From: Acidilobus sp. 7A
GTDB lineage: Archaea > Thermoproteota > Thermoprotei_A > Sulfolobales > Acidilobaceae
Assembly: GCF_003431325.1 (NCBI RefSeq)
Contig: NZ_CP010515.1
Location: forward strand, 806,001-870,000
Direction of reading: 5' to 3'
DNA length: 64,000 nucleotides
Of the stretch, positions 1-64,000 are shown in pieces. The notes below the pieces were generated by a model. The model had not been told where the DNA came from. It saw only the letters and a list, made by a program, of their open reading frames with translations, and searched no databases. Position 1 is the first letter of the stretch. Each line of letters begins with the position of its first letter. The position numbers were made by a program, and so were the translations under genes.

Positions 1-2
1 TC

Positions 3-800
3 TCCTTCACTGGGAGCACGGAGACGGGCCTCCAGGTCATGAGGGAGGCGGGCGTAAAGCAGTACGTCATGGAGCTCGGGGGAGGGGACCCAGCAATAGT
101 TCTGAGCGACGCCAACGTCAAGGAGACTGCCTCAAAGATAGTGACTGGCATAACGAGCTACTCGGGCCAGAGGTGCGACTCAATAAAGTACGTGCTCGCC
201 GAGCCAGAGGCCTACGACGAGCTGAAGGAGGAGATCGTTGAGGGGCTCTCAAAGGTTAAGGTTGGAGACCCGAGGGATGAGGGCACTCACATGGGGCCGC
301 TAATCGACGTTAAGACCGCTGACGAGGTTATAGAGGCCACGAAGGACGCCGTGTCAAAGGGCGGCAGGGTTCTCCACGGCGGGGAGAAGGTTGAGGAGCT
401 GGGCCCCAACTACATAAAGCCCACTCTCATAGAGGTTGACGCCTTGAGGCTGCCGGAGCTCTACATGTACAACAAGGAGGTCTTCGCCTCCATAGCAGCT
501 ATAGTTAAGGTGAGGGACCTGGACGAGGCCATAGCCCTTGCCAACGGCAGGAGGTACGGCCTTGACGCCGCCCTATTCGGCAGCGACCTCTCAAAGATAA
601 GGAGGGCGGCCAGGCAGCTTGAGGTGGGGGCCGTCTACATTAACGACTACCCAAAGCACGGCATAGGCTACTACCCCTTCGGCGGCATGAAGGACTCAGG
701 CATAGGGAGGGAGGGCATAGGGTACACCATAGACTTCGTCGCTGCCTACAAGTCTATAGTGTACAACTACAAGGGCAGGGGCGTGTGGGACTACTTGTAA
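3..800 (+). CDS. gapN: Non-phosphorylating glyceraldehyde-3-phosphate dehydrogenase (GAPN), 5' end cut by window edge
   Basis: The reading frame is open to the left edge, so the start lies outside the window. It encodes the C-terminal half of an aldehyde dehydrogenase. The NAD(P)-site segment FTGST is at the edge, followed by the active-site glutamate in MELGGGDP and the catalytic cysteine in GQRCDS. The C-terminal motif [15 protein letters not shown] matches archaeal GAPN. This enzyme oxidises glyceraldehyde 3-phosphate directly to 3-phosphoglycerate in the cytoplasm, the usual catabolic route in archaea with branched Entner-Doudoroff glycolysis. GAPN rather than another aldehyde dehydrogenase is inferred from the DSIK segment after the cysteine and the [11 protein letters not shown] segment. 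A truncated, about 96% identical copy lies inverted at 13948-14378. Confidence 0.88.
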
Positions 801-805
801 TGAGG

Positions 806-818
806 TGAAAAAAGAAAG
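806..818 (-). terminator. T-run terminator of the 882-2384 gene
   Basis: On the minus strand this is a run of six T followed by more pyrimidines, about 65 bases after the stop codon of the solute-binding protein gene. This is the usual form of archaeal intrinsic termination. Confidence 0.45.
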
Positions 819-840
819 GGAAGAGCGCTTGAGCTGGCCT

Positions 841-875
841 CCTCCCCGCCCTGAGGGGCGAGGCTTTCGGCTGTA
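841..875. repeat. Palindromic repeat, IS200/IS605-end-like (copy 1)
   Basis: Stem CGCCC/GGGCG with loop TGAG at 847-860. Read on the minus strand it reads CCTCGCCCCTCAGGGCGGGG followed by AGGAGGCCAGCTC. That flank is shared with copies near 45542 and 46973. It sits in the convergent gap after gapN. No transposase is nearby. Confidence 0.5.
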
Positions 876-881
876 AGCCCT

Positions 882-2384
882 TTAGGACGAGCTCGTGGTA
901 GCGCTGTAGCCGCTGTAGTAGGCCTCAATGGCCTTAGCCAGGGCGGCGGCGGCCTCCTGGAGGGCCTGCTGGGGGCTCGACATGGACCCAGTTATGTAGT
1001 TGAACAGGTACTCGCCCACCTGGCTGTTGACCGATTTAGTTATCGCCGGGAAGTAGGGGGCCACGTAGGCGGTGGTGTTAGCGGCCGCTAATGCTGACTG
1101 GGCCCACTGCCTCAGGTAGAGCGGTATTGAGCTGTTCGACAGTATCAGCTGATAGGCATGCCTGGAGGACGGGAACACGTAGGTCTGCACGAATGCCTCC
1201 TCCTGGAACTGAGGCGACTCGACAAGCTGGAGGAACTCCAGGGCGAGCTTCTTATGGGCCGAGTACTTGCTTACCCCTATGTACGTCAGCCCTATCCTTA
1301 TGGTGTTCCCGGGCAGCGGGGCTACGCCTATTACGCTGGCGTTGGGGGTCCCAGCGATGCTCGGCAGCTGGCCCAGGTAGCCAGCTATGGCTACGGCCTG
1401 GCCGCTCATGAGGAGCTCAAGCGAGTTGTAAAATGTCACCTGGAGCTGTGTCGGGTTAGGCTCATAGCTGACCAGCTCCTTGAGAGTTTCAAGGGCCTGC
1501 ACGCCGACGCTGTTGTTGAAGGAGGGCGGAGGGAACCTCCAGCCGCTCGGCACGCATCCCATGAAGAGCGTGCCGAAGCCAGTAACGCCGAAGGGGCTGC
1601 CGCAGTTCAGGGTCGAGTTGTGCACGTAGTAGTAGCCGAAGACGGCCAGGAAGGTGTCCCCCGGCAGATCGTTCTGGTCAGTGTAGAGGAGCACCCCGTA
1701 CTTAGTTATATTGTGTGATGTGAAGAACTGGTCAACGTCAAGCACCGTGGTCCAGTTGCCCCAGGTCTCTGGGTTGAGCTGTACGTGGTACTCGCTGTAG
1801 AACTCCTGCTGAAGGGTCGCGTTGTTGAACAGGTTCTTGTTGTAGAGTATAACTATGCCGTCGGTCTGTATGGGCACGCCCACCCACGTCACGTTGCCCG
1901 TGAGCGGGTTCCGGTAAAGCCCAGCGGCATTGAGGTCTGGCGGCAGTATGTCAGTCTCATTTATGACCGAGGAGTTGAGGGGCAGCAGGTAGGGGGCCAG
2001 CTGACCGACGGTCGTAGTAGTGTACGTCACTATGTCGTACTGGCCCTGGCCAGACTGAAGCACCGTGAGCTCGTTGCTTATGTACTGGTCGTAGGGGAAC
2101 ACAACGACTTTAACCTTGACGCCCGGGTGCTCCTCCTCGAAGACGGTGGCCGCAGCGTTAAGCAGTGGCTGGGCCGGCGCCCCGGCGTATGTTGCTACTG
2201 TCAGAGTTGTAGAGGGGGTCGTAGAGGGGGTCGCTGTGACGCTGGTAGTACTTGTGGATGTCGTAGTGGATGCCGTAGTTGTGGTGTGCCTCCTGCCGAC
2301 CACGTATAGGGCCCCACCAGCGACGGCAACTATAACTACGATAATGACTATTAGGGCTGTGACCTTAGCTGAAATTGCCTTCAC
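882..2384 (-). CDS. ABC sugar-binding protein (family 1 extracellular solute-binding protein)
   Basis: 500 residues. It has an N-terminal hydrophobic segment (about 8-30), a Thr/Ser-rich linker (about 34-60) and a periplasmic-binding-protein fold (about 62-490) with the family 1 segment FEEEHPGVKVKV and many N-glycosylation sequons. It should sit outside the membrane on its N-terminal anchor and hand an oligosaccharide to an ABC permease, but no permease or ATPase gene is adjacent. The start is GTG, preceded by GGTG and with a TATA box 34 bases upstream. It is divergent from and paralogous to the 2554 gene; both share the segment SNELTVLQSGQGQYDIVTY. The substrate cannot be read from the sequence; sugar is inferred from the family. 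Confidence 0.85.
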   Translation of the reverse strand: MKAISAKVTALIVIIVVIVAVAGGALYVVGRRHTTTTASTTTSTSTTSVTATPSTTPSTTLTVATYAGAPAQPLLNAAATVFEEEHPGVKVKVVVFPYDQYISNELTVLQSGQGQYDIVTYTTTTVGQLAPYLLPLNSSVINETDILPPDLNAAGLYRNPLTGNVTWVGVPIQTDGIVILYNKNLFNNATLQQEFYSEYHVQLNPETWGNWTTVLDVDQFFTSHNITKYGVLLYTDQNDLPGDTFLAVFGYYYVHNSTLNCGSPFGVTGFGTLFMGCVPSGWRFPPPSFNNSVGVQALETLKELVSYEPNPTQLQVTFYNSLELLMSGQAVAIAGYLGQLPSIAGTPNASVIGVAPLPGNTIRIGLTYIGVSKYSAHKKLALEFLQLVESPQFQEEAFVQTYVFPSSRHAYQLILSNSSIPLYLRQWAQSALAAANTTAYVAPYFPAITKSVNSQVGEYLFNYITGSMSSPQQALQEAAAALAKAIEAYYSGYSATTSSS

Positions 2385-2411
2385 GATTTCACCACTCTAG
2401 TAAGGCCTTGC

Positions 2412-2526
2412 TAGCTATTTATGCGTTATCTACCTTACCTACGTAAACACCTGTTTCCTATATATTTTAAATAGGGCTACAGTTGTCTAAGGAAACTCTA
2501 GTGAACGAGGAGGTAGGCTTTTATTT
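2412..2526. promoter_or_regulatory. Divergent promoters between the two sugar-binding protein genes
   Basis: On the minus strand CATAAATAG (2414-2422) lies 34 bases before the GTG at 2384. On the plus strand CTTTTATTT (2518-2526) lies about 30 bases before the ATG at 2554. A further A/T-rich tract is at 2457-2475. The spacing fits archaeal TBP-dependent promoters with short leaders. Confidence 0.5.
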
Positions 2527-2553
2527 CAGGAGCGCGCAGCGTCAGGCGGTGTT

Positions 2554-4134
2554 ATGCGCGTGAACTCCCTGAGCAGGGGGGCCCTCGCGGCCATAGTGAT
2601 AATCATAGTAGTTGTGGCCGTTGCAGGCGGCCTGGCCTACTCCATGAGGAGACATGTGACGACCTCAAGCCCTACAACGTCGTCTATAACCACCGCAACA
2701 ACGACAACTCAGATGACAACCACGACCTCAACCTCTATGACCGTCAGCTCGCCAGAGACGTTGACGGTGGTCACCTACACTGGGAAGACGGGCCAGGGCT
2801 TCATGGAGTTCGCAGCTCACCTCTTCGAGGAGGAGCACCCTAACGTAAAGGTCAACGTGATAGCGTTCCCGTTCACGCAGTACATAAGCAACGAGCTCAC
2901 GGTGCTTCAGTCTGGCCAGGGCCAGTACGACATAGTGACGTACACGCCTGCCAACACCATGGAGTTCGTGCCCTACCTCGTGCCCCTCAACAGCACCTAC
3001 GTTAACATCTCAGACCTCTTCTACCCCGTCCAGGCCCTCGGTGGCACTGTAGGCAACGTGACCTACGGCGTGGCGAGGGGGACAAGCGTCATGCTGCTGG
3101 CCTACTACGCTAACTACTTCGACAACGCGACCCTTCAGCAGGAGTTCCAGCAGGAGTACGGCTTCAGCCTCAACCCGTGGACCTGGAACAACTGGAGTCA
3201 GCTGGCAGACGCGAGCCAGTTCTTCACCTCTCACCACATAACTAAGTACGGCATACTGCTCTGGGACCAGACCGGCGACCTCGACCTCTACGAGGCCTAC
3301 GCCCTCGTCTTCGAGTGGTACTACATGCACAGCCCCTCCCTCAACTGCGGCAACGTCATGGGGTTGATGCCGCTCTACGGCGACCTCTTCATGGGCTGCA
3401 TACCGAGCGGCTGGAACCACGGCTTCCCGCCGCCGGCCTTCAACAGCACCGCCGGGGTTGAGGCCCTCGAGGTGCAGAGGGAGATAGTAAGCTACATGCC
3501 GCCGCCCACGGCCCTTCTCGTGTCATATGACAACGTGGTGCCACTGCTTGAGCAGCCAAACTACGCCCCAGGCGCCTTCATTTTTGCCGCGCAGCTCTCC
3601 TACTTCACTAACATGAATAACCTGACTGATATCAGGCTGGCCCCGGCGCCCGGAGGCTATGCCCTTGGAGGCGCCACGTTCTTCGGCGTCAGCAAGTACT
3701 CCGCCCACAAGCAGCTCGCCCTCGAGTTCATTAGCTTCATAGCAAGCCCGCAGGTGCAGGCCGCCTCCTTCTACAACATGACCAACTTCCCAATATCCAA
3801 GCAGGCCTATCAGCTGCTCCTCGAGAACTCCTCGATTCCCTCCTATGAGAGGGAGTGGATAAACGCCACCTTCTACGCCGCTGAGCACGCCTACGCCGCC
3901 ATACCGGCCGTGTCAATAAGCACCACGGCTCTCGAGCCAGCCCTGGAGAAGGAGGTGCTGGGCTACCTGGAGGGGCAGATAACCAACGCCTCCCAGGCCC
4001 TCCAGCAGGCCGCCCAGGCGTGGGTGCAGGACCTGGAGTCCTACTCCACAAGCACTTCTACAACGGCCTCCGCAGCCGCCGCCCCCATCACTCAGCCGCT
4101 GGCCCCGCAGGCCCCATGGGCGAGGCAGGAGTAG
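2554..4134 (+). CDS. ABC sugar-binding protein, paralogue of the 882-2384 protein
   Basis: 526 residues. The N-terminus SRGALAAIVIIIVVV fits a class III (prepilin-type) signal, with possible cleavage between RG and ALAA. In Sulfolobus such signals on sugar-binding proteins are processed by PibD and the proteins form the so-called bindosome. A Ser/Thr-rich stalk (about 34-68) precedes the family 1 solute-binding domain (about 70-500); the C-terminus is Ser/Ala-rich. No transporter subunits are adjacent. The start is ATG at 2554, with an in-frame GTG two codons on. A perfect 75-base piece of this gene (2960-3034) recurs inverted at 10169-10243. The substrate is unknown. Confidence 0.85.
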   Translation: MRVNSLSRGALAAIVIIIVVVAVAGGLAYSMRRHVTTSSPTTSSITTATTTTQMTTTTSTSMTVSSPETLTVVTYTGKTGQGFMEFAAHLFEEEHPNVKVNVIAFPFTQYISNELTVLQSGQGQYDIVTYTPANTMEFVPYLVPLNSTYVNISDLFYPVQALGGTVGNVTYGVARGTSVMLLAYYANYFDNATLQQEFQQEYGFSLNPWTWNNWSQLADASQFFTSHHITKYGILLWDQTGDLDLYEAYALVFEWYYMHSPSLNCGNVMGLMPLYGDLFMGCIPSGWNHGFPPPAFNSTAGVEALEVQREIVSYMPPPTALLVSYDNVVPLLEQPNYAPGAFIFAAQLSYFTNMNNLTDIRLAPAPGGYALGGATFFGVSKYSAHKQLALEFISFIASPQVQAASFYNMTNFPISKQAYQLLLENSSIPSYEREWINATFYAAEHAYAAIPAVSISTTALEPALEKEVLGYLEGQITNASQALQQAAQAWVQDLESYSTSTSTTASAAAAPITQPLAPQAPWARQE

Positions 4135-4150
4135 CGCGCCCCTTAGCCTA

Positions 4151-4166
4151 ACGTGACTTTTTTTAG
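4151..4166 (+). terminator. T7 terminator after the 2554-4134 gene
   Basis: A run of seven T (4158-4164) starts about 23 bases after the stop codon. Confidence 0.45.
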
Positions 4167-4255
4167 GTAACCCTTCAGCAGTCAGTACAACAGCTTATAG
4201 CCTCAGCCGCTCACAATATTACAATAAGCAACTCGCAAAGGAGAGGTGATAAGCA

Positions 4256-4363
4256 GTGAGTCTAAGGAAGTCCAAGAGGAGGGCAGACGCAGGGGTGCAG
4301 GTGCCCACGCCCCCCTGCGAGGCCATGTTAATGGCGCAGGCCTTCCTGCCACCTCAGTGGTAG
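4256..4363 (+). CDS. Possible 35-residue small protein
   Basis: A 35-codon frame opens with GTG at 4256. It is preceded by an unusually strong Shine-Dalgarno site (GGAGAGGTGAT, 4240-4250), which matches the archaeal 16S 3' end over eight bases at a spacing of five. A TATA-like CTTATAG lies at about 4194-4200. The stop TAG (4361-4363) is followed directly by TTTTT, a likely terminator. The peptide starts MSLRKSKRRADAG (basic) and ends AFLPPQW, with one Cys. I do not recognise it. The complete set of expression signals argues for a real gene or a regulatory peptide; a decayed longer gene cannot be excluded. Confidence 0.4.
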   Translation: MSLRKSKRRADAGVQVPTPPCEAMLMAQAFLPPQW

Positions 4364-4424
4364 TTTTTCGTGACCGCCTCCTGTCCTTCCACCTGCCCAG
4401 GCAGCTCTCACCATATGGGCGAAA

Positions 4425-4449
4425 GCTTTTACTACCGGCAGTAGTAAAA
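4425..4449 (+). promoter_or_regulatory. TATA box overlapped by a 9-bp inverted repeat before the MFS gene
   Basis: Perfect arms TTTTACTAC (4427-4435) and GTAGTAAAA (4441-4449) are separated by five bases. The left arm overlaps the likely TATA element GCTTTTAC, about 38 bases before the TTG start at 4466. A dyad placed over the TATA box is the usual position of an archaeal repressor operator. Confidence 0.5.
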
Positions 4450-4465
4450 ACGCCCGGGGGCCAGC

Positions 4466-5803
4466 TTGGAGAGGGTCGAGGAGCTCGGCTCAAGGATAGA
4501 CGCCTCCAGGTGGACCAGGGCACACACCCTCATATTCACATCGACAAGCCTGGGCATGTTGATATGGGGGCTCGAGGCCGCCATAGGGCCCGCCGGGTAC
4601 CTTGTATTTCACAGGAGCCTGCTCTTCCTCATAGCCTACTACGCCCTTGACTTCATAGGGGACATAGCTATTGGAAGGCTCTCTGACACCAGGCTCGCGA
4701 GGAAGGGGGCCTTCTACCTAACCATGTCCCTCATAGGGGCCGGCATAATCATCCTAGGCGTTGACATAGCTCTCACGGGGGGCAGCGGCCTCACCGCCGT
4801 GCTCGTGGGGCTCGTTGGGGCGGCCCTCATGAAGGTCGGCATAGAGGGCGAGGTGCCCGTCTCGCTCTCGTTCCTAGCTGAGAGCGCGCCGGCCTCTGCC
4901 AGGAACAGGGTTCTCGTGCTCTCGCCCAACTTCAACAACATAGGCTCGGCGCTCGGCGCCGCTGTGCTCTACCTTACTTACACCGCCAGCAACTCCTACG
5001 TCTACGCGGCCCTCGCCCTCATAGTTGTCACAGCAGTCGCCCTGGCACTAACCCTGGCGGTGAGGCTCGCAATGCCAGAGTCCGCCAGGTGGCTCCTCGA
5101 GAAGGGCATGAGGGACAGGGCCCTCAGGGAGGCCTCAAGGCTGGCGTCCCAGCCGGCCTCGAGCGTCTCAAGCGTCACCCCGACCGTGGGCCTCGGCGGC
5201 AGGTACGCCTTCCTAGTTGCGCTGGGCGTCTCCCAGTACCTCACCTTCGGGCTCATGGCGTACACCATAGCCTACTTCTACTACCACGGGGCCACGACAT
5301 ACTTCATAATGCTGGTGGCCTCCCTCGGGGCTGCCATAGCTGGCATACCCGCCGCCCTCCTGCCTGACATAATGGACACCAGGAACTTCACGCTGCTCGC
5401 CTACGGCGGCGGCCTGGCCTCGATGATACTCATAGCTGCCGCCTTCCTCGCAATGGGAAGTCACGGCTTCCTGGCCCTCTTCTACCCGCTGCTCTTCCTT
5501 AACATGGTGTTCAGCGAGCTGGCGTGGGCAGTCAGGACAGTCTACGAGCCGGTGCTGTTCCCAACCAGCATAAGGGCCACCATGATTGGCCTCGTGAGGG
5601 CAGTTCCCATAGTGGCCTACGACGTCTCCCTCTACGTGACCTCAGCCTGGGACGAGTGGCAGTTCATGGTGTTCAACCTGGGCTTCTGGGGCCTCGGCGC
5701 CGCCGCGGCGGTGGCGTGGAGACTCATCGGCTACGACACGAGGAGGGCGCTGCTGGAGAGCGCCTCCTCCCCAAGGCCAGGGACCAGGCCAGGCGCACTA
5801 TAA
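4466..5803 (+). CDS. MFS transporter (sugar-porter-like)
   Basis: 445 residues with about twelve hydrophobic segments. The A-motif-like loop after segment 2 reads DIAIGRLSDTRLARKG, and a central loop contains PESARWLLEKG, the motif typical of sugar porter and organic-cation MFS carriers. It should be a cytoplasmic-membrane secondary transporter; the substrate is unknown. The TTG start is chosen because a TATA box and inverted repeat lie 20-40 bases upstream. It converges with the APC permease, sharing a palindromic terminator at 5811-5828. Its neighbours (sugar-binding proteins, gapN) are compatible with carbohydrate uptake, but that is inference. Confidence 0.82.
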   Translation: MERVEELGSRIDASRWTRAHTLIFTSTSLGMLIWGLEAAIGPAGYLVFHRSLLFLIAYYALDFIGDIAIGRLSDTRLARKGAFYLTMSLIGAGIIILGVDIALTGGSGLTAVLVGLVGAALMKVGIEGEVPVSLSFLAESAPASARNRVLVLSPNFNNIGSALGAAVLYLTYTASNSYVYAALALIVVTAVALALTLAVRLAMPESARWLLEKGMRDRALREASRLASQPASSVSSVTPTVGLGGRYAFLVALGVSQYLTFGLMAYTIAYFYYHGATTYFIMLVASLGAAIAGIPAALLPDIMDTRNFTLLAYGGGLASMILIAAAFLAMGSHGFLALFYPLLFLNMVFSELAWAVRTVYEPVLFPTSIRATMIGLVRAVPIVAYDVSLYVTSAWDEWQFMVFNLGFWGLGAAAAVAWRLIGYDTRRALLESASSPRPGTRPGAL

Positions 5804-5810
5804 TTTATAA

Positions 5811-5828
5811 CTAATTTTAAAAAATTAG
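5811..5828. terminator. Bidirectional palindromic terminator
   Basis: CTAATTTT (5811-5818) and AAAATTAG (5821-5828) form a perfect 8-bp stem with a two-base loop. It gives a T-run on each strand between the convergent MFS and APC genes and overlaps the TAA stop of the permease. Confidence 0.55.
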
Positions 5829-7291
5829 CCTGAGGTCTTTCTGCCCGCCTCGGCAGCCATGTAGGTGACGACGCTCTCGCCCAGCTGGCCCGCCCTGGCC
5901 TTGTACGCGGTGTATGCTGCCACCCCGGCCATTACGGAGAGCGACGCCGCGACAAAGGCGAAGTAGGGTTCTGCTAGGTCGCTTATGACGCCCTCGTAGA
6001 ACGTGTAGACGAACAGGGCGGTGCCCAGCACTGGGAACAGTAGGCCTGAGATGACCTTGCGGGCGGCTGAGAACCTCAGCTCCGGATGCCTCCTGAGGTA
6101 GGGGAAGAGGCCGAACTCCGGCACGAAGTGGTGGAAGTACCACGTTATGCTCGATGCCGTCCCCATGACGTACCACGCCACGGCCACGGTGCTCGTGTTG
6201 TAGCCGTACACCTTGACAAGCGATAGGCCCACCGCCAGCGTCGTGGCCAGGGCCACTATGAAGTTCAGCAGCGCCGCGTTGGCTGGGACGTCGTGTCTGC
6301 TCAGCCTCTTGAGCCACCCGCTCCTTATGAAGTTGTCCCTAGCCATGGCCCAGAGCAGCCTCGCCTGGGAGCCGCCGCCGGCCCCGAAGGCGATGAGGGA
6401 GACGAGAAGTATGACAAAGTTAAGCGCCGCTAGGGCCGCCAGCGGGAAGTACCTTGACCACGCCGCTATCTGGGGCAGCGGGGCTGAGATAACGTTGCTC
6501 AGCTCGCCCCTGGGCACCGCGACGAGCTCAGAGTAGGCCGCGATGGCGATAGCTACGGCTGATATCGTGAGGCCTATGTATATGGCCCTCCAGGCGTCCC
6601 TTGTGGGGTTTGCCCCCTCCTCTGTGTAGAAGAGCGCCGTGCCGTAGCCGGCGAACGTGAAGAAGCCAACTATAGCGGTCGCAAGCATGAGCCCCCTGAG
6701 CCCGCCGCTGCTGTTTGCCGGGTTGAGGAAGTAAGCCGAGTTGTAGGGGCTCCTAGCTATTACGGCCACCGTGAACGCGACCACAACGATAAGGGCAGCA
6801 ATGACGGCGGCCGTGAGCACGTTGCCAAGCCTCCTGGCGGGCTGCACGGCCATAGCGTAAGTCACGGCCAGCGTCGCGATGCCGGCGAGGAGCCAGACCC
6901 ACATGGGCGGCATCGTGTGGTACACGTAGTACAGCGTGTCGACCAGGAGCCACCCTATGAAGAACGCGTTGGCGGCCTGCCACCAGTTGTAGAAGAAGTA
7001 GTTGCCCAGGGCAGTGAACTTGCCAGCCCCGCGGCCGAAGCCGAGCTCGGCGAGGCCGTAGTAGCCGCCCGTGAATGGCACTATCCTAGTGTACTCAAGT
7101 ATGGGGAGTGATACCAGCACGAAGAGCGCGTAGCCAATTATTACGGGCCATATGGCCGCCGGCCCTGCGTCGCTTATGAAGGCGGTCACCTCTATAGGGC
7201 CAATTATAGGTAGGACCCCCGCCACCACGGCTGCTACCATGGCGTAGAAGGGCATGGAGCCCCTTCGGAGCTGGGATGACATAGCGACCAC
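5825..7291 (-). CDS. APC-superfamily amino-acid permease
   Basis: 488 residues, about twelve membrane segments. The first segments (IIGPIEVTAFISDAGPAA and the loop FTGGYYGLAELGFGRG) match the glycine-rich substrate-binding helices of APC-type amino-acid/polyamine transporters. YTEEGANPTRDAWRAI resembles the conserved loop after segment 6. The role is uptake or exchange of amino acids across the cytoplasmic membrane; specificity is not visible. The start may be the first codon or the Met three codons later. A second, only distantly related APC permease lies at 10538-12334. Confidence 0.82.
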   Translation of the reverse strand: MVAMSSQLRRGSMPFYAMVAAVVAGVLPIIGPIEVTAFISDAGPAAIWPVIIGYALFVLVSLPILEYTRIVPFTGGYYGLAELGFGRGAGKFTALGNYFFYNWWQAANAFFIGWLLVDTLYYVYHTMPPMWVWLLAGIATLAVTYAMAVQPARRLGNVLTAAVIAALIVVVAFTVAVIARSPYNSAYFLNPANSSGGLRGLMLATAIVGFFTFAGYGTALFYTEEGANPTRDAWRAIYIGLTISAVAIAIAAYSELVAVPRGELSNVISAPLPQIAAWSRYFPLAALAALNFVILLVSLIAFGAGGGSQARLLWAMARDNFIRSGWLKRLSRHDVPANAALLNFIVALATTLAVGLSLVKVYGYNTSTVAVAWYVMGTASSITWYFHHFVPEFGLFPYLRRHPELRFSAARKVISGLLFPVLGTALFVYTFYEGVISDLAEPYFAFVAASLSVMAGVAAYTAYKARAGQLGESVVTYMAAEAGRKTSG

Positions 7292-7352
7292 GGGGTAACC
7301 GTATGCGTGGGATTCTTAAATTGCTGACCCTGGCGGCTCCATGCGCGGGAGG

Positions 7353-7428
7353 TGCGGCGGCCGGGATTTGAACCCGGGACCTCCGGCTTGGAGGGCCGGC
7401 GTCCTAGTCCAGGCTAGACTACCGCCGC
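7353..7428 (-). tRNA. tRNA-Gly (TCC)
   Basis: Minus-strand cloverleaf: acceptor GCGGCGG/CCGCCGC, anticodon stem CCGGC/GCCGG, loop CCTCCAA giving anticodon TCC, and a T-loop reading TTCAAAT. The discriminator is A. CCA is not encoded (the next bases are CCT). No intron. Confidence 0.93.
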
Positions 7429-7484
7429 ACCGTTGCCTTCCCTGCCGATTGGAGTTTTAAGTCTAAGGCCCTGTGCCTGACAGG

Positions 7485-7584
7485 CTTATTAGCTTCAGGC
7501 TACAGCCAAAGCCTGGCCGATGAGGACAAACGTTCCCACGGAGCCCAACCGCAGAGAAGTGACGAGGCTTCACGGCCTGAGGCC
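7485..7584 (+). ncRNA. Candidate C/D-box sRNA with its promoter
   Basis: TATA-like CTTATTA (7485-7491) lies 28 bases before a box C-like GATGAGG (7519-7525). An internal C'-like TGACGA (7560-7565) and box D CTGA (7577-7580) follow. GGCC precedes box C and follows box D, giving a short terminal stem. The C-to-D length of about 60 bases is typical of archaeal methylation guides. The D' box is poor (CAGA), so this is a candidate only. Confidence 0.35.
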
Positions 7585-7627
7585 GCGGCGGTCCTTCTAG
7601 GTTGCGCCTAGGTCATGCGCAGGGAGT

Positions 7628-7643
7628 GAAAAAAGATGAAAAG
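7628..7643 (-). terminator. T-run terminator of the PNGase A-like gene
   Basis: On the minus strand, T-rich tracts (six T, then four T) begin about 40 bases after the stop codon of the 7682-9490 gene. Confidence 0.4.
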
Positions 7644-7681
7644 ATGAGGGGAATATTTTATGGGAAAAGGTGAGGCCCCAG

Positions 7682-9490
7682 TCACGGCAGGCCTCCGTTT
7701 ATCAGGCTGTAGCTGAACTGGTTGGCAATCAGGTACCCTGCCGCGTTAACGGTGCTGTTCTGCAGCCCCTCAAGGTAGGCGCTCTCCGTGAAGCCGCGGC
7801 CGTTCACCAGGACCTCCGCTGTCAGCGACTTCTGAGTGAGCGCGTTGTTAGAGGTGAGGCCAATTAGTACGGCCCCAGTCGGGTTTATGAACTCAAGTAT
7901 GCCGGAGAAGCCTCCCACGGCCCCCAGGTTATAGCTCATGCTCTCGGTGAAGCTGTAGCTATGCCAGGAGTAGCTCAGGCTGTACGACGGCGCCATGTAT
8001 ATGCTGCCGTTCTGCGTGAACGACGCGTTGTACGGGAACGTGGTCGGCGGGGTTATGGGCACTGCGACGGAGTCGTAGTACAGCGTCACCGGCCAGTTGG
8101 CTGTCAGGCTGAGCGTGTAGGGCTCGTAGCCCTCGGCCCACGAGCTCACGCTGAACTGCTCGTCAAGGTAGTTGAAGGAGAAGGTGCCCGCGTAGTTGTA
8201 GGCCTGCCTCACGGTCGTCCTGCCGGCCTCCGCCGTGCTCACAGTCTCAGTGCCGTGCTCGAACATGAGCTCCGAGGTGTAGTTTATTGAGTAGCTGGCG
8301 CCCTCGTCAAAGTAGAGGCCGGCCGCGCTGTAAGTCATTATGAGGGGCCCAGTGTCACTGTAGCTTGCGCTGGCCGTCAGCACCCTCGCACCCACCATCG
8401 GGTTGCTGCTGTTAACCCAGAGCGCCAGGAAGCCGCCCAGGTGCCACTGGAAGTACCTGCCAGGCACGCCCATGGTCTCGGCGGAGGCGAGCAGGTCGGC
8501 CACGTGTACGGCTATAGTTGCGTTGAGGCCGTAGGCCAGTAGCGGCGTGAGGTCTATAGTGTCAGGCATGTGGAAGGCCAGGGTGTTTATTGAGGTCACC
8601 GGCTTCCACCAGAACAGGTTTATGCCGCCTGTGTAGACGGTCTCGAACGGGTTGATTATGCCGGCCAGGTGGTCGTCATAGTACACCTTAATGTACCTGA
8701 CTGCTGGCATGTTAGTGTACCAGAACTCGTCATTGTAGCCGCCATTGGTGTAGAGCACGAGCCAGGCCCTGTAGGTGCCGTTAGGTATGGACATGTATTG
8801 CACTGCATAGTCCTGGTATGCGTCGAAGAACTCAAAGGAGTAGCCGGCTGGCGAGGTGACGAAGAGGGGTATGATCACGTTCGGCAGGCCAGCCGGAGGG
8901 GTGCCATTGTAGAGCAGGAGCGTCAAGTTGACCAGGTAGTAGCCCGTTATGCCTATGCTGGGCGCGTAGAAGTTGGGCAGCAGCACCTGGAACCTCACTG
9001 GGCCCCTCAGGAGGTTCTCAAAGAACGTCACGTCAACAGCTGCCGTGGAGTTCAGGACCTCCTGGGTGGACCCCCAGAGCAGCGGGGTGCCGTTAGCAAA
9101 TACGTCGACTATCCTGTCGTACTGGGGCCCGCCGGCCTCCCTTATCGAGATGTTAAGGAGCATGAGGCTGTAGTTGCCAGGGGGCACGTAGACGGTGGCG
9201 TTGTAGGGCACCGCCGTGTTGTTGAACATTACGTCCTTGGCTATCCATATGACCTCTGGGGTCTCGTTGGGCGGTATGTACTTGAAGGCCTGGAAGGAGT
9301 AGTACCCGTCATGGCCGCCGAGGGCCCTGCCAGCGTAGGTAACGAGTATTGGATGATGCACTTGCGTTGGGTGAGGCACCGGCCCCGCCTGGTAGCTCCT
9401 GTGGGCCGCCGGCCCCAGGGCCCCTGCTGGCGCAGCTGCCAGGAGCGACAGCGCGAGCAGGGCTGCTAACGCAAGAACGTGTGCCCTCAA
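7682..9490 (-). CDS. Secreted PNGase A-like glycoamidase
   Basis: 602 residues with a signal peptide (about 1-24, ending PAGALG). The central region carries the landmarks of peptide N-glycanase A (PF12222-type): IPNGTYRAWLVLYTN (about 235-249), DEFWYTN (254-260), PFETVYTGGINLFWWKP (281-297) and DLTPLL (313-318). The C-terminal half is beta-rich with many sequons. The predicted role is removal of N-glycans from glycoproteins outside the cell, at acid pH by analogy with plant and fungal enzymes. The TTG start follows GGTGGG, and TATA-like sequences lie at 9544-9556. It is unknown whether the target is foreign glycoprotein or the cell's own surface. Confidence is high for the family, moderate for the activity. 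Confidence 0.72.
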   Translation of the reverse strand: MRAHVLALAALLALSLLAAAPAGALGPAAHRSYQAGPVPHPTQVHHPILVTYAGRALGGHDGYYSFQAFKYIPPNETPEVIWIAKDVMFNNTAVPYNATVYVPPGNYSLMLLNISIREAGGPQYDRIVDVFANGTPLLWGSTQEVLNSTAAVDVTFFENLLRGPVRFQVLLPNFYAPSIGITGYYLVNLTLLLYNGTPPAGLPNVIIPLFVTSPAGYSFEFFDAYQDYAVQYMSIPNGTYRAWLVLYTNGGYNDEFWYTNMPAVRYIKVYYDDHLAGIINPFETVYTGGINLFWWKPVTSINTLAFHMPDTIDLTPLLAYGLNATIAVHVADLLASAETMGVPGRYFQWHLGGFLALWVNSSNPMVGARVLTASASYSDTGPLIMTYSAAGLYFDEGASYSINYTSELMFEHGTETVSTAEAGRTTVRQAYNYAGTFSFNYLDEQFSVSSWAEGYEPYTLSLTANWPVTLYYDSVAVPITPPTTFPYNASFTQNGSIYMAPSYSLSYSWHSYSFTESMSYNLGAVGGFSGILEFINPTGAVLIGLTSNNALTQKSLTAEVLVNGRGFTESAYLEGLQNSTVNAAGYLIANQFSYSLINGGLP

Positions 9491-9569
9491 CTTATCCCAC
9501 CAACCTCTGTGCCTCCAATGCTCCCACGGCAGGAGGAAAAAATAAACGTTTTTATGAAGTCGGCAGGCA

Positions 9570-9648
9570 TGGCGGGCCCGCCGGGATTTGAACCCGGGAC
9601 CACCAGCTCCGGAGGCTGGCGCGCTGATCCTGGCTGCGCCACGGGCCC
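9570..9648 (-). tRNA. tRNA-Arg (CCG)
   Basis: Minus strand: acceptor GGGCCCG/CGGGCCC, anticodon stem CCAGC/GCTGG with loop CTCCGGA giving anticodon CCG, T-loop TTCAAAT. Discriminator G and an encoded CCA (9570-9572). No intron. Confidence 0.93.
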
Positions 9649-9679
9649 AGCTACCCTCGCCCGTGAAGGTTAAATAGGC

Positions 9680-10089
9680 CTAGGCCTTGGTCCACCATCA
9701 GAACATGCTGCCGTTGCCTCCTGCAATCATTGGGTTCCCCTCCAAGAGATGCTGCCTGTGTAGCAGTTTATGTAGGGCTTCACCACTCAGTAGTAGCCCA
9801 GCTGAATCACATGTAGAAGTAGAGGCTCACCGCCAGGTCCTCGGCCTGCCTGAACAAGGGCATGGCGGCCGTGGCGTTCGTCAGCTGTGCATGAGCTCAG
9901 GGCTGGCGGGCTCAGCGACAGCTGCACAGCTGACGTAGTAGTGTGCTGCTGTGTTGCTGATGTACTGTGGTGCAGAGCAGGCCAACAGCGAAGGCTACCA
10001 TAACAAACCACAGGAACAGTCAGGACGGACCTATCAAGGGAGGCCTGGAGGGCCTTCGGGCGAAGGGACGCAGCCTTAAATGAGTTCAC
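9680..10089 (-). pseudogene. Internally deleted relic of the peptide-binding protein gene
   Basis: 9680-9880 resembles the last 65 or so codons of the 14405 gene (same order of segments: PNSYWVV-like, AEDLAVQLYFY-like). 9885-10089 resembles its first 65 or so codons (TTTSAVQLSLSPPALSS against TTPAQLSMSPPAPST). About 2.4 kb of the middle is missing; the join is near 9880-9886. Frames of the two ends do not match and stops are present, so it cannot make a binding protein. It keeps the 5' codons FKAASLRPKALQASLDRS in one frame, which helps to judge the start of the intact gene. Confidence 0.7.
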
Positions 10090-10168
10090 CGCCCCAAAGC
10101 CTCCAAAGGGCCGCCAGGGCGATGAAGGGCGGCCTATTAAGCATATCACTGCCTTGAGTACTTGCAGT

Positions 10169-10243
10169 CCTGGACGGGGTAGAAGAGGTCTGAGATGTTA
10201 ACGTAGGTGCTGTTGAGGGGCACGAGGTAGGGCACGAACTCCA
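10169..10243 (-). pseudogene. 75-base perfect fragment of the 2554-4134 gene, inverted
   Basis: These 75 bases equal the reverse complement of 2960-3034 without a mismatch by eye. They cover the codons around MEFVPYLVPLNSTYVNIS of the sugar-binding protein. No homology continues on either side. It directly follows the peptide-binding protein relic. Confidence 0.75.
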
Positions 10244-10433
10244 ATGCGCAGGGCAAATCCTGGCGTGCCCTGCTTAGCCCGCGCCAACTTTCTGGGCACC
10301 TTAAATGATGAAAAAGAGGGGAGAGGCTTCTCTTGAACCAGGACCAGCTTAGCTAACGGCACTTGTGTGGGCGTATAAGGCTCTCTAACCAAACGTATAG
10401 AATATAGAAAGTAGTAGGTAATTAAAACTAAAC

Positions 10434-10477
10434 ATTCGAAATTTTTATAAGATGGATTCGAAATTTTTATAAGATGG
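10434..10477 (+). repeat. Tandem 22-bp duplication carrying a TATA box
   Basis: Two identical 22-base units (10434-10455 and 10456-10477) each hold TTTTTATAAG. They lie 60-100 bases before the GTG start of the APC permease and duplicate its likely promoter. The rest of 10244-10433 shows no gene. Confidence 0.75.
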
Positions 10478-10537
10478 CAGGGAGGATCGTAGGACTAGCG
10501 GTGGTCAGCCTTTGCGCCTGAGTCTAGTAATGAGAGG

Positions 10538-12334
10538 GTGAGCGACCCTCCCACGGCAGGGCCCACGCTTAGGAGGTCCCTTACTCTGCTTGACGTCTTT
10601 ATGTTAGGCATAAGCGGCATGGTAGGCTCTGGCTGGCTCTTCTCAGCCCTAGGCGCGGTTGGCTTCATGGGGCCCGCCGCGGTGCTCTCGTGGATTATAG
10701 CGGGCATATTCTTCTCCTTCATGGTCTTCGGCTTCGCCGAGCTCGGGGGCCTCTTCCCGTTCACCGGCTCCCTGGCGAGGTACAACCACTACACCCACGG
10801 CACGCTAAGCAACTACATGCTGGCCTGGGCATACTTCATAGGGGCCGCGACGACCATCAGCGTAGAGGCAGTTGCCATAGTTGAGTACTCGAGCGAGTAC
10901 CTGCCCTGGGTCTGGAACAGCAAGGTTGGGGTTCTCACCCCTGTAGGGGTTGCCATAACGGCCGGCCTCATACTTGTGTTCTTCGCCATCCACTTCCTCG
11001 GGGTGCAGGTCTTTGGCTGGTTCAACAGGGTTGTCACGGCCTGGAAGCTCACGGTGCCGACTCTCACCGTGGTACTCCTGATGCTGCTCTACTTCCACAC
11101 GAAGAACTTCACAGGCGCCCCAGGGGGCTTCTTCCCCTACGGCACCGCGGCTGTCTTCGGCGGCATGATAACGACTGGCATAGTCTGGGCGTACGAGGGC
11201 TTCAGGCAGAGCCTTGAGTACGCCGGCGAGACGAAGAACCCGCAGAGGGACGTGCCGCTTGGCACCCTCCTTGCGCTGGCCGTTACCATAGTCCTCTACA
11301 TCCTCATAGAGCTGGCCTTCATAGGCGGCGTAAACTGGCAGAGCGCTGGTATTGCCTTCGGCAACTGGAGCGGCCTGGCGAGCAGCTCCTGGGAGGCGCA
11401 CCCGTTCTACTCTGAGCTCGTGGCCACCGGGGTCCCTGTGCTCGTGGGCTTTGCCATAGTGCTCCTCATAGACGCCGTCCTCTCGCCGCTCGGCACCCTC
11501 GCCACTTACGCGGGCTCGAGCGGCAGGAACATATACGGCATGGCAAGGGTGGGCTACATACCTGAATTCTTCGCAAGGATTCACCCGAGGTTCAAGAGCC
11601 CCTGGGTGGCCCTCCTGGTGTCAACAGTCATAGCAGTGGCGTTCCTATTTCCCTTCCCGACCTGGTATGCCATAATGTCTATCTCTGCCCTCGCGACGGT
11701 CTACAACTACATCTCGGTTGGCGTCACGAACCACGCCCTGAGGAGGCTGGCGCCTGACCTCAAGAGGCCCTACAGGCCGCCGGCCTGGTACTTGTTCTAC
11801 CCGCTGGGGTTCATAGCCGCGGTCATGCTGGTCTACTGGTCGGGCTGGAGCCTGGTCAACACCGTGGTGGAGCTTGTAGTGATCGGCCTGCCCCTCCTCC
11901 TGCTGGGCCCCTACAGGAGGGAGCTCGGGCTCTCAACTGGGGCGGCCGCGGCCATCGCCGGCTCCCTCTGGGCGGCCTCAGCAGCAACAATAGCCGCCTA
12001 CTACATGGTCCTTGAAGGCTGGGGCCTGCTGGGCTTCGCAATATACTGGGCCGCCCTGTCCCTGATACAGGTCGCGGCCCTGCTGGTCATACAGTTCATA
12101 GCACATCACCCCGACGTCAAGGGCGCCGTGTGGATAGTTGTCTTCAACATAGTCATTGGCGTAATATCATATACAGGCTCCCTCGGCCCCCTGTCGCAGC
12201 CCCTAATACCTTACCCCATGGACTACATAGTCATGGCTGTCGCTGCCATCGGCGTCTACTTCCTCGGGGTCTACACTGCCTATGAGACCAAGGACTTGAA
12301 GATGGTGAAGGAGAGGGGGCTGCCCGTTGAGTGA
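10538..12334 (+). CDS. Large APC-superfamily amino-acid permease
   Basis: 598 residues. It carries the APC signature loop YAGETKNPQRDVP and the first-helix motif GISGMVGSGWLFS. About twelve membrane segments form the core, and two extra hydrophobic segments follow at the C-terminus (about 465-590), making it longer than usual amino-acid permeases. It should import amino acids or amines by proton coupling. The start is the GTG at 10538. It is followed at once by a T7 terminator and then gdhA, so uptake and deamination genes are neighbours but separately transcribed. A short relic of a related permease lies at 17339-17424. Confidence 0.85.
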   Translation: MSDPPTAGPTLRRSLTLLDVFMLGISGMVGSGWLFSALGAVGFMGPAAVLSWIIAGIFFSFMVFGFAELGGLFPFTGSLARYNHYTHGTLSNYMLAWAYFIGAATTISVEAVAIVEYSSEYLPWVWNSKVGVLTPVGVAITAGLILVFFAIHFLGVQVFGWFNRVVTAWKLTVPTLTVVLLMLLYFHTKNFTGAPGGFFPYGTAAVFGGMITTGIVWAYEGFRQSLEYAGETKNPQRDVPLGTLLALAVTIVLYILIELAFIGGVNWQSAGIAFGNWSGLASSSWEAHPFYSELVATGVPVLVGFAIVLLIDAVLSPLGTLATYAGSSGRNIYGMARVGYIPEFFARIHPRFKSPWVALLVSTVIAVAFLFPFPTWYAIMSISALATVYNYISVGVTNHALRRLAPDLKRPYRPPAWYLFYPLGFIAAVMLVYWSGWSLVNTVVELVVIGLPLLLLGPYRRELGLSTGAAAAIAGSLWAASAATIAAYYMVLEGWGLLGFAIYWAALSLIQVAALLVIQFIAHHPDVKGAVWIVVFNIVIGVISYTGSLGPLSQPLIPYPMDYIVMAVAAIGVYFLGVYTAYETKDLKMVKERGLPVE

Positions 12335-12346
12335 TTTTTTTGGCTT
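12335..12346 (+). terminator. T7 terminator directly after the permease stop
   Basis: The stop TGA is followed immediately by a run of seven T. Confidence 0.5.
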
Positions 12347-12450
12347 CGCATGTTAACTAAATACATAATCTATAGCCCTCTCTTAGCACACTTTTGATTT
12401 TTAATTTGGTTTTTAACAAACTTCATTAAAGGTCCTAATAAAACGTTGCA

Positions 12451-12459
12451 CTTTAATTA
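12451..12459 (+). promoter_or_regulatory. gdhA TATA box
   Basis: CTTTAATTA lies about 40 bases before the TTG start, in a very A/T-rich 160-base gap. GAGGGGGA, 6-12 bases before the start, is a possible ribosome-binding site. Confidence 0.4.
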
Positions 12460-12495
12460 GCAGAAATACATAACTGTATACTGAGGGGGATCCCT

Positions 12496-13761
12496 TTGGC
12501 CCAGAGGGTCAGCTACTTTGAGTGGATGTTACAGGTGCTCGAGAGGGCCATAAAGATGGACAACTTGCCCTACGAGCTCTACAAGGTGCTGAGCAGGCCT
12601 GAGAGGGTGCTGACGGTCAGCATACCAGTCAGGATGGACGACGGGAGGCTGGAGGTCTTCGAGGGCTACAGGGTCCAGTACAGCAGCGCCCTGGGCCCCT
12701 ACAAGGGGGGCATAAGGTTCCACCCAGAGGTCGACCTGGATACTGACAAGGCCCTCGCCCTGGGCATGACATTGAAGAACGCCCTCAACAACCTGCCGTA
12801 CGGCGGCGGCAAGGGGGCCGTTAAGGTAGACCCCAAGAGGCTCTCCAAGGGGGAGCTGGAGAGGCTGAGCAGGGGCTACGCCAGGGCCATAGCCCCCCTC
12901 ATAGGGGACCAGGTTGACATACCTGCCCCGGACGTCGGCACAACGCCCGAGATAATGGCTTGGATGGTCGACGAGTACTCAAGGATCAGGGGCTACAACG
13001 TGCCCGGGGTCTTCACGGCCAAGCCGCCGGAGCTCTGGGGCAACCCCGTTAGGGAGTACTCGACAGGCTACGGCGTCGTCGTGGCCGCCAGGGCGGCGGC
13101 CGAGAGGTACATGGGAGGCCTGCAGGGCCTCAGGGTGTCAGTCCACGGCTTCGGCAACGTGGGCCAGTACTCAGCCCTGTTCGCCCAGAGGCAGGGAGCC
13201 AAGGTAGTCGCGGTGAGCGACACCTCAGGCACGGTGTACGACCCCAACGGCATCGATGTGGAGCTGGCCATGAAGGTCAAGGCCCAGACGGGGAAGGTGA
13301 TAAACTACCCAAAGGGGGAGAAGATATATGACCCCATGGCCTCCCTCTTCGTTGACGCCGAGGTCCTGATGCCGTCGGCCATAGAGAACGTGATAACTAA
13401 GGACAACGCGTCAAAGGTCAGGGCTAAGCTCGTAGTGGAGGGCGCCAACGGGCCGACGACGCCTGAGGCGGAGGCCGAGCTCTACAAGAGGGGCTCCATA
13501 GTGGTGCCGGACATCTCGGCCAACGCCGGCGGCGTCGTTATGTCGTACCTTGAGTGGGTCGAGAACCTGCAGTGGTACTGGTGGGACGAGGAGGAGACCC
13601 TGAAGAGGCTTGACGCAATAATGACCTCAAACGTTAAGAGGCTCATAGACAGGTACGAGTCCCTCAAGTCGACCAACCCCTCGGCCACCATGAGGGACGC
13701 GGCCTTCATACTGGCCCTCGAGAGGGTCTACAGGGCCATGAAGGCCAGAGGATGGCTCTAA
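12496..13761 (+). CDS. gdhA: Glutamate dehydrogenase
   Basis: 421 residues, the usual length of archaeal hexameric GDH. Substrate-site motifs are [10 protein letters not shown] (69-78, with Lys70) and [11 protein letters not shown] (about 101-111, catalytic Lys at 106), followed by DIPAPDVGT with the catalytic Asp. The Rossmann segment is VHGFGNVGQ and the second domain holds [11 protein letters not shown]. It interconverts glutamate and 2-oxoglutarate plus ammonia in the cytoplasm, probably in the deaminating direction in a peptide-using heterotroph. The start is TTG, chosen from the upstream purine-rich site and full-length match. Coenzyme choice (NAD or NADP) cannot be settled here. Confidence 0.95.
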
Positions 13762-13788
13762 CGGGCTCCTCAGCCGATTCCCTACGAG

Positions 13789-13803
13789 CTTTTTCTTTTC
13801 CAA
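13789..13803 (+). terminator. gdhA T-rich terminator
   Basis: CTTTTTCTTTTCC begins about 30 bases after the gdhA stop. Confidence 0.45.
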
Positions 13804-13860
13804 CTCCGTTTCTCCTTTGTAGCGCCTAGCTGCGTCATGGGCTTAGCGGGCACTAACGCT

Positions 13861-13884
13861 CAGGGCCATTTTCACTTGGCCCTG
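13861..13884. other. Perfect 8-bp hairpin between gdhA and the gapN relic
   Basis: CAGGGCCA (13861-13868) pairs with TGGCCCTG (13877-13884) across an eight-base loop. Function unknown; nothing else is visible in 13804-13947. Confidence 0.4.
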
Positions 13885-13947
13885 TAAGGCCTCCAGCCTA
13901 GCATGATTGCGAGTCAGCTAAGGCTGCGCGGCCCGTCAACTAACCTT

Positions 13948-14378
13948 TTAGAGGTAGTCCCACACGCCCCTGCCCTTGTAGTTGTACACTATAGACTTGT
14001 AGGCGGTGACGAAGTCTATGGTGTACCCTATGCCCTCCCTCCCTATGCCTGAGTCCTTCATGCCGCCGAAGGGGTAGTTGTTGATGTAGACGGCCCCCAC
14101 CTCAAGCTGCCTGGCCGCCCTCCTTATCTTTGAGAGGTCGCTGCCGAATATCGCCGCGTCAAGGCCGTACCTCCTCCCGTTGGCAAGGGCTATGGCCTCG
14201 TCGAGGTCCCTGACCTTAACTATAGCTGCTATGGAGGCGAACACCTCCTTGTTGTACATGTAGAGCTCCGGCAGCCTCGAGGCGTCAACCTCTATGAGAG
14301 TGGGCTTTATGTAGTTAGGGCCCAGCTCCTCAACCTTCTTCCCGCCGTGGAGCACCCTGCCGCCCTTTGACACGGCGT
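13948..14378 (-). pseudogene. Truncated gapN copy (3' part only)
   Basis: The 3' 430 bases or so of gapN repeated in inverted orientation to the copy at the left edge, about 96% identical over the aligned bases. It starts abruptly near GACGCCGTGTC and lacks the catalytic Cys and Glu region. It also lacks eight codons (KHGIGYYP) present in the intact gene. In the intact gene that 24-base block lies between two ACTACCC repeats, so slipped-strand deletion explains the loss. The breakpoint sits next to the stop of the peptide-binding protein gene. Confidence 0.85.
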
Positions 14379-14404
14379 CCATAGCCCTTTAAGGTAAAAT
14401 AGGG

Positions 14405-17143
14405 CTACGCCTTGACCCACCACCAGAATATGTTGTCGTTGCCCCCCGCTATCATTGGGTTCTCCTCCCACGTCACTGTCCCCAAGTAGCCAGCCATGTA
14501 GGGCTTGACCACCCAGTAGCTGTTGGGCTGAATAGTGTAGACATAGAAGTACAGCTGCACCGCAAGGTCCTCGGCCTGCCTGAACAGGTGTATTGAGGCC
14601 GTGGCGTTGGTGAGCTCGACGCCGTCGGCCTCGGCCATCAGGTCCTGCAGCTCCTGATACTCCATGGCCTCCTGCCAGAGCAGCTTGCCGATCTGGGGCT
14701 CAAGGCTCGGGCTAAGCCCTGGCCAGCTTATCTTAGAGGCGTTGAAGTAGGCGCTGAGGTTCTCCAGGTAGGTGACGTTCCAGCCGTCCGGGTCAGCCCA
14801 GACCATGCCAGTGTACTGGGCGTTCATCATGTCTGACGCCAGCGGGTAGTCGGCCACGTAGCCGCTATTCCAGATAGCCATGGGGTTCAGGTCAGGGACC
14901 CAGTATGAGAGCATGAGGGGCCACGGGAGGTAGAGCGGCACCGCGTTTATGTTTGGGTCTATGTTGTGGAGCGCCTGGGCCCACATCTCGGCAGCCGTGT
15001 AGTCAGTGGTGTCGCCGCTCTGGATCACTATCGGGAAGTAAACGCTTATGTTGTAGAAGCCGCTCTCCTCAAGCAGCCACTTTGCGTATGTCAGGTTGAA
15101 GGTCGGGCAGCCTGTCAGCTCCGACGGGGGTATGTATATGTCCAGGCCCCTTATTATGGCCCCGCAGTATGGGCTCCCGAAGTTGAAGTGGTACTTGGCG
15201 TTGCCAACTATGTCATTTATGTACTGGGTATAGTTGAAGGCGTAGGCGAAGGCCTCCCTCACAAGCGGGTTGGCGAAGTACCAGCTGGGGATGTTAAAGG
15301 ACGGGTTGAGCTGGTGCAGTAGGGTCTCGTTGACCTGGAGGTCGAAGCCGAAGAACTCCTCCAGCAGGCTCGGGGACTCATAAACCTTGGCCTCCCCCTC
15401 ACTCTCAAGCTGCAGCAGCTTAGGTATGAAGCTGTCGGGCAGGCTAACCACTATGTCGGCCTGCCCTGAGGCGAACGTCTCATATGCCGTCACGGGGTCC
15501 TTGACCCAGTATATGACTATGGTGTCGTTGGGCCTCGGCACGTAGGTTATGTTGGTCGGCCAGTACGGGTTCGGCTTGAGGACTATGCTCTGGCCTGGAG
15601 CGTAGGCCGCTATGTAGTAGGGCCCCGTCGCCATGGGGTCCCACCTGACCTGCTCGTTGTAGTCCCACTCGTTGGCCGTCTGCTCGTACTGGTAGAAGGC
15701 CTCGGCCAGCTGGGTGTAGTTGTGGTCGTAGAGGCCCGTGAAGTTTATGCCGTCTCCAACCTCCTCAAGCCACTTTGCGTCAAGTATGCCTGGCCCCCAG
15801 GCCTCGGCGAGGGCTGTGAAGAACACCTGAGGGGCCACCGGCCTAATTAGGTGGAAAGTCACGGTGTCCGTCGTGTTACTGTATGTTATGGCGTCCACTA
15901 TCTCCTCAGCCCCCTGGGTGTCATTGGGCGACGTAACTATGAACGTGAACGGCGTGTAGTTCGGTATGAGGTACTGGGCCAGTATCCAGCCCCTCGTCGC
16001 TGGCGCGCCCCCTGCGAGCAGCAGGTCCCTCACTAGGCTGTACCACACGTCATAAGCTGTTATCGGGTCGCCGTTTGCCGCCCTGAGGCCGGGCCTCACC
16101 TTGAACACGTACACTGTGTAGTTAGGCGATATTGCGCCGTACTCGTACCTTGCGGTCACGTTGCTCCAGTTGCCCACCGTGGGCAGGTACTCGGCCGCCA
16201 TGGGTATGAACTCAGTCGTGTAGGGGCCATCGTAGAGCAGGAGGGAGGCGAAGATGTTATCTATGACCTCAAAGCTTGTGGTGTCGTAGGCTATCGCCGG
16301 GTCGAAGCTAAACGGCCCTCCAGGCACGTTCTCGGCCGCTATTATTGTGCCCGGGTCCGGCACCGACGCCTGGGGGCTGAACAGCGAGAACGGCTCAGCC
16401 CGGGAGCTCACGGCTATGGTGTAACAGGACGTGTAGTTGTAGGTCGCGCCGCTGCTGACGTTCTCAGTAACTATGGTGAGGCAGACCGTGTAAAGGCCAG
16501 GCCTAGCATACATGGCAGTAACAGGGTTGACCTTGGGCTCCAGGTAGCTCACGTTGCCTGAGCCCGTCAGGGCCACCTGCTCGGCGTAGCCTGTGCCGTT
16601 GACCGAGGGCACAGCTGTGACGGTGCCGTTGCCGAGGTCCCACACGTATTTATCTATAGTCATGTTGGCCCCCGACGGCGGCTGGAGGAAGCCCGCGCTG
16701 AGGCTGACCGGCTGGTCCACGTTAGCCACGAAGGTAGAGGGCGCCACGATAGGCACAGTTATGAGCTGGGCGAAGCTCTCGTTGAGCTGAGGCGGCGCCA
16801 CAGTTATCTGTATAAGGTTGCCCTGGGAGCTGCCGACAAGCCTGCCCTTGTAGTAGATGGCGTAGTAGACGAGGTACCTGCCAGGGTGCCTGTAGACCAC
16901 CGTTGCGTAGCCGCTCGTGGAGTTGACCACAGAGCCGTTGCCAACGTAGAAGAGCACGTAGCTGCCCGGGGAAGCTGTAAATGAGCCCACGGACAGCTCC
17001 AGGGGCTGCCCGGCTATCGCTGTGTATGTGCTGGGCGCCGGCGGGCTCATGGAGAGCTGAGCGGGCGTCGTGGATGTGTGCTGCGTCAACGACCTGTGGT
17101 ACAGGAGCGCGCCAGCGGCAAGGGAGGCTACTACAACAACCAC
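14405..17143 (-). CDS. Very large ABC peptide-binding protein (SBP_bac_5) with PKD-like N-terminal region
   Basis: 912 residues from the first in-frame GTG; family members usually have 500-600. A hydrophobic N-terminus and Ser/Thr-Pro linker precede about 230 residues with PKD/Ig-like strands (GSYVLFYVGNGSV, then YVWDLGNGTV). The oligopeptide/nickel-binding domain starts near 265. The protein should bind peptides outside the membrane; no permease genes are adjacent. The annotated start is doubtful: it removes the basic N-terminal segment, and the relic at 9680-10089 shows this in an upstream frame that here is shifted by one base inside a 20-base palindrome (17171-17190). Removing one G would give a start at GTG 17222 or 17231. 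Confidence 0.82.
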   Translation of the reverse strand: MVVVVASLAAGALLYHRSLTQHTSTTPAQLSMSPPAPSTYTAIAGQPLELSVGSFTASPGSYVLFYVGNGSVVNSTSGYATVVYRHPGRYLVYYAIYYKGRLVGSSQGNLIQITVAPPQLNESFAQLITVPIVAPSTFVANVDQPVSLSAGFLQPPSGANMTIDKYVWDLGNGTVTAVPSVNGTGYAEQVALTGSGNVSYLEPKVNPVTAMYARPGLYTVCLTIVTENVSSGATYNYTSCYTIAVSSRAEPFSLFSPQASVPDPGTIIAAENVPGGPFSFDPAIAYDTTSFEVIDNIFASLLLYDGPYTTEFIPMAAEYLPTVGNWSNVTARYEYGAISPNYTVYVFKVRPGLRAANGDPITAYDVWYSLVRDLLLAGGAPATRGWILAQYLIPNYTPFTFIVTSPNDTQGAEEIVDAITYSNTTDTVTFHLIRPVAPQVFFTALAEAWGPGILDAKWLEEVGDGINFTGLYDHNYTQLAEAFYQYEQTANEWDYNEQVRWDPMATGPYYIAAYAPGQSIVLKPNPYWPTNITYVPRPNDTIVIYWVKDPVTAYETFASGQADIVVSLPDSFIPKLLQLESEGEAKVYESPSLLEEFFGFDLQVNETLLHQLNPSFNIPSWYFANPLVREAFAYAFNYTQYINDIVGNAKYHFNFGSPYCGAIIRGLDIYIPPSELTGCPTFNLTYAKWLLEESGFYNISVYFPIVIQSGDTTDYTAAEMWAQALHNIDPNINAVPLYLPWPLMLSYWVPDLNPMAIWNSGYVADYPLASDMMNAQYTGMVWADPDGWNVTYLENLSAYFNASKISWPGLSPSLEPQIGKLLWQEAMEYQELQDLMAEADGVELTNATASIHLFRQAEDLAVQLYFYVYTIQPNSYWVVKPYMAGYLGTVTWEENPMIAGGNDNIFWWWVKA

Positions 17144-17170
17144 AAGGGCCGCGAGGAGGGACCTACCAAT

Positions 17171-17231
17171 GGAGGCCCTCGAGGGCCTCCAGGCGAAGCC
17201 ACACCACCTTAAACGACTCCACCGCCCTCAC
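17171..17231 (-). other. Suspected frameshifted 5' end of the peptide-binding protein gene
   Basis: From GTG 17231 or 17222 the minus strand encodes RAVESFKVVWLRLEALEG, then hits a stop. Without one G of the run at 17176-17178 it would read on into ASIGRSLLAALVVVV and the annotated gene. The relic at 9680-10089 has one base fewer at this place and stays in frame. 17171-17190 is a perfect 20-base palindrome. A TATA-like GCTTAAAAGG (about 17266-17275) and GAGAGG before GTG 17231 support an upstream start. Confidence 0.55.
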
Positions 17232-17338
17232 ACCTCTCTGGGCTATCCGACGATGCTAGGGAAGACCTTTTAAGCTTAACGCTTGGCCCCCTGGCTAATG
17301 GGAAGATAAGGGGGCCGCTGAAGAAGTACCCATCGGGG

Positions 17339-17424
17339 CGCTATCGACAGAGGCCGTGGCAATCGTGGAGCACTCAAGCAAGTACCTGCCCTGGGTGTGG
17401 AACAGCAGGGCAGGCGTCCTGACG
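17339..17424 (+). pseudogene. Short relic of an APC permease
   Basis: Encodes ALSTEAVAIVEHSSKYLPWV then WNSRAGVLT and a stop. It is clearly related to the segment VEAVAIVEYSSEYLPWVW of the 10538 permease. Nothing of the rest remains. Confidence 0.7.
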
Positions 17425-17582
17425 TAGCCCCTCTCCCTAATGTGGTCTATCCAGAGACCCCCTTAGCTGGCCTCTGCACGAGGGGAACGTCGACCCTTAT
17501 CACCTCGCTGGCGTCGACCCCTCCCTGCCCTAACTAATATCGTGTCCCCAGGGCCAACCGCGAGGGAGCCGTCTATTAGCTT
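17425..17582 (-). pseudogene. Possible frame-broken gene relic, unidentified
   Basis: On the minus strand an open stretch KLIDGSLAVGPGDTILVRAG continues only after a frame change as GVDASEVIRVDVPLVQRPAK, and after another as WIDHIRERGYV. Three coding-like pieces in order suggest a decayed gene between hyuB and the permease relic. I do not recognise the family. Confidence 0.25.
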
Positions 17583-17617
17583 CCACCTCCTCCATGCCGG
17601 GGGCGTAGGCTTAGGAC

Positions 17618-19195
17618 TTATGCCTCTTCGGGGCCGTAGCCGCCGCCCCCTGGGGTCTCTATTATCACCTCGTCGCCAGGCCCCAGCTCCAGGGTCACTG
17701 TGGGCACCACCTCCTCGACCCTGCCGTCAGCCCTAACCACTTTCACCCTGGCGGGCTCCCCAGGCGAGCCACTGGCGATCCCCCATGGCCTGTGCCTGAA
17801 CCTGCTGGCCATTATCGAGAGCCTGGCCGGCGCCGTCACCCTGAACGACCTAACTATGCCGTCCCCTCCCCTGTACTTCCCTTTGCCCCCGCTGCCATCC
17901 CTCACCCTGTACGACGTGAACACGATGGGGTATGAGGCCTCCGCCACCTCAATGGGAGTGTTCATGGTGTTCGTCATGTTCGTGTGGACGGCCGAGACGC
18001 CGTCCCCGTTAGGCCTTGCCCCCGAGCCTCCGCCGATGGTCTCGTAGTAGGCCCAGGTCCTGCCTGTCCTTGGGTCCACCCCTCCTATCATCACGTTCAT
18101 CATGGTGCCAGAAGAGGCCGCCGGGACCCTGTCGGGCATCGCGCTTGAGAGCGCCCTCAGGATCACGTCAACTATCCTCTGGCTCGTCTCGAGGTTGCCT
18201 CCCGCGACGGGGGCAGGCGGCCTGGCGTTAAGCATGGAGCCCTCTGGGGCGAGGACGTTAATCATTGAGTAGAGGCCCTCGTTGACCGGGACCTCGGACC
18301 TCATGAGCGACCTAATGGCGAAGGAGGAGGCGGCGTAGGTCACGCCGAAGACGGCGTTCAGGGGCCTCTGGACCTGGGGCGGGGCGCTGAGCTCAACCCT
18401 GACCACCTCGCCTATAGTGACCCTAGCGCCTATCGTTACGTCATCGCCCTCTGATGGGCCAACCTCAAGGACGTCAGAGGCCTCGAAGGTCCCCCTTGGC
18501 CAGCCCTCAAGCTCCCTCCTGACGAGCTCCCTGGCGTACTCAATGGACCTCCTCCAGCCTGAGGTCACCTGGTCAAGGCCGTACCTCCCTATGAGCTCCC
18601 TCACCCTGGCGACTCCAGTTAGGTTAGCCGCCACCTGGGCGCTCAGGTCGCCCTCCGCCGCCTCAGGGGCCTTCACGTTAGCTAGGTAGAGCCTCACGAC
18701 GTCCTTCCTTATGGTGCCTCCCTCGACGAGCTTAGTTGGGGGTATGATGAGGCCTTCCTCATATATTGTTGAGGCCTGGGGGTTTATGCTGCCGAAGGCG
18801 GGGCCGCCGACGTCTACGTGGTGCGCCTTGTTGACCACGTACGCCACTAGCCTGCCGTTAAGGTAAACTGGCGCCATCACGGTTACGTCGTTAAGGTGGG
18901 TCCCAGTTATGTAGGGGTCGTTCGAGAACAGCATGTCCCCCTCCTCGAGCTCAATTCCCTCCTTCTCCATGACCTTTAGGAGGTTCTTGACGCCAACCCT
19001 CAGGGAGCCGAGGTGGACAGGTATGTGCTCCGCCTGGGCGACTACGTTGCCCTCTGGGTCTACCACGGCGCAGCTGTGGTCGGCCCTCTCCCTTATGTTG
19101 GGGGAGAGGGCTGACCTCCTGAGAGCTACCCCCATCTCCTCGGCTATGAAGGCCGTGGCCCTATGGACCACTTCCCATGAGGTCAAGCAGGTCAC
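17618..19195 (-). CDS. hyuB: Hydantoinase B / oxoprolinase beta subunit
   Basis: 525 residues spanning the hydantoinase B family: N-terminal RRSALSPNIRERADHSCAVVD, DMLFSNDPYITGTHLNDVTV, and the C-terminal glycine-rich FRHRPWGIASG and TPGGGGYGPEE. With HyuA it should form an ATP-dependent amidohydrolase that opens cyclic amides such as N-methylhydantoin or 5-oxoproline; acetone carboxylases share the fold. The gene overlaps the hyuA stop by four bases, indicating translational coupling. In a peptide-using cell, 5-oxoproline recycling to glutamate, next to GDH, is a reasonable but unproven role. Confidence 0.88.
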   Translation of the reverse strand: MTCLTSWEVVHRATAFIAEEMGVALRRSALSPNIRERADHSCAVVDPEGNVVAQAEHIPVHLGSLRVGVKNLLKVMEKEGIELEEGDMLFSNDPYITGTHLNDVTVMAPVYLNGRLVAYVVNKAHHVDVGGPAFGSINPQASTIYEEGLIIPPTKLVEGGTIRKDVVRLYLANVKAPEAAEGDLSAQVAANLTGVARVRELIGRYGLDQVTSGWRRSIEYARELVRRELEGWPRGTFEASDVLEVGPSEGDDVTIGARVTIGEVVRVELSAPPQVQRPLNAVFGVTYAASSFAIRSLMRSEVPVNEGLYSMINVLAPEGSMLNARPPAPVAGGNLETSQRIVDVILRALSSAMPDRVPAASSGTMMNVMIGGVDPRTGRTWAYYETIGGGSGARPNGDGVSAVHTNMTNTMNTPIEVAEASYPIVFTSYRVRDGSGGKGKYRGGDGIVRSFRVTAPARLSIMASRFRHRPWGIASGSPGEPARVKVVRADGRVEEVVPTVTLELGPGDEVIIETPGGGGYGPEEA

Positions 19196-21162
19196 CTCCT
19201 CATTATGAAGGCCCTCATGGGGCCCACCTCGCCCCTCCAGCCCCTCGGCACAACTATGGTCGAGCTGTACTCCTCCACGATGGCCGGCCCCTCGACCCTG
19301 AAGCCCTTGGGCAGCTCCTCCCTCCTGTAGACGGGCACCTCGTCCCAGGAGCCCGATATGTAGGTCCTCCTGTACGCTATCGGCCTCGCCTCGCCCCCCT
19401 CCCTGGCCTCCCCGAGGCTGACCCTGGTCCTCCTTATCACGGCAAACACCCTTGCGGCCACGACCTCCACAGGCCTGTCAAGGGTGAAGCCGTAGGCCTC
19501 CCTGTGGGCCCTCTCAAAGGCCTCCCTGACAGACCCAGGGCTGAGATCCTGGGGCGCCCTTATCGTGAGCTCCCAGCCCTGCCCCTGGTACCTCACGTCG
19601 AGGAGCCTGATGAAGTAGTCCACGCGGCCCAGCCTTTTCATTAGGTCGCCCTCAAGCTCGGCGAACGCCCCCTCAAGGTCTCCTGGGAACGGCCTCCTGG
19701 CCTCGTACTTCAAGTCGGCCATCAGCAGGCCAAGGGCGCTGAAGAGCCCCGGCTCAGGGGGAACTATGACCCTCCTTGAGCCAACCTCCTCAGCGAGCTC
19801 AGTAGCGTGCTGAGGGCCGGCGCCTCCGAAGGCAATTATCGAGAACTCCGAGGGGTCGAGGCCCCTCTCAACTGTTACAAGCCTTATGGCCCTGGCCATC
19901 TCGAGGTTTGCGAGCTCAACGGCCTGGGAGGCCACGGCCTCTGGGTCGCCTAGCCTTGAGAGGGCCTGAAGCGCCAGCTCGGGCCTGAGCCTTATGAGGC
20001 CTCCCGCCAGCTCGGTCGGCAGCCTGCCCAGGGCCAGGTTCGCGTCAGTGAGCGTTGCCCTGTCGCCCCCCATGCCATATGAGGCCGGCCCAGGGTCGGC
20101 GCCAGCGCTTAAGGGCCCTACCCTCAGAGCCCCTGCCTCGTCCCTCCATATTATCGTGCCGCCCCCCGCCGAGACCTCCGCCAGGTCGACGAACGGAAAC
20201 TTCACCGGGTAGCCTGAGCCCCTCACGACCCTGCCGTAGTGCACCTCTCCCCCTACCTCGTACTCCGTCGTCACCTCGACATCGCCGTTGACTATTGAGC
20301 TAGCCTTAGCCGTCGTGCCCCCCATGTCGAAGCCTATGGCCATGTTGACCTCGAGCTCCCTTGACAGGGCGGCGGCCGCTATGGCCCCCGCGGCGGGGCC
20401 TGACTCTATCAGCTGAACCGGCCTGAGGGAGGCCTCCTCAACGTCAACGAGGCCCCCGGCGCTGGACATGACGCTCAGCGACGAGGCCCCTAAGCCCGAA
20501 AGGGATCCCCAGAGGCCCTCGAGGTACCTTGAGACTATTGGCCTGAGGACAGCGTTGACCACGGCCGTTGAGGTCCTCTCGTACTCCCTCAGCTCAGGGG
20601 CGACCTCAGAGGAGGCCGTCACGTACCTGAGCCTGCGCGAGAGGACCTCCTTGGCCTTCAGCTCGTTTGAGGGGTTGCGGTAGGAGTTCAGGAAAGAGAT
20701 GGCTGCCGAGACGACGCCCCTCCTCACCATGTCTTCAGCGACCCTCTCCAGCTCACCCTCATCCACGGGCCTCTCAACAGTGCCGTCGGCCAGGGTCCTC
20801 TCGCTTACCTCGTACCTGAGCTCCCTAGGCACCAGCTGCCTTGGCCTGCTGAAGAAGAGGTTGTAGAGCTGCGGCCTGTTCTGCCTCCCTATCTCAATTA
20901 CGTCCCTGAAGCCCCTCGTGGTGACCAGGGCCGTCCTGGGCAGCTCAAGGCCTACCTGGCCCAGGAGCGAGTTGGTGGCTATGGTGGTGGCGTGGAGTAC
21001 CTCGAAGGGGGCCTCAGGCGAGACAGCCTTAAGGCCGTCTATGACCCCCCTCTCCGGCTCCCTGGGCGTCGTTGGGACCTTTGAGAGCCTCAGCCTCCCA
21101 GACTCGTCAAGGTAGACTACGTCAGTGAACGTGCCGCCCACGTCAACAGCGGCGACGCGCAA
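19192..21162 (-). CDS. hyuA: Hydantoinase A / oxoprolinase alpha subunit
   Basis: 656 residues. The actin-like ATP-binding start VDVGGTFTDVVYLDE (about 6-20), the second phosphate segment AIGFDMGGTTAKAS and the late FGGAGPQHATELAEE are the hallmarks of the HyuA family. It should supply ATP-dependent substrate activation to HyuB, whose gene overlaps its stop by four bases. The TTG start gives MRVAAVDVGG, the usual N-terminus. The upstream gap 21163-21444 holds a purine-rich site and a 25-codon frame on the plus strand (21234-21311) that I do not consider a gene. Confidence 0.88.
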   Translation of the reverse strand: MRVAAVDVGGTFTDVVYLDESGRLRLSKVPTTPREPERGVIDGLKAVSPEAPFEVLHATTIATNSLLGQVGLELPRTALVTTRGFRDVIEIGRQNRPQLYNLFFSRPRQLVPRELRYEVSERTLADGTVERPVDEGELERVAEDMVRRGVVSAAISFLNSYRNPSNELKAKEVLSRRLRYVTASSEVAPELREYERTSTAVVNAVLRPIVSRYLEGLWGSLSGLGASSLSVMSSAGGLVDVEEASLRPVQLIESGPAAGAIAAAALSRELEVNMAIGFDMGGTTAKASSIVNGDVEVTTEYEVGGEVHYGRVVRGSGYPVKFPFVDLAEVSAGGGTIIWRDEAGALRVGPLSAGADPGPASYGMGGDRATLTDANLALGRLPTELAGGLIRLRPELALQALSRLGDPEAVASQAVELANLEMARAIRLVTVERGLDPSEFSIIAFGGAGPQHATELAEEVGSRRVIVPPEPGLFSALGLLMADLKYEARRPFPGDLEGAFAELEGDLMKRLGRVDYFIRLLDVRYQGQGWELTIRAPQDLSPGSVREAFERAHREAYGFTLDRPVEVVAARVFAVIRRTRVSLGEAREGGEARPIAYRRTYISGSWDEVPVYRREELPKGFRVEGPAIVEEYSSTIVVPRGWRGEVGPMRAFIMRR

Positions 21163-21444
21163 GCAGCTGAGCCCTCTCAGGGCTAGCGCAGGACGACAAA
21201 ATAGCCGCTTAGCCTTGCCCTAAGGAGGGCAAAATGGATGTCGTTATCAGAGAGCTGAGGTGGGCGACGCAGATGCCTTATCTCCAACTACTATACTCAT
21301 TACTAAACTAGGCCAAGGAGGGCCCCCTTTCGGTATGACCTAGCCTCCCCAGAGGCCAGACCTCCCTCTAGGGCATCGGCTTTAGGCCTGGGGCCTGTAG
21401 CTGAGCGTTAAACTCCTGGCATCAGCGGGCAGCAGGGAAAGTGC

Positions 21445-22755
21445 ATGGAGATACTGGTGATAGGTGGCGGAGCCGCTGGCATGTCGGCCGCCTCCTGGGC
21501 CAGGAGGAAGGCGCCCGAGGCCAGGATAACCGTCCTCGAGAGGACCAACATAATAAGCCACGCCCCCTGCGGCGTGCCCTACTACATAGGAGGGCTGTTC
21601 AAGGACTACTGGCTGCTCCAGGCCTACGACGTCAAGTTCTTCAGGGAGAGGAGGAACATAGAGGTGTTGACTAACGCTGAGGCCGAGGAGCTTGACGTAA
21701 GGTCAAGGGTCGTCGTGGCCAGGGTGGGCGGGCAGAGGGCTAAGCTGGAGTTCGACAGGCTGATAGTGGCCACCGGCGCGAGGCCCAGGAGGCTCCTCAG
21801 CGCTGACGCCAGGGTGCTTTACGTTCATCACCCAGCAGACGCTGAGGCTGCCAGGAGGGCGGCGGAGGCAGCCAGGGAGGTCACGGTGGTCGGGGGAGGG
21901 GTCCTGGGCGTTGAGGTGGCGGAGCAGCTGAGGAACATGGGCAAGGCGGTCCACCTGGTGCACAGGGGGCCCTACCTGATGAGCAGGGACCTGGACGAGG
22001 AGCTGGGCTCGGCCCTCACGCAGATGGCCAGGGGGGCCGGCATAGACGTCAGGCTTGGGGTTACTGTGTCTGAGGTAAATGACAGCAGGGTGAGGCTCAG
22101 CGACGGCTCGTACCTGAACTCGGACCTGGTGATAGCGGCCGTCGGGGTTGAGCCGAACGTCGACCTCGTGAGGGGGCAGCTGAGGCTCGGGCCCCACGGC
22201 GCCATAGCGGTTAACGACAGGATGGAGGCGACCTACGACTACGTCTTCGCGGCTGGCGACGCGATGGAGCACAGGAACCTGGTCACAGGGCAGCCCTACT
22301 GGAGTCCCCTGGCCCCCATAGCTAACAAGTCAGGCCTCGTGGCGGGGGTCAACGCCGCCGGGGGAGACAAGAGGTTCCCCGGGGTCCTGGGCGACATAGT
22401 TACCAGGTTTGAGGGGGTTGCCTTCGGCAGGGTGGGCCTCAACGAGAGGGAGGCCAGGGAGGCGGGGATCAGGTACGTGACCTCAATAATAACGACGAGG
22501 TCGAGGGCCAGGTACTACCCAGGAGGGGGCGACGTGACTGTGAAGCTCCTGGCCGAGGAGTCGAGCGGGATCATAATAGGGGGCCAGGTCGCTGGGCCAG
22601 AGGAGGTCATAGGCAGGCTGGGCGTCATAGCGGCTGCGATCATGAGGAGGATGACGGCCGATGACCTGTTCTTCGTGGAGATGGGCTACCACCCGAGCTC
22701 AGGCAGGGCCTGGGACCCCGTAGTGCTGGCCGCCAGGCAGCTCATGAGGGTGTGA
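21445..22755 (+). CDS. NADH oxidase / CoA-disulfide reductase-like flavoprotein
   Basis: 436 residues. FAD motif VIGGGAAGMSAASWAR (5-20), a single redox-active Cys in SHAPCGVPYYIGG (Cys42), NAD motif VVGGGVLGVEVAEQL (about 151-165) and the second FAD motif VFAAGDAMEH. The C-terminal dimer domain ends DLFFVEMGYHPSSGRAWDP. This single-cysteine class reduces CoA disulfide or uses NAD(P)H to reduce oxygen or sulfur compounds in the cytoplasm; which one applies cannot be read from the sequence. The start is ATG. The C-terminal 155 bases are almost perfectly repeated in the relic at 40421-40631. Confidence 0.85.
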   Translation: MEILVIGGGAAGMSAASWARRKAPEARITVLERTNIISHAPCGVPYYIGGLFKDYWLLQAYDVKFFRERRNIEVLTNAEAEELDVRSRVVVARVGGQRAKLEFDRLIVATGARPRRLLSADARVLYVHHPADAEAARRAAEAAREVTVVGGGVLGVEVAEQLRNMGKAVHLVHRGPYLMSRDLDEELGSALTQMARGAGIDVRLGVTVSEVNDSRVRLSDGSYLNSDLVIAAVGVEPNVDLVRGQLRLGPHGAIAVNDRMEATYDYVFAAGDAMEHRNLVTGQPYWSPLAPIANKSGLVAGVNAAGGDKRFPGVLGDIVTRFEGVAFGRVGLNEREAREAGIRYVTSIITTRSRARYYPGGGDVTVKLLAEESSGIIIGGQVAGPEEVIGRLGVIAAAIMRRMTADDLFFVEMGYHPSSGRAWDPVVLAARQLMRV

Positions 22756-22801
22756 GCCTCCGAATAACCCTTCTCGCGCCTGGGTCGCAGGTACTGGCGG
22801 C

Positions 22802-22821
22802 CCCCGCCCTAAAGGGCGGGG
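22802..22821. repeat. Palindromic repeat, IS200/IS605-end-like (copy 2)
   Basis: Perfect 8-bp stem CCCCGCCC/GGGCGGGG with loop TAAA, the most perfect of the set. It lies about 230 bases before copy 3; together they bracket a short gene-poor segment. Confidence 0.55.
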
Positions 22822-22934
22822 CTCTGCGTCCGCTGGGCCTTCCCCATCACCTCTCAGGCCCCGCCGTCAGCCCCGGGGAGGCGCGGGCTCACTGCCTGCT
22901 AAGCTCGCCCGCGCCCAACTCCACAGCAAAGTTC

Positions 22935-22961
22935 GGGCAAAAGGCTCATAAGCTTTTGCCC
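22935..22961. promoter_or_regulatory. Inverted repeat before the MobA-like gene
   Basis: GGGCAAAAG (22935-22943) and CTTTTGCCC (22953-22961) are perfect arms around nine bases that include CATAAG, a TATA-like core. It lies about 120 bases before the GTG of the transferase and could be an operator or the remnant of a mobile segment. Confidence 0.4.
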
Positions 22962-23050
22962 AATTATTCTCTTAGTGCTGAGATGAGTCTGGTGGCCGTC
23001 CTCAGGGAGGATAAGGGCAACGCTCCGTTGCACTGGGCAATAAGAGATCT

Positions 23051-23067
23051 CCCCGCCCTGAAGGGCG
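23051..23067. repeat. Palindromic repeat, IS200/IS605-end-like (copy 3)
   Basis: CGCCC/GGGCG with loop TGAA, immediately upstream of the GTG of the MobA-like gene. The following GAAGCCTCC resembles the flank of the other copies. Confidence 0.5.
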
Positions 23068-23083
23068 AAGCCTCCAACTGGGG

Positions 23084-23926
23084 GTGAAGGGCGTGGGGAG
23101 GCCCAAGGTAATAGTGATAGCTGGCGGCTCCTCCTCCAGGTTCGGCTCAGACAAGCTGTCGGCCCTCATCGACGGAAGGCCGCTGATATCGAGGGTCCTT
23201 GAGGTGACCAGGGAGGTCGGCGACGTTATCCTGGTCTCCTCGCGGGACGAGATCTCAAGGCTTGGCAGGCTGCTGGGGGACGTGAAGGTAGTTGAGGACC
23301 TGCCTCAGCTCCCCTGCGGCGGCCCGCCAAGGGGGGTTGCAAGCGCCGTGGGGCAGGTGAGCTCAGGCACCGTGCTCATAGTGCCCGGCGACGCGGCCTG
23401 GGCAACGGCGGAAGGACTTGAGGCCCTGCTTGAGCAGTGCTCTGAGAGGCTGGCCTCACCGCTGATGGGCCACGGCTTCGTCAGCTCGTCGTTTCTCTGC
23501 GGCCCCACAGACATGATAAGGGAGGCGGTGAGGCTCATGTGCTCCAAGGCCTCGCTTGGGCTCAGGGCCAGGATGACTGACCTGCTGAGGTCCTCAAGGT
23601 CTAGACTTGTTGGAGCCTCCCTGCTGGGGGGCCAGGGCCAGTTCTACGACCTTGACGTCCCAGGGGACAGGCCCCCGCGATCAAGGGGGCCGCGCAGGGT
23701 CGTTGAGGTGGACCCCACAGCATACAGGAGGGCCCTCTCACTTGCCCTGGCGGGCAGGCCGCGTGAGGCCGCCGCGGCCTTCCAGGAGGAGTCCAAGGCC
23801 TACAGGCGCTTGAGGGTCTGGCACCTCGAGCTTCACTCGCTGCTTGACGCCCAGTCCCTCGGCCTTGACGCTGCCAAGAGGGTTGAGAGGCTAATGCTGA
23901 CGCTCAGGAGGCCTTCTCGACCCTGA
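23084..23926 (+). CDS. MobA-like nucleotidyltransferase with C-terminal extension
   Basis: 280 residues. The N-terminal 190 form a MobA/GlmU-type NTP-transferase: VIVIAGGSSSRFGSDK (9-24) is the nucleotide-binding signature with the conserved Arg and Lys, and LIVPGDAAW is the metal-binding segment. The last 80 or so residues are a helical extension not typical of MobA. MobA adds GMP to molybdopterin to give the bis-MGD cofactor, and the convergent neighbour is a formate dehydrogenase that needs it, so this role is favoured. Its end overlaps the end of that gene by 23 bases. The GTG start follows a GGGGG-rich site; the exact start is uncertain. Confidence 0.75.
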   Translation: MKGVGRPKVIVIAGGSSSRFGSDKLSALIDGRPLISRVLEVTREVGDVILVSSRDEISRLGRLLGDVKVVEDLPQLPCGGPPRGVASAVGQVSSGTVLIVPGDAAWATAEGLEALLEQCSERLASPLMGHGFVSSSFLCGPTDMIREAVRLMCSKASLGLRARMTDLLRSSRSRLVGASLLGGQGQFYDLDVPGDRPPRSRGPRRVVEVDPTAYRRALSLALAGRPREAAAAFQEESKAYRRLRVWHLELHSLLDAQSLGLDAAKRVERLMLTLRRPSRP

Positions 23927-26564
23927 CGGCGGTCACCTTGTACTCAGGTATGTGGGATATCCTGTCGACAGCGGGCGAGACTACGCGGTTAATCAAGGCC
24001 TCGGGGTGATGTACAGTCGCGAACACTACGCCTTTGGAGACCCTCCTCGATACCCTGGCCCTGATCAGCGTCGAGCCCCACCTGCTGGTGACCCTCACCA
24101 CGTCGCCGTCGCTTATGCCGAGGGCCTTTGCGTCGCCCTCGCTTACCTCTATGAAGTCCTCTGGCTCTATTACCTGGTTGCCCGTGCGCCTCGTCATTGA
24201 GCCCATGTTGAAGTGGTAGAGGGTCCTGCCTGTTATCAGCGTGAGCGGGTACTCTTCAGTGGGCTGCTCAGGGGACGGTATGTATGCCACTGGCCTCAGC
24301 CTAGTCTTCTTACCTACTGTGAACTGACCTACGTGAAGCACCTTCACGGGCGGGGCGTCGAGACGTGGGGTCGGGTACGGGAGGCCCCCCTCCCTCTCCA
24401 GCCTCCCATAGGTTATGCCGTAGACGGCGGGCCAGGCGGACCTTATCTCGTTCCACACGTCCTCAGGTGACGAGTACCTGAAGTAGTCGCCGTAGCCCAT
24501 GGCGTTGGCCAGCCTAATTATAATCTGCCAGTCAGGCAGCGACTCGCCCAGGGGCTCTATGACCTTCCTGACCCTCTGCACCCTCCTCTCGGCGTTGGTG
24601 AAGGTGCCTTCCTTCTCAAAGGAGCTCGCCGCTGGCAGGAACACGTGGGCGTACTTTGAGGTCTCGTTGTGGAACATGTCTACAAGGACGAGGAGCTCCA
24701 GCTTTGAGAGCGCCTTCTCCGTCATCTCCATGTATGGGTGCGACATCAGCACGTCCTCCCCGAACACTATCAGTGCCTTCAGGTCATCTCTCATAGCGGC
24801 CTCTACCATCTCTATGCCGTCGAGCCCTGGGCTGGGGTTCAGCTTGGTCCCCCACAGCTTCTCAAACATCTCTATGTTCTGGGTCAGCGGCACTGCGCCG
24901 GGCAGCTTCTTAGGGTGGTCGCCCATTATTGCCGTGCCCTGGACGTTGTTCTTGCCCCTCAGGGGCATGAGGCCGGAGCCGGGCCTGCCCACGTTGCCCG
25001 TGATCAGGGCCAGGTCTATGAGCTGGTATATGATTTCAGTTCCCTGAACGTGCTCGGTCGCGCCGAGGCCCCAGAATATCATTGAGGGTTTATTAGTGGC
25101 GTAGAGCCTCGCCGCCTCCCTTATGACGTCAGCCCTGACCCCTGTAACCTTCTCCGCGAACTCAGGCGTGTAGTTGCTTACTACCTCCTTGAACTCCTCA
25201 AGTCCCTCAACTCTCTCCGACACGAACTCCTCGTCTATGAGGCCCTCGCTCACTATGACGTTAGCCATGGCGTTGAAGAGGACTACGTCTGTGCCGGGCC
25301 TCAGGGCCAGGTGATAGTCCGCGTACTCGGCTATCTCGGTCCTCCTCGGGTCCACCACAATAAGCTTCACCCTGCCCTGCTCCGCCAACATCTTGATCCT
25401 GTTCCCTATCACTGGGTGGTTCTCAGTTGTGTTGGAGCCGACTACCATTATGGTGCGGGCCAGGTCTATGTCCTCAAAGGTGTTGGTAGCGCCCCCGGTG
25501 CCGAGCATGTCCTCAAGCCCCTGGGCCGAGGGCTCATGGCAGACCCTGGCGCAGCTGTCAACGTTGTTAGTTCCCAGGACCACCCTGGCGAACTTGCCCG
25601 CCAGGTACTCCTCCTCGTTGGTGACCCTGGCGCCTACCAGGACCCCCACGCTCCCAGGGCCGTACTTGGCCAGTATCTCCTTCAGCCTTGAGGCCACGAA
25701 GGAGATTGCCTCGTCCCAGCTGACCTCGCGCCACTCCCCGTCGACCTTGATGAGCGGCCTCAGCACCCTGTCCTGCGAGTATACGTAATCCCAGGCGTAC
25801 CTGCCCTTGACGCACAGGTTGCCCCTGTTCACCACGGACGTCCTGGAGGGCCTGACGTCTACAATCCTCCCGTCCTTGACCCCTACCTCCAGCTCGCAGC
25901 CGACCCCGCAGTAGGGGCATGTGGTCTTAACCCATGTGTCAGGCCACCCGTAGGTCAGCACGCTCCTGTCCTCCAGGGCCCCCGTGGGGCAGGCGTCAAC
26001 GCAGAGGCCGCAGCTCACGCAGGAGCTGTGGGCGAGGTCGGGGCCGTCAGGCCTTATCATTATCCTACCGCCCCGGCCCCACGCCCTCCAGACGTGGTAG
26101 CCCTGGACCTCGTCGCATGCCTTCACGCACCTGAAGCACTTGATGCACCTGTTCATGTCAACAACTATGTACGGGTGGCTGTTGTCGATCAGGTCGGGCC
26201 TTGAGGTTCCCTGGAGCTCCACTCCGTACTTGCTGAGGGCCACGTGGAACTCCTTGAAGGGGTACTTGGCGTACGCGTCCCGCGGGTAGTTCATCGCGAG
26301 GAGCCTCAGCACATCCCTCCTGACCTGGTTCACCTGCTCGCTGTCTGTCCTGACCTCCATGCCGTCCTGGACCTTTGTGGTGCAGCTCGTCGTAAGCCTG
26401 CCGTTCACCTCGACCACGCACAGCCTGCAGGAGCCCTGGGGGCTAAGCCTGTCATCGTAGCAGAGGCTGGGCACGTAGTAGCCGAGCCTCCTGAGGGCCT
26501 CGAGGAGGCTCAGGCCCTCCTCAACCCTATGCTCAACTCCGTTAACCTTGATCGTGACGGTCAT
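23904..26564 (-). CDS. fdhA: Formate dehydrogenase catalytic subunit (Mo/W-bis-MGD, FeS)
   Basis: 886 residues. In order: NuoG-like [2Fe-2S] domain (Cys35, 46, 49, 61), two ferredoxin-type [4Fe-4S] motifs (Cys140-150 and Cys182-192), the molybdopterin domain [4Fe-4S] motif CPYCGVGC with NLCVKG (216-251), and the active-site segment SCARVCHEPS with Cys342 in place of selenocysteine and His343. The C-terminal molybdopterin-binding domain is complete. It oxidises formate to CO2 (or the reverse) and passes electrons to the NuoF-like subunit encoded upstream (six-base gap). An oxidoreductase of related substrate cannot be fully excluded, but the Cys-His pair favours formate. Confidence 0.85.
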   Translation of the reverse strand: MTVTIKVNGVEHRVEEGLSLLEALRRLGYYVPSLCYDDRLSPQGSCRLCVVEVNGRLTTSCTTKVQDGMEVRTDSEQVNQVRRDVLRLLAMNYPRDAYAKYPFKEFHVALSKYGVELQGTSRPDLIDNSHPYIVVDMNRCIKCFRCVKACDEVQGYHVWRAWGRGGRIMIRPDGPDLAHSSCVSCGLCVDACPTGALEDRSVLTYGWPDTWVKTTCPYCGVGCELEVGVKDGRIVDVRPSRTSVVNRGNLCVKGRYAWDYVYSQDRVLRPLIKVDGEWREVSWDEAISFVASRLKEILAKYGPGSVGVLVGARVTNEEEYLAGKFARVVLGTNNVDSCARVCHEPSAQGLEDMLGTGGATNTFEDIDLARTIMVVGSNTTENHPVIGNRIKMLAEQGRVKLIVVDPRRTEIAEYADYHLALRPGTDVVLFNAMANVIVSEGLIDEEFVSERVEGLEEFKEVVSNYTPEFAEKVTGVRADVIREAARLYATNKPSMIFWGLGATEHVQGTEIIYQLIDLALITGNVGRPGSGLMPLRGKNNVQGTAIMGDHPKKLPGAVPLTQNIEMFEKLWGTKLNPSPGLDGIEMVEAAMRDDLKALIVFGEDVLMSHPYMEMTEKALSKLELLVLVDMFHNETSKYAHVFLPAASSFEKEGTFTNAERRVQRVRKVIEPLGESLPDWQIIIRLANAMGYGDYFRYSSPEDVWNEIRSAWPAVYGITYGRLEREGGLPYPTPRLDAPPVKVLHVGQFTVGKKTRLRPVAYIPSPEQPTEEYPLTLITGRTLYHFNMGSMTRRTGNQVIEPEDFIEVSEGDAKALGISDGDVVRVTSRWGSTLIRARVSRRVSKGVVFATVHHPEALINRVVSPAVDRISHIPEYKVTAVRVEKAS

Positions 26565-26570
26565 TATGGC

Positions 26571-28049
26571 TCACCCCCTCACCATCTCGTCTGCGCCCTT
26601 AGCCAGGAACGAGAGTATGGCGTCCCCTGTGCCCTGGCCGTGGCCGCAGAGGCTGGCTGACCTCATGACTGTGGCTATTGACTTCAGCTCATCCGCCTCC
26701 TCAGGCGTCAGGTACCCCCTGCCGAGCGCCGCCTCAAGTATCTCGTCGGCCCTGGCGGTGCCTAGCCTACAAGGGAAGCACTTGCCGCACGACTCGAAGG
26801 CCGCGAAGTGGACTATCTCGTGAAGGAGCTCGAGCAGGCTGGTGTCGTCGCTGAAGGCTATCACGTTACCGTGCCCGAGGCTGGCCCCTATTTCCCTGAG
26901 CTCCTCGACCCCTAGTCTCACGTCAAGCTCCTCAGGCCTTATGAAGGATGCCAGCGGCCCTCCAACTATCACGCCCTTTAGCCTCCTGCCGCCCTTGAGG
27001 CCGCCTCCCATGTCGTAGACTACCTCCTTAAGTGGGACGCCGAACTCTACCTCGTAGAGGCCGGGCCTCTCGAACAGGCTGTTGAGGCTGAGCACCTTGG
27101 TCCCCCTGCTCTTATTGTAGCCCATCTCAGCGTACTCGTCACCGCCGTGCTCAACTATCCACGGGACGCTGGAGAGCGTCTCGACGTTGTTGACAACCGT
27201 GGGCATCCCGAACAGGCCCCTCTCCGTGGGGTAAGGGGGCCTCGGCGTGGGCTCAGGCCTCCTGCCCATTATGGCGTTTATCATTGCCGTCTCCTCGCCC
27301 ACGACGTAGGAGCCCCTGCCCACGTGGACCTCCACCTCGACGGGCAGCCCCTTTGATGCGGCTGGGCCCGCGTAGCCGGCCTCGTAGAGCTCCTTAACTG
27401 CCCTCCTGACCGAGGCCACGGCCTCAGGGTACTCCCTCCTTATGTAGAAGTAGACCTTTGAGGCGCCTACTGCATATGCTGCTATGAGCGCCCCCTCAAG
27501 CACAAGGTATGGGTCCCACCACATCAGGAGCTTGTCAACGTACGCCCCCGCGTCCCCCTCGTCGCCGTTGACTATGACGTACTTCTGGGGCGCCCTCTGC
27601 TGGTACGCTGACTCCCACTTCAGGCCGGTTGGGAAGTAGGCGCCTCCCCTGCCCCTGAGCTGGGACCTCTTGACCTCCTCTATGACCTCGGCCTGGGTCA
27701 TCCTGAGCGCCTTCTCAAGGCCCCTCATGCCGCCGAGCTCAAGGTACTGGCCGAGCGAGCTGACGGGTCCCTTGACTATGTGCCTCAGCACGACGGCCCT
27801 GCTGGACCTCACCTCGATGTGGGGAACCCCGCTGGTCCGAGAGCTTGATGGCCCCACGTAGCACTTGCCAAGGCAATATGTTGGCGGCTCCTGCCTGACT
27901 GCCATCTCCCAGGCCTTTGGGTTAAGCGACCTGGCCACGTAGCAGGCCAGGCCCCTGCAGTGCTCCTCGCTTACAACTACCTTAGAGAAGGAGTAAAAGG
28001 ACTCCACCTCAGGCCTCAAAACGGTCTTCGCGGGCAACTCTTTAACCAA
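26571..28049 (-). CDS. fdhB: NAD-linked formate dehydrogenase diaphorase subunit (NuoE/NuoF-like)
   Basis: 492 residues. The N-terminus has a shortened NuoE-like [2Fe-2S] pattern C31-x4-C36-x22-C59-x3-C63. The NuoF part follows: GRGGAYFPTGLKW (FMN/NADH loop), VNGDEGDAGAYVDKLL, GEETAMINAIMGRRPEPTPR and the [4Fe-4S] motif ESCGKCFPCRLG. It should exchange electrons between NAD(P) and the catalytic subunit, making the complex a soluble NAD-dependent formate dehydrogenase. The start is TTG, with a TATA-like ACTTATAGAAG at 28070-28080. It is first in a two-gene operon with fdhA. Confidence 0.87.
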   Translation of the reverse strand: MVKELPAKTVLRPEVESFYSFSKVVVSEEHCRGLACYVARSLNPKAWEMAVRQEPPTYCLGKCYVGPSSSRTSGVPHIEVRSSRAVVLRHIVKGPVSSLGQYLELGGMRGLEKALRMTQAEVIEEVKRSQLRGRGGAYFPTGLKWESAYQQRAPQKYVIVNGDEGDAGAYVDKLLMWWDPYLVLEGALIAAYAVGASKVYFYIRREYPEAVASVRRAVKELYEAGYAGPAASKGLPVEVEVHVGRGSYVVGEETAMINAIMGRRPEPTPRPPYPTERGLFGMPTVVNNVETLSSVPWIVEHGGDEYAEMGYNKSRGTKVLSLNSLFERPGLYEVEFGVPLKEVVYDMGGGLKGGRRLKGVIVGGPLASFIRPEELDVRLGVEELREIGASLGHGNVIAFSDDTSLLELLHEIVHFAAFESCGKCFPCRLGTARADEILEAALGRGYLTPEEADELKSIATVMRSASLCGHGQGTGDAILSFLAKGADEMVRG

Positions 28050-28069
28050 TATATTACAGTAGAAGGGCT

Positions 28070-28080
28070 TCTATAAGTAG
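28070..28080 (-). promoter_or_regulatory. Promoter of the formate dehydrogenase operon
   Basis: On the minus strand ACTTATAGAAG lies 20-30 bases before the TTG start, consistent with a nearly leaderless mRNA. A second A/T-rich tract is at 28048-28056. The rest of 28081-28219 is A/T-rich without a gene. Confidence 0.4.
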
Positions 28081-28219
28081 TTTGTTAAAGGCGATTAACC
28101 GTCCACGAATCTTTAGGCATTCACGAAACCTATCTTTACTTTTAAGATATTTTAACTATTGCGTTAATAATTAATAACTTAAGGCGTCCATATCCATTAG
28201 CACCGCTTGCCTGGGCTTC

Positions 28220-29389
28220 CTAGCGTACGTCTTTGAACAGCAAATAGAAGGCGGCCGTGGCTGCCGTGTAGAGGGAGGCCGTTATGAAGAAGGGGAGGGT
28301 CAGGTCACCTGTCGAGAATATGTAGCCCGTGACCCAGGGCCCCATGGACCTGGGCAGGCCGTCAATTAAGTTTATCAGGCTCGACCCCCTGGCCCTCTCC
28401 TCCTCAGGTATTATAGTGACGACAAGGGACGAGAAGAGGGGGTTGGCCATGTTCATGGCGGCGTTCCTGAGCACAAATATGGCGGAGGCCTCGAGGTAGG
28501 AGCAAGCGAAGGGGAGCGCTATCAGGAGCGCTATGCCGACAGCGTGCGTGACCACTATGGCCTTGACCCTGCCGATGGCCTTGGCCAGCCTGGGGGCCCC
28601 CAGCACGGCGAGGGCCAGGGTCGCGTCGGCCACCATGTAGACGGGCGAGAGCTGCCTCGCCACGACCCCGAACCTTAGGCTGAACCAGAGCGACATGAGG
28701 GGGAGTATCAGGCCGGCCCCGAGGCCTATCATGGCGTCGGTCGAGAGCCTCGCTATGTTCCCGATCGACCTCAGCCTCAGGGTCACCCTGCCCGTCCCCC
28801 TGTAGCCCTCCCTCACCGGCGTGACGAGGGCAAGGGTAACGAGTACTACAGCCATGTTGACGAGCATAGTGTCCCTGAGGCCCACCAGCCATGGTACTGA
28901 GGCCCCGAGTACGGCTAGGCCCGTGGAGATTGACGACATGAGGCTCATGTTCCTGTCTATGCTCCTTGACTTCTCGGCTATGAGGGCCTGCAGGGAGCCC
29001 CCTCCGAGGCCGAATATGAGGAGCGCCGCAGGCGGGACCCCCAGGAAGAGGAGGAGGAACGAGGCCGCTGAGACAGCCCTCCCGAGGAGGAAGAAGTTCT
29101 TCCTCCCGTAGGCGTCAGCCAGGGCCGAGATGAAGAGCCCCGCTATTGTGCCAACCAGCACGTAGCCGCCGACCAGGAGCCCTACCTCAAATGAGTTAAG
29201 CCCGAGCGACCTCAGGTAGAGGGGCAGGGCAAGGGCGTTGGCGCCAAAGATCATGCCCGAGAGGCCGCCCGCTGCAACTAGTAGCAGCTCATCCCTTGAG
29301 AGCCCTCTCAGTGCCCTGAGGCCTGCGTCCCCTGAGGCCGCCATGTCGACCACGAAGCTCACCAGGCCAATGGACCTTAAGGCGTTCAC
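28220..29389 (-). CDS. MFS transporter, last gene of the exporter operon
   Basis: 389 residues, about eleven to twelve hydrophobic segments. It has an A-motif-like loop SALADAYGRKNFFLLGRA after segment 2 and no sugar-porter signature, resembling drug or metabolite efflux carriers. The GTG start lies six bases after the stop of the ABC permease with GAGGTGAAC overlapping, so it is cotranscribed with the ABC exporter genes. The substrate is unknown. Confidence 0.8.
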   Translation of the reverse strand: MNALRSIGLVSFVVDMAASGDAGLRALRGLSRDELLLVAAGGLSGMIFGANALALPLYLRSLGLNSFEVGLLVGGYVLVGTIAGLFISALADAYGRKNFFLLGRAVSAASFLLLFLGVPPAALLIFGLGGGSLQALIAEKSRSIDRNMSLMSSISTGLAVLGASVPWLVGLRDTMLVNMAVVLVTLALVTPVREGYRGTGRVTLRLRSIGNIARLSTDAMIGLGAGLILPLMSLWFSLRFGVVARQLSPVYMVADATLALAVLGAPRLAKAIGRVKAIVVTHAVGIALLIALPFACSYLEASAIFVLRNAAMNMANPLFSSLVVTIIPEEERARGSSLINLIDGLPRSMGPWVTGYIFSTGDLTLPFFITASLYTAATAAFYLLFKDVR

Positions 29390-29395
29390 CTCATT

Positions 29396-30085
29396 TTAGG
29401 CCTTCAGGCCCAGCCTGCCTACTATCGTTGCAATCACGACCCCGTAGACCACCGTGCCGAGGTCCCAGATAATGGAGGCCGGGCTCCCACGCAGGGAGAG
29501 CCTTATGGCCTGGGCTGCATAGGTCGTCGGCTCAAGCATTGCGAGGGGCACAAGGTACCTCGGCACTATGCTCAGGGGGAAGTAGACGGGGGCGAAGAAG
29601 CTGAAGCCGAAGGCCACTATCTGGGTCACCTGCTGCAGCACCCTTAAGTTCCTTATCCTTGATGCCATCAGAAGCCCTACCATGGACCCCTGGAAGGAGC
29701 TCACCAGGAGCGCGAGGGTGAGCATGGACAGGCCGCTGAGGCTCACGTCCAAGTACCGCATGGCAACAGCCACGCCGAGCACCAGGAGGCCTGAGCCTAT
29801 GGCGAAGAGGTTGTTCACAAGGGTTGACGTCAGTGCGTAGGCCCAGAGGGGGACGCCCATTGATATCATGAGCGAGAGCCTGCCGTCCTCCCTGTCCCAG
29901 CCTATGCTGTTCGGAACGACTAGCATGCCTGCTACGGCCACGTCAAAGACCATCATGCCGGAGATAAGGTAGTAGATGGCCGGGCCCCTGACTATGTAGC
30001 TGAAGCCGAAGACGAAGGCTATTGGGAGCATGACTGCAAAGAAGAGGCTCGCAGCGAGCCACGCCTTGGCCTCCTTGAAGAACAT
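29396..30085 (-). CDS. ABC-2 type transporter permease
   Basis: 229 residues with six hydrophobic segments and a conserved region YFPLSIVPRYLVPLAMLEPT before the last pair, typical of ABC-2 export permeases. It should form the membrane part of an exporter with the ATPase encoded 22 bases upstream. Confidence 0.82.
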   Translation of the reverse strand: MFFKEAKAWLAASLFFAVMLPIAFVFGFSYIVRGPAIYYLISGMMVFDVAVAGMLVVPNSIGWDREDGRLSLMISMGVPLWAYALTSTLVNNLFAIGSGLLVLGVAVAMRYLDVSLSGLSMLTLALLVSSFQGSMVGLLMASRIRNLRVLQQVTQIVAFGFSFFAPVYFPLSIVPRYLVPLAMLEPTTYAAQAIRLSLRGSPASIIWDLGTVVYGVVIATIVGRLGLKA

Positions 30086-30107
30086 CTCAGTGAGGGACGT
30101 AAGCTCC

Positions 30108-30929
30108 CTAAGCGTCCTTCATCACCTCAAGGTAGACCTCCTCAAGGGAGGGCGCCCTGACCTCGAACTTCCCCCTAAGCTTCGACACGAACTCCTTAAC
30201 CTCGTCCTCCCTGACCTTGTACACCTTCCCCTCCTCTAGGTCAACGACCTCGTAGTAGAAGGCGAACCTCTTCCTGAGCTCAGAGGGCGTGCCCTCTGCC
30301 AACACCTTCCTGTTTATGAAGTAGACCCTGTCGGAGAGCGCCTCAGCCTCCTCCATGTAGTGGGTAGTCAGCAGTATGGCCCTACCCTCGCCCTTGAGCT
30401 GCCTCAGCACGTCCCACAGCTCCCTCCTCCCCATGGGGTCAAGGCCTGTCGTGGGCTCATCAAGCACCAGCACCTCAGGGGAGTGGACGACAGCCATGGC
30501 TACCAGCGTCCTCCTCTTCAGGCCGCCTGAGAGGTCCATGACGTACCTGTCCCTGTGATCCCAAAGGCCGAGCCTCCTTACGGTGTCTAGGGCCATCTCC
30601 CTTGCCTTGTCCCCTGGCACGCCCCTCACCCTGGCTGCGTAGTAGACGTTGTCAAACACCGTGAGGTCCCCGTAGGGCTGCGCCTCCTGGGGCGTCACCC
30701 CCATCCTGAGCCTCACCTCCCTGTCGCAGGGGTCAGAGCCGAGGACCTTGACTACCCCCCTCTCGGGCCTCAGCTCGCAGTAGAGGTGTCTCACCAGCGT
30801 GGTCTTCCCGGCCCCGTTGGGGCCCAGCAGGGAGACCAGCTCCCCCTTCCTGACCTCCAGGCTCACGTCCTCGAGGGCCACAACCTTACCGTAGGACTTG
30901 CTCAGGCCCTTGACCTCTATAGCGCTCAC
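30108..30929 (-). CDS. ABC transporter ATP-binding protein (export type)
   Basis: 273 residues from the GTG at 30929, chosen because GGTGGTGAT precedes it and the start then just clears the stop of the upstream gene; an open frame extends 13 codons further. Walker A LLGPNGAGKTT, Q-loop GVTPQEAQPYG, signature LSGGLKRRT, Walker B VLVLDEPTTGLDP, and the H-loop TTHYMEEAEALSDR. It belongs to the DrrA/CcmA-like export group. The last 55 residues resemble the usual C-terminal extension of these ATPases. Confidence 0.87.
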   Translation of the reverse strand: MSAIEVKGLSKSYGKVVALEDVSLEVRKGELVSLLGPNGAGKTTLVRHLYCELRPERGVVKVLGSDPCDREVRLRMGVTPQEAQPYGDLTVFDNVYYAARVRGVPGDKAREMALDTVRRLGLWDHRDRYVMDLSGGLKRRTLVAMAVVHSPEVLVLDEPTTGLDPMGRRELWDVLRQLKGEGRAILLTTHYMEEAEALSDRVYFINRKVLAEGTPSELRKRFAFYYEVVDLEEGKVYKVREDEVKEFVSKLRGKFEVRAPSLEEVYLEVMKDA

Positions 30930-30933
30930 GGTA

Positions 30934-31545
30934 TCACCACCTCGAGAACTTGGCCTTGACGTGGCCATCGCTGGAGCTCAGCTCAAGGACCACCTTCCCT
31001 TCGCCCCCGCCCAGGGAGCTATCAACGTCCAGGAAGCCTATGTTGACCGCGCTGCCCTCGTTGCTCTTAACTATAGGCGTCACCCTGGTGCTCCCCCTCA
31101 CGGCGGCGTTTATAGTCAAGCTTGAGCCCTCGGCTTCAGCCGATATCTTAGACCTCCCCCTGAGCTCGCCGTAGGCCAAGTTAAGGGTGGCGGAGCTGTA
31201 CTTGACCTTCACTGTGGGGTCAGACTCGCCAAGGCAATCAAGGGGCAGCCTTAAGGCGGAGCCAAGGGCCTCAACGCTCGTCCTGCACAGGCCCCCGTGG
31301 TCGGCCTTGAAGTCCGAGTCCTCGGCCGTGAGCTCAAGTGATGCGGCCTCGGGCTGAAGTGAGAGCTCGACCTCGCAGACCTTAGCCTTAATTGAGAGCT
31401 CGTCGCCCTCCTCGCTCACGTCGTACTTGCAGCTTGAGTTATTGCTGTAGAGCTTCACCTCGCCCTCGCCCCTCGCAAGCCTGAGCTCCGAGTCCTTGAC
31501 GTCAAGCTTAACTGATTTGTAGGCCTTGAGGGGGGCTGTAGACAA
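30934..31545 (-). CDS. Unrecognised beta-rich protein (DUF4097-like), first gene of the exporter operon
   Basis: 203 residues, rich in Ser, Leu, Glu and Lys, with regularly spaced short strands (LYSNNSSCKYDV, VELSLQPEAASLEL, LNLAYGELRGRSKIS, LTINAAVRG). This suggests a beta-solenoid such as the putative-adhesin DUF4097 fold. There is no signal peptide, so it should be cytoplasmic. It has four Cys (about 39, 57, 86, 103). DUF4097-like proteins often accompany ABC-2 exporters; the exact job is unknown. The start is TTG. The ABC ATPase start follows the stop after four bases. Confidence 0.6.
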   Translation of the reverse strand: MSTAPLKAYKSVKLDVKDSELRLARGEGEVKLYSNNSSCKYDVSEEGDELSIKAKVCEVELSLQPEAASLELTAEDSDFKADHGGLCRTSVEALGSALRLPLDCLGESDPTVKVKYSSATLNLAYGELRGRSKISAEAEGSSLTINAAVRGSTRVTPIVKSNEGSAVNIGFLDVDSSLGGGEGKVVLELSSSDGHVKAKFSRW

Positions 31546-31562
31546 GGGCGCGCCCTGCGCCC

Positions 31563-31942
31563 TTGCCCACTAGCTGTGAGGCTGCGAAGGTGAGGGCGGT
31601 AAGCCGCGAACCAGTGAGCCGCCCTGAGGGGGCCCTCGCCCTCACGCCGCTGGGCTCCATATGGTTAATCCTTAGGCTTCCTGGGGCTCAGGGAGAGGGA
31701 ACTTTCGCTGGCGGGCGTCATAAGCTCCATAGTGGTGCTGGTCAGCACAGTGGCTTGGGGACGTTGCTACAATTTTGATTAGCTACATCTATATAGTACA
31801 TCACTACGCTATAACAGTGAACGCAGCCAACAGGCCAGTCCTAAACCTGTTGCAGGGCCTGATGAATTTCAGCAACTACGTCGACTACGTCACCATGGCC
31901 GACCTTATAATGGGCCTCATAGGCCTGGGAGGTCATGGCTGA
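31563..31942 (+). pseudogene. Broken small membrane protein gene
   Basis: Three frames in order give a continuous membrane-protein-like sequence: ALTPLGSIWLIL, then GFLGLRERELSLAGVISSIV (running on VLVSTVAWG), then ATILISYIYIVHHYAITVNA followed by LQGLMNFSNYVDYVTM and a stop at 31940. Two single-base shifts separate the pieces. I do not recognise the family. It fills the 500-base gap between two minus-strand genes. Confidence 0.4.
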
Positions 31943-32042
31943 AGCCCCTGTCCCCTCGGGCCAGACAAGGGTGATGCCTGTTAGCGGCAGCTGACGCTCA
32001 GTGAAGAGGTCTCAGGGCCTACATGAGCCTCAGCAGGTAGCA

Positions 32043-32981
32043 CTACTCCTCGTAGTCGCCCTCCCTCTCGCCTCCCCCTTTGCCTTCACCGCCCCCTTTC
32101 TTGCCCCACAGCTCCTTTCGCCTCGCCTCGAGCTGGTTGACCTCAACGCCCATGAACTCGGCGGCCGTCAGCAGACTGACCCCCTCCTCTTCCGCGGCCT
32201 GAGTGTGAGGGGCCAGCCTCTCCCTGTAGGCCAGGTCCCTCAGGAGGTGGTGGTCAACCACTATGGTCTCGGCCACGTGGGCCCTTATGAGCTCCATTAG
32301 GCCCTCAAGGCCCCTCTGGACGGCCTCCTCAGGCACCTTGAAGCCTGCGAAGTAGGTGGGCGGGCCGCTCAGCACGAGCAGCCTCGCCCCCGCCCAGGCC
32401 TTGAGCTGCTCAACGGCCTGCGGGTCAGCGGGCCCCTGGACGTCGCTGGCAAATATTACGGACTCGTCGTTGCACCTCGCCCTGACCATGAGGACCCTGC
32501 CCACCTTCGTGCCTGGCTCCCCGTGCCAGACAGCCTGGGAGAAGTCAAGGGTCAGGTCGCCGACCCTGAAGGACTGGCCGTCAGCGTATGAGACCGAGGC
32601 CGACCTGGCGACCCCGCCTTCGACGAGGAACCTCCTTGCCCTCCCCCTCTGGCTCCAGTTTATGTTGTGCTCCGGGTCCTTGACGAGTAGCCTCTTGCCT
32701 GAGTAGAGCTCAGGCCTGTCCCTCATGTAGTGGTCGTAGTGGTAGTGCGTTATAACGATGGCGTCTGAGGCCTGCACCTCCTCGGCAGCCCTCCCGAGGG
32801 CCCTCTCCAGCGCCTTGAGCTCAAGCTCGTGGGGAGGGAGGCCGTACCTCCTGGGGGCGAGGGAGGCGCCAAGGTCTACGCCGAGCCTGACGCCACAGGC
32901 GTCAACCACGGTGGCTATGCTCCTTACCCCCATGCTGTCCGCGGCGAGTATGGAGACGTCGAAAGGCCCAACCCTTACCAA
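32043..32981 (-). CDS. UPF0282-type metallo-beta-lactamase-fold protein
   Basis: 312 residues. The metal motif THYHYDH (about 97-103), an early DSMGVRSIATVVD, RRYGLPPHELE, SDVQGP and a late VVDHHLLRD match the archaeal UPF0282 family of MBL-fold hydrolases. The substrate is unknown; relatives are suspected nucleases or phosphodiesterases. The C-terminal 25 residues are a charged Gly/Lys/Glu tail. It is monocistronic and divergent from a radical SAM gene. Confidence 0.8.
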   Translation of the reverse strand: MVRVGPFDVSILAADSMGVRSIATVVDACGVRLGVDLGASLAPRRYGLPPHELELKALERALGRAAEEVQASDAIVITHYHYDHYMRDRPELYSGKRLLVKDPEHNINWSQRGRARRFLVEGGVARSASVSYADGQSFRVGDLTLDFSQAVWHGEPGTKVGRVLMVRARCNDESVIFASDVQGPADPQAVEQLKAWAGARLLVLSGPPTYFAGFKVPEEAVQRGLEGLMELIRAHVAETIVVDHHLLRDLAYRERLAPHTQAAEEEGVSLLTAAEFMGVEVNQLEARRKELWGKKGGGEGKGGGEREGDYEE

Positions 32982-33056
32982 GCTCCCGCCAGCGTGTCCT
33001 GTGCCCCTGGCGATAGTAAGCGTTACACCTGTCGCCTAAGGTTAAAGGCCCAAGCG

Positions 33057-33086
33057 GCCCACAGGGATCCCAAGGGCCCTGTGGGC
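33057..33086. other. Perfect 10-bp hairpin in a divergent gap
   Basis: GCCCACAGGG (33057-33066) pairs with CCCTGTGGGC (33077-33086) around a ten-base loop. It lies between the starts of the MBL-fold gene and the radical SAM gene and could act as an operator or leader structure. Nothing else is seen in 32982-33221. Confidence 0.45.
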
Positions 33087-33221
33087 GAGGCGGAGGTCCC
33101 TACGCTCGATCATGAACACACGTAAAGTGATTGAAGTGAGAGTGTAGGGACAAACGGTTGGAGCGCAGCAAATTATTGCTGAGAGCTGAAATAGCCCCGC
33201 CGCGCCTCACGCCTGGTAGCG

Positions 33222-34277
33222 ATGCTGTGGCTAGTGTTCACCACCGGCGCCTGTAACCTGAGGTGCGACTACTGCGGCGGCTCCTTCCCAGAGAAGGTGG
33301 TGCCCTACACCGTAAAGTACGATCCCCTGAAGCTTAAGAAGGTCGTAGAGGCCGACAGGGACGCCACGGTAATCTTTTACGGCGGCGAGCCCCTCATCAA
33401 CCCAAGGTTCGTGGAGTGGGTCATGGACAACGTCAGGGCGAGGAGGTACGGAGTGCAGACGAACGGGACACTGCACAGGCTTCTGCCCGACGCCTACTGG
33501 AAGAGGATGAACGTGGCCCTCCTCTCGATTGATGGCAGGGAGGAGGTGACGGACAAGCACAGGGGAAGGGGGGTCTACAGGAAGGTGACTGAGGCTGCAA
33601 GGCACGTGAGGTCCCTCGGCGTTGAGACCATAGCAAGGATGGCGGTCACTGCTGACACGGACATTTACGAGGACGTCACCCATTTACTCTCCCTGGGCCT
33701 CTTCGACAAGGTCCACTGGCAGCTTGACGTTGTCTGGTCCCCCAGGTGGGACTTTGAGGGCTGGGCGGAGAGGAGTTACCTGCCAGGCATAAGGAGGCTC
33801 GTCGACCTCTTTTTAAGGGAGCTCGAAAGGGGCAGGGTCCTCAGGATGATCCCAATACTGGGCGTCATAAGCGCCCACTACTTCGGCGGCTACCCTGGCT
33901 CCCCGTGCGGGGCGGGCTACAGGAGCTTTGCAATAAGCACCGATGGAAGGGTGCTCGCGTGCCCCATAGCCGTTTACGAGAGGTGGGCCGAGCTCGGCAC
34001 TGTCGAGGGGGGCTTCAGGCCCATGGGGGCATACCTCGCCAAGGAGTGCGCCGCCTGCCCCTACAGGAGGTACTGCGGCGGCCGCTGCCTCTACTCAATG
34101 ATAGAGAGGGACTGGGGCGAGGAGGGCTTTAAGGCCGTCGACAGGGTCACGAGGGCCTACCTTGACGCTGTGCTCTCCGCAATACCCAGGGTTGACGAGC
34201 TCGTAAGGGAGGGCGTCGTAAGGCTAGAGGACCTGAGGTACGACCCGACCCAGGACTCAACCGAGGTAATACCGTAG
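33222..34277 (+). CDS. Peptide-modifying-type radical SAM protein (AF1577-like, SPASM)
   Basis: 351 residues. The radical SAM triad is CNLRCDYC (Cys11, 15, 18) close to the N-terminus, followed by FYGGEPLINP and VQTNGTLHRLLPDAYWKRM. The C-terminus carries SPASM-type cysteines (SPCGAGYRSFAISTDGRVLACP, then ECAACPYRRYCGGRCL). This layout fits the AF1577 family, annotated as putative peptide-modifying enzymes, but no precursor peptide gene is visible nearby. The ATG start is set by the family's short N-terminus. The next gene, another Cys-triad protein, starts 52 bases later on the same strand. Confidence 0.78.
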   Translation: MLWLVFTTGACNLRCDYCGGSFPEKVVPYTVKYDPLKLKKVVEADRDATVIFYGGEPLINPRFVEWVMDNVRARRYGVQTNGTLHRLLPDAYWKRMNVALLSIDGREEVTDKHRGRGVYRKVTEAARHVRSLGVETIARMAVTADTDIYEDVTHLLSLGLFDKVHWQLDVVWSPRWDFEGWAERSYLPGIRRLVDLFLRELERGRVLRMIPILGVISAHYFGGYPGSPCGAGYRSFAISTDGRVLACPIAVYERWAELGTVEGGFRPMGAYLAKECAACPYRRYCGGRCLYSMIERDWGEEGFKAVDRVTRAYLDAVLSAIPRVDELVREGVVRLEDLRYDPTQDSTEVIP

Positions 34278-34328
34278 CGGTATTACGCCGTTCAGGATAT
34301 TAGGCCCGGCCATACCTTACACGTTGGC

Positions 34329-35072
34329 ATGGCGCTCTCGCCGGACCAGGGGAGAAGGAGGCCCGTCTCTCCGAACAAGTCATGGAACCCGGTGACAGGC
34401 TGCCCCCACCTCTGCACGTACTGCTGGGCAATGAAGTTGCTCGAGGGAAAGCTGAAGGACAGCCCAAAGTACAGGAATGGGTTTAAGCCGACCTTTCACC
34501 CCGAGGAGCTGCTCAAGGCAAGGTTCAGGCCCGGTGACACGGTCTTCGTTGTTGACATGGGGGACCTGTTCAGCGATGCAATGCCCAGGGAGTGGGTAGA
34601 GGCCGTGCTGAGGAGGGCGAGGGAGTTCCCCTCCACGAGGTTCATGTTTCTGACCAAGAACCCTGCCAGGTACAGCGAGTTCCTCGACGTCCTCCCCAGG
34701 AACTCGGTGCTTGGGGTGACCATAGAGACCAACAGGGACGACCTTGCCAGGTCCGTCTCAAGGGCCCCTCCTCCGTCAAGGAGGCACGAGGCCATGTCTG
34801 AGCTCAGGTGGCCCTACAAGTACATATCCGTTGAGCCGCTCATGGACTTCGACCTTGAAGTCATGGTTTCGTGGGCTGCGGATATAAGGCCTGTGAGCGC
34901 TCACGTTGGCTACGACAACTGGAACTCGAGGCTGCCCGAGCCCCCGCTCTGGAAGGCCAGGGAGCTGGTGAGGAGGCTATCAGCGATAACTTACGTGTCG
35001 GTAGGCTCAATGAGGGAGCCCTGGTACGAGACCCTGCTGAGGAGGAGGGCGGAGGGGCTGGGCAGCCCTTAA
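34329..35072 (+). CDS. DUF5131 / phage Gp37-like radical-SAM-type protein
   Basis: 247 residues. It begins NKSWNPVTGCPHLCTYCWA with Cys25, Cys29 and Cys32 in the C-x3-C-x2-C spacing of radical SAM proteins. It continues with DTVFVVDMGDLFSDAMP, FMFLTKNPARY and YISVEPLMDFDLEV, all landmarks of the DUF5131 (Gp37/Gp68) family. The biochemical function of the family is not established. It lies just after the AF1577-like gene and may be cotranscribed. The start shown is ATG at 34329. Confidence 0.75.
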   Translation: MALSPDQGRRRPVSPNKSWNPVTGCPHLCTYCWAMKLLEGKLKDSPKYRNGFKPTFHPEELLKARFRPGDTVFVVDMGDLFSDAMPREWVEAVLRRAREFPSTRFMFLTKNPARYSEFLDVLPRNSVLGVTIETNRDDLARSVSRAPPPSRRHEAMSELRWPYKYISVEPLMDFDLEVMVSWAADIRPVSAHVGYDNWNSRLPEPPLWKARELVRRLSAITYVSVGSMREPWYETLLRRRAEGLGSP

Positions 35073-35169
35073 CGTTTAAAGCCTCGTTAGGTGTGAGAAG
35101 CGAGCCCTGTGAAGCTCTCTAAAGCTAAGGACCTTACAGTAAATGAGGGTCAGCAACCCCTTATAGTGT

Positions 35170-35244
35170 ATTATAGCCAAGAGGTTGGGGCAATGATGTG
35201 TAGCTTGGGGACTGAAGCCTAATGAGGCTAGTCCTGGCCCTTGA
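35170..35244 (+). ncRNA. Candidate C/D-box sRNA antisense to the nep1 3' end
   Basis: A TATA-like TATTATAG (35169-35176) is followed by box C AATGATG (35192-35198), 13 bases, box D' CTGA (35212-35215), four bases, C'-like TAATGAG (35220-35226), about 14 bases, and box D-like TTGA (35241-35244). The spacing fits dual-guide archaeal sRNAs. Box D is imperfect and the terminal stem is weak. Confidence 0.35.
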
Positions 35245-35923
35245 GTACCTCAGCCAGGTCGTAGAGGGCGCACGAGAGGGCGCAGGCCACGTCCCAGGCC
35301 TTGAGAGGCTCCCCTCCCCTTATCTTAACCTTCCTACTGGCCACCGAGAGGACCTCCTGGGAGAACGGACCCCTGGGGAAGGCGCCGAAGCCTATAACCA
35401 TGTTGCCCTCCGCCGCCTCACTGACGACGTCAGCTGGCCTCTCCTCGACCTCCGCGTCCTCACTGAGCAGCAGAAGTCCCCTGCCGCCGAGGAGCTCCCT
35501 CAGGCTGTCGCTGGCCTTCCATATGAGCGCCTCGCCCTGGGGAGGGGCCCTGTTAAGCTTAAGGACCTGCGTCATGAGTCCCTTGAAGCGGTCGTAGTTC
35601 TTGGGTATCCTGACGCTTGGAGAGAAGGCGAGGACCCTGCCGTCCTGGAGGTGCACGTAGACCTCCGCAAGCCCCTCCCTCACTGGGGCCTTCTCAAGGA
35701 GGTTAAGGAGGCTCAGGTGAACTACGTCTGGCCTCCCCCTCCTCCACCAGGAGTCCAGGGACCTCATGGCCTTCCAGTGTATGCCCGCGTCAAGGAGCAT
35801 GTCGCTTGGCCTGAGGCCGTACTTCCTTGCAGACTTAACCACCTGCGGGTGGCCTGCTATCTCCTTTGGGACAAGCTCAAGGGCAGCCTCAAGGAGTACT
35901 ATGGTGACCTTGGCCATAGGCAA
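35228..35923 (-). CDS. nep1: Nep1/Emg1 rRNA N1-pseudouridine methyltransferase
   Basis: 231 residues, SPOUT-fold family. The N-terminal signature LVPKEIAGHPQVVKSARKYG followed by LLDAGIHWKAM, the internal RPDVVHLSLLNLLEKAP, and the SAM-binding knot segment VIGFGAFPRGPFS are characteristic. It methylates a hypermodified pseudouridine of 16S rRNA during small-subunit assembly. The start is TTG at 35923 or the ATG two codons later. A candidate guide sRNA overlaps its 3' end on the other strand. Confidence 0.9.
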   Translation of the reverse strand: MPMAKVTIVLLEAALELVPKEIAGHPQVVKSARKYGLRPSDMLLDAGIHWKAMRSLDSWWRRGRPDVVHLSLLNLLEKAPVREGLAEVYVHLQDGRVLAFSPSVRIPKNYDRFKGLMTQVLKLNRAPPQGEALIWKASDSLRELLGGRGLLLLSEDAEVEERPADVVSEAAEGNMVIGFGAFPRGPFSQEVLSVASRKVKIRGGEPLKAWDVACALSCALYDLAEVLKGQD

Positions 35924-36156
35924 CCCTCAGCGATTGGAGGCCTCCTCATCCTTCCCCTCAGAAGCCCCTGCTCCTCTCATCACATAGGCTGGGCTGGAGG
36001 GCGAGCTTTTCTGCGTTTTCCTAGCAAGCTCCTGAAGCGGCCCGGCCAGGCTACCGCTATAAGCGTTGAAGGCTAAGGCAGTCCTCGGAGAAACTGTGAG
36101 CTAGGCTGTGGAGGAACAACTCAAGGGGCATAAGGCTGAGGCTTGGGGCGAGCCGG

Positions 36157-36762
36157 ATGGCTGAGCCGGACAGGAAATTCATTTACAAGACGACAGCCGT
36201 GAAGAGGTACGGCCTGACGCCGCACCAGATAGACCAGGCAGTCGAGGCTGGCCTGCTGAAGAACTTCAAGTACGTCAAGAACCCGCACTACGGCTCCGGC
36301 CCAAGGTCCCTCCTCCTCGACGAGGCGGAGCTCCAGGGCGTCCTCGACAAGGTTCGCGCACTGCCCAAGTACTCTGAGGAGGAGCTGAGGAGGAAGAGGG
36401 CGTACAGCGAGAGGTCAAGGAAGGCCGGCAGGGCCTCTTTCTACTGCCCGCTGTGTCAGAGGAAAGTAAGGCCACTGAGGACATCGTACGCCAGGGACGC
36501 CCTGCTTTACGGCATGATATCACCGGAGGAGGCGAAAATAGTAGCTATAGTAACTCACTTCAGGCACGTGCACACAGATTATGATGAGCAGAGAAGGCAG
36601 CTACTGCATGTCAACAGCCGATCTATAGAGCCCCTGAAGGACGGGAAGACTATTGAAGCGATAGAGCTTGCAAAGAAATGCGGCCTTCTTCCGGCCGACT
36701 TCACCAAGGAGGAGTATGATAAGATAGCGTTGAAGATTAAGGAAATGTATGGCCTATATTAA
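36157..36762 (+). CDS. Putative zinc-finger protein (DUF2293-like)
   Basis: 201 residues. The N-terminal part (RYGLTPHQIDQAVEAGLL) looks like a helix-turn-helix or SAP-like unit. The middle has FYCPLC (Cys97, Cys100) and, 34 residues on, HFRHVHTDYD (His134, His137, His139), the pattern of a C2H2-type zinc site and the RHxHTDYD motif of DUF2293. It is probably a nucleic-acid-binding protein; the role is unknown. The ATG start at 36157 is plausible. It is monocistronic. Confidence 0.65.
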   Translation: MAEPDRKFIYKTTAVKRYGLTPHQIDQAVEAGLLKNFKYVKNPHYGSGPRSLLLDEAELQGVLDKVRALPKYSEEELRRKRAYSERSRKAGRASFYCPLCQRKVRPLRTSYARDALLYGMISPEEAKIVAIVTHFRHVHTDYDEQRRQLLHVNSRSIEPLKDGKTIEAIELAKKCGLLPADFTKEEYDKIALKIKEMYGLY

Positions 36763-36888
36763 GTCATAATTTTCGCATCGCGTATCTATAAGCGCGCGGG
36801 CGTGAACGATGGTTAGCCTTCCGCCCCGCGCAGGCCGCTGCCTACCTATTATAATAATAGGAAATAGGGGGCTCCCAGGCCGTGGAGC

Positions 36889-38091
36889 TCAGCGCTTAAC
36901 TTTGAGCTTGTCTATGTCCTCTGGGTAGCTTGTGAGCCTCCTGGCACCGCCCTCAGTTATGAGGAAGGTGTCACTATGCCTGAAGCCACCCAGGCCCGGC
37001 ACGTAGAGCCCTGGCTCAACGGTTACCACCATGCCAGGCCTCAGGACTTCGCTTATCCCAACGTCGAGGAAAGGCGGCTCGTGCTCCTCAAGGCCAAGGC
37101 CGTGGCCCGTGTGGTGCCTCAGCAGGTTTTCAACGCCGAGCTCCTTAGCCCTGCGCCTCATCGCCGCGTCCACCTCAGACGCCTTGACGCCGGGCCCCAG
37201 GGCCTCAGCTGCCGCCTCCCTGACCTTAAGCATCTTGTCGAAGAGCTCCCTGACCTCGGCGCTGGGCTCCCCAAGTATGAGGGTCCTCTCGAGCTCAGCG
37301 AAGTAGCCCCCTATTTCAGGCCCCGAGCCTATGCCAATAACGTCCCCATCCCTCATGGGCCTCTCGGCTACAAGCGCGTGGGGGAAGGCCGAGAACTCGC
37401 CCACCTGCCCCCTGAAGCCGACCGCCCAGCCCACAGCTCCCCTGAGGGGAACGTAGGGCCTGTAGACATCGTTCATCTCCTTGCTTATCTCAAGGCTTGC
37501 CTGCAGCGACACCTCCCAGTCCCACTTCCCGGGCTCCATGAGGCCCCTAGCGACGTCTACTGCCCTCGAGGCCCACCTGCCGCTCTCCTCAATCAGCGAC
37601 ACCTCCTCCTCTGACTTGACGAGCCTCATCTCAGCCACCAGGTCCCCCATGTCAATCCACTTGACATCCCTCTTGGCGAGCAGCTCCTGCAGCGGCGGGC
37701 CGGAGTAGCCGTAGGCTCCCTTGGGCCCCAGGGGCTCCCCCATGACGGACCTGACATCTGAGGAAGCTATGGCATCAGCGATGAGGTTGGCCACGTGGAC
37801 GTCCCCTGGGTAGTCAAAGTAGTACTCAAAGCGCCTGACGACGCCTCCCCACTTGGAGTTCCTGTACTCGGCGTGGCCCTTCTCGACGCTCGGCAGCACG
37901 GCGAACGGCTCCCCGTCAACTGGCACTATTAAGGCCACAGGCCTCTCGGTCGTTATGAAGGAGAGGTTTGTGAAGTAAAAGATGCTCACAGGCGACGTCA
38001 GCAGGGCAGCCTGCGCCCCCGAGGCGGCCGCCCTGTCCCTGAGGACCTTAAGCCTTCTGCTGAGCTCCGTCTCAGATACCCTGGGTATCAA
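36889..38091 (-). CDS. M24 family peptidase-like protein with altered metal ligands
   Basis: 400 residues: creatinase-type N-terminal domain (about 1-150) and pita-bread domain (about 160-395). The His segment RHHTGHGLGLEEHEPP and the Glu of VTVEPGLYVPG are present. The first Asp ligand seems to be Gly in VIGIGSGPEIGG, the second falls on Glu in FAELERT, and the last Glu of the usual RxED is replaced in FRHSD. It may be an atypical prolidase or a metal-free relative like creatinase. It is monocistronic. Confidence 0.75.
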   Translation of the reverse strand: MIPRVSETELSRRLKVLRDRAAASGAQAALLTSPVSIFYFTNLSFITTERPVALIVPVDGEPFAVLPSVEKGHAEYRNSKWGGVVRRFEYYFDYPGDVHVANLIADAIASSDVRSVMGEPLGPKGAYGYSGPPLQELLAKRDVKWIDMGDLVAEMRLVKSEEEVSLIEESGRWASRAVDVARGLMEPGKWDWEVSLQASLEISKEMNDVYRPYVPLRGAVGWAVGFRGQVGEFSAFPHALVAERPMRDGDVIGIGSGPEIGGYFAELERTLILGEPSAEVRELFDKMLKVREAAAEALGPGVKASEVDAAMRRRAKELGVENLLRHHTGHGLGLEEHEPPFLDVGISEVLRPGMVVTVEPGLYVPGLGGFRHSDTFLITEGGARRLTSYPEDIDKLKVKR

Positions 38092-38215
38092 TAGGCTGCG
38101 CCGTGCCCCCTAAGTCCTGGGAAAATTAAAAAGATCCCGTTGGAGAGTTTAGTGTTTACCCGTGGCGTGACTTTTCCTTACTTCTAGTTCCGCCGCGGGC
38201 ACCCCTCTTAAGGGA

Positions 38216-38356
38216 TCACACGCAGTCACCCTTAAGTCCTTGGGGCTTGTCGAGGGAAATACCACTCACTACCCTCCCATCCACTTTTATCACCCCACCC
38301 TCGTGAGCGGAGTCCGTCATCAGGTGGGGGTCACCAATGAAGACTGCCTCGGTAAT
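38216..38356 (-). pseudogene. Coding-like fragment without a start
   Basis: The minus strand reads ITEAVFIGDPHLMTDSAH then EGGVIKVDGRVVSGISLDKP and stops at 38216. It has no usable start and a TATA-like TTTTATATAG just before it. It looks like the end of a lost gene; family not recognised. Confidence 0.3.
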
Positions 38357-38429
38357 GCTATATAAAAGTAACTTGACAAAACTATATTTAGAAGCGATTA
38401 AAATAACTAGTAGTTACGTAGAAGCGTTA

Positions 38430-38600
38430 CAGTCGTAAAGGGAATTCTACGACTGAGGCTCCCGCGCCACGGGCCGCAGACGGCGCGGGGAGAGGGGAAG
38501 CGGCGAGGACGAGCCGCGAAGGGCAGCCGCCGGCAGCTCCCGCGGTCCCACTAACATCAGCCGGCGCGCCGTGAAGGCCCCGTAAGGCCTCACAACGTTT
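38430..38600 (+). ncRNA. GC-rich structured region, candidate non-coding RNA
   Basis: In a 0.87 kb gap, an A/T-rich stretch with TATA-like CTATATTTA (38382-38390) is followed by very GC-rich DNA with successive perfect stems: CAGTCGTA/TACGACTG (38430-38455), CCCGCGCC/GGCGCGGG (38461-38489) and GCGGC/GCCGC (38501-38518). It does not show the conserved bases of RNase P RNA or SRP RNA that I know. It may be a novel RNA or the end of a lost mobile element. Confidence 0.35.
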
Positions 38601-38612
38601 CCACCCAAATTT

Positions 38613-38774
38613 GTGTGGAAAAATTACGAGGTCGGCGGCCCTGCCTGGGTCTTCATAGGGCTCAGCGCAGTCGTACTGGCCTCGAGCAGGTCCGCCCTTG
38701 TCCCCAGGCTAAGGCACGAGCTCGCCTGCCTGGGCACTTCTTTAGCAGGTCGTCGGGCGGCTGGGTCGCCTTAA
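38613..38774 (+). pseudogene. Possible truncated membrane protein
   Basis: A 53-codon frame from GTG encodes WKNYEVGGPAWVFIGLSAVV and ends after an arginine-rich stretch. One hydrophobic segment; looks like the start of a transporter cut short. Not recognised. Confidence 0.25.
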
Positions 38775-38851
38775 ACGACAGACTGAGCCCTTTCCATATC
38801 AAGTAGAGATCATTTCGTATTTTACTGCGAGGACTCATACCGATAAGTTAA

Positions 38852-38878
38852 TGACAAAGCGAAAGGCAAGCCCCGCCC
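38852..38878 (+). repeat. Half copy of the palindromic element (copy 4, left part only)
   Basis: TGACAAAGCGAAAGGCAAGC then CCCGCCC matches the left flank and arm of copy 5 (45519-45546) with two differences and one missing base. The right arm is absent. Confidence 0.5.
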
Positions 38879-38959
38879 ATATAATGGACCCAGCCCTCCC
38901 TAAGGCCGTTAATTTAAAAAACCTAACCGGACTTCAATTAGTAGGAAGATGACTTCGCA

Positions 38960-40354
38960 ATGGGCTCAGCTGGGAGGCAGAGGGTCCTGCTGGGCGTGCC
39001 AGGGCTAGATGATCTGTTCATTGAGGGCGTGCCGAGGGGCTCAATAATCCTCGTGGCTGGCTACCCTGGGGCAGGGAAGACCACGCTGGCCTCCCAGTTC
39101 GCCTACGCGGGCGCAGCGTCGGGGGAGCCCTCCTTGTACGTCAGCTTCGTGGAGCCGAGGGACGACTTCATCGACAACGCCGCCTCCTTCGGCATGGACT
39201 TCAGGCCGCTCGAGGGGAGGGGCGCCTTCAAGTACTACGAGGCCCTCAGCGTCAGCGACCCAGAGGCCCTAGGCGACGTTATTGAGGACGTGCTCTCCCA
39301 GGTGGACTCCATGGGGGCGAAGAGGGTGGTGCTTGACAGCGTCACAGCTGTTGAGCAGCTCGCCAGGGACCCCCCGAGGGCCAGGGAGATCATGCACTCA
39401 GCCCTCTACCTTGGCCTCAAGAGGAGGGGGGCGACCTCTCTGCTTATAGCTGAGCTGCCGTTTGGGGCCGAGTCCTCGCCCATTGGCCCTGAGGAGTTCA
39501 TAGCTGACGGCGTGATAGTTCTCAAGTACAGGGTCGTCAAGAACAAGCTCGAGAGGTACGCCGAGATAAGGAAGATGAGGGGGACTAACGTAGAGTACGC
39601 CTCGCTGCCCTACGCCTTTACGACCAGGGGCGTTGAGTTCCCCCCTCCCCTGAGGCCCGAGGCGCTGCCGAGCGGCGCCAGGCACGAGAGGGCGTGCAAG
39701 CTGGGCAGGCTGACGATAACACCGGGCATGGGCACCCTAATACTCTACGACCCCTCAGTTGACCCGGTCCAGTTCTCCGCCTATTACCTGGTGGCGCCTG
39801 CCGTCGCCTTAGGCCTAAGGACTCGGTACGGCTCCTACATCCACGGGACAACCAGCTTAAGGGACGTGTTAGCAACGTGCGGCGACCTGTTGCAGGGCAA
39901 GCTAAACAACCTGGTGGCTGAGAGTTTCGAGGCCTCCTCAATGACGATAGGGGAGGCTGAGCTTAGGACCTACGCGAGCGACAGAGACTTCAGGCCAGAC
40001 TTGATCGTGGTTGAGGGCATTCACCTGCTCCGCGAGTTCAACACGCTTGATGACTACACGGGACTCGTATACAGGACGCTGCTGCGCAGGGCCTCCATGG
40101 GCATAATGACTTTCCACCTCTACGCCTCGCCCAGGGAGGGCGCCTGGGACGTGCCGCTCTCGACGTACTATGACAACGTCCTCTACCTCTACGTCAAGGA
40201 TGACAGGCTCGTGCTCGAGCCGCTCAGGGTCTGGGGCGAGCTGGTTCCTCCGAGGGAGCCCGTGCTCACTGGCAGCCTGGAGGCTGACTGCAGGTCAATA
40301 TTAATGGGGGGGGGGGGGTGGCAAGTGCTCCAGGTCCTGAGGGGTCAGCGCTGA
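38960..40354 (+). CDS. KaiC/RadA-like ATPase with degenerate second domain
   Basis: 464 residues. The N-terminal half is a KaiC-type RecA fold: Walker A GYPGAGKTT (34-42), SLYVSFVEPRDDF, Walker B RVVLDSVTAVE. The second half (about 240-450) begins GRLTITPGMGTLILYD, repeating the fold but without a usable Walker A, and keeps LIVVEGIHLLRE as a Walker B-like strand. Such archaeal KaiC-like proteins act in signalling or regulation; the partner is unknown. A TATA-like AATTTAAAAAAC lies about 45 bases upstream. A run of 13 G near the end (40306-40318) makes the last 13 residues sensitive to slippage. Confidence 0.8.
   Translation: MGSAGRQRVLLGVPGLDDLFIEGVPRGSIILVAGYPGAGKTTLASQFAYAGAASGEPSLYVSFVEPRDDFIDNAASFGMDFRPLEGRGAFKYYEALSVSDPEALGDVIEDVLSQVDSMGAKRVVLDSVTAVEQLARDPPRAREIMHSALYLGLKRRGATSLLIAELPFGAESSPIGPEEFIADGVIVLKYRVVKNKLERYAEIRKMRGTNVEYASLPYAFTTRGVEFPPPLRPEALPSGARHERACKLGRLTITPGMGTLILYDPSVDPVQFSAYYLVAPAVALGLRTRYGSYIHGTTSLRDVLATCGDLLQGKLNNLVAESFEASSMTIGEAELRTYASDRDFRPDLIVVEGIHLLREFNTLDDYTGLVYRTLLRRASMGIMTFHLYASPREGAWDVPLSTYYDNVLYLYVKDDRLVLEPLRVWGELVPPREPVLTGSLEADCRSILMGGGGWQVLQVLRGQR
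40306..40318 (+). repeat. 13-G homopolymer in the KaiC-like gene
   Basis: Thirteen consecutive G encode the Gly run of MGGGGW just before the C-terminus. Loss of one G would end the protein eight codons later; loss of two would extend it by 23 codons in a new frame. Confidence 0.9.
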
Positions 40355-40420
40355 GCTGCCTCCCGAGGAGGCCCCTGAGCTCAGGCTAAACTCCTGGGCC
40401 GCCCAAGGGACCCTGGCACG

Positions 40421-40631
40421 GTGCAGGTCCTAGTAATAGGCGGAGCCGCGGGGATGCCAGCGGCCTCGTGGGCCAGAGGAGGTCATAGGCGGGCTGGGCG
40501 TCATAGCGGCTGCGATCATGAGGAGGATGACGGCCGATGACCTGTTCTTCGTGGAGATGGGCTACCACCCGAGCTCAGGCAGGGCCTGGGACCCCGCAGT
40601 GCTGGCCGCCAGGCATCTCATGAGAACATAG
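40421..40631 (+). pseudogene. Mosaic relic of the NADH oxidase/CoA-disulfide reductase gene
   Basis: 40421-40475 matches the first codons of the 21445 gene (VQVLVIGGAAGMPAASWA against MEILVIGGGAAGMSAASW) at roughly 75-80% identity. 40470-40624 matches its last 155 bases at about 98% (three differences). The join is at the shared GGGCCAG and the two parts are in different frames. The 1.1 kb middle is missing. Upstream homology begins near 40384. Confidence 0.85.
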
Positions 40632-40659
40632 CCTCAGTGGGATAACCCGTCACCACCGC

Positions 40660-41088
40660 TCAGTCACTGATGGTGTCCTCATCGGCCGCCTTAGAGTTGC
40701 CCAGGCGGCTTAAATGCTCTATACACTTGCTGTCAACCCTTGAGGCAAGCCTTGAGGCAAGCCTGTCGTTGACGTGCTTGCCGTGAGGCCTGAGGCCCCC
40801 GCTGAAGGCCATCGGTATGTGGAGGAGCTCATGGACTATGACCTTCACCTTCTCCCTTGGAGGCAGGCCGTCAAACCTCTCTGAGATGAACTCTATGAGG
40901 TAGGCTGGCTCCATGTTCAGGGCGAACCTCCAGGCCGATGGCATCAGGTATATCCTTGCTACGGCCCTTGACCTTGAGCCCCTGCTCCTCACAACGTAAA
41001 GCCTTTCGAGGTCTATGTAGCTGAGGCCCAGGCTTCCAACAACGCACTTAACCGCCTCCTCAAGGTCCCTGTCCCTCTCGAACCTCAA
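40660..41088 (-). CDS. Small putative zinc metallopeptidase
   Basis: 142 residues with the gluzincin motif HELLHIP (His86, Glu87, His90) followed by SGGLRPHGKH, which offers a third ligand. This pattern occurs in a family of small archaeal and phage putative metallopeptidases (PF18894-like). It has no signal peptide, so it should be cytoplasmic. The start is TTG. It is divergent from a small membrane protein gene with only about 70 bases between. Confidence 0.6.
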   Translation of the reverse strand: MRFERDRDLEEAVKCVVGSLGLSYIDLERLYVVRSRGSRSRAVARIYLMPSAWRFALNMEPAYLIEFISERFDGLPPREKVKVIVHELLHIPMAFSGGLRPHGKHVNDRLASRLASRVDSKCIEHLSRLGNSKAADEDTISD

Positions 41089-41157
41089 GGTGTGCCCTTA
41101 AGTGCTGAGGCCCTTAGAGTAAGAAGGGGGAGAGGGCTTCCAGGGCGGTGGGCAATC

Positions 41158-41361
41158 TTGGAGAGGGACGACCTCTCAGCCCTGCTCGCGGCCATACTGG
41201 GCGGCGTTGGGGCTATAGCCCTCTTCATGGGGGCCGTCGCGGAGGCGCTCGGCTGCGCCCTATGCAGGTACGTCATGTACGCCGGCGTCGCCATGCTCCT
41301 TATATCGGCTGCCCTCCTTGGGCTCCTCTTCATCCCCCCAAGGAGGGCAGGCGTCACCTGA
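41158..41361 (+). CDS. Small two-segment membrane protein
   Basis: 67 residues from TTG at 41158, chosen because GGCGGTGGG lies just before it; the open frame extends further upstream. It has two hydrophobic segments (about 6-25 and 38-60) with CALC between them. It is not recognised. Its end overlaps the end of the convergent universal stress protein gene by eight bases. Confidence 0.45.
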   Translation: MERDDLSALLAAILGGVGAIALFMGAVAEALGCALCRYVMYAGVAMLLISAALLGLLFIPPRRAGVT

Positions 41362-41773
41362 CAAGTATAACAGTGACAGGCGCGTGGGCCGCGACAGCAA
41401 TGGCAGTTGACCCCACGTTTATGTCGCCGTTTATGCTTGTCCCCCTCGCGCCCATTATCACGGCGTCGTAGGAGCCCTCGGCTATAGTCTTGAGTATCTC
41501 GTTTGCCGCGCTCGAGGAGGACTGGCTGTACCTTGACACAACAAACCTGTACTCAGCCCTCCCCCCGACCCTGTCCTCGACCAGCTTCCTCACCACGTCA
41601 GCGCTTGAGCACTCTGAGCAGGCGTAGAGGACGGTGAGCCTAGAGCCGTACCTCATTGCAAAGTCAACTGCCAGGTCGAGGGCCTTCATGCTTGACCCTG
41701 AGCCGTCGACAGGCACCAGCAGCTCCCTGAGCCAGAAGCTTATGGTGTAGCTCGGCTCAACGCCCCTGCTCAA
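41354..41773 (-). CDS. Universal stress protein (UspA family)
   Basis: 139 residues. The start of the fold LLVPVDGSGSSMKALDLAVD and the ATP-binding pattern GARGTSINGDINVGST (G-x2-G-x9-GS) are clear, so it is an ATP-binding Usp. The TTG start overlaps the pgk stop by four bases (TTGA), so translation is coupled to phosphoglycerate kinase. The role is stress response by family; partner unknown. Confidence 0.88.
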   Translation of the reverse strand: MSRGVEPSYTISFWLRELLVPVDGSGSSMKALDLAVDFAMRYGSRLTVLYACSECSSADVVRKLVEDRVGGRAEYRFVVSRYSQSSSSAANEILKTIAEGSYDAVIMGARGTSINGDINVGSTAIAVAAHAPVTVILVR

Positions 41774-42996
41774 GCCCTGCCACCCCCTGCCAGGGCCTCC
41801 AGCGCTGGGAGGCCCTCGCCCGAGAGAAAAGCTAGGAAGGCCGCGGCGCCCGTTGATATGTGCACCTTTGCGTCGCTCGTGCCAGGCTCAAGGCCACTCA
41901 TCGCAGCGACGTGGCCCCCGCCAAGTATTGCATAGCCCTTGCAATCCATGGCCGCCCTTATCATGGCCTCTGTCCCCTCCCTGAACCTCGGGTCCTCGAC
42001 GACGCCCATGGGGCCCCTCAACACAACGAGCTTCGCCTCCTCCACCATTGATGAGTACGCGTCAACAGTGCCTCCCCCTACGTCCATTATTAGGCCGCTC
42101 ACCCTCCCCATGGGCTCCTCCCTCACCTCCTCGCCCTCAAGCACCTTATAGTCAACAGGCACCTCTATGGGGGCGCCCATCATCAGGAGCCTCCTGGCCC
42201 TGGGCAGGAGGGCGAGGGCGCCTGACCTCTCAAGCGCTTCCATGCTGCTCGTGCTCAGCATGATACCCTTCGCCACCGTGAACAGCTCCCCCACAAGCCC
42301 CCCTGTAAGTATCCTGTCGGCCAGCCTGTTCCTCACGAGGTTCTCAATAACCTTTATGGTGTCCGCCACCCTCGCTCCCCCGAGCACGAAGACCTTGGGC
42401 GAGAGGGACCTGTCAAGCACCTTAGCAAGGGCCGCCACCTCCCTCTCCATCAGCCTGCCGGCCGCCGAGGGGAGCACAGCTGGGAAGCCGACGACGCTCG
42501 GCTCGCTCCTGTGGGCGGTCGCAAAGGCGTCGTTGACGTAGTACTGGAAGAGGGGGGAGAGGTACCTCACGAGGTATGTGTTCGCCTGCTGCCTCAGGGG
42601 GGCCTCGACGAGCTCCTCTGAGGCGAACCTGACGTTCTCAAGCATAGCAGCCTCGCCGGGCCTGAGGGACTTTATGGAGTCCCTGGCGTAGGGCCCCATG
42701 ACGTCATCTATGAACTTCACCTCCTGTCCAAGGTATGCCGAGAGCACCTTGGCGTGCTGCCTGAGGCTGACGAAGTCCCTGCCCCCCGGCCTGCCCTGGT
42801 GCGACATTAGGACCACCGCGTTGTCGCGCTCCAGCAGCTCCCTTATGGTCTGCAGGTGGGCCCTTATCCTTGAGTCGTCCATCAGCATCCCGGCGTCGTT
42901 AACCGGGGAGTTAAAGTCCACCCTGACCAGCACCCTCGAGCCCCTGGCGTCAAGGTCATCGAGGGTCCTGATGCTGAGCTCTCCCAGGCGTATCAG
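41770..42996 (-). CDS. pgk: Phosphoglycerate kinase, possibly with a non-standard start
   Basis: PGK signature VLVRVDFNSPV, substrate-site SHQGRPGG, YVNDAFATAHR, FVLGGARVADTIKVIENL and the nucleotide segment of the C-terminal half ending ILGGGHVAAMSG. It converts 1,3-bisphosphoglycerate and ADP to 3-phosphoglycerate and ATP, chiefly in gluconeogenesis if GAPN is the catabolic enzyme. The first standard start (GTG 42933) would remove the conserved N-terminal strand. Upstream codons give IRLGELSIRTLDDLDARGSR, typical of PGK, but offer no ATG, GTG or TTG. CTG at 42996-42994 is the best candidate, with GGGGGG before it and a TATA-like TTTTAC at 43031-43036. Confidence 0.85.
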   Translation of the reverse strand: MIRLGELSIRTLDDLDARGSRVLVRVDFNSPVNDAGMLMDDSRIRAHLQTIRELLERDNAVVLMSHQGRPGGRDFVSLRQHAKVLSAYLGQEVKFIDDVMGPYARDSIKSLRPGEAAMLENVRFASEELVEAPLRQQANTYLVRYLSPLFQYYVNDAFATAHRSEPSVVGFPAVLPSAAGRLMEREVAALAKVLDRSLSPKVFVLGGARVADTIKVIENLVRNRLADRILTGGLVGELFTVAKGIMLSTSSMEALERSGALALLPRARRLLMMGAPIEVPVDYKVLEGEEVREEPMGRVSGLIMDVGGGTVDAYSSMVEEAKLVVLRGPMGVVEDPRFREGTEAMIRAAMDCKGYAILGGGHVAAMSGLEPGTSDAKVHISTGAAAFLAFLSGEGLPALEALAGGGRA

Positions 42997-43113
42997 GACT
43001 GCCCCCCAGCTGGGGCCTGCGGCTGGGAGGTAAAAGTGCCCTAGAGGAGGGCCTCTAGGTGCGCGGCCAGGGCCCCAAATAAGTCTCCCCTCGCAGCCCT
43101 CACAGGGGAAGGG

Positions 43114-43713
43114 TTGCAGTTCACCGCGGTGGCCTGCGACGACGGGGTCGTGAGGAAGCTGGGAGGCGGCCTCACGGCAGTGGCCTGCGTCTCCTACAGG
43201 GAGCTGTGGCCCGTCGAGGCATCCATAGGCCTCATAAGGGTCGACGGCCTTGACGCCACCTCCGTGCTCTCAGGCATGGTATCACTCATGGCCAGGCCCC
43301 CGGGCGTCATAATGCTTGACTCAATAACGATCGGGGGCTTCAACTTCGTCTCCCTGCCAGCGCTCCACAGGCTCACGGGGCTCCCCGTCGTCGTGGCCTA
43401 CAGCTACATGCCGAGCCTCAGGAGGCTCGAGGCCCCTCTTAGGCAACACTTCAGTGACGCCGAGCTCAGGCTGAGGGCCATATCGCTCGTCTCAAACGCC
43501 AGGAGGGTTGAGACGGCCAGGGGGGAGCTCTACCTTGTGACGTGGGGCATAGGCCTTGATGAGGCCAGGGAGCTGGTCGAGTCATACCAGGTTTTCACTC
43601 GTGTCCCTGAGCCCATAAGGGTGGCCCACAGGCTCGCCTCTGAGGCCTCCGATGTCTTAGGTTTGCAGAAGGGGGCGAGCGGTCAAGAGGAGGGCCAGTC
43701 CAAGGCGCTGTGA
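43114..43713 (+). CDS. DUF99 (UPF0215) protein, endonuclease V-like fold
   Basis: 199 residues. It begins AVACDDGV and has VIMLDSITIGGFNFVS, LPVVVAYSYMPS and late ARELVESYQVFTRVPEPIR, all DUF99 landmarks. The family resembles endonuclease V and is found in nearly all archaea; its function is not established. The TTG start has AAATAAG about 35 bases upstream. It is divergent from pgk with an 80-base gap. Confidence 0.8.
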   Translation: MQFTAVACDDGVVRKLGGGLTAVACVSYRELWPVEASIGLIRVDGLDATSVLSGMVSLMARPPGVIMLDSITIGGFNFVSLPALHRLTGLPVVVAYSYMPSLRRLEAPLRQHFSDAELRLRAISLVSNARRVETARGELYLVTWGIGLDEARELVESYQVFTRVPEPIRVAHRLASEASDVLGLQKGASGQEEGQSKAL

Positions 43714-43856
43714 AGTTTGTTAATTTATTAAAATCTATTATAAAACTTTAAAATATAAATAGAAAATAATAACAGAAATAGGTGAACGTGCGATTCAAAG
43801 TCATAAAAACTGTAAGCCAATAAATTTTATAACTTCACAAACGTAGAGCGGCCCTG

Positions 43857-45443
43857 GTGGACTCCTTGAGGACCAAGAGGGCCCTGGCCCTCGTCCTTGT
43901 CATCATTGTCTCAGCCTCGCTGCTCGCGGGGCTGTTCTACCTGACGCCTGGCGTGCTCTACTGGAGGGATGTAATAATAAGGGCTTACGCTGTAGGAAGC
44001 CACCACACGCTGATCTGGCTCACCAACGCCTCCTTCTCAGTGTGGGCCTGGGCGCCGACCCCTAACGGAACTGAGTTCATACCTATCTACAACGGGACGG
44101 GGCTCCAGGCGGTGATAGGCCCAGGCAGGTTAGCCAGGTGGGCCGAGGACTGGGTGCACGCATACGGCAGGGTCGCCATAGGCGTCTTTGAGCCATCGAT
44201 AATCATATGGGTCTCATACTACATACGCCTGCCTAACGGCAGCGTTGAGCTCGTGGCTCAGCCCTTCTACAGGCTCCTTAACCTGAGCTTCCCGCTGAGC
44301 GGCGGCTGGGGCGTGGTAGTAAACGCGGTGATGGGCCGCCCCTTCAGGACCATCCTGAACGCCAGCGGGGCGGCCGCGAGGGGCTCAGGTAAGGCGTCGG
44401 CTCTCTCACCCCCATTCTACGTGGTACCTCACGTCATTGCTTGGTACCCTAACGACACAGGCATGGCGCCCATAAGCTTCGCCGTGGCCTTAGCGCAGCC
44501 CAGTCCTCTCGTCACTTCCGTTAACGAAGGCGTCGCAACTGTGGATATAGAACTATCAGGACTCCCTGCCATCGTGGACTCCGTCACGTTGTCTGGCAGC
44601 GAGTTCGAGGCCGCTCTAAGAGTTGCCGAGTCAGGGAACCTGCTACAGGCCGTCAGGATGCTTTCCCCGGTAATGGGGCCTGCGCTTAACTACACGATCC
44701 TCTTGCCCATCGACGCAGAGGCCGACATCCCAACGAATCTTAACGACATAGCCCAGCTCTACATAGTTGGCCAGGGCGCGCTGGTCAACTGGACTGAGGT
44801 GAGCGCCTTCGGCAGGCCAGTAACCTGGTACCTCAGCCTTCAGCCGACGGAGGCTAAGATCGCGAATGTCTATCACCAGACGACCATGGGGCTCTACTAT
44901 TGGTGGGGCTATGATAAGTGCGTCAACCTGAGCGAGTGGGCTCGTGAGCAACAGGTCCTCATGCAGAACTCAAGCTACTTCTTCAAGGCTGGCATGAACT
45001 CCACGTGCCCGCTGCCAAATACGCCAGCGCCAGTAATTTGGGAGGACTACGCCGTGAAGCTGACAAATTACACTGCGGTGAGGCCTATCAGCATGTTTAA
45101 CGCGTTCTCCGATGATTTCTCGTATAGCGTTAACGGAACCATCTACCGCCCCATCTACCGCCGCATAAGCGTAGGCATCGACCTCGGCTCGGCCATAGCG
45201 TCAGTGATGGAGAGCAAGGCCTTCGGCCAGCCAGGGGCGATCGCCTTCGCAGACCTGATAGCGGGTGTCCTCAACCCATTCCAGTACCAGACATTTTACG
45301 TCGTGGGGGTGAGCAACTTCATCCCGCGGTATTACGTTAACATGTACTACAGTGACCTGACCCCCGTGTACTACAACGCCAGCGGCTACGGCTTCGCCAT
45401 GTCCAGGGGGCTGATATTTATAAACGTGAGCTCATCGCCCTGA
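43857..45443 (+). CDS. Secreted or anchored glycoprotein of unknown function
   Basis: 528 residues. After a basic start, a hydrophobic segment (about 10-30) could be a signal or anchor. The rest is extracellular in character, with about fifteen N-x-S/T sequons, many Tyr/Trp, two Cys (about 365 and 389) and no further membrane segment. I do not recognise a domain. The GTG start has TATA-like TAAATTTTATAAC (about 43821-43833) about 30 bases upstream in a strongly A/T-rich 140-base gap, suggesting a strong promoter. A T-rich terminator follows at 45478-45500. Confidence 0.75.
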   Translation: MDSLRTKRALALVLVIIVSASLLAGLFYLTPGVLYWRDVIIRAYAVGSHHTLIWLTNASFSVWAWAPTPNGTEFIPIYNGTGLQAVIGPGRLARWAEDWVHAYGRVAIGVFEPSIIIWVSYYIRLPNGSVELVAQPFYRLLNLSFPLSGGWGVVVNAVMGRPFRTILNASGAAARGSGKASALSPPFYVVPHVIAWYPNDTGMAPISFAVALAQPSPLVTSVNEGVATVDIELSGLPAIVDSVTLSGSEFEAALRVAESGNLLQAVRMLSPVMGPALNYTILLPIDAEADIPTNLNDIAQLYIVGQGALVNWTEVSAFGRPVTWYLSLQPTEAKIANVYHQTTMGLYYWWGYDKCVNLSEWAREQQVLMQNSSYFFKAGMNSTCPLPNTPAPVIWEDYAVKLTNYTAVRPISMFNAFSDDFSYSVNGTIYRPIYRRISVGIDLGSAIASVMESKAFGQPGAIAFADLIAGVLNPFQYQTFYVVGVSNFIPRYYVNMYYSDLTPVYYNASGYGFAMSRGLIFINVSSSP

Positions 45444-45477
45444 AGGCTAAAGGGACGCTAAGCGCCTTAGTAAAGGC

Positions 45478-45500
45478 CCCTTTTCTTTAACTTTTTTGGC
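45478..45500 (+). terminator. T-rich terminator after the secreted glycoprotein gene
   Basis: Two T-runs (TTTT and TTTTTT) within 23 bases, about 35 bases after the stop. Confidence 0.45.
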
Positions 45501-45518
45501 GTGAGCCTCTAAACCTAG

Positions 45519-45565
45519 TGACAAAGGTGAAAGGCAAGCCTCGCCCTTTAGGGCGGGAGAGGCCA
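45519..45565 (+). repeat. Palindromic repeat, IS200/IS605-end-like (copy 5)
   Basis: TGACAAAGGTGAAAGGCAAG leads into stem CGCCC/GGGCG with loop TTTA (45542-45555), then AGAGGCCAGC. The left flank is shared with the half copy at 38852. 45566-45805 holds no gene I can support; GCCTGGGAAGCG occurs twice (about 45606 and 45790). Confidence 0.55.
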
Positions 45566-45805
45566 GCACAGCCCGCAAAGGCAGAAGTGCCATGAAAACT
45601 TACGCCTGGGAAGCGCCGTAAAATATGGGCCCCGCGCCGTTGGGCCTAGCAACCACCCATGACGCCAACGGCGCCGCTGGGGCCCTGGGGCTAGGGGGAG
45701 TCACTGCGCTCGACTATGAATAGACAGGTGATTGAGGCAGGGCGCAGGGGGCAGGCGGCAGCAGAGGATATAGCCCCCTGAGGTCACCTTGCCTGGGAAG
45801 CGCTC

Positions 45806-46681
45806 TTGAAGTCCCTCGGGGGCTACCTTAACCTTGTGCCTCCCAGCGGCCTCAGGGACTGCGTGGCGGCCTCCTCCACAAAGGCTGGGGAGCCCAGCTG
45901 GGTAACAGTGAAGGACTCTGAGGGTCACAGCGTGGTTGTGGACCCAAACCCCTGGAACACCTGGGAGGGCTCGGGCAGCTCCTCTGCTAAGCTGTGTAGC
46001 GACGGCCTGAACGTTGTGGTCTCCTACAGCGAGGCCACGGCCGCGAGGCCCCCTGAGACCGTGCTGGGCTACCCGGAGGTCATATATGGCTACAAGCCCT
46101 GGGGCTCGCTCTCAACCAGCACATCCCCCCTGCTCCAGCTGCCGGCCAAGGTAGGCCAGCTCCCCCAGGCCATCGCCTACGTTGATTACCTCGTAGAGTT
46201 CTCGAACGGCAGGGGCAACCTGGCCTTCGACCTGTGGCTGACCAGGGGGCCAGGCCAGCGCAGCGTGGGGCCCAGGGAGCTTGAGGTCATGATATGGCTC
46301 TACCGCAGCCCCGGCTTCAACCCTATGGGCTACCAGTCGCCAAACTTAACCCTTGGGCTGCCCACCGTCGTGAATGACAGGCCAGACGTCGTTAACTGGG
46401 GAGTTTACATAGCCGACCCCATGGGGCCCGGCCGCTGGACCTACGTGGCTTTTGTCATGGAGCCGCCCCTGGCCTCGGGTAGCGTGCTCGTGCCCCTTAC
46501 CCTGATGCTCAGGTCCCTTCGGGAGCTGCTGTCGTGGGGGAGCGAGGTCATGGACCTCTACCTTAACGGCCTGGAGCTCGGCATGGAGTACACGTCGCTA
46601 ACATGGCCCCCAACTAAGGTGAGCGTCCTGGCCAGGTACAGGCTGAACTCATACGGCGTCCTTGTCCTGCCCCAGGATTAG
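45806..46681 (+). CDS. GH12 family endoglucanase without a visible signal peptide
   Basis: 291 residues. GH12 landmarks: DPNPWN (46-51), YPEVIYGYKPW (89-99), AFDLWL (140-145), the nucleophile segment ELEVMIWLY (Glu160) and the acid/base segment LELGMEY (Glu261). It should hydrolyse beta-1,4-glucans. Sulfolobus GH12 enzymes are exported, yet here the frame starts at TTG with SLGGYLNLVPPSGLRDC and no hydrophobic signal, and none is seen in other frames upstream. Either export is lost, the 5' end was replaced, or the protein works inside. Hairpin repeats lie about 0.25 kb on each side. The catalytic residues are intact. Confidence 0.8.
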   Translation: MKSLGGYLNLVPPSGLRDCVAASSTKAGEPSWVTVKDSEGHSVVVDPNPWNTWEGSGSSSAKLCSDGLNVVVSYSEATAARPPETVLGYPEVIYGYKPWGSLSTSTSPLLQLPAKVGQLPQAIAYVDYLVEFSNGRGNLAFDLWLTRGPGQRSVGPRELEVMIWLYRSPGFNPMGYQSPNLTLGLPTVVNDRPDVVNWGVYIADPMGPGRWTYVAFVMEPPLASGSVLVPLTLMLRSLRELLSWGSEVMDLYLNGLELGMEYTSLTWPPTKVSVLARYRLNSYGVLVLPQD

Positions 46682-46739
46682 ATGGCCACAGCTGGGGGCC
46701 GCCAGCACCTGCGGCTGAGGCTGACAGCGACAAGTGACC

Positions 46740-46922
46740 AGCTCAAACACGGCACAGTAGTTGATCAGGCCAAGGGCCTGGCCGCAGGACCGAGTGGCAC
46801 TTACGGCATGGCAGTCTAATGCGACGTGTAGGAGGCCATACGCGGCTACATGGGCTTGGCCGCGCGTGAGGAGAACCATATGGTAGGCGGCAAAGAGCAT
46901 GCCATATACTTGTGAATAAAGA
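46740..46922 (+). pseudogene. Frame-broken coding-like stretch
   Basis: One frame reads AKGLAAGPSGTYGMAV, stop, CDV, stop, then EAIRGYMGLAAREENHMVGG and KEHAIYL. It appears to be a decayed gene of unknown family between the GH12 gene and the next palindrome. Confidence 0.25.
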
Positions 46923-46969
46923 GGTGGGCATGGCCCACGCCTTACAGCTGACCTCCTCGCCCAAGGATC

Positions 46970-47001
46970 CCTCGCCCTTCAGGGCGGGTGAGGAGGCCAG
47001 C
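46970..47001 (+). repeat. Palindromic repeat, IS200/IS605-end-like (copy 6)
   Basis: Stem CGCCC/GGGCG with loop TTCA (46973-46986) followed by GGTGAGGAGGCCAGCTC. The flank is nearly identical to copy 1 read on the minus strand. Confidence 0.55.
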
Positions 47002-47064
47002 TCTTACGCCCGCCCAAGGGCATGATATCCCTGTGAGACAAGGCCATTACGTTGAAGCTCTCCG

Positions 47065-47415
47065 CTAGATATCGATCTCGAGGAGGCCCTCAGGGCTCAC
47101 CCTCACGCCGTACCTCTTAAGCGGGGGCTGCAGCTCCCTGTTAAACTCGCACCGCCTCTCAGGCATGACTATTGGCTGTGAAACCATGTCGCCGGTCAGC
47201 ACGTCGAACTTAGCCTTATGGAGCGGGCAGACGGCAATGTGCCCGTCCTCAACGTCGCTGAGCACGCCGCAGCCCATGTGAGGGCACCTGGCGTCCATGG
47301 CGTAGAAGTTGCCGTTATGCTTGACTATGAGTATTGGGGTGTTATCTACCATAATGACGGCGTGGTCCCTCGTATCAAAGATTTTAGCCAGGACGGATAC
47401 CTTACGAAATACCAT
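47065..47415 (-). CDS. Rieske-type [2Fe-2S] ferredoxin
   Basis: 116 residues, soluble. The cluster motifs are CPHMGC (Cys44, His46) and CPLHKAKFD (Cys63, His66). There is no membrane anchor and no oxygenase partner nearby, so it is probably a small electron-transfer protein like archaeal Rieske ferredoxins. The ATG start has a TATA-like TTTTATTAAC (about 47450-47460). It is monocistronic. Confidence 0.88.
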   Translation of the reverse strand: MVFRKVSVLAKIFDTRDHAVIMVDNTPILIVKHNGNFYAMDARCPHMGCGVLSDVEDGHIAVCPLHKAKFDVLTGDMVSQPIVMPERRCEFNRELQPPLKRYGVRVSPEGLLEIDI

Positions 47416-47606
47416 ACATAGATCGCCTAGCTATTGTTAGCAAATCAACTAGTTAATAAAACTTATACATGGATTGTATGGGGCTCAGCGGCCGCGGGCC
47501 TCAGGGGCTGCGCTCATTTGTAGGAGCAGGCGGCGACCCCTGGCATTGATGCCCTGCGCCTCGTGGCGTCGCCTGACCTCAGGGCTCCCTCAGGTGATTT
47601 TGAGGC

Positions 47607-48443
47607 TCAGTACTCGCTGAGGGTGCCGTCCCTCCTGGCCCTGTTGAAGCCGTAGGTGTAAACCGCGACCCCCAGGGGGAGCAGGACTAAGTCGTAGATG
47701 AGGAGCACAACGACATACCAGAGGACGCCGCCCAGGCCAACGCCGTCCAGGAGGGCCAGCCTGAGGCCCTGCAGGGCGGGCGTCAGCGGCACGGCATAAC
47801 TTATGTACCTCAGCCAGGTCGGGAGCACCGAGACGGGGAACACCGTGCCGGCTATCAACGTGGTCACAGTTGAGAAGAAGAAGGCCACTGGGTTCCCCTG
47901 CTTGGTTATCATAACTATGCCGCCCGCCACCATTGATATCCCAACGGTGGCTATGAGCAGCTCAGCCACCATTATGACTGCAGCTGGCAGCCCTGACGCC
48001 AGGTACCTGACCCCGAGGCCGTAGCCTACGGCCAGGGTCACCGCCGTGCTTATCGAGTTCAGTATGAAGCCCCACAGCGTTGAGTATATCAGCATGCCGA
48101 GGACCCCGCTCTGGGTCATAAGGTAGTATTCTATGGTGCCCATGAGCTGCTCGTTCCTCATCCTTCCGCTTATAGTTGTTATAACTGACGAGACGTAGCC
48201 CTGGAACGCCAGGCCTATTACCACGAAGGGCGTGTAGTCCTGGGGCCTCATACTGAAGGCCCCGCTCACTATCCTTGCACCCAGCGCCGTCCCAGTGAAA
48301 TAGTAGGTGAACACTGGAAGGACCCAGCTGAGGACGTTAAGGGCTATCTGCGTCCTGTAGGTGCTCCAGACCCTGAAGCCCCTGAGGTAGACATAGGCGT
48401 AGAGCCTCGCGGCCACTATGCTAAGCCTCCTCGCCACGCTCAA
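47607..48443 (-). CDS. ABC-2 type transporter permease
   Basis: 278 residues with six hydrophobic segments and the conserved VFPVSVLPTWLRYISYAVPLTPAL-like region before the last helices (residues about 200-225). Its start overlaps the stop of the ATPase gene by four bases. It forms an exporter of unknown substrate with that ATPase. Confidence 0.83.
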   Translation of the reverse strand: MSVARRLSIVAARLYAYVYLRGFRVWSTYRTQIALNVLSWVLPVFTYYFTGTALGARIVSGAFSMRPQDYTPFVVIGLAFQGYVSSVITTISGRMRNEQLMGTIEYYLMTQSGVLGMLIYSTLWGFILNSISTAVTLAVGYGLGVRYLASGLPAAVIMVAELLIATVGISMVAGGIVMITKQGNPVAFFFSTVTTLIAGTVFPVSVLPTWLRYISYAVPLTPALQGLRLALLDGVGLGGVLWYVVVLLIYDLVLLPLGVAVYTYGFNRARRDGTLSEY

Positions 48444-49381
48444 GCCATGCCACCCCTCCAGGCCCAGGCGCCCCTGGCCCTCGCCCTGTAGTCTATCTCC
48501 ATCATTTCCTCGCCGACAAGGGCAGCGTAGACGTCCTCAAGCGTCGGCTCTTCCTCCCTGTAGTACTCCGCCCTCCCGTCCAGCTTGTCGGCCATGCTGC
48601 TCGGCACCCTGAGCACGGCCCTGTTACCCCTGACGAACGCCATGAACCTCCTGAGGTCCCTGGGGACGGCGTCATAAGGAAGTGAGACCTCCACCACCTT
48701 GCCCACCGCTGCCTTCAGCTCGGCCGGCGTGCCCTCAGCTATAATCTTGCCGTACTTTATCACGTATATGTAGTCGGCCAGGCCCTCCACCTCGCCCATG
48801 TAGTGGCTGGTCATGAGCACCGCCTTGTCCCTCGAGAGCGACTTCACGAGGCCCCTGAGCTCCCTGGCCGAGACGGGGTCAAGGCCCAGGGTTGGCTCGT
48901 CAAGCAGGAGCACTGGAGGGTCGTGAATTAGCGCCCTGGCGAGGGCCAGCCTCCTCTGCATGCCAAGGCTGTACTTCATGTACTGAACGTCTGCCCACCT
49001 GCTAAGGCCCACCAGCTCCAGCACCTCCCTAGCCCTCTGCTTTGCCTCGCCCAGGCCCATGTTATAGAGGCTCGCGAAGAATAGCAGGTTCTCGTAGCCC
49101 GTCAGCCTGTAGTAGAAGAGCCTCTCGCCCGTCAGCACCAGGCCCAGGCTCCCCCTGACCTCCTTTACCTCCCTTGTGACGTCGTGCCCCATGACGTAGG
49201 CCCTCCCCGACGTGGGCAGCAGCAGCGTTGAGAGTATCTTTATCAGCGTCGTCTTGCCTGACCCGTTTGGCCCCACAAGGGCCACCACGGAGCTCCTTGG
49301 AACCCTGACGCTAACCCCGTCCAGCGCCCTGACCTCTGCAGATTTCACCCTGAAGGTCCGCGTCAGGCTCTGGGTCTCCAC
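48440..49381 (-). CDS. ABC transporter ATP-binding protein (DrrA-like)
   Basis: 313 residues. Walker A LVGPNGSGKTT, signature YSLGMQRRLALAR (an SLGMQ form of LSGGQ), Walker B VLLLDEPTLGLDP, H-loop MTSHYMGEVEGLAD. The last 80 residues are a C-terminal extension like that of DrrA/daunorubicin-type exporters. The GTG start follows GGAGGCC. It forms a two-gene operon with the permease and is only distantly similar to the ABC pair at 29.4-30.9 kb. Confidence 0.87.
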   Translation of the reverse strand: METQSLTRTFRVKSAEVRALDGVSVRVPRSSVVALVGPNGSGKTTLIKILSTLLLPTSGRAYVMGHDVTREVKEVRGSLGLVLTGERLFYYRLTGYENLLFFASLYNMGLGEAKQRAREVLELVGLSRWADVQYMKYSLGMQRRLALARALIHDPPVLLLDEPTLGLDPVSARELRGLVKSLSRDKAVLMTSHYMGEVEGLADYIYVIKYGKIIAEGTPAELKAAVGKVVEVSLPYDAVPRDLRRFMAFVRGNRAVLRVPSSMADKLDGRAEYYREEEPTLEDVYAALVGEEMMEIDYRARARGAWAWRGGMA

Positions 49382-49439
49382 GGCCTCCGTGGCACTTCAC
49401 TCTCTCAGTGATATATCGAAAAACTCCAGCTAAATAAGT

Positions 49440-50048
49440 TCAGCTGCTGCAGAGAAGCAGGAGCCTCGAGGCAACCCTCATGGCCCTGAAGTCGCCCCTC
49501 GGCATAACCCCTCTCCTCCTCATGGACTCCACGAGCCTCCCCAGCTGCTCCGCCGTGACCCCCAGCAGCTTAGCCGCCGAGCTGAAGTCCTCCGCTGACG
49601 CTATGGCCCTCACGGCCCTGAGATCCTCCTCGCTCAGGCTCCCGCAGAAGGAGAGGGGCAGCGTCACCCTCTCCAGGGCCTCCTCCACGGCGTCAACTAT
49701 AAGCTCCCTCAGCTCGTCGGGCTGAACGAAGAGCTGATCATCGAGTATTATCACTTCAATCCCTAGCCTTGAGGCCACGGCCCTGGCGGCCTCGTCAGAG
49801 TAGCCCCTGGCCACTATGGCCGGCCTCAGGCCTGTCAGCACGGAGTTCACATAGGCCTGCCTCATGGAGGACACGTCCGCCAGGCCTGCCTTGACCTCAA
49901 CCGCATAGACTATGTTGTTCTTCTCGGCGACTATGTCTATATCTGAGACCTCGACGCCGTCTACAACCACCTTCCTGTGGAACTCCAGTACCCTGAAGCC
50001 CATCGACTCCAGGTGGGAGGCCGCTACGGACTCGCTGGCCCTGAGCAC
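49440..50048 (-). CDS. PD-(D/E)xK nuclease-like protein with C-terminal helix-turn-helix
   Basis: 202 residues. The N-terminal 100 carry the restriction-endonuclease-like core: a conserved Glu near the start (SESVAASHLESMGF), Asp in VSDIDIVAEK, then YAVEVKAG (E-x-K). The C-terminal part (about 120-190) looks like a helical DNA-binding unit (FSSAAKLLGVTAEQLGRLV). Archaeal RecB-like proteins of this type are predicted nucleases or DNA-binding regulators; no specific function is assigned. The GTG start follows GGTGAGC. Confidence 0.65.
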   Translation of the reverse strand: MLRASESVAASHLESMGFRVLEFHRKVVVDGVEVSDIDIVAEKNNIVYAVEVKAGLADVSSMRQAYVNSVLTGLRPAIVARGYSDEAARAVASRLGIEVIILDDQLFVQPDELRELIVDAVEEALERVTLPLSFCGSLSEEDLRAVRAIASAEDFSSAAKLLGVTAEQLGRLVESMRRRGVMPRGDFRAMRVASRLLLLCSS

Positions 50049-50169
50049 CCGCTCACCAGGCGCCCTGTGGAGGCCAAGGTAAATATTGTAAAGGATAAAT
50101 CTGAAACACCTAGGTTGTCCAAGTCCTGGGGCTTAGTCGCCGGCCCCGCAAAGTTCGAAAAAGAGAAAA

Positions 50170-50179
50170 GATAAAAAAC
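50170..50179 (+). promoter_or_regulatory. Promoter of the dihydrolipoamide dehydrogenase-like gene
   Basis: GATAAAAAAC lies about 38 bases before the TTG start at 50212. Confidence 0.35.
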
Positions 50180-50211
50180 GTCAGCCCCTAACTAAGCGTC
50201 GGTGCAGGCTT

Positions 50212-51594
50212 TTGTCTGGACCCATAAGGGCCGACGCCGCATTCATAGGCGGAGGTCCAGCCTCGCTCTTTGGCGCCCTCGAGCTCGCCAGGGCGGGCCT
50301 CAAGGTAGTCATAGTAGAGGACAGGGAGAACCTGGGCGGCACCTGCCTCAACGCTGGCTGCGTGCCATCGAAGGCGCTTAGGGAGTGGGCTATAAGGGTT
50401 GACGACGCCGTCTCCCTGGGGGCCAGGGTTGACCCCGATGAGGCCTGGAGGAGGGCGGTCAACGCCACGGAGAGGGTCCAGTCCCAGTTGTTCTCCCAGC
50501 TCAGGTGGCTCGTGGGGCAGCTTAGCGAGAACCTGACCCTGCTCAGGGGCTGGGCCACGATAACAGGGGACAGGTCGCTCAGGGTCAGCCTTAAGGACGG
50601 CGGGGAGGCTGAGGTGAGCTTCAGGTACCTTCACATAGGGGCCGGCTCAGTCGACTTCATCCCCGAGATCCCGGGCAGGGAGCTGTGCATGACGAGCGAG
50701 GACCTCTACGCCTACTCAAGGACTCCCAGGGATCTGCCTGACTCCATGGTGATAGTGGGCGGGGGCTACATAGGCGTTGAGATGGCTGAGATACTCTCAA
50801 GGTTCGGGGTTAAGGTAACGCTGGTTGAGAGCGCTGACAGGCTGCTGCTCAACATGCCTGTAGACATCTCGAGGGCCGCGCTCAGCCTTCTGCAGAGGAG
50901 GGGCGTTGACGTGAGGCTTGGCTACAGGGCGTCCGCCGTGGAGGTCAGAGGCGACGCTAAGGTCCTGAGGGCGGTTGCAAGGGACGGCTCCGCCGTGGAG
51001 GTCAGAGGCGACGAGGTCCTGATGGCAGTTGACAGGAGGCCCAGGCTGAGCGGCTACGGCCTGGAGGCGCTGGGCCTCGAGCTGGAAGGCGGCGTAAGGG
51101 TTAGCGAGGGCATGAGGACAAGCGTCCCCAACGTCTTCGCGGCAGGTGACGTCACCGGGAGACTTATGCTGGAGCACGCGGCCGCGAAGGGAGGCCTGGT
51201 CGCTGCAAGGAACATGCTCCTCGGCAGGGACCTCTACAGGATGAGCTACGTAGACGTACCCCAGGTAGTCTACACCGTGCCCGAGATGGGGGTTGTGGGG
51301 TACACGGAGGAGCAGCTCAAGTCCATGGGGGTTAAGTTCGACGTCATAAGGTACGGCCTGCAGGCGGAGGCCTACAGCCTCACGGTTGGGGGCCAGGAGG
51401 GGTGGGTCAAGGTGTTGGTTGACGAGTCCGGCAGGGTGATGGGAGCGCAGGCCTTCGCGCCGGACGCCTCCTCTATACTCACGGCCTTCGCCATGGCCAT
51501 GAACTCAGGCCTTGACTCTGAGGGGCTCTACTGGCTTGCCGTGCCCCACCCGTCGCCCATGGAGCCGATAACAGATGCCTTCAGGCAGGCTTAA
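50212..51594 (+). CDS. Dihydrolipoamide dehydrogenase-like class I flavoprotein
   Basis: 460 residues. FAD motif AAFIGGGPASLFGALELA (9-26), redox-active pair GGTCLNAGCVPSK (Cys45, Cys50), NAD motif VIVGGGYIGVEMAEIL, second FAD motif VFAAGDVTGRLMLEHAAAKG, and a C-terminal VPHPSPMEP segment in place of the usual HxHPTxxE. It should oxidise or reduce a dithiol substrate with NAD(P). No 2-oxoacid dehydrogenase genes are adjacent, so mercuric-reductase-like or other disulfide reductases remain possible. The start is TTG. Confidence 0.82.
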   Translation: MSGPIRADAAFIGGGPASLFGALELARAGLKVVIVEDRENLGGTCLNAGCVPSKALREWAIRVDDAVSLGARVDPDEAWRRAVNATERVQSQLFSQLRWLVGQLSENLTLLRGWATITGDRSLRVSLKDGGEAEVSFRYLHIGAGSVDFIPEIPGRELCMTSEDLYAYSRTPRDLPDSMVIVGGGYIGVEMAEILSRFGVKVTLVESADRLLLNMPVDISRAALSLLQRRGVDVRLGYRASAVEVRGDAKVLRAVARDGSAVEVRGDEVLMAVDRRPRLSGYGLEALGLELEGGVRVSEGMRTSVPNVFAAGDVTGRLMLEHAAAKGGLVAARNMLLGRDLYRMSYVDVPQVVYTVPEMGVVGYTEEQLKSMGVKFDVIRYGLQAEAYSLTVGGQEGWVKVLVDESGRVMGAQAFAPDASSILTAFAMAMNSGLDSEGLYWLAVPHPSPMEPITDAFRQA

Positions 51595-51605
51595 ACAGGA
51601 GCGGC

Positions 51606-51683
51606 TGGCGCCGCGGCCGGGATTTGAACCCGGGTCACGGGCTTGACAGGCCCGCATACTATGCCGGGCTGTACTACCGCGGC
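51606..51683 (-). tRNA. tRNA-Asp (GTC)
   Basis: Minus strand: acceptor GCCGCGG/CCGCGGC, anticodon stem CGGGC/GCCCG, loop CTGTCAA giving GTC, T-loop TTCAAAT. Discriminator G and encoded CCA (51606-51608). No intron. Confidence 0.93.
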
Positions 51684-51885
51684 GTGCCATCGCATATAAC
51701 CATGCTGGGGGCTATTAATTTTTTGTGCCTCATTGCCGCCTGGCCTACCTAGCTCCTAGGGTTACAGGCACGGCCTGGCCAAAGGCGAGCCCCGGGGCCG
51801 TTGCATCCATGGCGCCAGCCGCGGCTAAGCAGAGAGATAACTTAAACGCCGAGCCCGCGAGAAGGGATGGGCGCTGGGAGGCTCA

Positions 51886-52887
51886 ATGAAGCTCAGCGGC
51901 TGCACCACAGTCAGAGGCCCAGCTATGATAGCTGTGAGGGACGGGGACCTGAAGCTCATGGGAGGGCCAGTCACGGCAGGCTCATCAATAACCGTGCCCG
52001 TCGGCAGGGCTGTGATAGCTGAGGGCGATGGCGAGGTTGAGATAAGCGGCGGCCAGCTTGGGCAGTGCGACCCCGAGGGACTCAAGGCCCTTGAGTCCCT
52101 CATAGATGAGCTCAGGGGCGCCAGGAGGGTGGTCCTCGTGGGGCCAACCGACAGCGGCAAGAGCACGCTGGCGGCGTACCTCTACAACTCAGGCGCTGTG
52201 AACTCAATAATATCAACCGACGTCGGCCAGAACGAGGTCTACTGCCCCGGCTTCGAGGCCCTCTCCATGCCTCCAAGGCCGTTTACGCCTGGCTCCTCAG
52301 CGCCTGAGCCGCTCTCCGCCTGCCTGGTGGGTGACTACACGCCAAGGGGCCTAGAGGCCAGGTACTTAGCCTGCGCCATCAGGCTCTCCAGGCTCTCCGG
52401 CAGCTTCGTCGTAGACACCGACGGCTGGGCCTCGGGGGAGGGGGCAGAGCTCAAGGCGGCCCTGGCGCTCGCCGTGGGCGCGGACGCCGTGGTTGCCATA
52501 GGCCTCGACCAGGGGTCATTATCAATACTGAGGCACGAGATGGCAGGCCCCCTTGTGGTCGCTCCAAGGCTCGCCCCAGCCGGGAAGAGCCAGGCTGAGA
52601 GGAGGACCAACAGGGACAGGCTGCTCGCCTCATGCATGATGGGGTCGAGGAGGAGGGTGCTCAGCCTCGACGGCCTCCTCGTTGAGGGGAGGGAGCCTGA
52701 GGCCTGGGAGGGCCTGCTTGTAGGCCTTCGGGACGCGGAGGGCGATCACTTCGCTGTTGTCGAGAGGGGGCCCTCAAGGTCGGGCTCTATAACTGTGCTA
52801 ACGCAGTACATGGGCAGCGTCGAGCTCATTAGGCTTGGAAGGGCTAGGGTTGACCTGAAGGCCTTCGGGGGCCTTCTTCAGGCCTAG
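51886..52887 (+). CDS. Clp1/Grc3-type polynucleotide 5'-hydroxyl kinase
   Basis: 333 residues. A small N-terminal beta domain (about 1-65) precedes the P-loop kinase: Walker A GPTDSGKST (86-94), the Clp1 signature DVGQNEVYCPG (about 111-121), and Walker B-like FVVDTDGW. Archaeal Clp1 phosphorylates RNA 5'-OH ends in the cytoplasm, in RNA processing or repair. ATG start. Its stop codon abuts the stop of the convergent ThrRS editing gene with no base between (TAG next to CTA). Confidence 0.85.
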   Translation: MKLSGCTTVRGPAMIAVRDGDLKLMGGPVTAGSSITVPVGRAVIAEGDGEVEISGGQLGQCDPEGLKALESLIDELRGARRVVLVGPTDSGKSTLAAYLYNSGAVNSIISTDVGQNEVYCPGFEALSMPPRPFTPGSSAPEPLSACLVGDYTPRGLEARYLACAIRLSRLSGSFVVDTDGWASGEGAELKAALALAVGADAVVAIGLDQGSLSILRHEMAGPLVVAPRLAPAGKSQAERRTNRDRLLASCMMGSRRRVLSLDGLLVEGREPEAWEGLLVGLRDAEGDHFAVVERGPSRSGSITVLTQYMGSVELIRLGRARVDLKAFGGLLQA

Positions 52888-54303
52888 CTACTCAGGCGCC
52901 CTGAAGCGCCTCCCCGGCGACTGGGCGACCAGCTGCTGCACCTCGTTGATAAGGGAGTCGAAGGGCACCACCTCCTGCTCCCCCTGCCTCCACCTCCTCC
53001 TGACGCTCACCGTCCTGCTGGAGGCCTCCTTCTCGCCCACAACTGCAATTATTGGCACCCACGCCTTGCCAGCCGACCTTATCCTGGCCCCGAGGCTCTT
53101 GCTCGCTGGGTCAAGGTAGGCCCTGGCGCCCGCCGCCTGGAGCTCAGAGAGCAGCTCCTCCGCGTACTGGGTCTGCTGCTCCTTCACTGGCACAACCGCC
53201 GCCTGAAGGGGCGCCATCCAGAAGGGGAGCGAGGGCGTTGAGCCGGCCTCCGCCTCCCTGAGGCCCGCGTCAACCGCTGAGGATGCTATGAGCCTCAGGG
53301 GGCCGAGGCACGTGAACTGGTTCCCCCTTACGGAGCCGTGGGCTGCCACCGCTGCCGCGCCCTTTGACCTGCTCATGTAGACCCCGAGCCTAACAGAGTA
53401 CTGCACGTCGTAGTTCACTGAGAAGCCTCTGTCGCTTGAGGCGTCAAGCCACGTGAGGCCCTTGGCCATGGTCCCTGATACCTCAGAGAGCGCCTTGACT
53501 AACTCCTCCTCGCCCACGTCACCGGCCTTAACTACCACGTCGCCCCCTGGGACGGGCGACCTCAGCCTGACGGAGCCCTCCTCTAGGTACCTGGCCGCGT
53601 CAAGGCACGACCTCAGTATGGAGGCCAGGCCGCTCACGCCGTAGAGCTCCGAGGGCCCTCCGCCGCTCGTCCTCGGCTCGCCCCCAAGCCTCTCAGCCGC
53701 CCAAGAGGCGAGGGACTCCATCATCACCTCCCCCAGCCTTGTCAGGCCGTCGCTGGTGACGCCCAGCTTCTCCATGGTTCCAATAGCCTCGTTGTCCCAT
53801 GGGTTCCCGGGCTCCAGCTCCCTTGGCATGAGGCCTGAGTCTATGGCCTCCTTGGGCGACAGTAGCTTGCCATCGGCTATGAACCACGGCCCCCTGGGGG
53901 CAGTTATTGTCCTGGAGAGCTCGCAGGCCGGGTGGCCTGGGCACGTTATGGTGAACCCCTTGTACCAGCCGAAGGGCGCCCTAGCCGTGCTAAAGCCCAT
54001 GGCCTTAAGCTCGTCCTCGACCCTCCTGAGTATCGCAGCGGCCTGCTCTGGCGGCGCCAGGCTTGGCGAGAGGTGGGCGAAGGGGTAGACCACGGCGCAC
54101 TTGACGCCAGACCTCCTCGCGTGTTCGGCTATCTCAAGGGCCGCCTGCCTAGCCAGGTCAGGGGCGTCGCCCTCCTCGACGCTTATGAAGCCCACGACGC
54201 AGTCCCTGCCCTCGAACTTAGATGGGGGGTCAGGCGGACTCTCAATTGCCTCCTCGACAGCCCAGAACTTGACCTCTGAGACGTGAATCATGAGCAGCCT
54301 CAA
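52888..54303 (-). CDS. Threonyl-tRNA synthetase editing protein (no catalytic domain)
   Basis: 471 residues. The N-terminal 145 form the archaeal N2 editing domain: MRLLMIHVSEVKFW, VYPFAHLSPSLAPPEQAA, APFGWYKGFTITCPGHP. The C-terminal 110 form the anticodon-binding domain (APLQAAVVPVKEQQTQYAEE). The middle lacks the class II catalytic motifs with zinc ligands. This matches the split ThrRS of some crenarchaea, in which a separate protein hydrolyses Ser-tRNA(Thr). A catalytic partner should lie elsewhere. The TTG start gives the usual N-terminus. Confidence 0.85.
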   Translation of the reverse strand: MRLLMIHVSEVKFWAVEEAIESPPDPPSKFEGRDCVVGFISVEEGDAPDLARQAALEIAEHARRSGVKCAVVYPFAHLSPSLAPPEQAAAILRRVEDELKAMGFSTARAPFGWYKGFTITCPGHPACELSRTITAPRGPWFIADGKLLSPKEAIDSGLMPRELEPGNPWDNEAIGTMEKLGVTSDGLTRLGEVMMESLASWAAERLGGEPRTSGGGPSELYGVSGLASILRSCLDAARYLEEGSVRLRSPVPGGDVVVKAGDVGEEELVKALSEVSGTMAKGLTWLDASSDRGFSVNYDVQYSVRLGVYMSRSKGAAAVAAHGSVRGNQFTCLGPLRLIASSAVDAGLREAEAGSTPSLPFWMAPLQAAVVPVKEQQTQYAEELLSELQAAGARAYLDPASKSLGARIRSAGKAWVPIIAVVGEKEASSRTVSVRRRWRQGEQEVVPFDSLINEVQQLVAQSPGRRFRAPE

Positions 54304-54342
54304 GCTGTGCCCACCTCAGCTTAGCGCCCAGCCCTTAAAGGC

Positions 54343-55134
54343 TCAGCCGAAGACGCTCTTGTTTACCATCTTTATAAGCCTCACGTAGTTGTTGCACTTG
54401 GCCTCGGGGCCGCTGCAGGAGACCTCGTATGTCAGCTGGCCGTCGAAGTGAACGAGGGACCCAGCGACCCTGAACCAGTCCACGGTCCCAGTCATTGGAG
54501 GCATGTGGTCGTCCGAGTAGCCGTCGTTGTCGTGCGCGTGAACCTCAGCTATGAGGCCAGCCTCGGCAACCTTGCTTATCTCCTCAGGCGGGTCCTTGGA
54601 GTTGACGTTGAGGTGACCTATGTCAACGCAGAGCCTGAGGCCTTCGACGGAGCCAGCTATCTTTATGAGCTCGTCAACGGTTGACCCCACTATGTCGCCC
54701 TCCAGCCTGTTCTCCACGGCCAGCGTGAGGCCCAGGTCCCTGGCCTCCCTGGCGAGCCTTGAGAGGGCGCTTATGTTTGCGGCCACCGCCTCGTCGGAGT
54801 GCCTCAGCGGGAGGGTGTGTATGACCGCTATGGAGGCCCCCATCTCCCTGGCCGCCCTCATCCACCTTATCATGCGTGTGAAGGCCCCCTCCTTGCCCTG
54901 CGCCAGCATGTCTAGTGTCTGCTTGTCGTAGGGCAGGTGGACGCTCGAGGGGCTGAGGCCCTGGCGCTTCAGCGACGCCTGCGTGTCCTCAAGCAGCGCG
55001 TCCTCCTGACCCCTCCTGTTGAGGAAGTTGTCGTAGCTCAGCTCGTAGTAGTCAACCCCCATGTTGTGGAGTCTAGTCACAGCGTCAGCCGGGAGCAGGG
55101 ACCTGTATATCATTGTAGCGTAGGCTACCCTCAT
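54343..55134 (-). CDS. Sugar phosphate isomerase/epimerase-like TIM-barrel protein
   Basis: 263 residues from the ATG at 55134, chosen because the protein then begins MRVAYATMIYRSLL like the family and a TATA-like CTGTATAAGG lies about 42 bases upstream; an open frame extends further without similarity. AP-endonuclease-2-type barrel: Glu in VENRLEGD, RLCVDIGHLNV, EVHAHDNDGYSDDHM are the metal-binding segments. It could be a sugar isomerase or a nuclease-like hydrolase; substrate unknown. Confidence 0.78.
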   Translation of the reverse strand: MRVAYATMIYRSLLPADAVTRLHNMGVDYYELSYDNFLNRRGQEDALLEDTQASLKRQGLSPSSVHLPYDKQTLDMLAQGKEGAFTRMIRWMRAAREMGASIAVIHTLPLRHSDEAVAANISALSRLAREARDLGLTLAVENRLEGDIVGSTVDELIKIAGSVEGLRLCVDIGHLNVNSKDPPEEISKVAEAGLIAEVHAHDNDGYSDDHMPPMTGTVDWFRVAGSLVHFDGQLTYEVSCSGPEAKCNNYVRLIKMVNKSVFG

Positions 55135-55208
55135 GCTACCAGCCAGGCCTGGGCTCCACGGCCAAGATATTAGCCTTATACAGCACTGAATCTCTTTCCA
55201 GAGAGAAA

Positions 55209-55218
55209 AATATTTTAA
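55209..55218 (+). promoter_or_regulatory. Promoter of the diiron flavoprotein gene
   Basis: ATATTTTAAG lies about 40 bases before the GTG start at 55255. GGCGAAAGGACG precedes the start as a possible ribosome-binding site. Confidence 0.4.
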
Positions 55219-55254
55219 GTGTGAAGAGGACATCTTTTCAGAAGGCGAAAGGAC

Positions 55255-56487
55255 GTGAAGGATTTCACAAAGCCGTTGACTGTAGCTGACGGCATACACT
55301 GGGTTGGTGTCAACGACAGGAGGAAGGTCAGGTTTGAGAACATGTGGCCCATACCAGAGGGCATATCATACAACGCCTACGTTATTGACGCAGGCGACGG
55401 GTTCATAGCCGTTGACGGTGTCGAGGAGGACTACTCCGAGGAGTACTTCTCCAAGCTGAGGGCGGTGGTCGGGGACCTCTCAAGGGTTAAGCTGATAGTT
55501 GTGAACCACCTCGAGCCCGACCACCAGGGCACCCTGGAGGAGCTCGTAAGGAGGACGGCGGCGCCGGTGGCCATATCAAGCGTGGGGGCCAAGATGATTG
55601 ATGACTTCTACGACGTCCCTGGCGACAGGCTGAGGCCTGTCAAGGACGGCGAGGTGCTTGAGGTTGGCAGCAGGAGGCTGAGGTTCATCTACACCCCCTG
55701 GCTCCACTGGCCTGAGACCATGATGACCCTTGAGGAGGTCAACGGCGTCCTCTTCACATGTGACGTCTTCGGCTCCTACAGGGCCCTGAGCGAGGGCCTG
55801 TTCGACGACGAGGTCCCCCTTGACAAGTACATACCTGAGGCCAAGAGGTACTACGTTAACATAGTTGGTAAGTACGCTAAGAACACGCTTGACGCGCTGA
55901 AGAAGCTGGGGCCCCTGATGAGCTCAGTCAAGGTGATAGCGCCAGCCCACGGACCTCTCTACAGGTCAAACCCGCGGCTGCCCCTCGACCTGTATGAGGA
56001 GTGGGTGCTCCCAAGGCCTGAGAGGGAGGTGTCAATACTCTACATTAGCATGTACGGTCACACCGTTAAGGCCCTTAAGAGGCTGGAGGAGGACCTCAGC
56101 TCAAGGGGGCTGAACGTCAAGGCTATTGACGCCGCCGAGGTCCACATTTCAGACGTGCTGAGCGAGGCCAACAACTCAGCCGGGCTCATCGTGATGTTCC
56201 CCACCTACGACGCCTCAATCCCGATGCCCCTCTACGAGGCCCTCTACACCTTCCAGGTGAAGATGTTCGGCAGGGGAAGGCCGGCGGGGGTGGTGACATC
56301 ATATGGGTGGGGGCCAATAGCTAAGATAGCCGCGGACCAGCTGCAGAGGTCAGGCTTTAAGGTAGTTGAGCCGCTGGTCACGCTTAGGACCAGGCCCAGG
56401 CCAGAGGAGCTCGAGAAGATGGACGAGCTCGCGGCCTCAGTGGCGAAGGCCGTCGGCGAGTTCATGGCTTCCCAGAGGGGCTCGTGA
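55255..56487 (+). CDS. A-type flavo-diiron protein (oxygen or NO reductase)
   Basis: 410 residues. The N-terminal MBL-fold diiron domain keeps all ligands: HLEPDH, His in WLHWPETM, Asp in TCDVFGS and His in PAHGPLYR. The C-terminal flavodoxin domain begins ILYISMYGHT (about 262-271). It reduces oxygen to water or NO to N2O in the cytoplasm and takes electrons from rubredoxin or a flavoprotein. It protects an anaerobic or microaerobic cell. The GTG start matches the family N-terminus. Its end overlaps the convergent ITPase-like gene by 26 bases. Confidence 0.9.
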   Translation: MKDFTKPLTVADGIHWVGVNDRRKVRFENMWPIPEGISYNAYVIDAGDGFIAVDGVEEDYSEEYFSKLRAVVGDLSRVKLIVVNHLEPDHQGTLEELVRRTAAPVAISSVGAKMIDDFYDVPGDRLRPVKDGEVLEVGSRRLRFIYTPWLHWPETMMTLEEVNGVLFTCDVFGSYRALSEGLFDDEVPLDKYIPEAKRYYVNIVGKYAKNTLDALKKLGPLMSSVKVIAPAHGPLYRSNPRLPLDLYEEWVLPRPEREVSILYISMYGHTVKALKRLEEDLSSRGLNVKAIDAAEVHISDVLSEANNSAGLIVMFPTYDASIPMPLYEALYTFQVKMFGRGRPAGVVTSYGWGPIAKIAADQLQRSGFKVVEPLVTLRTRPRPEELEKMDELAASVAKAVGEFMASQRGS

Positions 56488-57013
56488 GCCGGGGGAGGCC
56501 CCTCAGGCCCGCCAGGGCCATAAGGGTGGCCCACCTGACCAGGTCCCTCCTGATCACCTTGCCCTCGGTCATGAGGCCTATTATGCCCTGAGCCGACCCT
56601 ATGTCCTTGAGGCCGTACCTCCTTCCCACGGCCTCGTCCAGCTCAGAGCTCATGGCCTCCCTGGCGACCTCCTCTGGCACCTCGAAGGCGGGGGAGGCGC
56701 CGCAGGCGCTGGAGCTGCCGGCAACCACGCAGGTGAACGTTATGACATACCAGGAGCCTGAGACGCTGAAGAGACCCGACTCCACGCCGACGCCGTGATC
56801 AGCGCCCCTCGACGCCAGCGAGGCCCTCAGCATAGCAAGCCTCCTCGTCTCCTCGAGCCCAACTGGCTGGGGCGGCAGGCCGCTCACGGCCACAGGCGTA
56901 ACCCTGGCGCAGCTGTAGATGAGTTCGTAGGCCTCCCTGACGCCCTCCAGCTTAACCGGGTTGGAGCTCCCCACCGCGGCGCTTGGGCACGTCAAGCTCC
57001 CACGCCCTGGCAC
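56462..57013 (-). CDS. Inosine/xanthosine triphosphatase-like protein (DUF84/YjjX)
   Basis: 183 residues. AVGSSNPVKLEGV at the start, GVGVESGLF in the middle and the end EGKVIRRDLVRWATLMAL match the YjjX/DUF84 family, which hydrolyses non-canonical purine nucleoside triphosphates to protect nucleic acids. Four Cys are unusual but not diagnostic. The true start may be TTG 56995, since TATA-like TAATAACAAG is at 57027-57036; the coordinates given use the first GTG. Confidence 0.78.
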   Translation of the reverse strand: MPGRGSLTCPSAAVGSSNPVKLEGVREAYELIYSCARVTPVAVSGLPPQPVGLEETRRLAMLRASLASRGADHGVGVESGLFSVSGSWYVITFTCVVAGSSSACGASPAFEVPEEVAREAMSSELDEAVGRRYGLKDIGSAQGIIGLMTEGKVIRRDLVRWATLMALAGLRGLPRLTSPSGKP

Positions 57014-57054
57014 ACGGCGCCGTACCTTGTTATTAGCTGGCGCCTAAGAGGAGG

Positions 57055-57141
57055 TGGCGCCGCGGGCGGGATTTGAACCCGCGCGGGGTTTCCCCCACCG
57101 GCTTAGCAGGCCGGCGCCCTAGCCAGCTAGGCGACCGCGGC
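57055..57141 (-). tRNA. tRNA-Ser (GCT)
   Basis: Minus strand with a long variable arm (GGTGGGGGAAACCCCGC region). Acceptor GCCGCGG/CCGCGGC, anticodon stem CCGGC/GCCGG, loop CTGCTAA giving GCT. Discriminator G and encoded CCA (57055-57057). No intron. Confidence 0.92.
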
Positions 57142-57166
57142 ACCGCTCTTCCGTAAAAAGCAAGGA

Positions 57167-57360
57167 ACTTATAACCTTTAGCATCCTTGAGGGCGCGCCT
57201 CCCATGGTTAGTCAGGTGCCCTGGCGGTGACGCTGGCTCGCAGGCGCCCTGGCCGGCCTGCGGCGCCCCTGTGCCCCTCTGGCGCCTGCGGGGCGAGCGG
57301 TTGCGCTGACCCCGGCGCTGGCAAGGTGCCTGTTTTAAGGTAATTAAGCTCAAGGCACCT
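57167..57360 (+). ncRNA. Candidate structured RNA between tRNA-Ser and the radical SAM operon
   Basis: The 340-base gap has no supported gene. TATA-like CTTATAACC (57167-57175) is followed by GC-rich DNA with a perfect 10-bp stem CGCAGGCGCC/GGCGCCTGCG (57239-57248 and 57281-57290) and then AGGTGCCT/AGGCACCT (57324-57331 and 57353-57360). T-rich TGTTTTAAGG lies inside the second loop. No RNase P or SRP motif was recognised. Confidence 0.3.
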
Positions 57361-57482
57361 AAGTTTAACGGCCTCTGTGATGTGTTACCTCCGGCACTGA
57401 GCGGTGAAGTCAAGGCATTTGGCTGAGAGGCCTTAAGAGGACGGTGGAAAAGAAAGCGTGGCTTAAAGGAAAGGCCTGAAGG

Positions 57483-59051
57483 CTAGCTCTTGGCGACCCC
57501 CTCGGCCTGGCCCGCCTGCTGCGTCACCAGCTTCACCTTGGGCGCCTTGGAGGTCAGCTCCTGCCAGTCCTTGAGGTTGTATATGCACCCTGGGTCCGGG
57601 GCCAGCGGGTCGCCGTAGTAGCCGTAGGCCCTGGCCCTGCAGCCGCCGCATATGTTCCTGTATGGGCAGACCCTGCAGTAGCCCTTGAGGTTGTCCCTGT
57701 TCCTAAGCTGCTCAAAGAGCGGGCTCTTGGTCCATATGTCCCAGAAGCTCTGCTTCCTCAGGTTACCCACCACGGCGGGCAGGAAGACGCACGGCGACAC
57801 GTCCCCGTTGGGCTGTATCGCAGCGTATATCCTGCCGGCGCCGCAGCCGCCCACGAACTCAGCCACGGCCTTAACTATTGGGTCTCCGCTCACCGCGAAG
57901 TGAGTCGGCGCCACCTCCTGGCCGCCGCTGACCTGGAGGGCCACCCTGCCGTACTGGGGGGCAGTGCTAACTATCTGGAGCCCAGGCCTCTTCTTCATCT
58001 CGAGGTAGATCTCCCTCAGGAACTTCTCCCTCTCAACAGGGTCCAGGTCAAGCCACGCGTTCTCAAGGCCCCTGCCCGTTGGAACGAAGTTGAAGAATAT
58101 CACCCTCTTGACCCCTATCTCCTCAGCAAGGTCGAGCAGGTTCTTGACCTCACCTATGTTCATCTTCGTTATTGTGACTGCCATGCCGTGGTCCATGCCC
58201 AGCTTGACCGCGTTCTCAAGCGCCTTTACGGCCCTCTCCCATGAGCCGGGCACGCCCCTGAACTTGTCGTGGACCTTGGGGTCGGCGCTGTCTATCGAGA
58301 CCTCGACGTACCTCAGCCCCTCCTCCTTAGCCTTGGCCAGCTCGTTTATGTCAGCGAAGAGCCAGCCGTTGGTCGCGACGGCGGTGTGTATGCCCCTTGA
58401 TGACAGCTCCCTCACTATCCTGTGGAAGTGGGGGTGTATAGTAGGCTCGCCGCCGCTTAAGGCCACGGAGGCCACGCCCGCCCTGTCGAGCTCGTCAACG
58501 ACCCTCAGCTTCTCCTCCAGGGTCAGCTCGTCAGGGGTCGGGGCTCCAGCCCTCTGGTAGCAGTGTATGCACTTCAGGTTGCACATGTTTGTGAAGTTCC
58601 AGACTATCAGGAAGGGGGCTGGCATCTTCTGCGGCACGGTGACGCCGTAGAGGCCAAGGCCCTTCATTACGAGCGCTACCCCCCTCCTTATCGCTGGGTC
58701 GCTTATGGACTTCTTGGCGGACTCGACGTCACCGTGAAGCGCCTTTATGCCGACCTCTATGGACTTGTTAATTATCGGTATGAGGAACCTGGCCGTGAGC
58801 GGGCACTCGACTATCTGCTCGCCGACGAAGGCGCTCAGTGAATGATATATGAGCGGCGCCTCCTTCTCCGTGCCGTCAGCATACTTAACCTTAACTGTCC
58901 TTGAGGCGAGCCTCAGCGACGCCCTTGTGACGGGGTTGTTAAAGATGAGCCTTATGCCCGCCAGCAGGTGGCCTATGTTCCCCTTATCCTTCTTATTACC
59001 TCCCTCCTCGCCCTCAAGCTTCTCAACTACCGGGTTACCGGCCTCGCTCAA
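57483..59051 (-). CDS. Radical SAM protein with SPASM-type C-terminus and extra N-terminal domain
   Basis: 522 residues. An unassigned N-terminal region of about 140 residues precedes the radical SAM triad CNLKCIHC (Cys157, 161, 164), then ALSGGEPTIHPHFHRI and ATNGWLF. The C-terminus has FVGGCGAGRIYAAIQPNGDVSPC and CRVCPYRNICGGCRARAYGYYGD, a SPASM-like set of cysteines. The pattern resembles heme-biosynthesis/AhbD-like and sactipeptide-type enzymes, but the substrate is unknown. The TTG start overlaps the stop of the upstream B12-type radical SAM gene by four bases, so the two act together. Confidence 0.8.
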   Translation of the reverse strand: MSEAGNPVVEKLEGEEGGNKKDKGNIGHLLAGIRLIFNNPVTRASLRLASRTVKVKYADGTEKEAPLIYHSLSAFVGEQIVECPLTARFLIPIINKSIEVGIKALHGDVESAKKSISDPAIRRGVALVMKGLGLYGVTVPQKMPAPFLIVWNFTNMCNLKCIHCYQRAGAPTPDELTLEEKLRVVDELDRAGVASVALSGGEPTIHPHFHRIVRELSSRGIHTAVATNGWLFADINELAKAKEEGLRYVEVSIDSADPKVHDKFRGVPGSWERAVKALENAVKLGMDHGMAVTITKMNIGEVKNLLDLAEEIGVKRVIFFNFVPTGRGLENAWLDLDPVEREKFLREIYLEMKKRPGLQIVSTAPQYGRVALQVSGGQEVAPTHFAVSGDPIVKAVAEFVGGCGAGRIYAAIQPNGDVSPCVFLPAVVGNLRKQSFWDIWTKSPLFEQLRNRDNLKGYCRVCPYRNICGGCRARAYGYYGDPLAPDPGCIYNLKDWQELTSKAPKVKLVTQQAGQAEGVAKS

Positions 59052-60481
59052 TCCCTCTCACCCCCTCCCCACCTCAGGGGCTCAAAGACGCGCCCAAGCG
59101 CGTCGCCAAACGCCGAGAGGGTCTCCCTGGTGATCACCGAGACCAGGTCACCGAACCTCCCGGCCCTCACCTCCTGCCACATGAAGCCGAGCCTCAGGTA
59201 GAACTTCCTGTAGGCGTAAATCAGGGCCCTGCCCAGCTGCTCGGCCGTGAAGTTGAAGCCCCTTATGACAGGCCTCACGGTGGTGTAGTGCTCCCAGTTA
59301 GTGTCAACTATCAGGTTGTTCTTAACTGCGAAGTCCCATAGCGGGGTGCCAGGGTAAGGCGTCAGTGCCGTGAACTGGGCGTAGTCGGGGCCTAGCTTCA
59401 CGGCGAGCTCAGCGGTCTGCTTCATGTCGTCAACAGTCTCCCAGGGGAATCCAAGGATGAAGGAGCCTGTGGCGAAGCCCTTGAGCTCCTTCTTCCACTG
59501 GAACACCCTCCTGGCCTGCTCCAGGGTTATCTTCTTCCCTATCCTGTTCAGCGTCTCCTGGCTGGCTGACTCGACGCCGAAGTAGAGGGCGTTGCAGCCG
59601 TTGTCGTATAGCAGCTTCATTATGTCCTTGCTCATGTGGTCGACCCTGGCGCCGCAGGAGAACTTGATGTCAAGCCCCCTCGTCCTTATCTCGTTCACGA
59701 AGTCCCTCACGAACTTCCAGTTAGCCGTGAACTCGTCGTCAGTGAACACTATCTGCTTCGTCCCGTACTTGTTAACGAGGTACTCTATCTCGTCGGCCAC
59801 GCCCTTGGCGGACCTGTACCTGTACCTCCTGCCCCAGTAGTAGCTGGTTATGCAGTACATGCAGCCATAAGGGCAGCCCCTGCTTGCCATGACGTGGGCT
59901 ATCCTAATGGGCTTATCGAAAAGCGTGTACTTGTCCATGTCCAGGAGCTCCCTGTCAGGCCACGGCAGCTTGTCGAGGTCCTCTATGAAGGGCCTGTCAG
60001 GCGTTACTACGGTCCTGCCCTGCTCCCTGAAGACGAGGCCCTTGATCGCCTTCAGGGCCTCGTAGTCCCTCCCCCTCTTCTCGAGCGTATCCGTCAGCTC
60101 AAGCATAGTGAACTCGCCCTCGCCCCTGACGACGAAGTCATAGCCGGCGTCAAGGGCCTCGTCATACATGTAGGTCGCGTGGGTGCCCCCGGCCACTAGG
60201 GTGACGTCGGGCATCTCCCTCCTCAGCTCCTTTGCCGCGAGGTAGCCCTTGGGGGCCAGCGGGGTCATCATGGAGACCCCAACTATGTCCGGGTCAAACG
60301 ACTTGACCTCGGCCATCCACGACTTCAGGTCGAGCCTCCTGGTCGGGCTGTCAACTATCTTGACCTTGTGGCCAGCCTGCTCGAGGACTGACGCTATGTA
60401 TGCCAGCCCCAGGGGAGGGGCCCTCATACCTGTTACCTTGTAGATCTCCAGGTTGTGAACATCTGGGGGCAGGGCCAGCAA
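59048..60481 (-). CDS. B12-binding-domain radical SAM protein
   Basis: 477 residues. The N-terminal Rossmann B12-binding-like domain (APPLGLAYIASVLEQAGH, then FDPDIVGVSMMTP, VAGGTHAT) is followed by the radical SAM triad CPYGCMYC (Cys203, 207, 210), DDEFTANWKF and FGVESASQETLNRIGK. Such class B enzymes do methylations and ring formations; in Sulfolobus, GrsA/GrsB of this type make cyclopentane rings in GDGT lipids. Lipid modification is therefore a candidate, not shown. The TTG start has TATA-like CAATATAATTAG (60508-60518) about 30 bases upstream. It is the first gene of the operon with 57483-59051. Confidence 0.83.
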   Translation of the reverse strand: MLALPPDVHNLEIYKVTGMRAPPLGLAYIASVLEQAGHKVKIVDSPTRRLDLKSWMAEVKSFDPDIVGVSMMTPLAPKGYLAAKELRREMPDVTLVAGGTHATYMYDEALDAGYDFVVRGEGEFTMLELTDTLEKRGRDYEALKAIKGLVFREQGRTVVTPDRPFIEDLDKLPWPDRELLDMDKYTLFDKPIRIAHVMASRGCPYGCMYCITSYYWGRRYRYRSAKGVADEIEYLVNKYGTKQIVFTDDEFTANWKFVRDFVNEIRTRGLDIKFSCGARVDHMSKDIMKLLYDNGCNALYFGVESASQETLNRIGKKITLEQARRVFQWKKELKGFATGSFILGFPWETVDDMKQTAELAVKLGPDYAQFTALTPYPGTPLWDFAVKNNLIVDTNWEHYTTVRPVIRGFNFTAEQLGRALIYAYRKFYLRLGFMWQEVRAGRFGDLVSVITRETLSAFGDALGRVFEPLRWGGGERD

Positions 60482-60507
60482 GACTTTCGTTTCTTATCCC
60501 CTAGTTA

Positions 60508-60519
60508 CTAATTATATTG
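60508..60519 (-). promoter_or_regulatory. Promoter of the radical SAM operon
   Basis: CAATATAATTAG on the minus strand, about 30 bases before the TTG start, suggesting a leaderless or nearly leaderless mRNA. Confidence 0.45.
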
Positions 60520-60619
60520 TTTTGAGAGATATATGTAAAACTGTAGATGAGACAAGGGAGTAGTCTAAGGAAGCCTGTAGATGAGCCCTCTCCTTTCTCC
60601 CCTTCCAAGGCCATGGGCG

Positions 60620-61309
60620 TCAGCAGAGCGCCAGCACCCTGGCCATGGCTCCCTCTGCGCCCCTCACCCTGAGCGGAGCTATGACGAGGGTCACGTTGTT
60701 GCAGCCTACCAGCTCCTTAAGGTTGCAGGCGCCCTCAACTATTATGACGCCTGAGGAGAGCAGCCTGGCGTGAACGTATGACACGTCGTCAGGGCTCACC
60801 GTTGGCTTCCACGGGAAGCCCTCGGCCCCAGCCCAGCCGGCCACGCTCATTCCCTCAGTTACAACCGCGCTCACTTTGACCTCAGCGAGGTAGTCCGCGG
60901 CGCCCCTGTCAAGGTAGGGCCAGGCGTAGAGGTAGAGCTCTGAGCCCCTCATTGACGAGAAGCCCGTGTAGAGGACCGCCGCCCTCCCCTTCCTAACCTT
61001 GCCTTCGAGGTCGCGCCTCGTTATCGGTTCCCCTGGCCTCTTGTTGCTGAGGTCCACAACGTCCGCCCCTGCTATGAGCCTCGAGGGCTCTATTGAGTCA
61101 ACGGACCCCCCTCCAGGTATGAAGTGAAGAGGGGCGTCAACGTGCGTGCCTGAGTGGGAGCCCGCCTCAAGCCTTGAGAGCGTCACCTCGCCGGGCCTCG
61201 AGCCCCTCATCACGAACTCGTGCTTAAACGGTGGGTCGCCTGGGTAGGTTGGCATGCCGTTGAAGAGGTCGCACGTCAGGTCAACGACCCTACCGAGGCT
61301 GAGTCCCAA
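60620..61309 (-). CDS. Cyclase/kynurenine formamidase-like metal hydrolase
   Basis: 229 residues from TTG 61309. This start is chosen because the family begins near GRVVDLTCDLFNGMPTYPGD and a TATA-like GTTTAAGCT lies about 30 bases upstream (61337-61346); the open frame extends to 61396. The metal motif is HSGTHVDAPLHF, with a later TEGMSVAGW segment. The family opens amide or lactam bonds (kynurenine formamidase, isatin hydrolase); the substrate here is unknown. Confidence 0.78.
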   Translation of the reverse strand: MGLSLGRVVDLTCDLFNGMPTYPGDPPFKHEFVMRGSRPGEVTLSRLEAGSHSGTHVDAPLHFIPGGGSVDSIEPSRLIAGADVVDLSNKRPGEPITRRDLEGKVRKGRAAVLYTGFSSMRGSELYLYAWPYLDRGAADYLAEVKVSAVVTEGMSVAGWAGAEGFPWKPTVSPDDVSYVHARLLSSGVIIVEGACNLKELVGCNNVTLVIAPLRVRGAEGAMARVLALC

Positions 61310-61396
61310 GGCAGTCCCTCGCGGCTGGGGTAGAGCTAGCTTAAACGCCCTCCTGTAGCCAGAGTATGCCAGAGGCCCCGGGAAGTAGTCCCTCAC

Positions 61397-61735
61397 TGTT
61401 CGGGACCGCGAACTGGCATCGCCCTATAAGAATTGATAAGAGGGGGACCGTAATATCTGTAGTTATGCGTGAGGTTGTCCCTGATCTTAACTTAACTAAG
61501 GGCGCATCACCCTCTTCCCATAAACCTCTACCACCTCAGGGGAGATGATGGAGCCTGAGGACTGGGGCCTGTTCTTCCAAGAGGATCACGCCCGTGGGGC
61601 CGATGACTTCTGAGATAACTGGCGAGGGAGAGGGGGTCACGAGGGGGCCCTCTGAGCTGTTAAACAGGGCTGAGAAGAGGTGAGAAGCTCTAGGGGCCGA
61701 AAAAGGACGATATCGGTAGGTGGTAAGAAAGCGGT
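61397..61735 (+). other. Gap with two overlapping very small frames
   Basis: The 340-base gap has a 27-codon frame from ATG 61465 (MREVVPDLNLTKGASPSS) whose stop overlaps, as ATGA, a 22-codon frame from ATG 61545 (MMEPEDWGLFFQEDHARG) preceded by AGGGGAG. TATA-like CCTATAAG (about 61422-61429) lies upstream. The overlap looks like a coupled pair, but both are too short to assign and may be remnants. Confidence 0.25.
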
Positions 61736-63205
61736 TCAGGTAAACAGGCCCTGGGTTGCGTTCTCTAACGTAACTGAGTAGGCCTCAACCAAGTAGAGGC
61801 CCTGGACCCTCCCCTCGACAAGGCCCAATGTCACTGCGCCGACCGGTAGCCTTGACGCCGTCAGGTTGCCCGTCACTTTGGTTGAGCCCGTGATCTCAAC
61901 GAGCACAAAGACCACGTGGTGGGACGAGAGGTTGACAACCTTAGCTATGCCTATGTAGGCGCTGGAGTTAACCTCGTAGAGCAGTACGGCCCTCAGCTCC
62001 ACCACCTTGCCAATTATGTTCTGTGAGCTGATGAAGGCGTAGAGCCTCTCGTCAAGCTTTATGACGAGCTCGTCTGCACTGGCTATAGCGTGGCCGACCG
62101 CCCTTGCCGGCCCGTGGGAGCTTGAGCTCAGGTTCCCTGCAAGGCCCAGGCTCTTGTTAGCTAGCACTATTGACTGGTTAAGCATAACAAGGGAGCCCGT
62201 GTCGTTGCCCCTGGCGAACAGGAGCACGGCCGTGTAGGTGTCGTTCAGCGCCTCCTCGAGCAGGTTGAGGGCCCTCTCAGCTGTCTGGTTCTCGCTGCCG
62301 CTTAGCTGCTGGAGCAGCGGCTGTACGGCCTGGATGCTCTCGTTAATGCCCCTAATTACGTGGGCCTGGGCCTCAACGACCATCACGCGGCCTGAGGCGT
62401 TGGGGAATGGCATCAGCTCAGGGGCCTCGGACTCCAGCTCCTCAGCCGTCCTTGCCATCTCAACCAGCTGGGCAGGGGTCGCGTTGACAGCTGACCTGTT
62501 GAGGAGCCCCTCGATTGCCCCGAAGACCTCCTCCGCCTCGTCTGACGGGCTCACGTTGGCCTGCTGCAGGAAGGCCCAGGCCTGCTCGGCCTCGTGCTTT
62601 GCATGCGCTATGTGCTCCGCTATCCTCCCTATCATCGCCTTCTTGGCGTACTCTGAGACGTTTATTGAGAGGTTGGAGAGCTGTTGCTTAAGCTGGGAGA
62701 GAACCTGGGCGGCGGCGCTGGCGTTGCCCTGCGCCGCGTACCTAAGCCCCTGCTCCACCATTGAAATTAGCTGCTCCCTCTCCGTGCTGTTGAGGGCTGG
62801 GTTTGATGACACGAAGGCCTCTATCGCCCTGAGCTGGGCCTCAACGCCTATGGCCTGAGGCATTGGGGCCGGCCTTGCCTTCTTGAGCTGCGTCGCCAGG
62901 ACCTTCATAATGCCTATGGCGACCCCTATGCACTGGCTGTAGTTCCCTTGCCTGTAGTAGGAGAGGGCCTCAGAGTAGAGCTCCTCGGCCTCCGTCACGT
63001 TAACACCCTGGGCCTTGGCAACAGCTATGGCCCTCTGGGTTATGTTAAGTAGCACCTCAGCTGACGTTGCCGTGGCGTTAGCGCCGCCCTGCTGCCCCTG
63101 GGTCGTCTGAGCCGCCGCCTTTATCAAAGATAGAGGGGAGAGCAGCGCCAGGCCAACCATAAGGGCCAGCGCAGCTGCCATCAAGCCGCTCCTCACTTGC
63201 ACCAC
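61736..63205 (-). CDS. Secreted helical protein of unknown function
   Basis: 489 residues with a signal peptide (about 1-32, ending KAAAQT). Most of the rest is predicted helical, Ala/Glu/Leu-rich with coiled-coil character, in repeats of NVTEAEELYSEALSYYRQGN type and SAAAQVLSQLKQQL type. The last 90 residues are beta-like (HVVFVLVEITGSTKVTG). There are many sequons and one Cys. No C-terminal membrane anchor is seen, so it may be released or bound to the S-layer. The GTG/TTG-type start is set by the signal. Family not recognised. Confidence 0.7.
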   Translation of the reverse strand: MVQVRSGLMAAALALMVGLALLSPLSLIKAAAQTTQGQQGGANATATSAEVLLNITQRAIAVAKAQGVNVTEAEELYSEALSYYRQGNYSQCIGVAIGIMKVLATQLKKARPAPMPQAIGVEAQLRAIEAFVSSNPALNSTEREQLISMVEQGLRYAAQGNASAAAQVLSQLKQQLSNLSINVSEYAKKAMIGRIAEHIAHAKHEAEQAWAFLQQANVSPSDEAEEVFGAIEGLLNRSAVNATPAQLVEMARTAEELESEAPELMPFPNASGRVMVVEAQAHVIRGINESIQAVQPLLQQLSGSENQTAERALNLLEEALNDTYTAVLLFARGNDTGSLVMLNQSIVLANKSLGLAGNLSSSSHGPARAVGHAIASADELVIKLDERLYAFISSQNIIGKVVELRAVLLYEVNSSAYIGIAKVVNLSSHHVVFVLVEITGSTKVTGNLTASRLPVGAVTLGLVEGRVQGLYLVEAYSVTLENATQGLFT

Positions 63206-63343
63206 CGCTCGCGCTCACGCTGGCCTTGCGGCGCCTATTAGGGCCGCGGCGGGAGTCTGCTCCCGCCCCCTCCCGGGGCTTCCCGCTACCCGTCGCGAGC
63301 GGCTCCCTAAAAGGGGGTCCCTCAACTACTGGGGCGGGACTGC

Positions 63344-63928
63344 GTGATGAGAAGGTCCGTCTCAGCGGCAGTGGCGGCGGCCGTGGTGGTAGTGGTAGTT
63401 GCAGTTGCGGCCGTTGGGGCCTACTACTATTACACCAGCAGGGGAGGCACCGTCTACTTCTACATGACTGACCCAGGAGGCCACTCCAGCTCAGGCTCCG
63501 GCGCCTCCAACAACACCTCCTTCGCCATCTACCTCACAGTTACGTCAATAATGATACACAGCGCCTCCAAGGGGTGGATGACCGTCTCTAACAAGACTAT
63601 AACCGTCCAGCTGAGCTCATCACTGTCACTGATAACATCGAAGAGCCTGCCGCCCGGCAACTACACTGAGATAAGGTTCGTGGTGTCCTCCGTCACGGTC
63701 CAGGTGGGGGGCGTCAACGTCTCAGCCAGCCTGCCGAGCGGCGTGCTGAAGGCGCCCATAATCAACGGCGGCCTCCAGGTGACCAGCGGCAAGAGCGCCT
63801 ACCTAGTGATATATATGGGGCCGCACCTGGTGCTGACCGGCAACGGGCAGTACGTGCTGAGGCCAGTTATAACTGTCGAGGCCTACTACTCGCCGCTCAC
63901 GTCTAACGCCACAACTACCACGTCGTGA
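63344..63928 (+). CDS. DUF4382-like extracytoplasmic protein
   Basis: 194 residues. The N-terminal anchor MMRRSVSAAVAAAVVVVVVA is followed by a beta-rich domain with landmarks of DUF4382: VTSIMIHSASKGWMTVS, SLPPGNYTEIRFVV, ASLPSGVLKAP. The C-terminal tail is Thr/Ser-rich. The function of the family is not known; it probably faces the outside. The start is GTG 63344 or the ATG right after it. It is divergent from the helical secreted protein. Confidence 0.72.
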   Translation: MMRRSVSAAVAAAVVVVVVAVAAVGAYYYYTSRGGTVYFYMTDPGGHSSSGSGASNNTSFAIYLTVTSIMIHSASKGWMTVSNKTITVQLSSSLSLITSKSLPPGNYTEIRFVVSSVTVQVGGVNVSASLPSGVLKAPIINGGLQVTSGKSAYLVIYMGPHLVLTGNGQYVLRPVITVEAYYSPLTSNATTTTS

Positions 63929-63950
63929 GAAGCCTTAAATTGCATGAGTT

Positions 63951-63964
63951 TCGCTTTTTTATTA
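63951..63964 (+). promoter_or_regulatory. T-run terminator and/or promoter before the last gene
   Basis: CGCTTTTTTATTAG may end the DUF4382-like gene and also serve as the TATA region for the start at 63987. Confidence 0.35.
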
Positions 63965-63986
63965 GAAACCCCTCACAGGTGAAGTG

Positions 63987-64000
63987 ATGGCATTGAGGAG
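63987..64000 (+). CDS. Start of a gene running off the window
   Basis: ATG GCA TTG AGG follows the ribosome-binding site AGGTGAAGTG, with a TATA-like T-rich tract about 30 bases upstream. Only four codons are visible. Confidence 0.4.

Follow-up and report, generated by a model that had tools for sequence, protein, structure and literature searches.

A predicted secreted acid PNGase of the PNGase A family in Acidilobus sp. 7A and its pairing with an S53 protease gene in related archaea

Almond PNGase A and its plant and fungal homologs share their Pfam family, PF12222, with the archaeal protein analyzed here, whose score lies far above the family cut-off; the likeness is drawn through the Pfam profile alone, and the archaeal protein is free of cysteine. 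Acidic PNGases have also been characterized from bacteria, with optima at pH 2.6 and pH 2 (PMC4231336, PMC7348039). With respect to two of these enzymes, PNGase H+ from Terriglobus roseus and PNGase Dj from Dyella japonica, a search with the archaeal profile brought up relatives from Acidobacteria and from Dyella that carry the same motifs. The bacterial enzymes nevertheless differ, as archaeal and sampled bacterial sequences form separate clades in our tree, with 100/100 support and long branches between them, and PNGase Dj works best at 55°C (PMC7348039), whereas the archaeal host presumably lives at higher temperatures. The nearest solved structure in both sequence and fold is that of PNGase Bb (PDB 9vla), yet identity in the structural alignment is 16%; no paper on this enzyme was found in the open-access literature searched. 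PNGase F likewise has a fold that matches the archaeal model, and its WDR is aligned with the archaeal YDR, but both PNGase F and zebrafish Ngly2 belong to other Pfam families (PF09112/PF09113) and show marginal sequence similarity to the archaeal protein.

Sequence and fold together give good support for assigning the archaeal protein to the PNGase A family. The archaeal branch is an uncharacterized part of a known family whose archaeal members are already visible to Pfam, and we found no characterized archaeal member in the open-access literature searched. We favor, with moderate confidence, the explanation that the protein is a secreted acid PNGase of the PNGase A/PNGase H+ family that serves glycoprotein digestion, beside an S53 protease in the wider lineage.

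Family membership, fold, and putative active site

The gene lies at positions 7682..9490 on the minus strand of the window, the 64,000-nucleotide stretch of DNA that was analyzed, in a genome of 1,539,049 bases assembled as one contig. Read from 9490 to 7682, it is an uninterrupted open reading frame of 602 amino acids, identified by its PF12222 match and its homologs; it begins with TTG, with a Shine-Dalgarno-like GGTGGG a few nucleotides 5' of this start and no earlier in-frame start codon in the open frame. The first-pass annotation had proposed a PNGase A-like enzyme on the basis of short motifs, and the PF12222 profile agrees with high significance (score, 109.4 bits; cut-off, 25.3; E = 2e-31), the match spanning protein residues 95 to 363 (the catalytic region, 8402..9208, minus strand, supported also by the fold match) and profile positions 29 to 323 of 336. 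No other PF12222 match occurs in the genome. PF12222 is also the only family listed for the protein in a Pfam scan at E values up to 0.01, in which the PNGase F families PF09112 and PF09113 gave no match, and an NCBIfam scan assigned no family. All of the motifs named at first pass are present in the reading frame, although the first two had been listed in reverse; the actual order is GTYRAWL, DEFWYTN (254), PFETVYTGGI, WWKP (294), and DLTPLL (313).

A profile scan detected the family in 33 of the 398 genomes of the phylum and, among 14 control genomes, in Sulfolobus acidocaldarius alone. When genome contigs were searched with the single sequence, no relatives emerged, but an alignment query did recover them from Sulfolobaceae, Caldisphaera, Vulcanisaeta, Thermogladius, and a metagenome-assembled genome (MAG) of Marsarchaeota G2, with remoter ones in Acidobacteria, Rhodanobacteraceae including Dyella, Verrucomicrobia, and Streptomyces; the viral contigs searched held none. 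The phylum scan, the relatives, and the tree all accord with the archaeal, thermoacidophile-type setting that had been read from the letters of the DNA.

By eye, the N terminus looks like a Sec signal peptide, with a short charged start and a hydrophobic run ending in AAAPAGA. This putative signal peptide comprises residues 1 to 25 (MRAHVLALAALLALSLLAAAPAGAL; 9416..9490, minus strand), and a hydrophobic leader is also seen in the homologs in the archaeal alignment. The mature protein is acidic, with a calculated pI of about 4.7. Its composition would predict 5.9 N-glycosylation sequons, but 16 are present, a density resembling that of exported binding proteins: three binding proteins encoded in the window show a similar richness (27 sequons against 7.5 expected in SBP5), unlike the cytoplasmic enzymes and membrane transporters that were tested.

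An AlphaFold model built from 23 archaeal homologs (pLDDT, 80.5; pTM, 0.79) was compared with known structures using Foldseek. The best match was PNGase Bb in its glycopeptide complex (E = 2e-28; TM scores, 0.66/0.73), followed by PNGase F (1pnf; E = 3e-7) and PNGF-II (E = 1e-6), so that the expectation of a PNGase fold holds in the model. PNGase Bb is also the nearest PDB relative by sequence, with E = 9e-7 for the single sequence and 1.8e-22 for the profile. The protein is accordingly modeled with the PNGase double jelly-roll fold; the loops that possibly form the site (residues 256 to 260, 284 to 290, and 299 to 307) are modeled poorly, with low confidence. Residues 364 to 602 (7685..8401, minus strand), which lie outside PF12222, form a C-terminal region that is beta-rich in the AlphaFold secondary structure and is covered in part by the PNGase Bb match.

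The acidic residues expected of a catalyst are conserved in archaea and bacteria. Asp125, in QYDR (codon at 9116..9118, minus strand), and Asp254-Glu255, in DEFWYTN (codons at 8726..8731, minus strand), are invariant in the alignment of 23 archaeal sequences; the bacterial rows that cover the site retain QYDR or QFDR, and the acidic-Glu pair is retained as well. The catalytic acids of PNGase F are Asp60 and Glu206 (PMC12753239). For comparison we used a PNGase F sequence identical to 1pnf over 314 residues in a PDB search and, in the wider profile comparison, a segment of zebrafish Ngly2 beside it. With an archaeal plus bacterial profile, hhalign placed QYDR against the PNGase F EWDR, which together with the conservation makes Asp125 the proposed equivalent of Asp60, but did not align Glu255 with Glu206; a narrower single profile gave a weak alignment to PNGase F with the motifs outside it. 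Since hhalign gives no such register, we infer the equivalence of Glu255 and Glu206 from the resemblance between GCAEW in PNGase F and GCDEQW, the reading of PNGase Bb at the position of DEFWYTN. Catalysis by the archaeal protein is thereby a prediction from sequence. A same-genus homolog (L007, from genome G272) has QYDT in place of QYDR, with the Asp retained.

Pairing with an S53 protease in relatives

At 18 of the 28 PNGase loci compared, the gene has a shared partner encoding a protein of about 1,300 amino acids, and when 1.5-kb flanks were compared, the C-terminal part of this partner immediately preceded the PNGase gene in 22 of 30 archaeal genomes. The pairing extends to the Marsarchaeota MAG, where the PNGase gene directly follows a pro-kumamolisin gene. 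The partner carries a pro-kumamolisin activation domain, a kumamolisin match (E = 2e-40), and the S53-type motifs ETALDVE and GGTS; near its C terminus, a hydrophobic segment gives way to basic residues, from which the S53 acid protease is predicted to be anchored in the membrane. Where gene ends were measured, the protease and PNGase genes overlap by exactly 4 nucleotides at 9 of 14 loci. Mapped on the PNGase tree, the adjacent or nonadjacent state changed about three times, and the chance of adjacency in one genome is roughly 0.1%, an estimate that ignores shared ancestry. We found no mention of the pairing in the open-access literature searched.

In the window genome, the partner is not adjacent to the PNGase gene. 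Its ortholog is a stand-alone gene about 420 kb away, near C1:1,234,800-1,238,300, and is 66% identical to the partner in another genome of the genus (G262). In G272, the PNGase gene is followed about 3.7 kb further downstream by a pro-kumamolisin gene. It therefore appears most likely that adjacency to the protease is ancestral and was lost within the genus. No thermopsin (PF05317) was found in the window genome.

Glycan substrate and role of the enzyme

The idea that the host N-glycosylates itself is supported by homologs of AglB and Agl24 in its genome. PF02516 alone suggested that AglB was absent, but the profile had missed two divergent homologs, which were recovered with an open reading frame of G272 as the query (L107 and L108; G000:C1:898961-901270 and 1496339-1498654, outside the window). 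The Agl24 homolog has a GGH motif and shares 37% identity with the presumed Agl24 of S. acidocaldarius, the gene for which we take, from its position and motif, to be Saci1262. Because of these AglB and Agl24 homologs, the glycoproteins of the host itself probably carry the GlcNAc-Asn linkage. Agl24-like genes have been reported in all Acidilobales genomes examined (PMC8993221), the N-glycans of Sulfolobus are chitobiose linked (PMC2948927), and PNGase F has freed an N-glycan from Sulfolobus cells (PMC12042106). The window genome also has a GH38 alpha-mannosidase gene and an Asparaginase_2 gene, both compatible with further breakdown and not specific to it. In one genome with a PNGase gene (G086), no PF04101 match, and hence no Agl24-type gene, was found; the substrate of its PNGase homolog (L026) may differ.

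The protein is probably one half of an extracellular, nutritional pair that digests glycoproteins. In this scenario, the surface-anchored pro-kumamolisin protease, encoded just upstream in the wider lineage, would open the glycoprotein, while the PNGase, with Asp125 and Glu255 acting within its double jelly-roll site, would act as an EC 3.5.1.52 enzyme and hydrolyze the GlcNAc-Asn bond of N-glycoproteins or glycopeptides outside the cell and so remove chitobiose-linked glycans that would obstruct proteolysis. The freed peptides and sugars would then be imported by the cell. What the analysis shows is membership in the family, the match in fold, the conservation of the residues, the pairing of the genes in relatives, and the presence of AglB, Agl24, and GH38 genes in the window genome; secretion, activity, an acid and heat optimum, the order of events, and the nutritional role are predictions.

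The first-pass annotation had left the choice between nutrient scavenging and surface remodeling, and the conserved linkage of the gene, in relatives, to one for a secreted S53 acid protease tilts it toward digestion of glycoproteins. The other possibility, that an active PNGase acts chiefly on the cell's own surface, in the turnover or remodeling of an N-glycosylated S-layer and binding proteins or the removal of glycans from damaged surface proteins, is a minority view to which we give perhaps one chance in a few. It would fit the richness in sequons of exported proteins, including the PNGase itself and SBP5, the AglB and Agl24 homologs, which suggest the same linkage on the cell's own proteins, and the predicted membrane anchoring of the partner. 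Yet the neighbors of the gene in the window and in relatives include systems for uptake and an S53 protease of digestive type. N-glycosylation is general in Archaea, whereas just 33 of the 398 genomes scanned in the phylum have the PNGase gene, which therefore does not belong to the general upkeep of N-glycans. We favor glycoprotein digestion because of the conserved pairing with the protease and the uptake neighbors, although the proximity of such genes is no proof that the enzyme serves nutrition. Also to be set against the favored explanation are the separation of the two genes in the window genome, the poorly modeled loops, and the hhalign result for Glu255. That the PNGase fold has been kept for some other activity or for glycan binding, as the long branches separating the archaeal clade from the bacterial one, the 16% structural identity to PNGase Bb, and the lack of an assayed archaeal member in the literature searched might suggest, is improbable, as QYDR, DEFWYT, YTGGI, and DLTP are kept in archaea and bacteria and simple binding would not demand that.

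The digestion reading can be extended, more tentatively and with somewhat less than even expectation, to a two-gene module of thermoacidophilic archaea in which a membrane-anchored S53 protease and a PNGase A together digest archaeal N-glycoproteins extracellularly, for example, the S-layers of neighboring or dead cells. If true, this module would contain the first functional archaeal PNGase and a way to strip off the chitobiose-linked N-glycan of archaea. With an archaeal PNGase A, a family of plant, fungal, and acidobacterial tool enzymes would reach into hot acid habitats and could supply glycan analysis with a reagent of great stability to heat and acid. The pairing also offers a testable answer to the questions of how thermoacidophiles feed on glycoproteins and whether crenarchaeal chitobiose-linked glycans are ever taken off again.

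Window neighborhood

The setting among uptake genes described at first pass is confirmed by two SBP_bac_1 genes, an MFS transporter, two amino acid permeases, and an SBP_bac_5 gene nearby. An operon joining the PNGase gene to these neighbors was considered and is not supported, because tRNA genes detected by ARAGORN flank it on both sides: tRNA-Gly(TCC) on the 3' side (7351..7428, minus strand) and tRNA-Arg(CCG) on the 5' side (9570..9648, minus strand). Beyond the former lies an amino acid permease gene (5825..7291, minus strand; PF13520), a homolog of which also follows the PNGase gene in G272, where the order is SBP5, PNGase, permease, MFS. The window shares the last three of these with G272; its intact SBP5 gene, encoding a peptide-type binding protein with PKD (14405..17143, minus strand), is about 5 kb away, while its homolog in G272 directly precedes the PNGase gene.

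Decayed SBP5- and SBP1-like pieces are found 5' of the tRNA-Arg gene in the window. Positions 9659 to 10243 form a mosaic of decayed binding-protein sequence, in which 9659-9886 resembles 14384-14616 (the SBP5 end) at 75% and 10169-10243 repeats 2960-3034 (SBP1) exactly, over 75 bases, in inverted orientation. Two further duplications were observed in the window. The C-terminal part of an aldehyde dehydrogenase gene is present in two inverted near-copies, at 344-800 and 13948-14380 (91% over 457 bases), of which the one at 13948-14380 is a fragment, and a direct repeat of 156 bases with 98% identity links 22593-22748 and 40469-40624.
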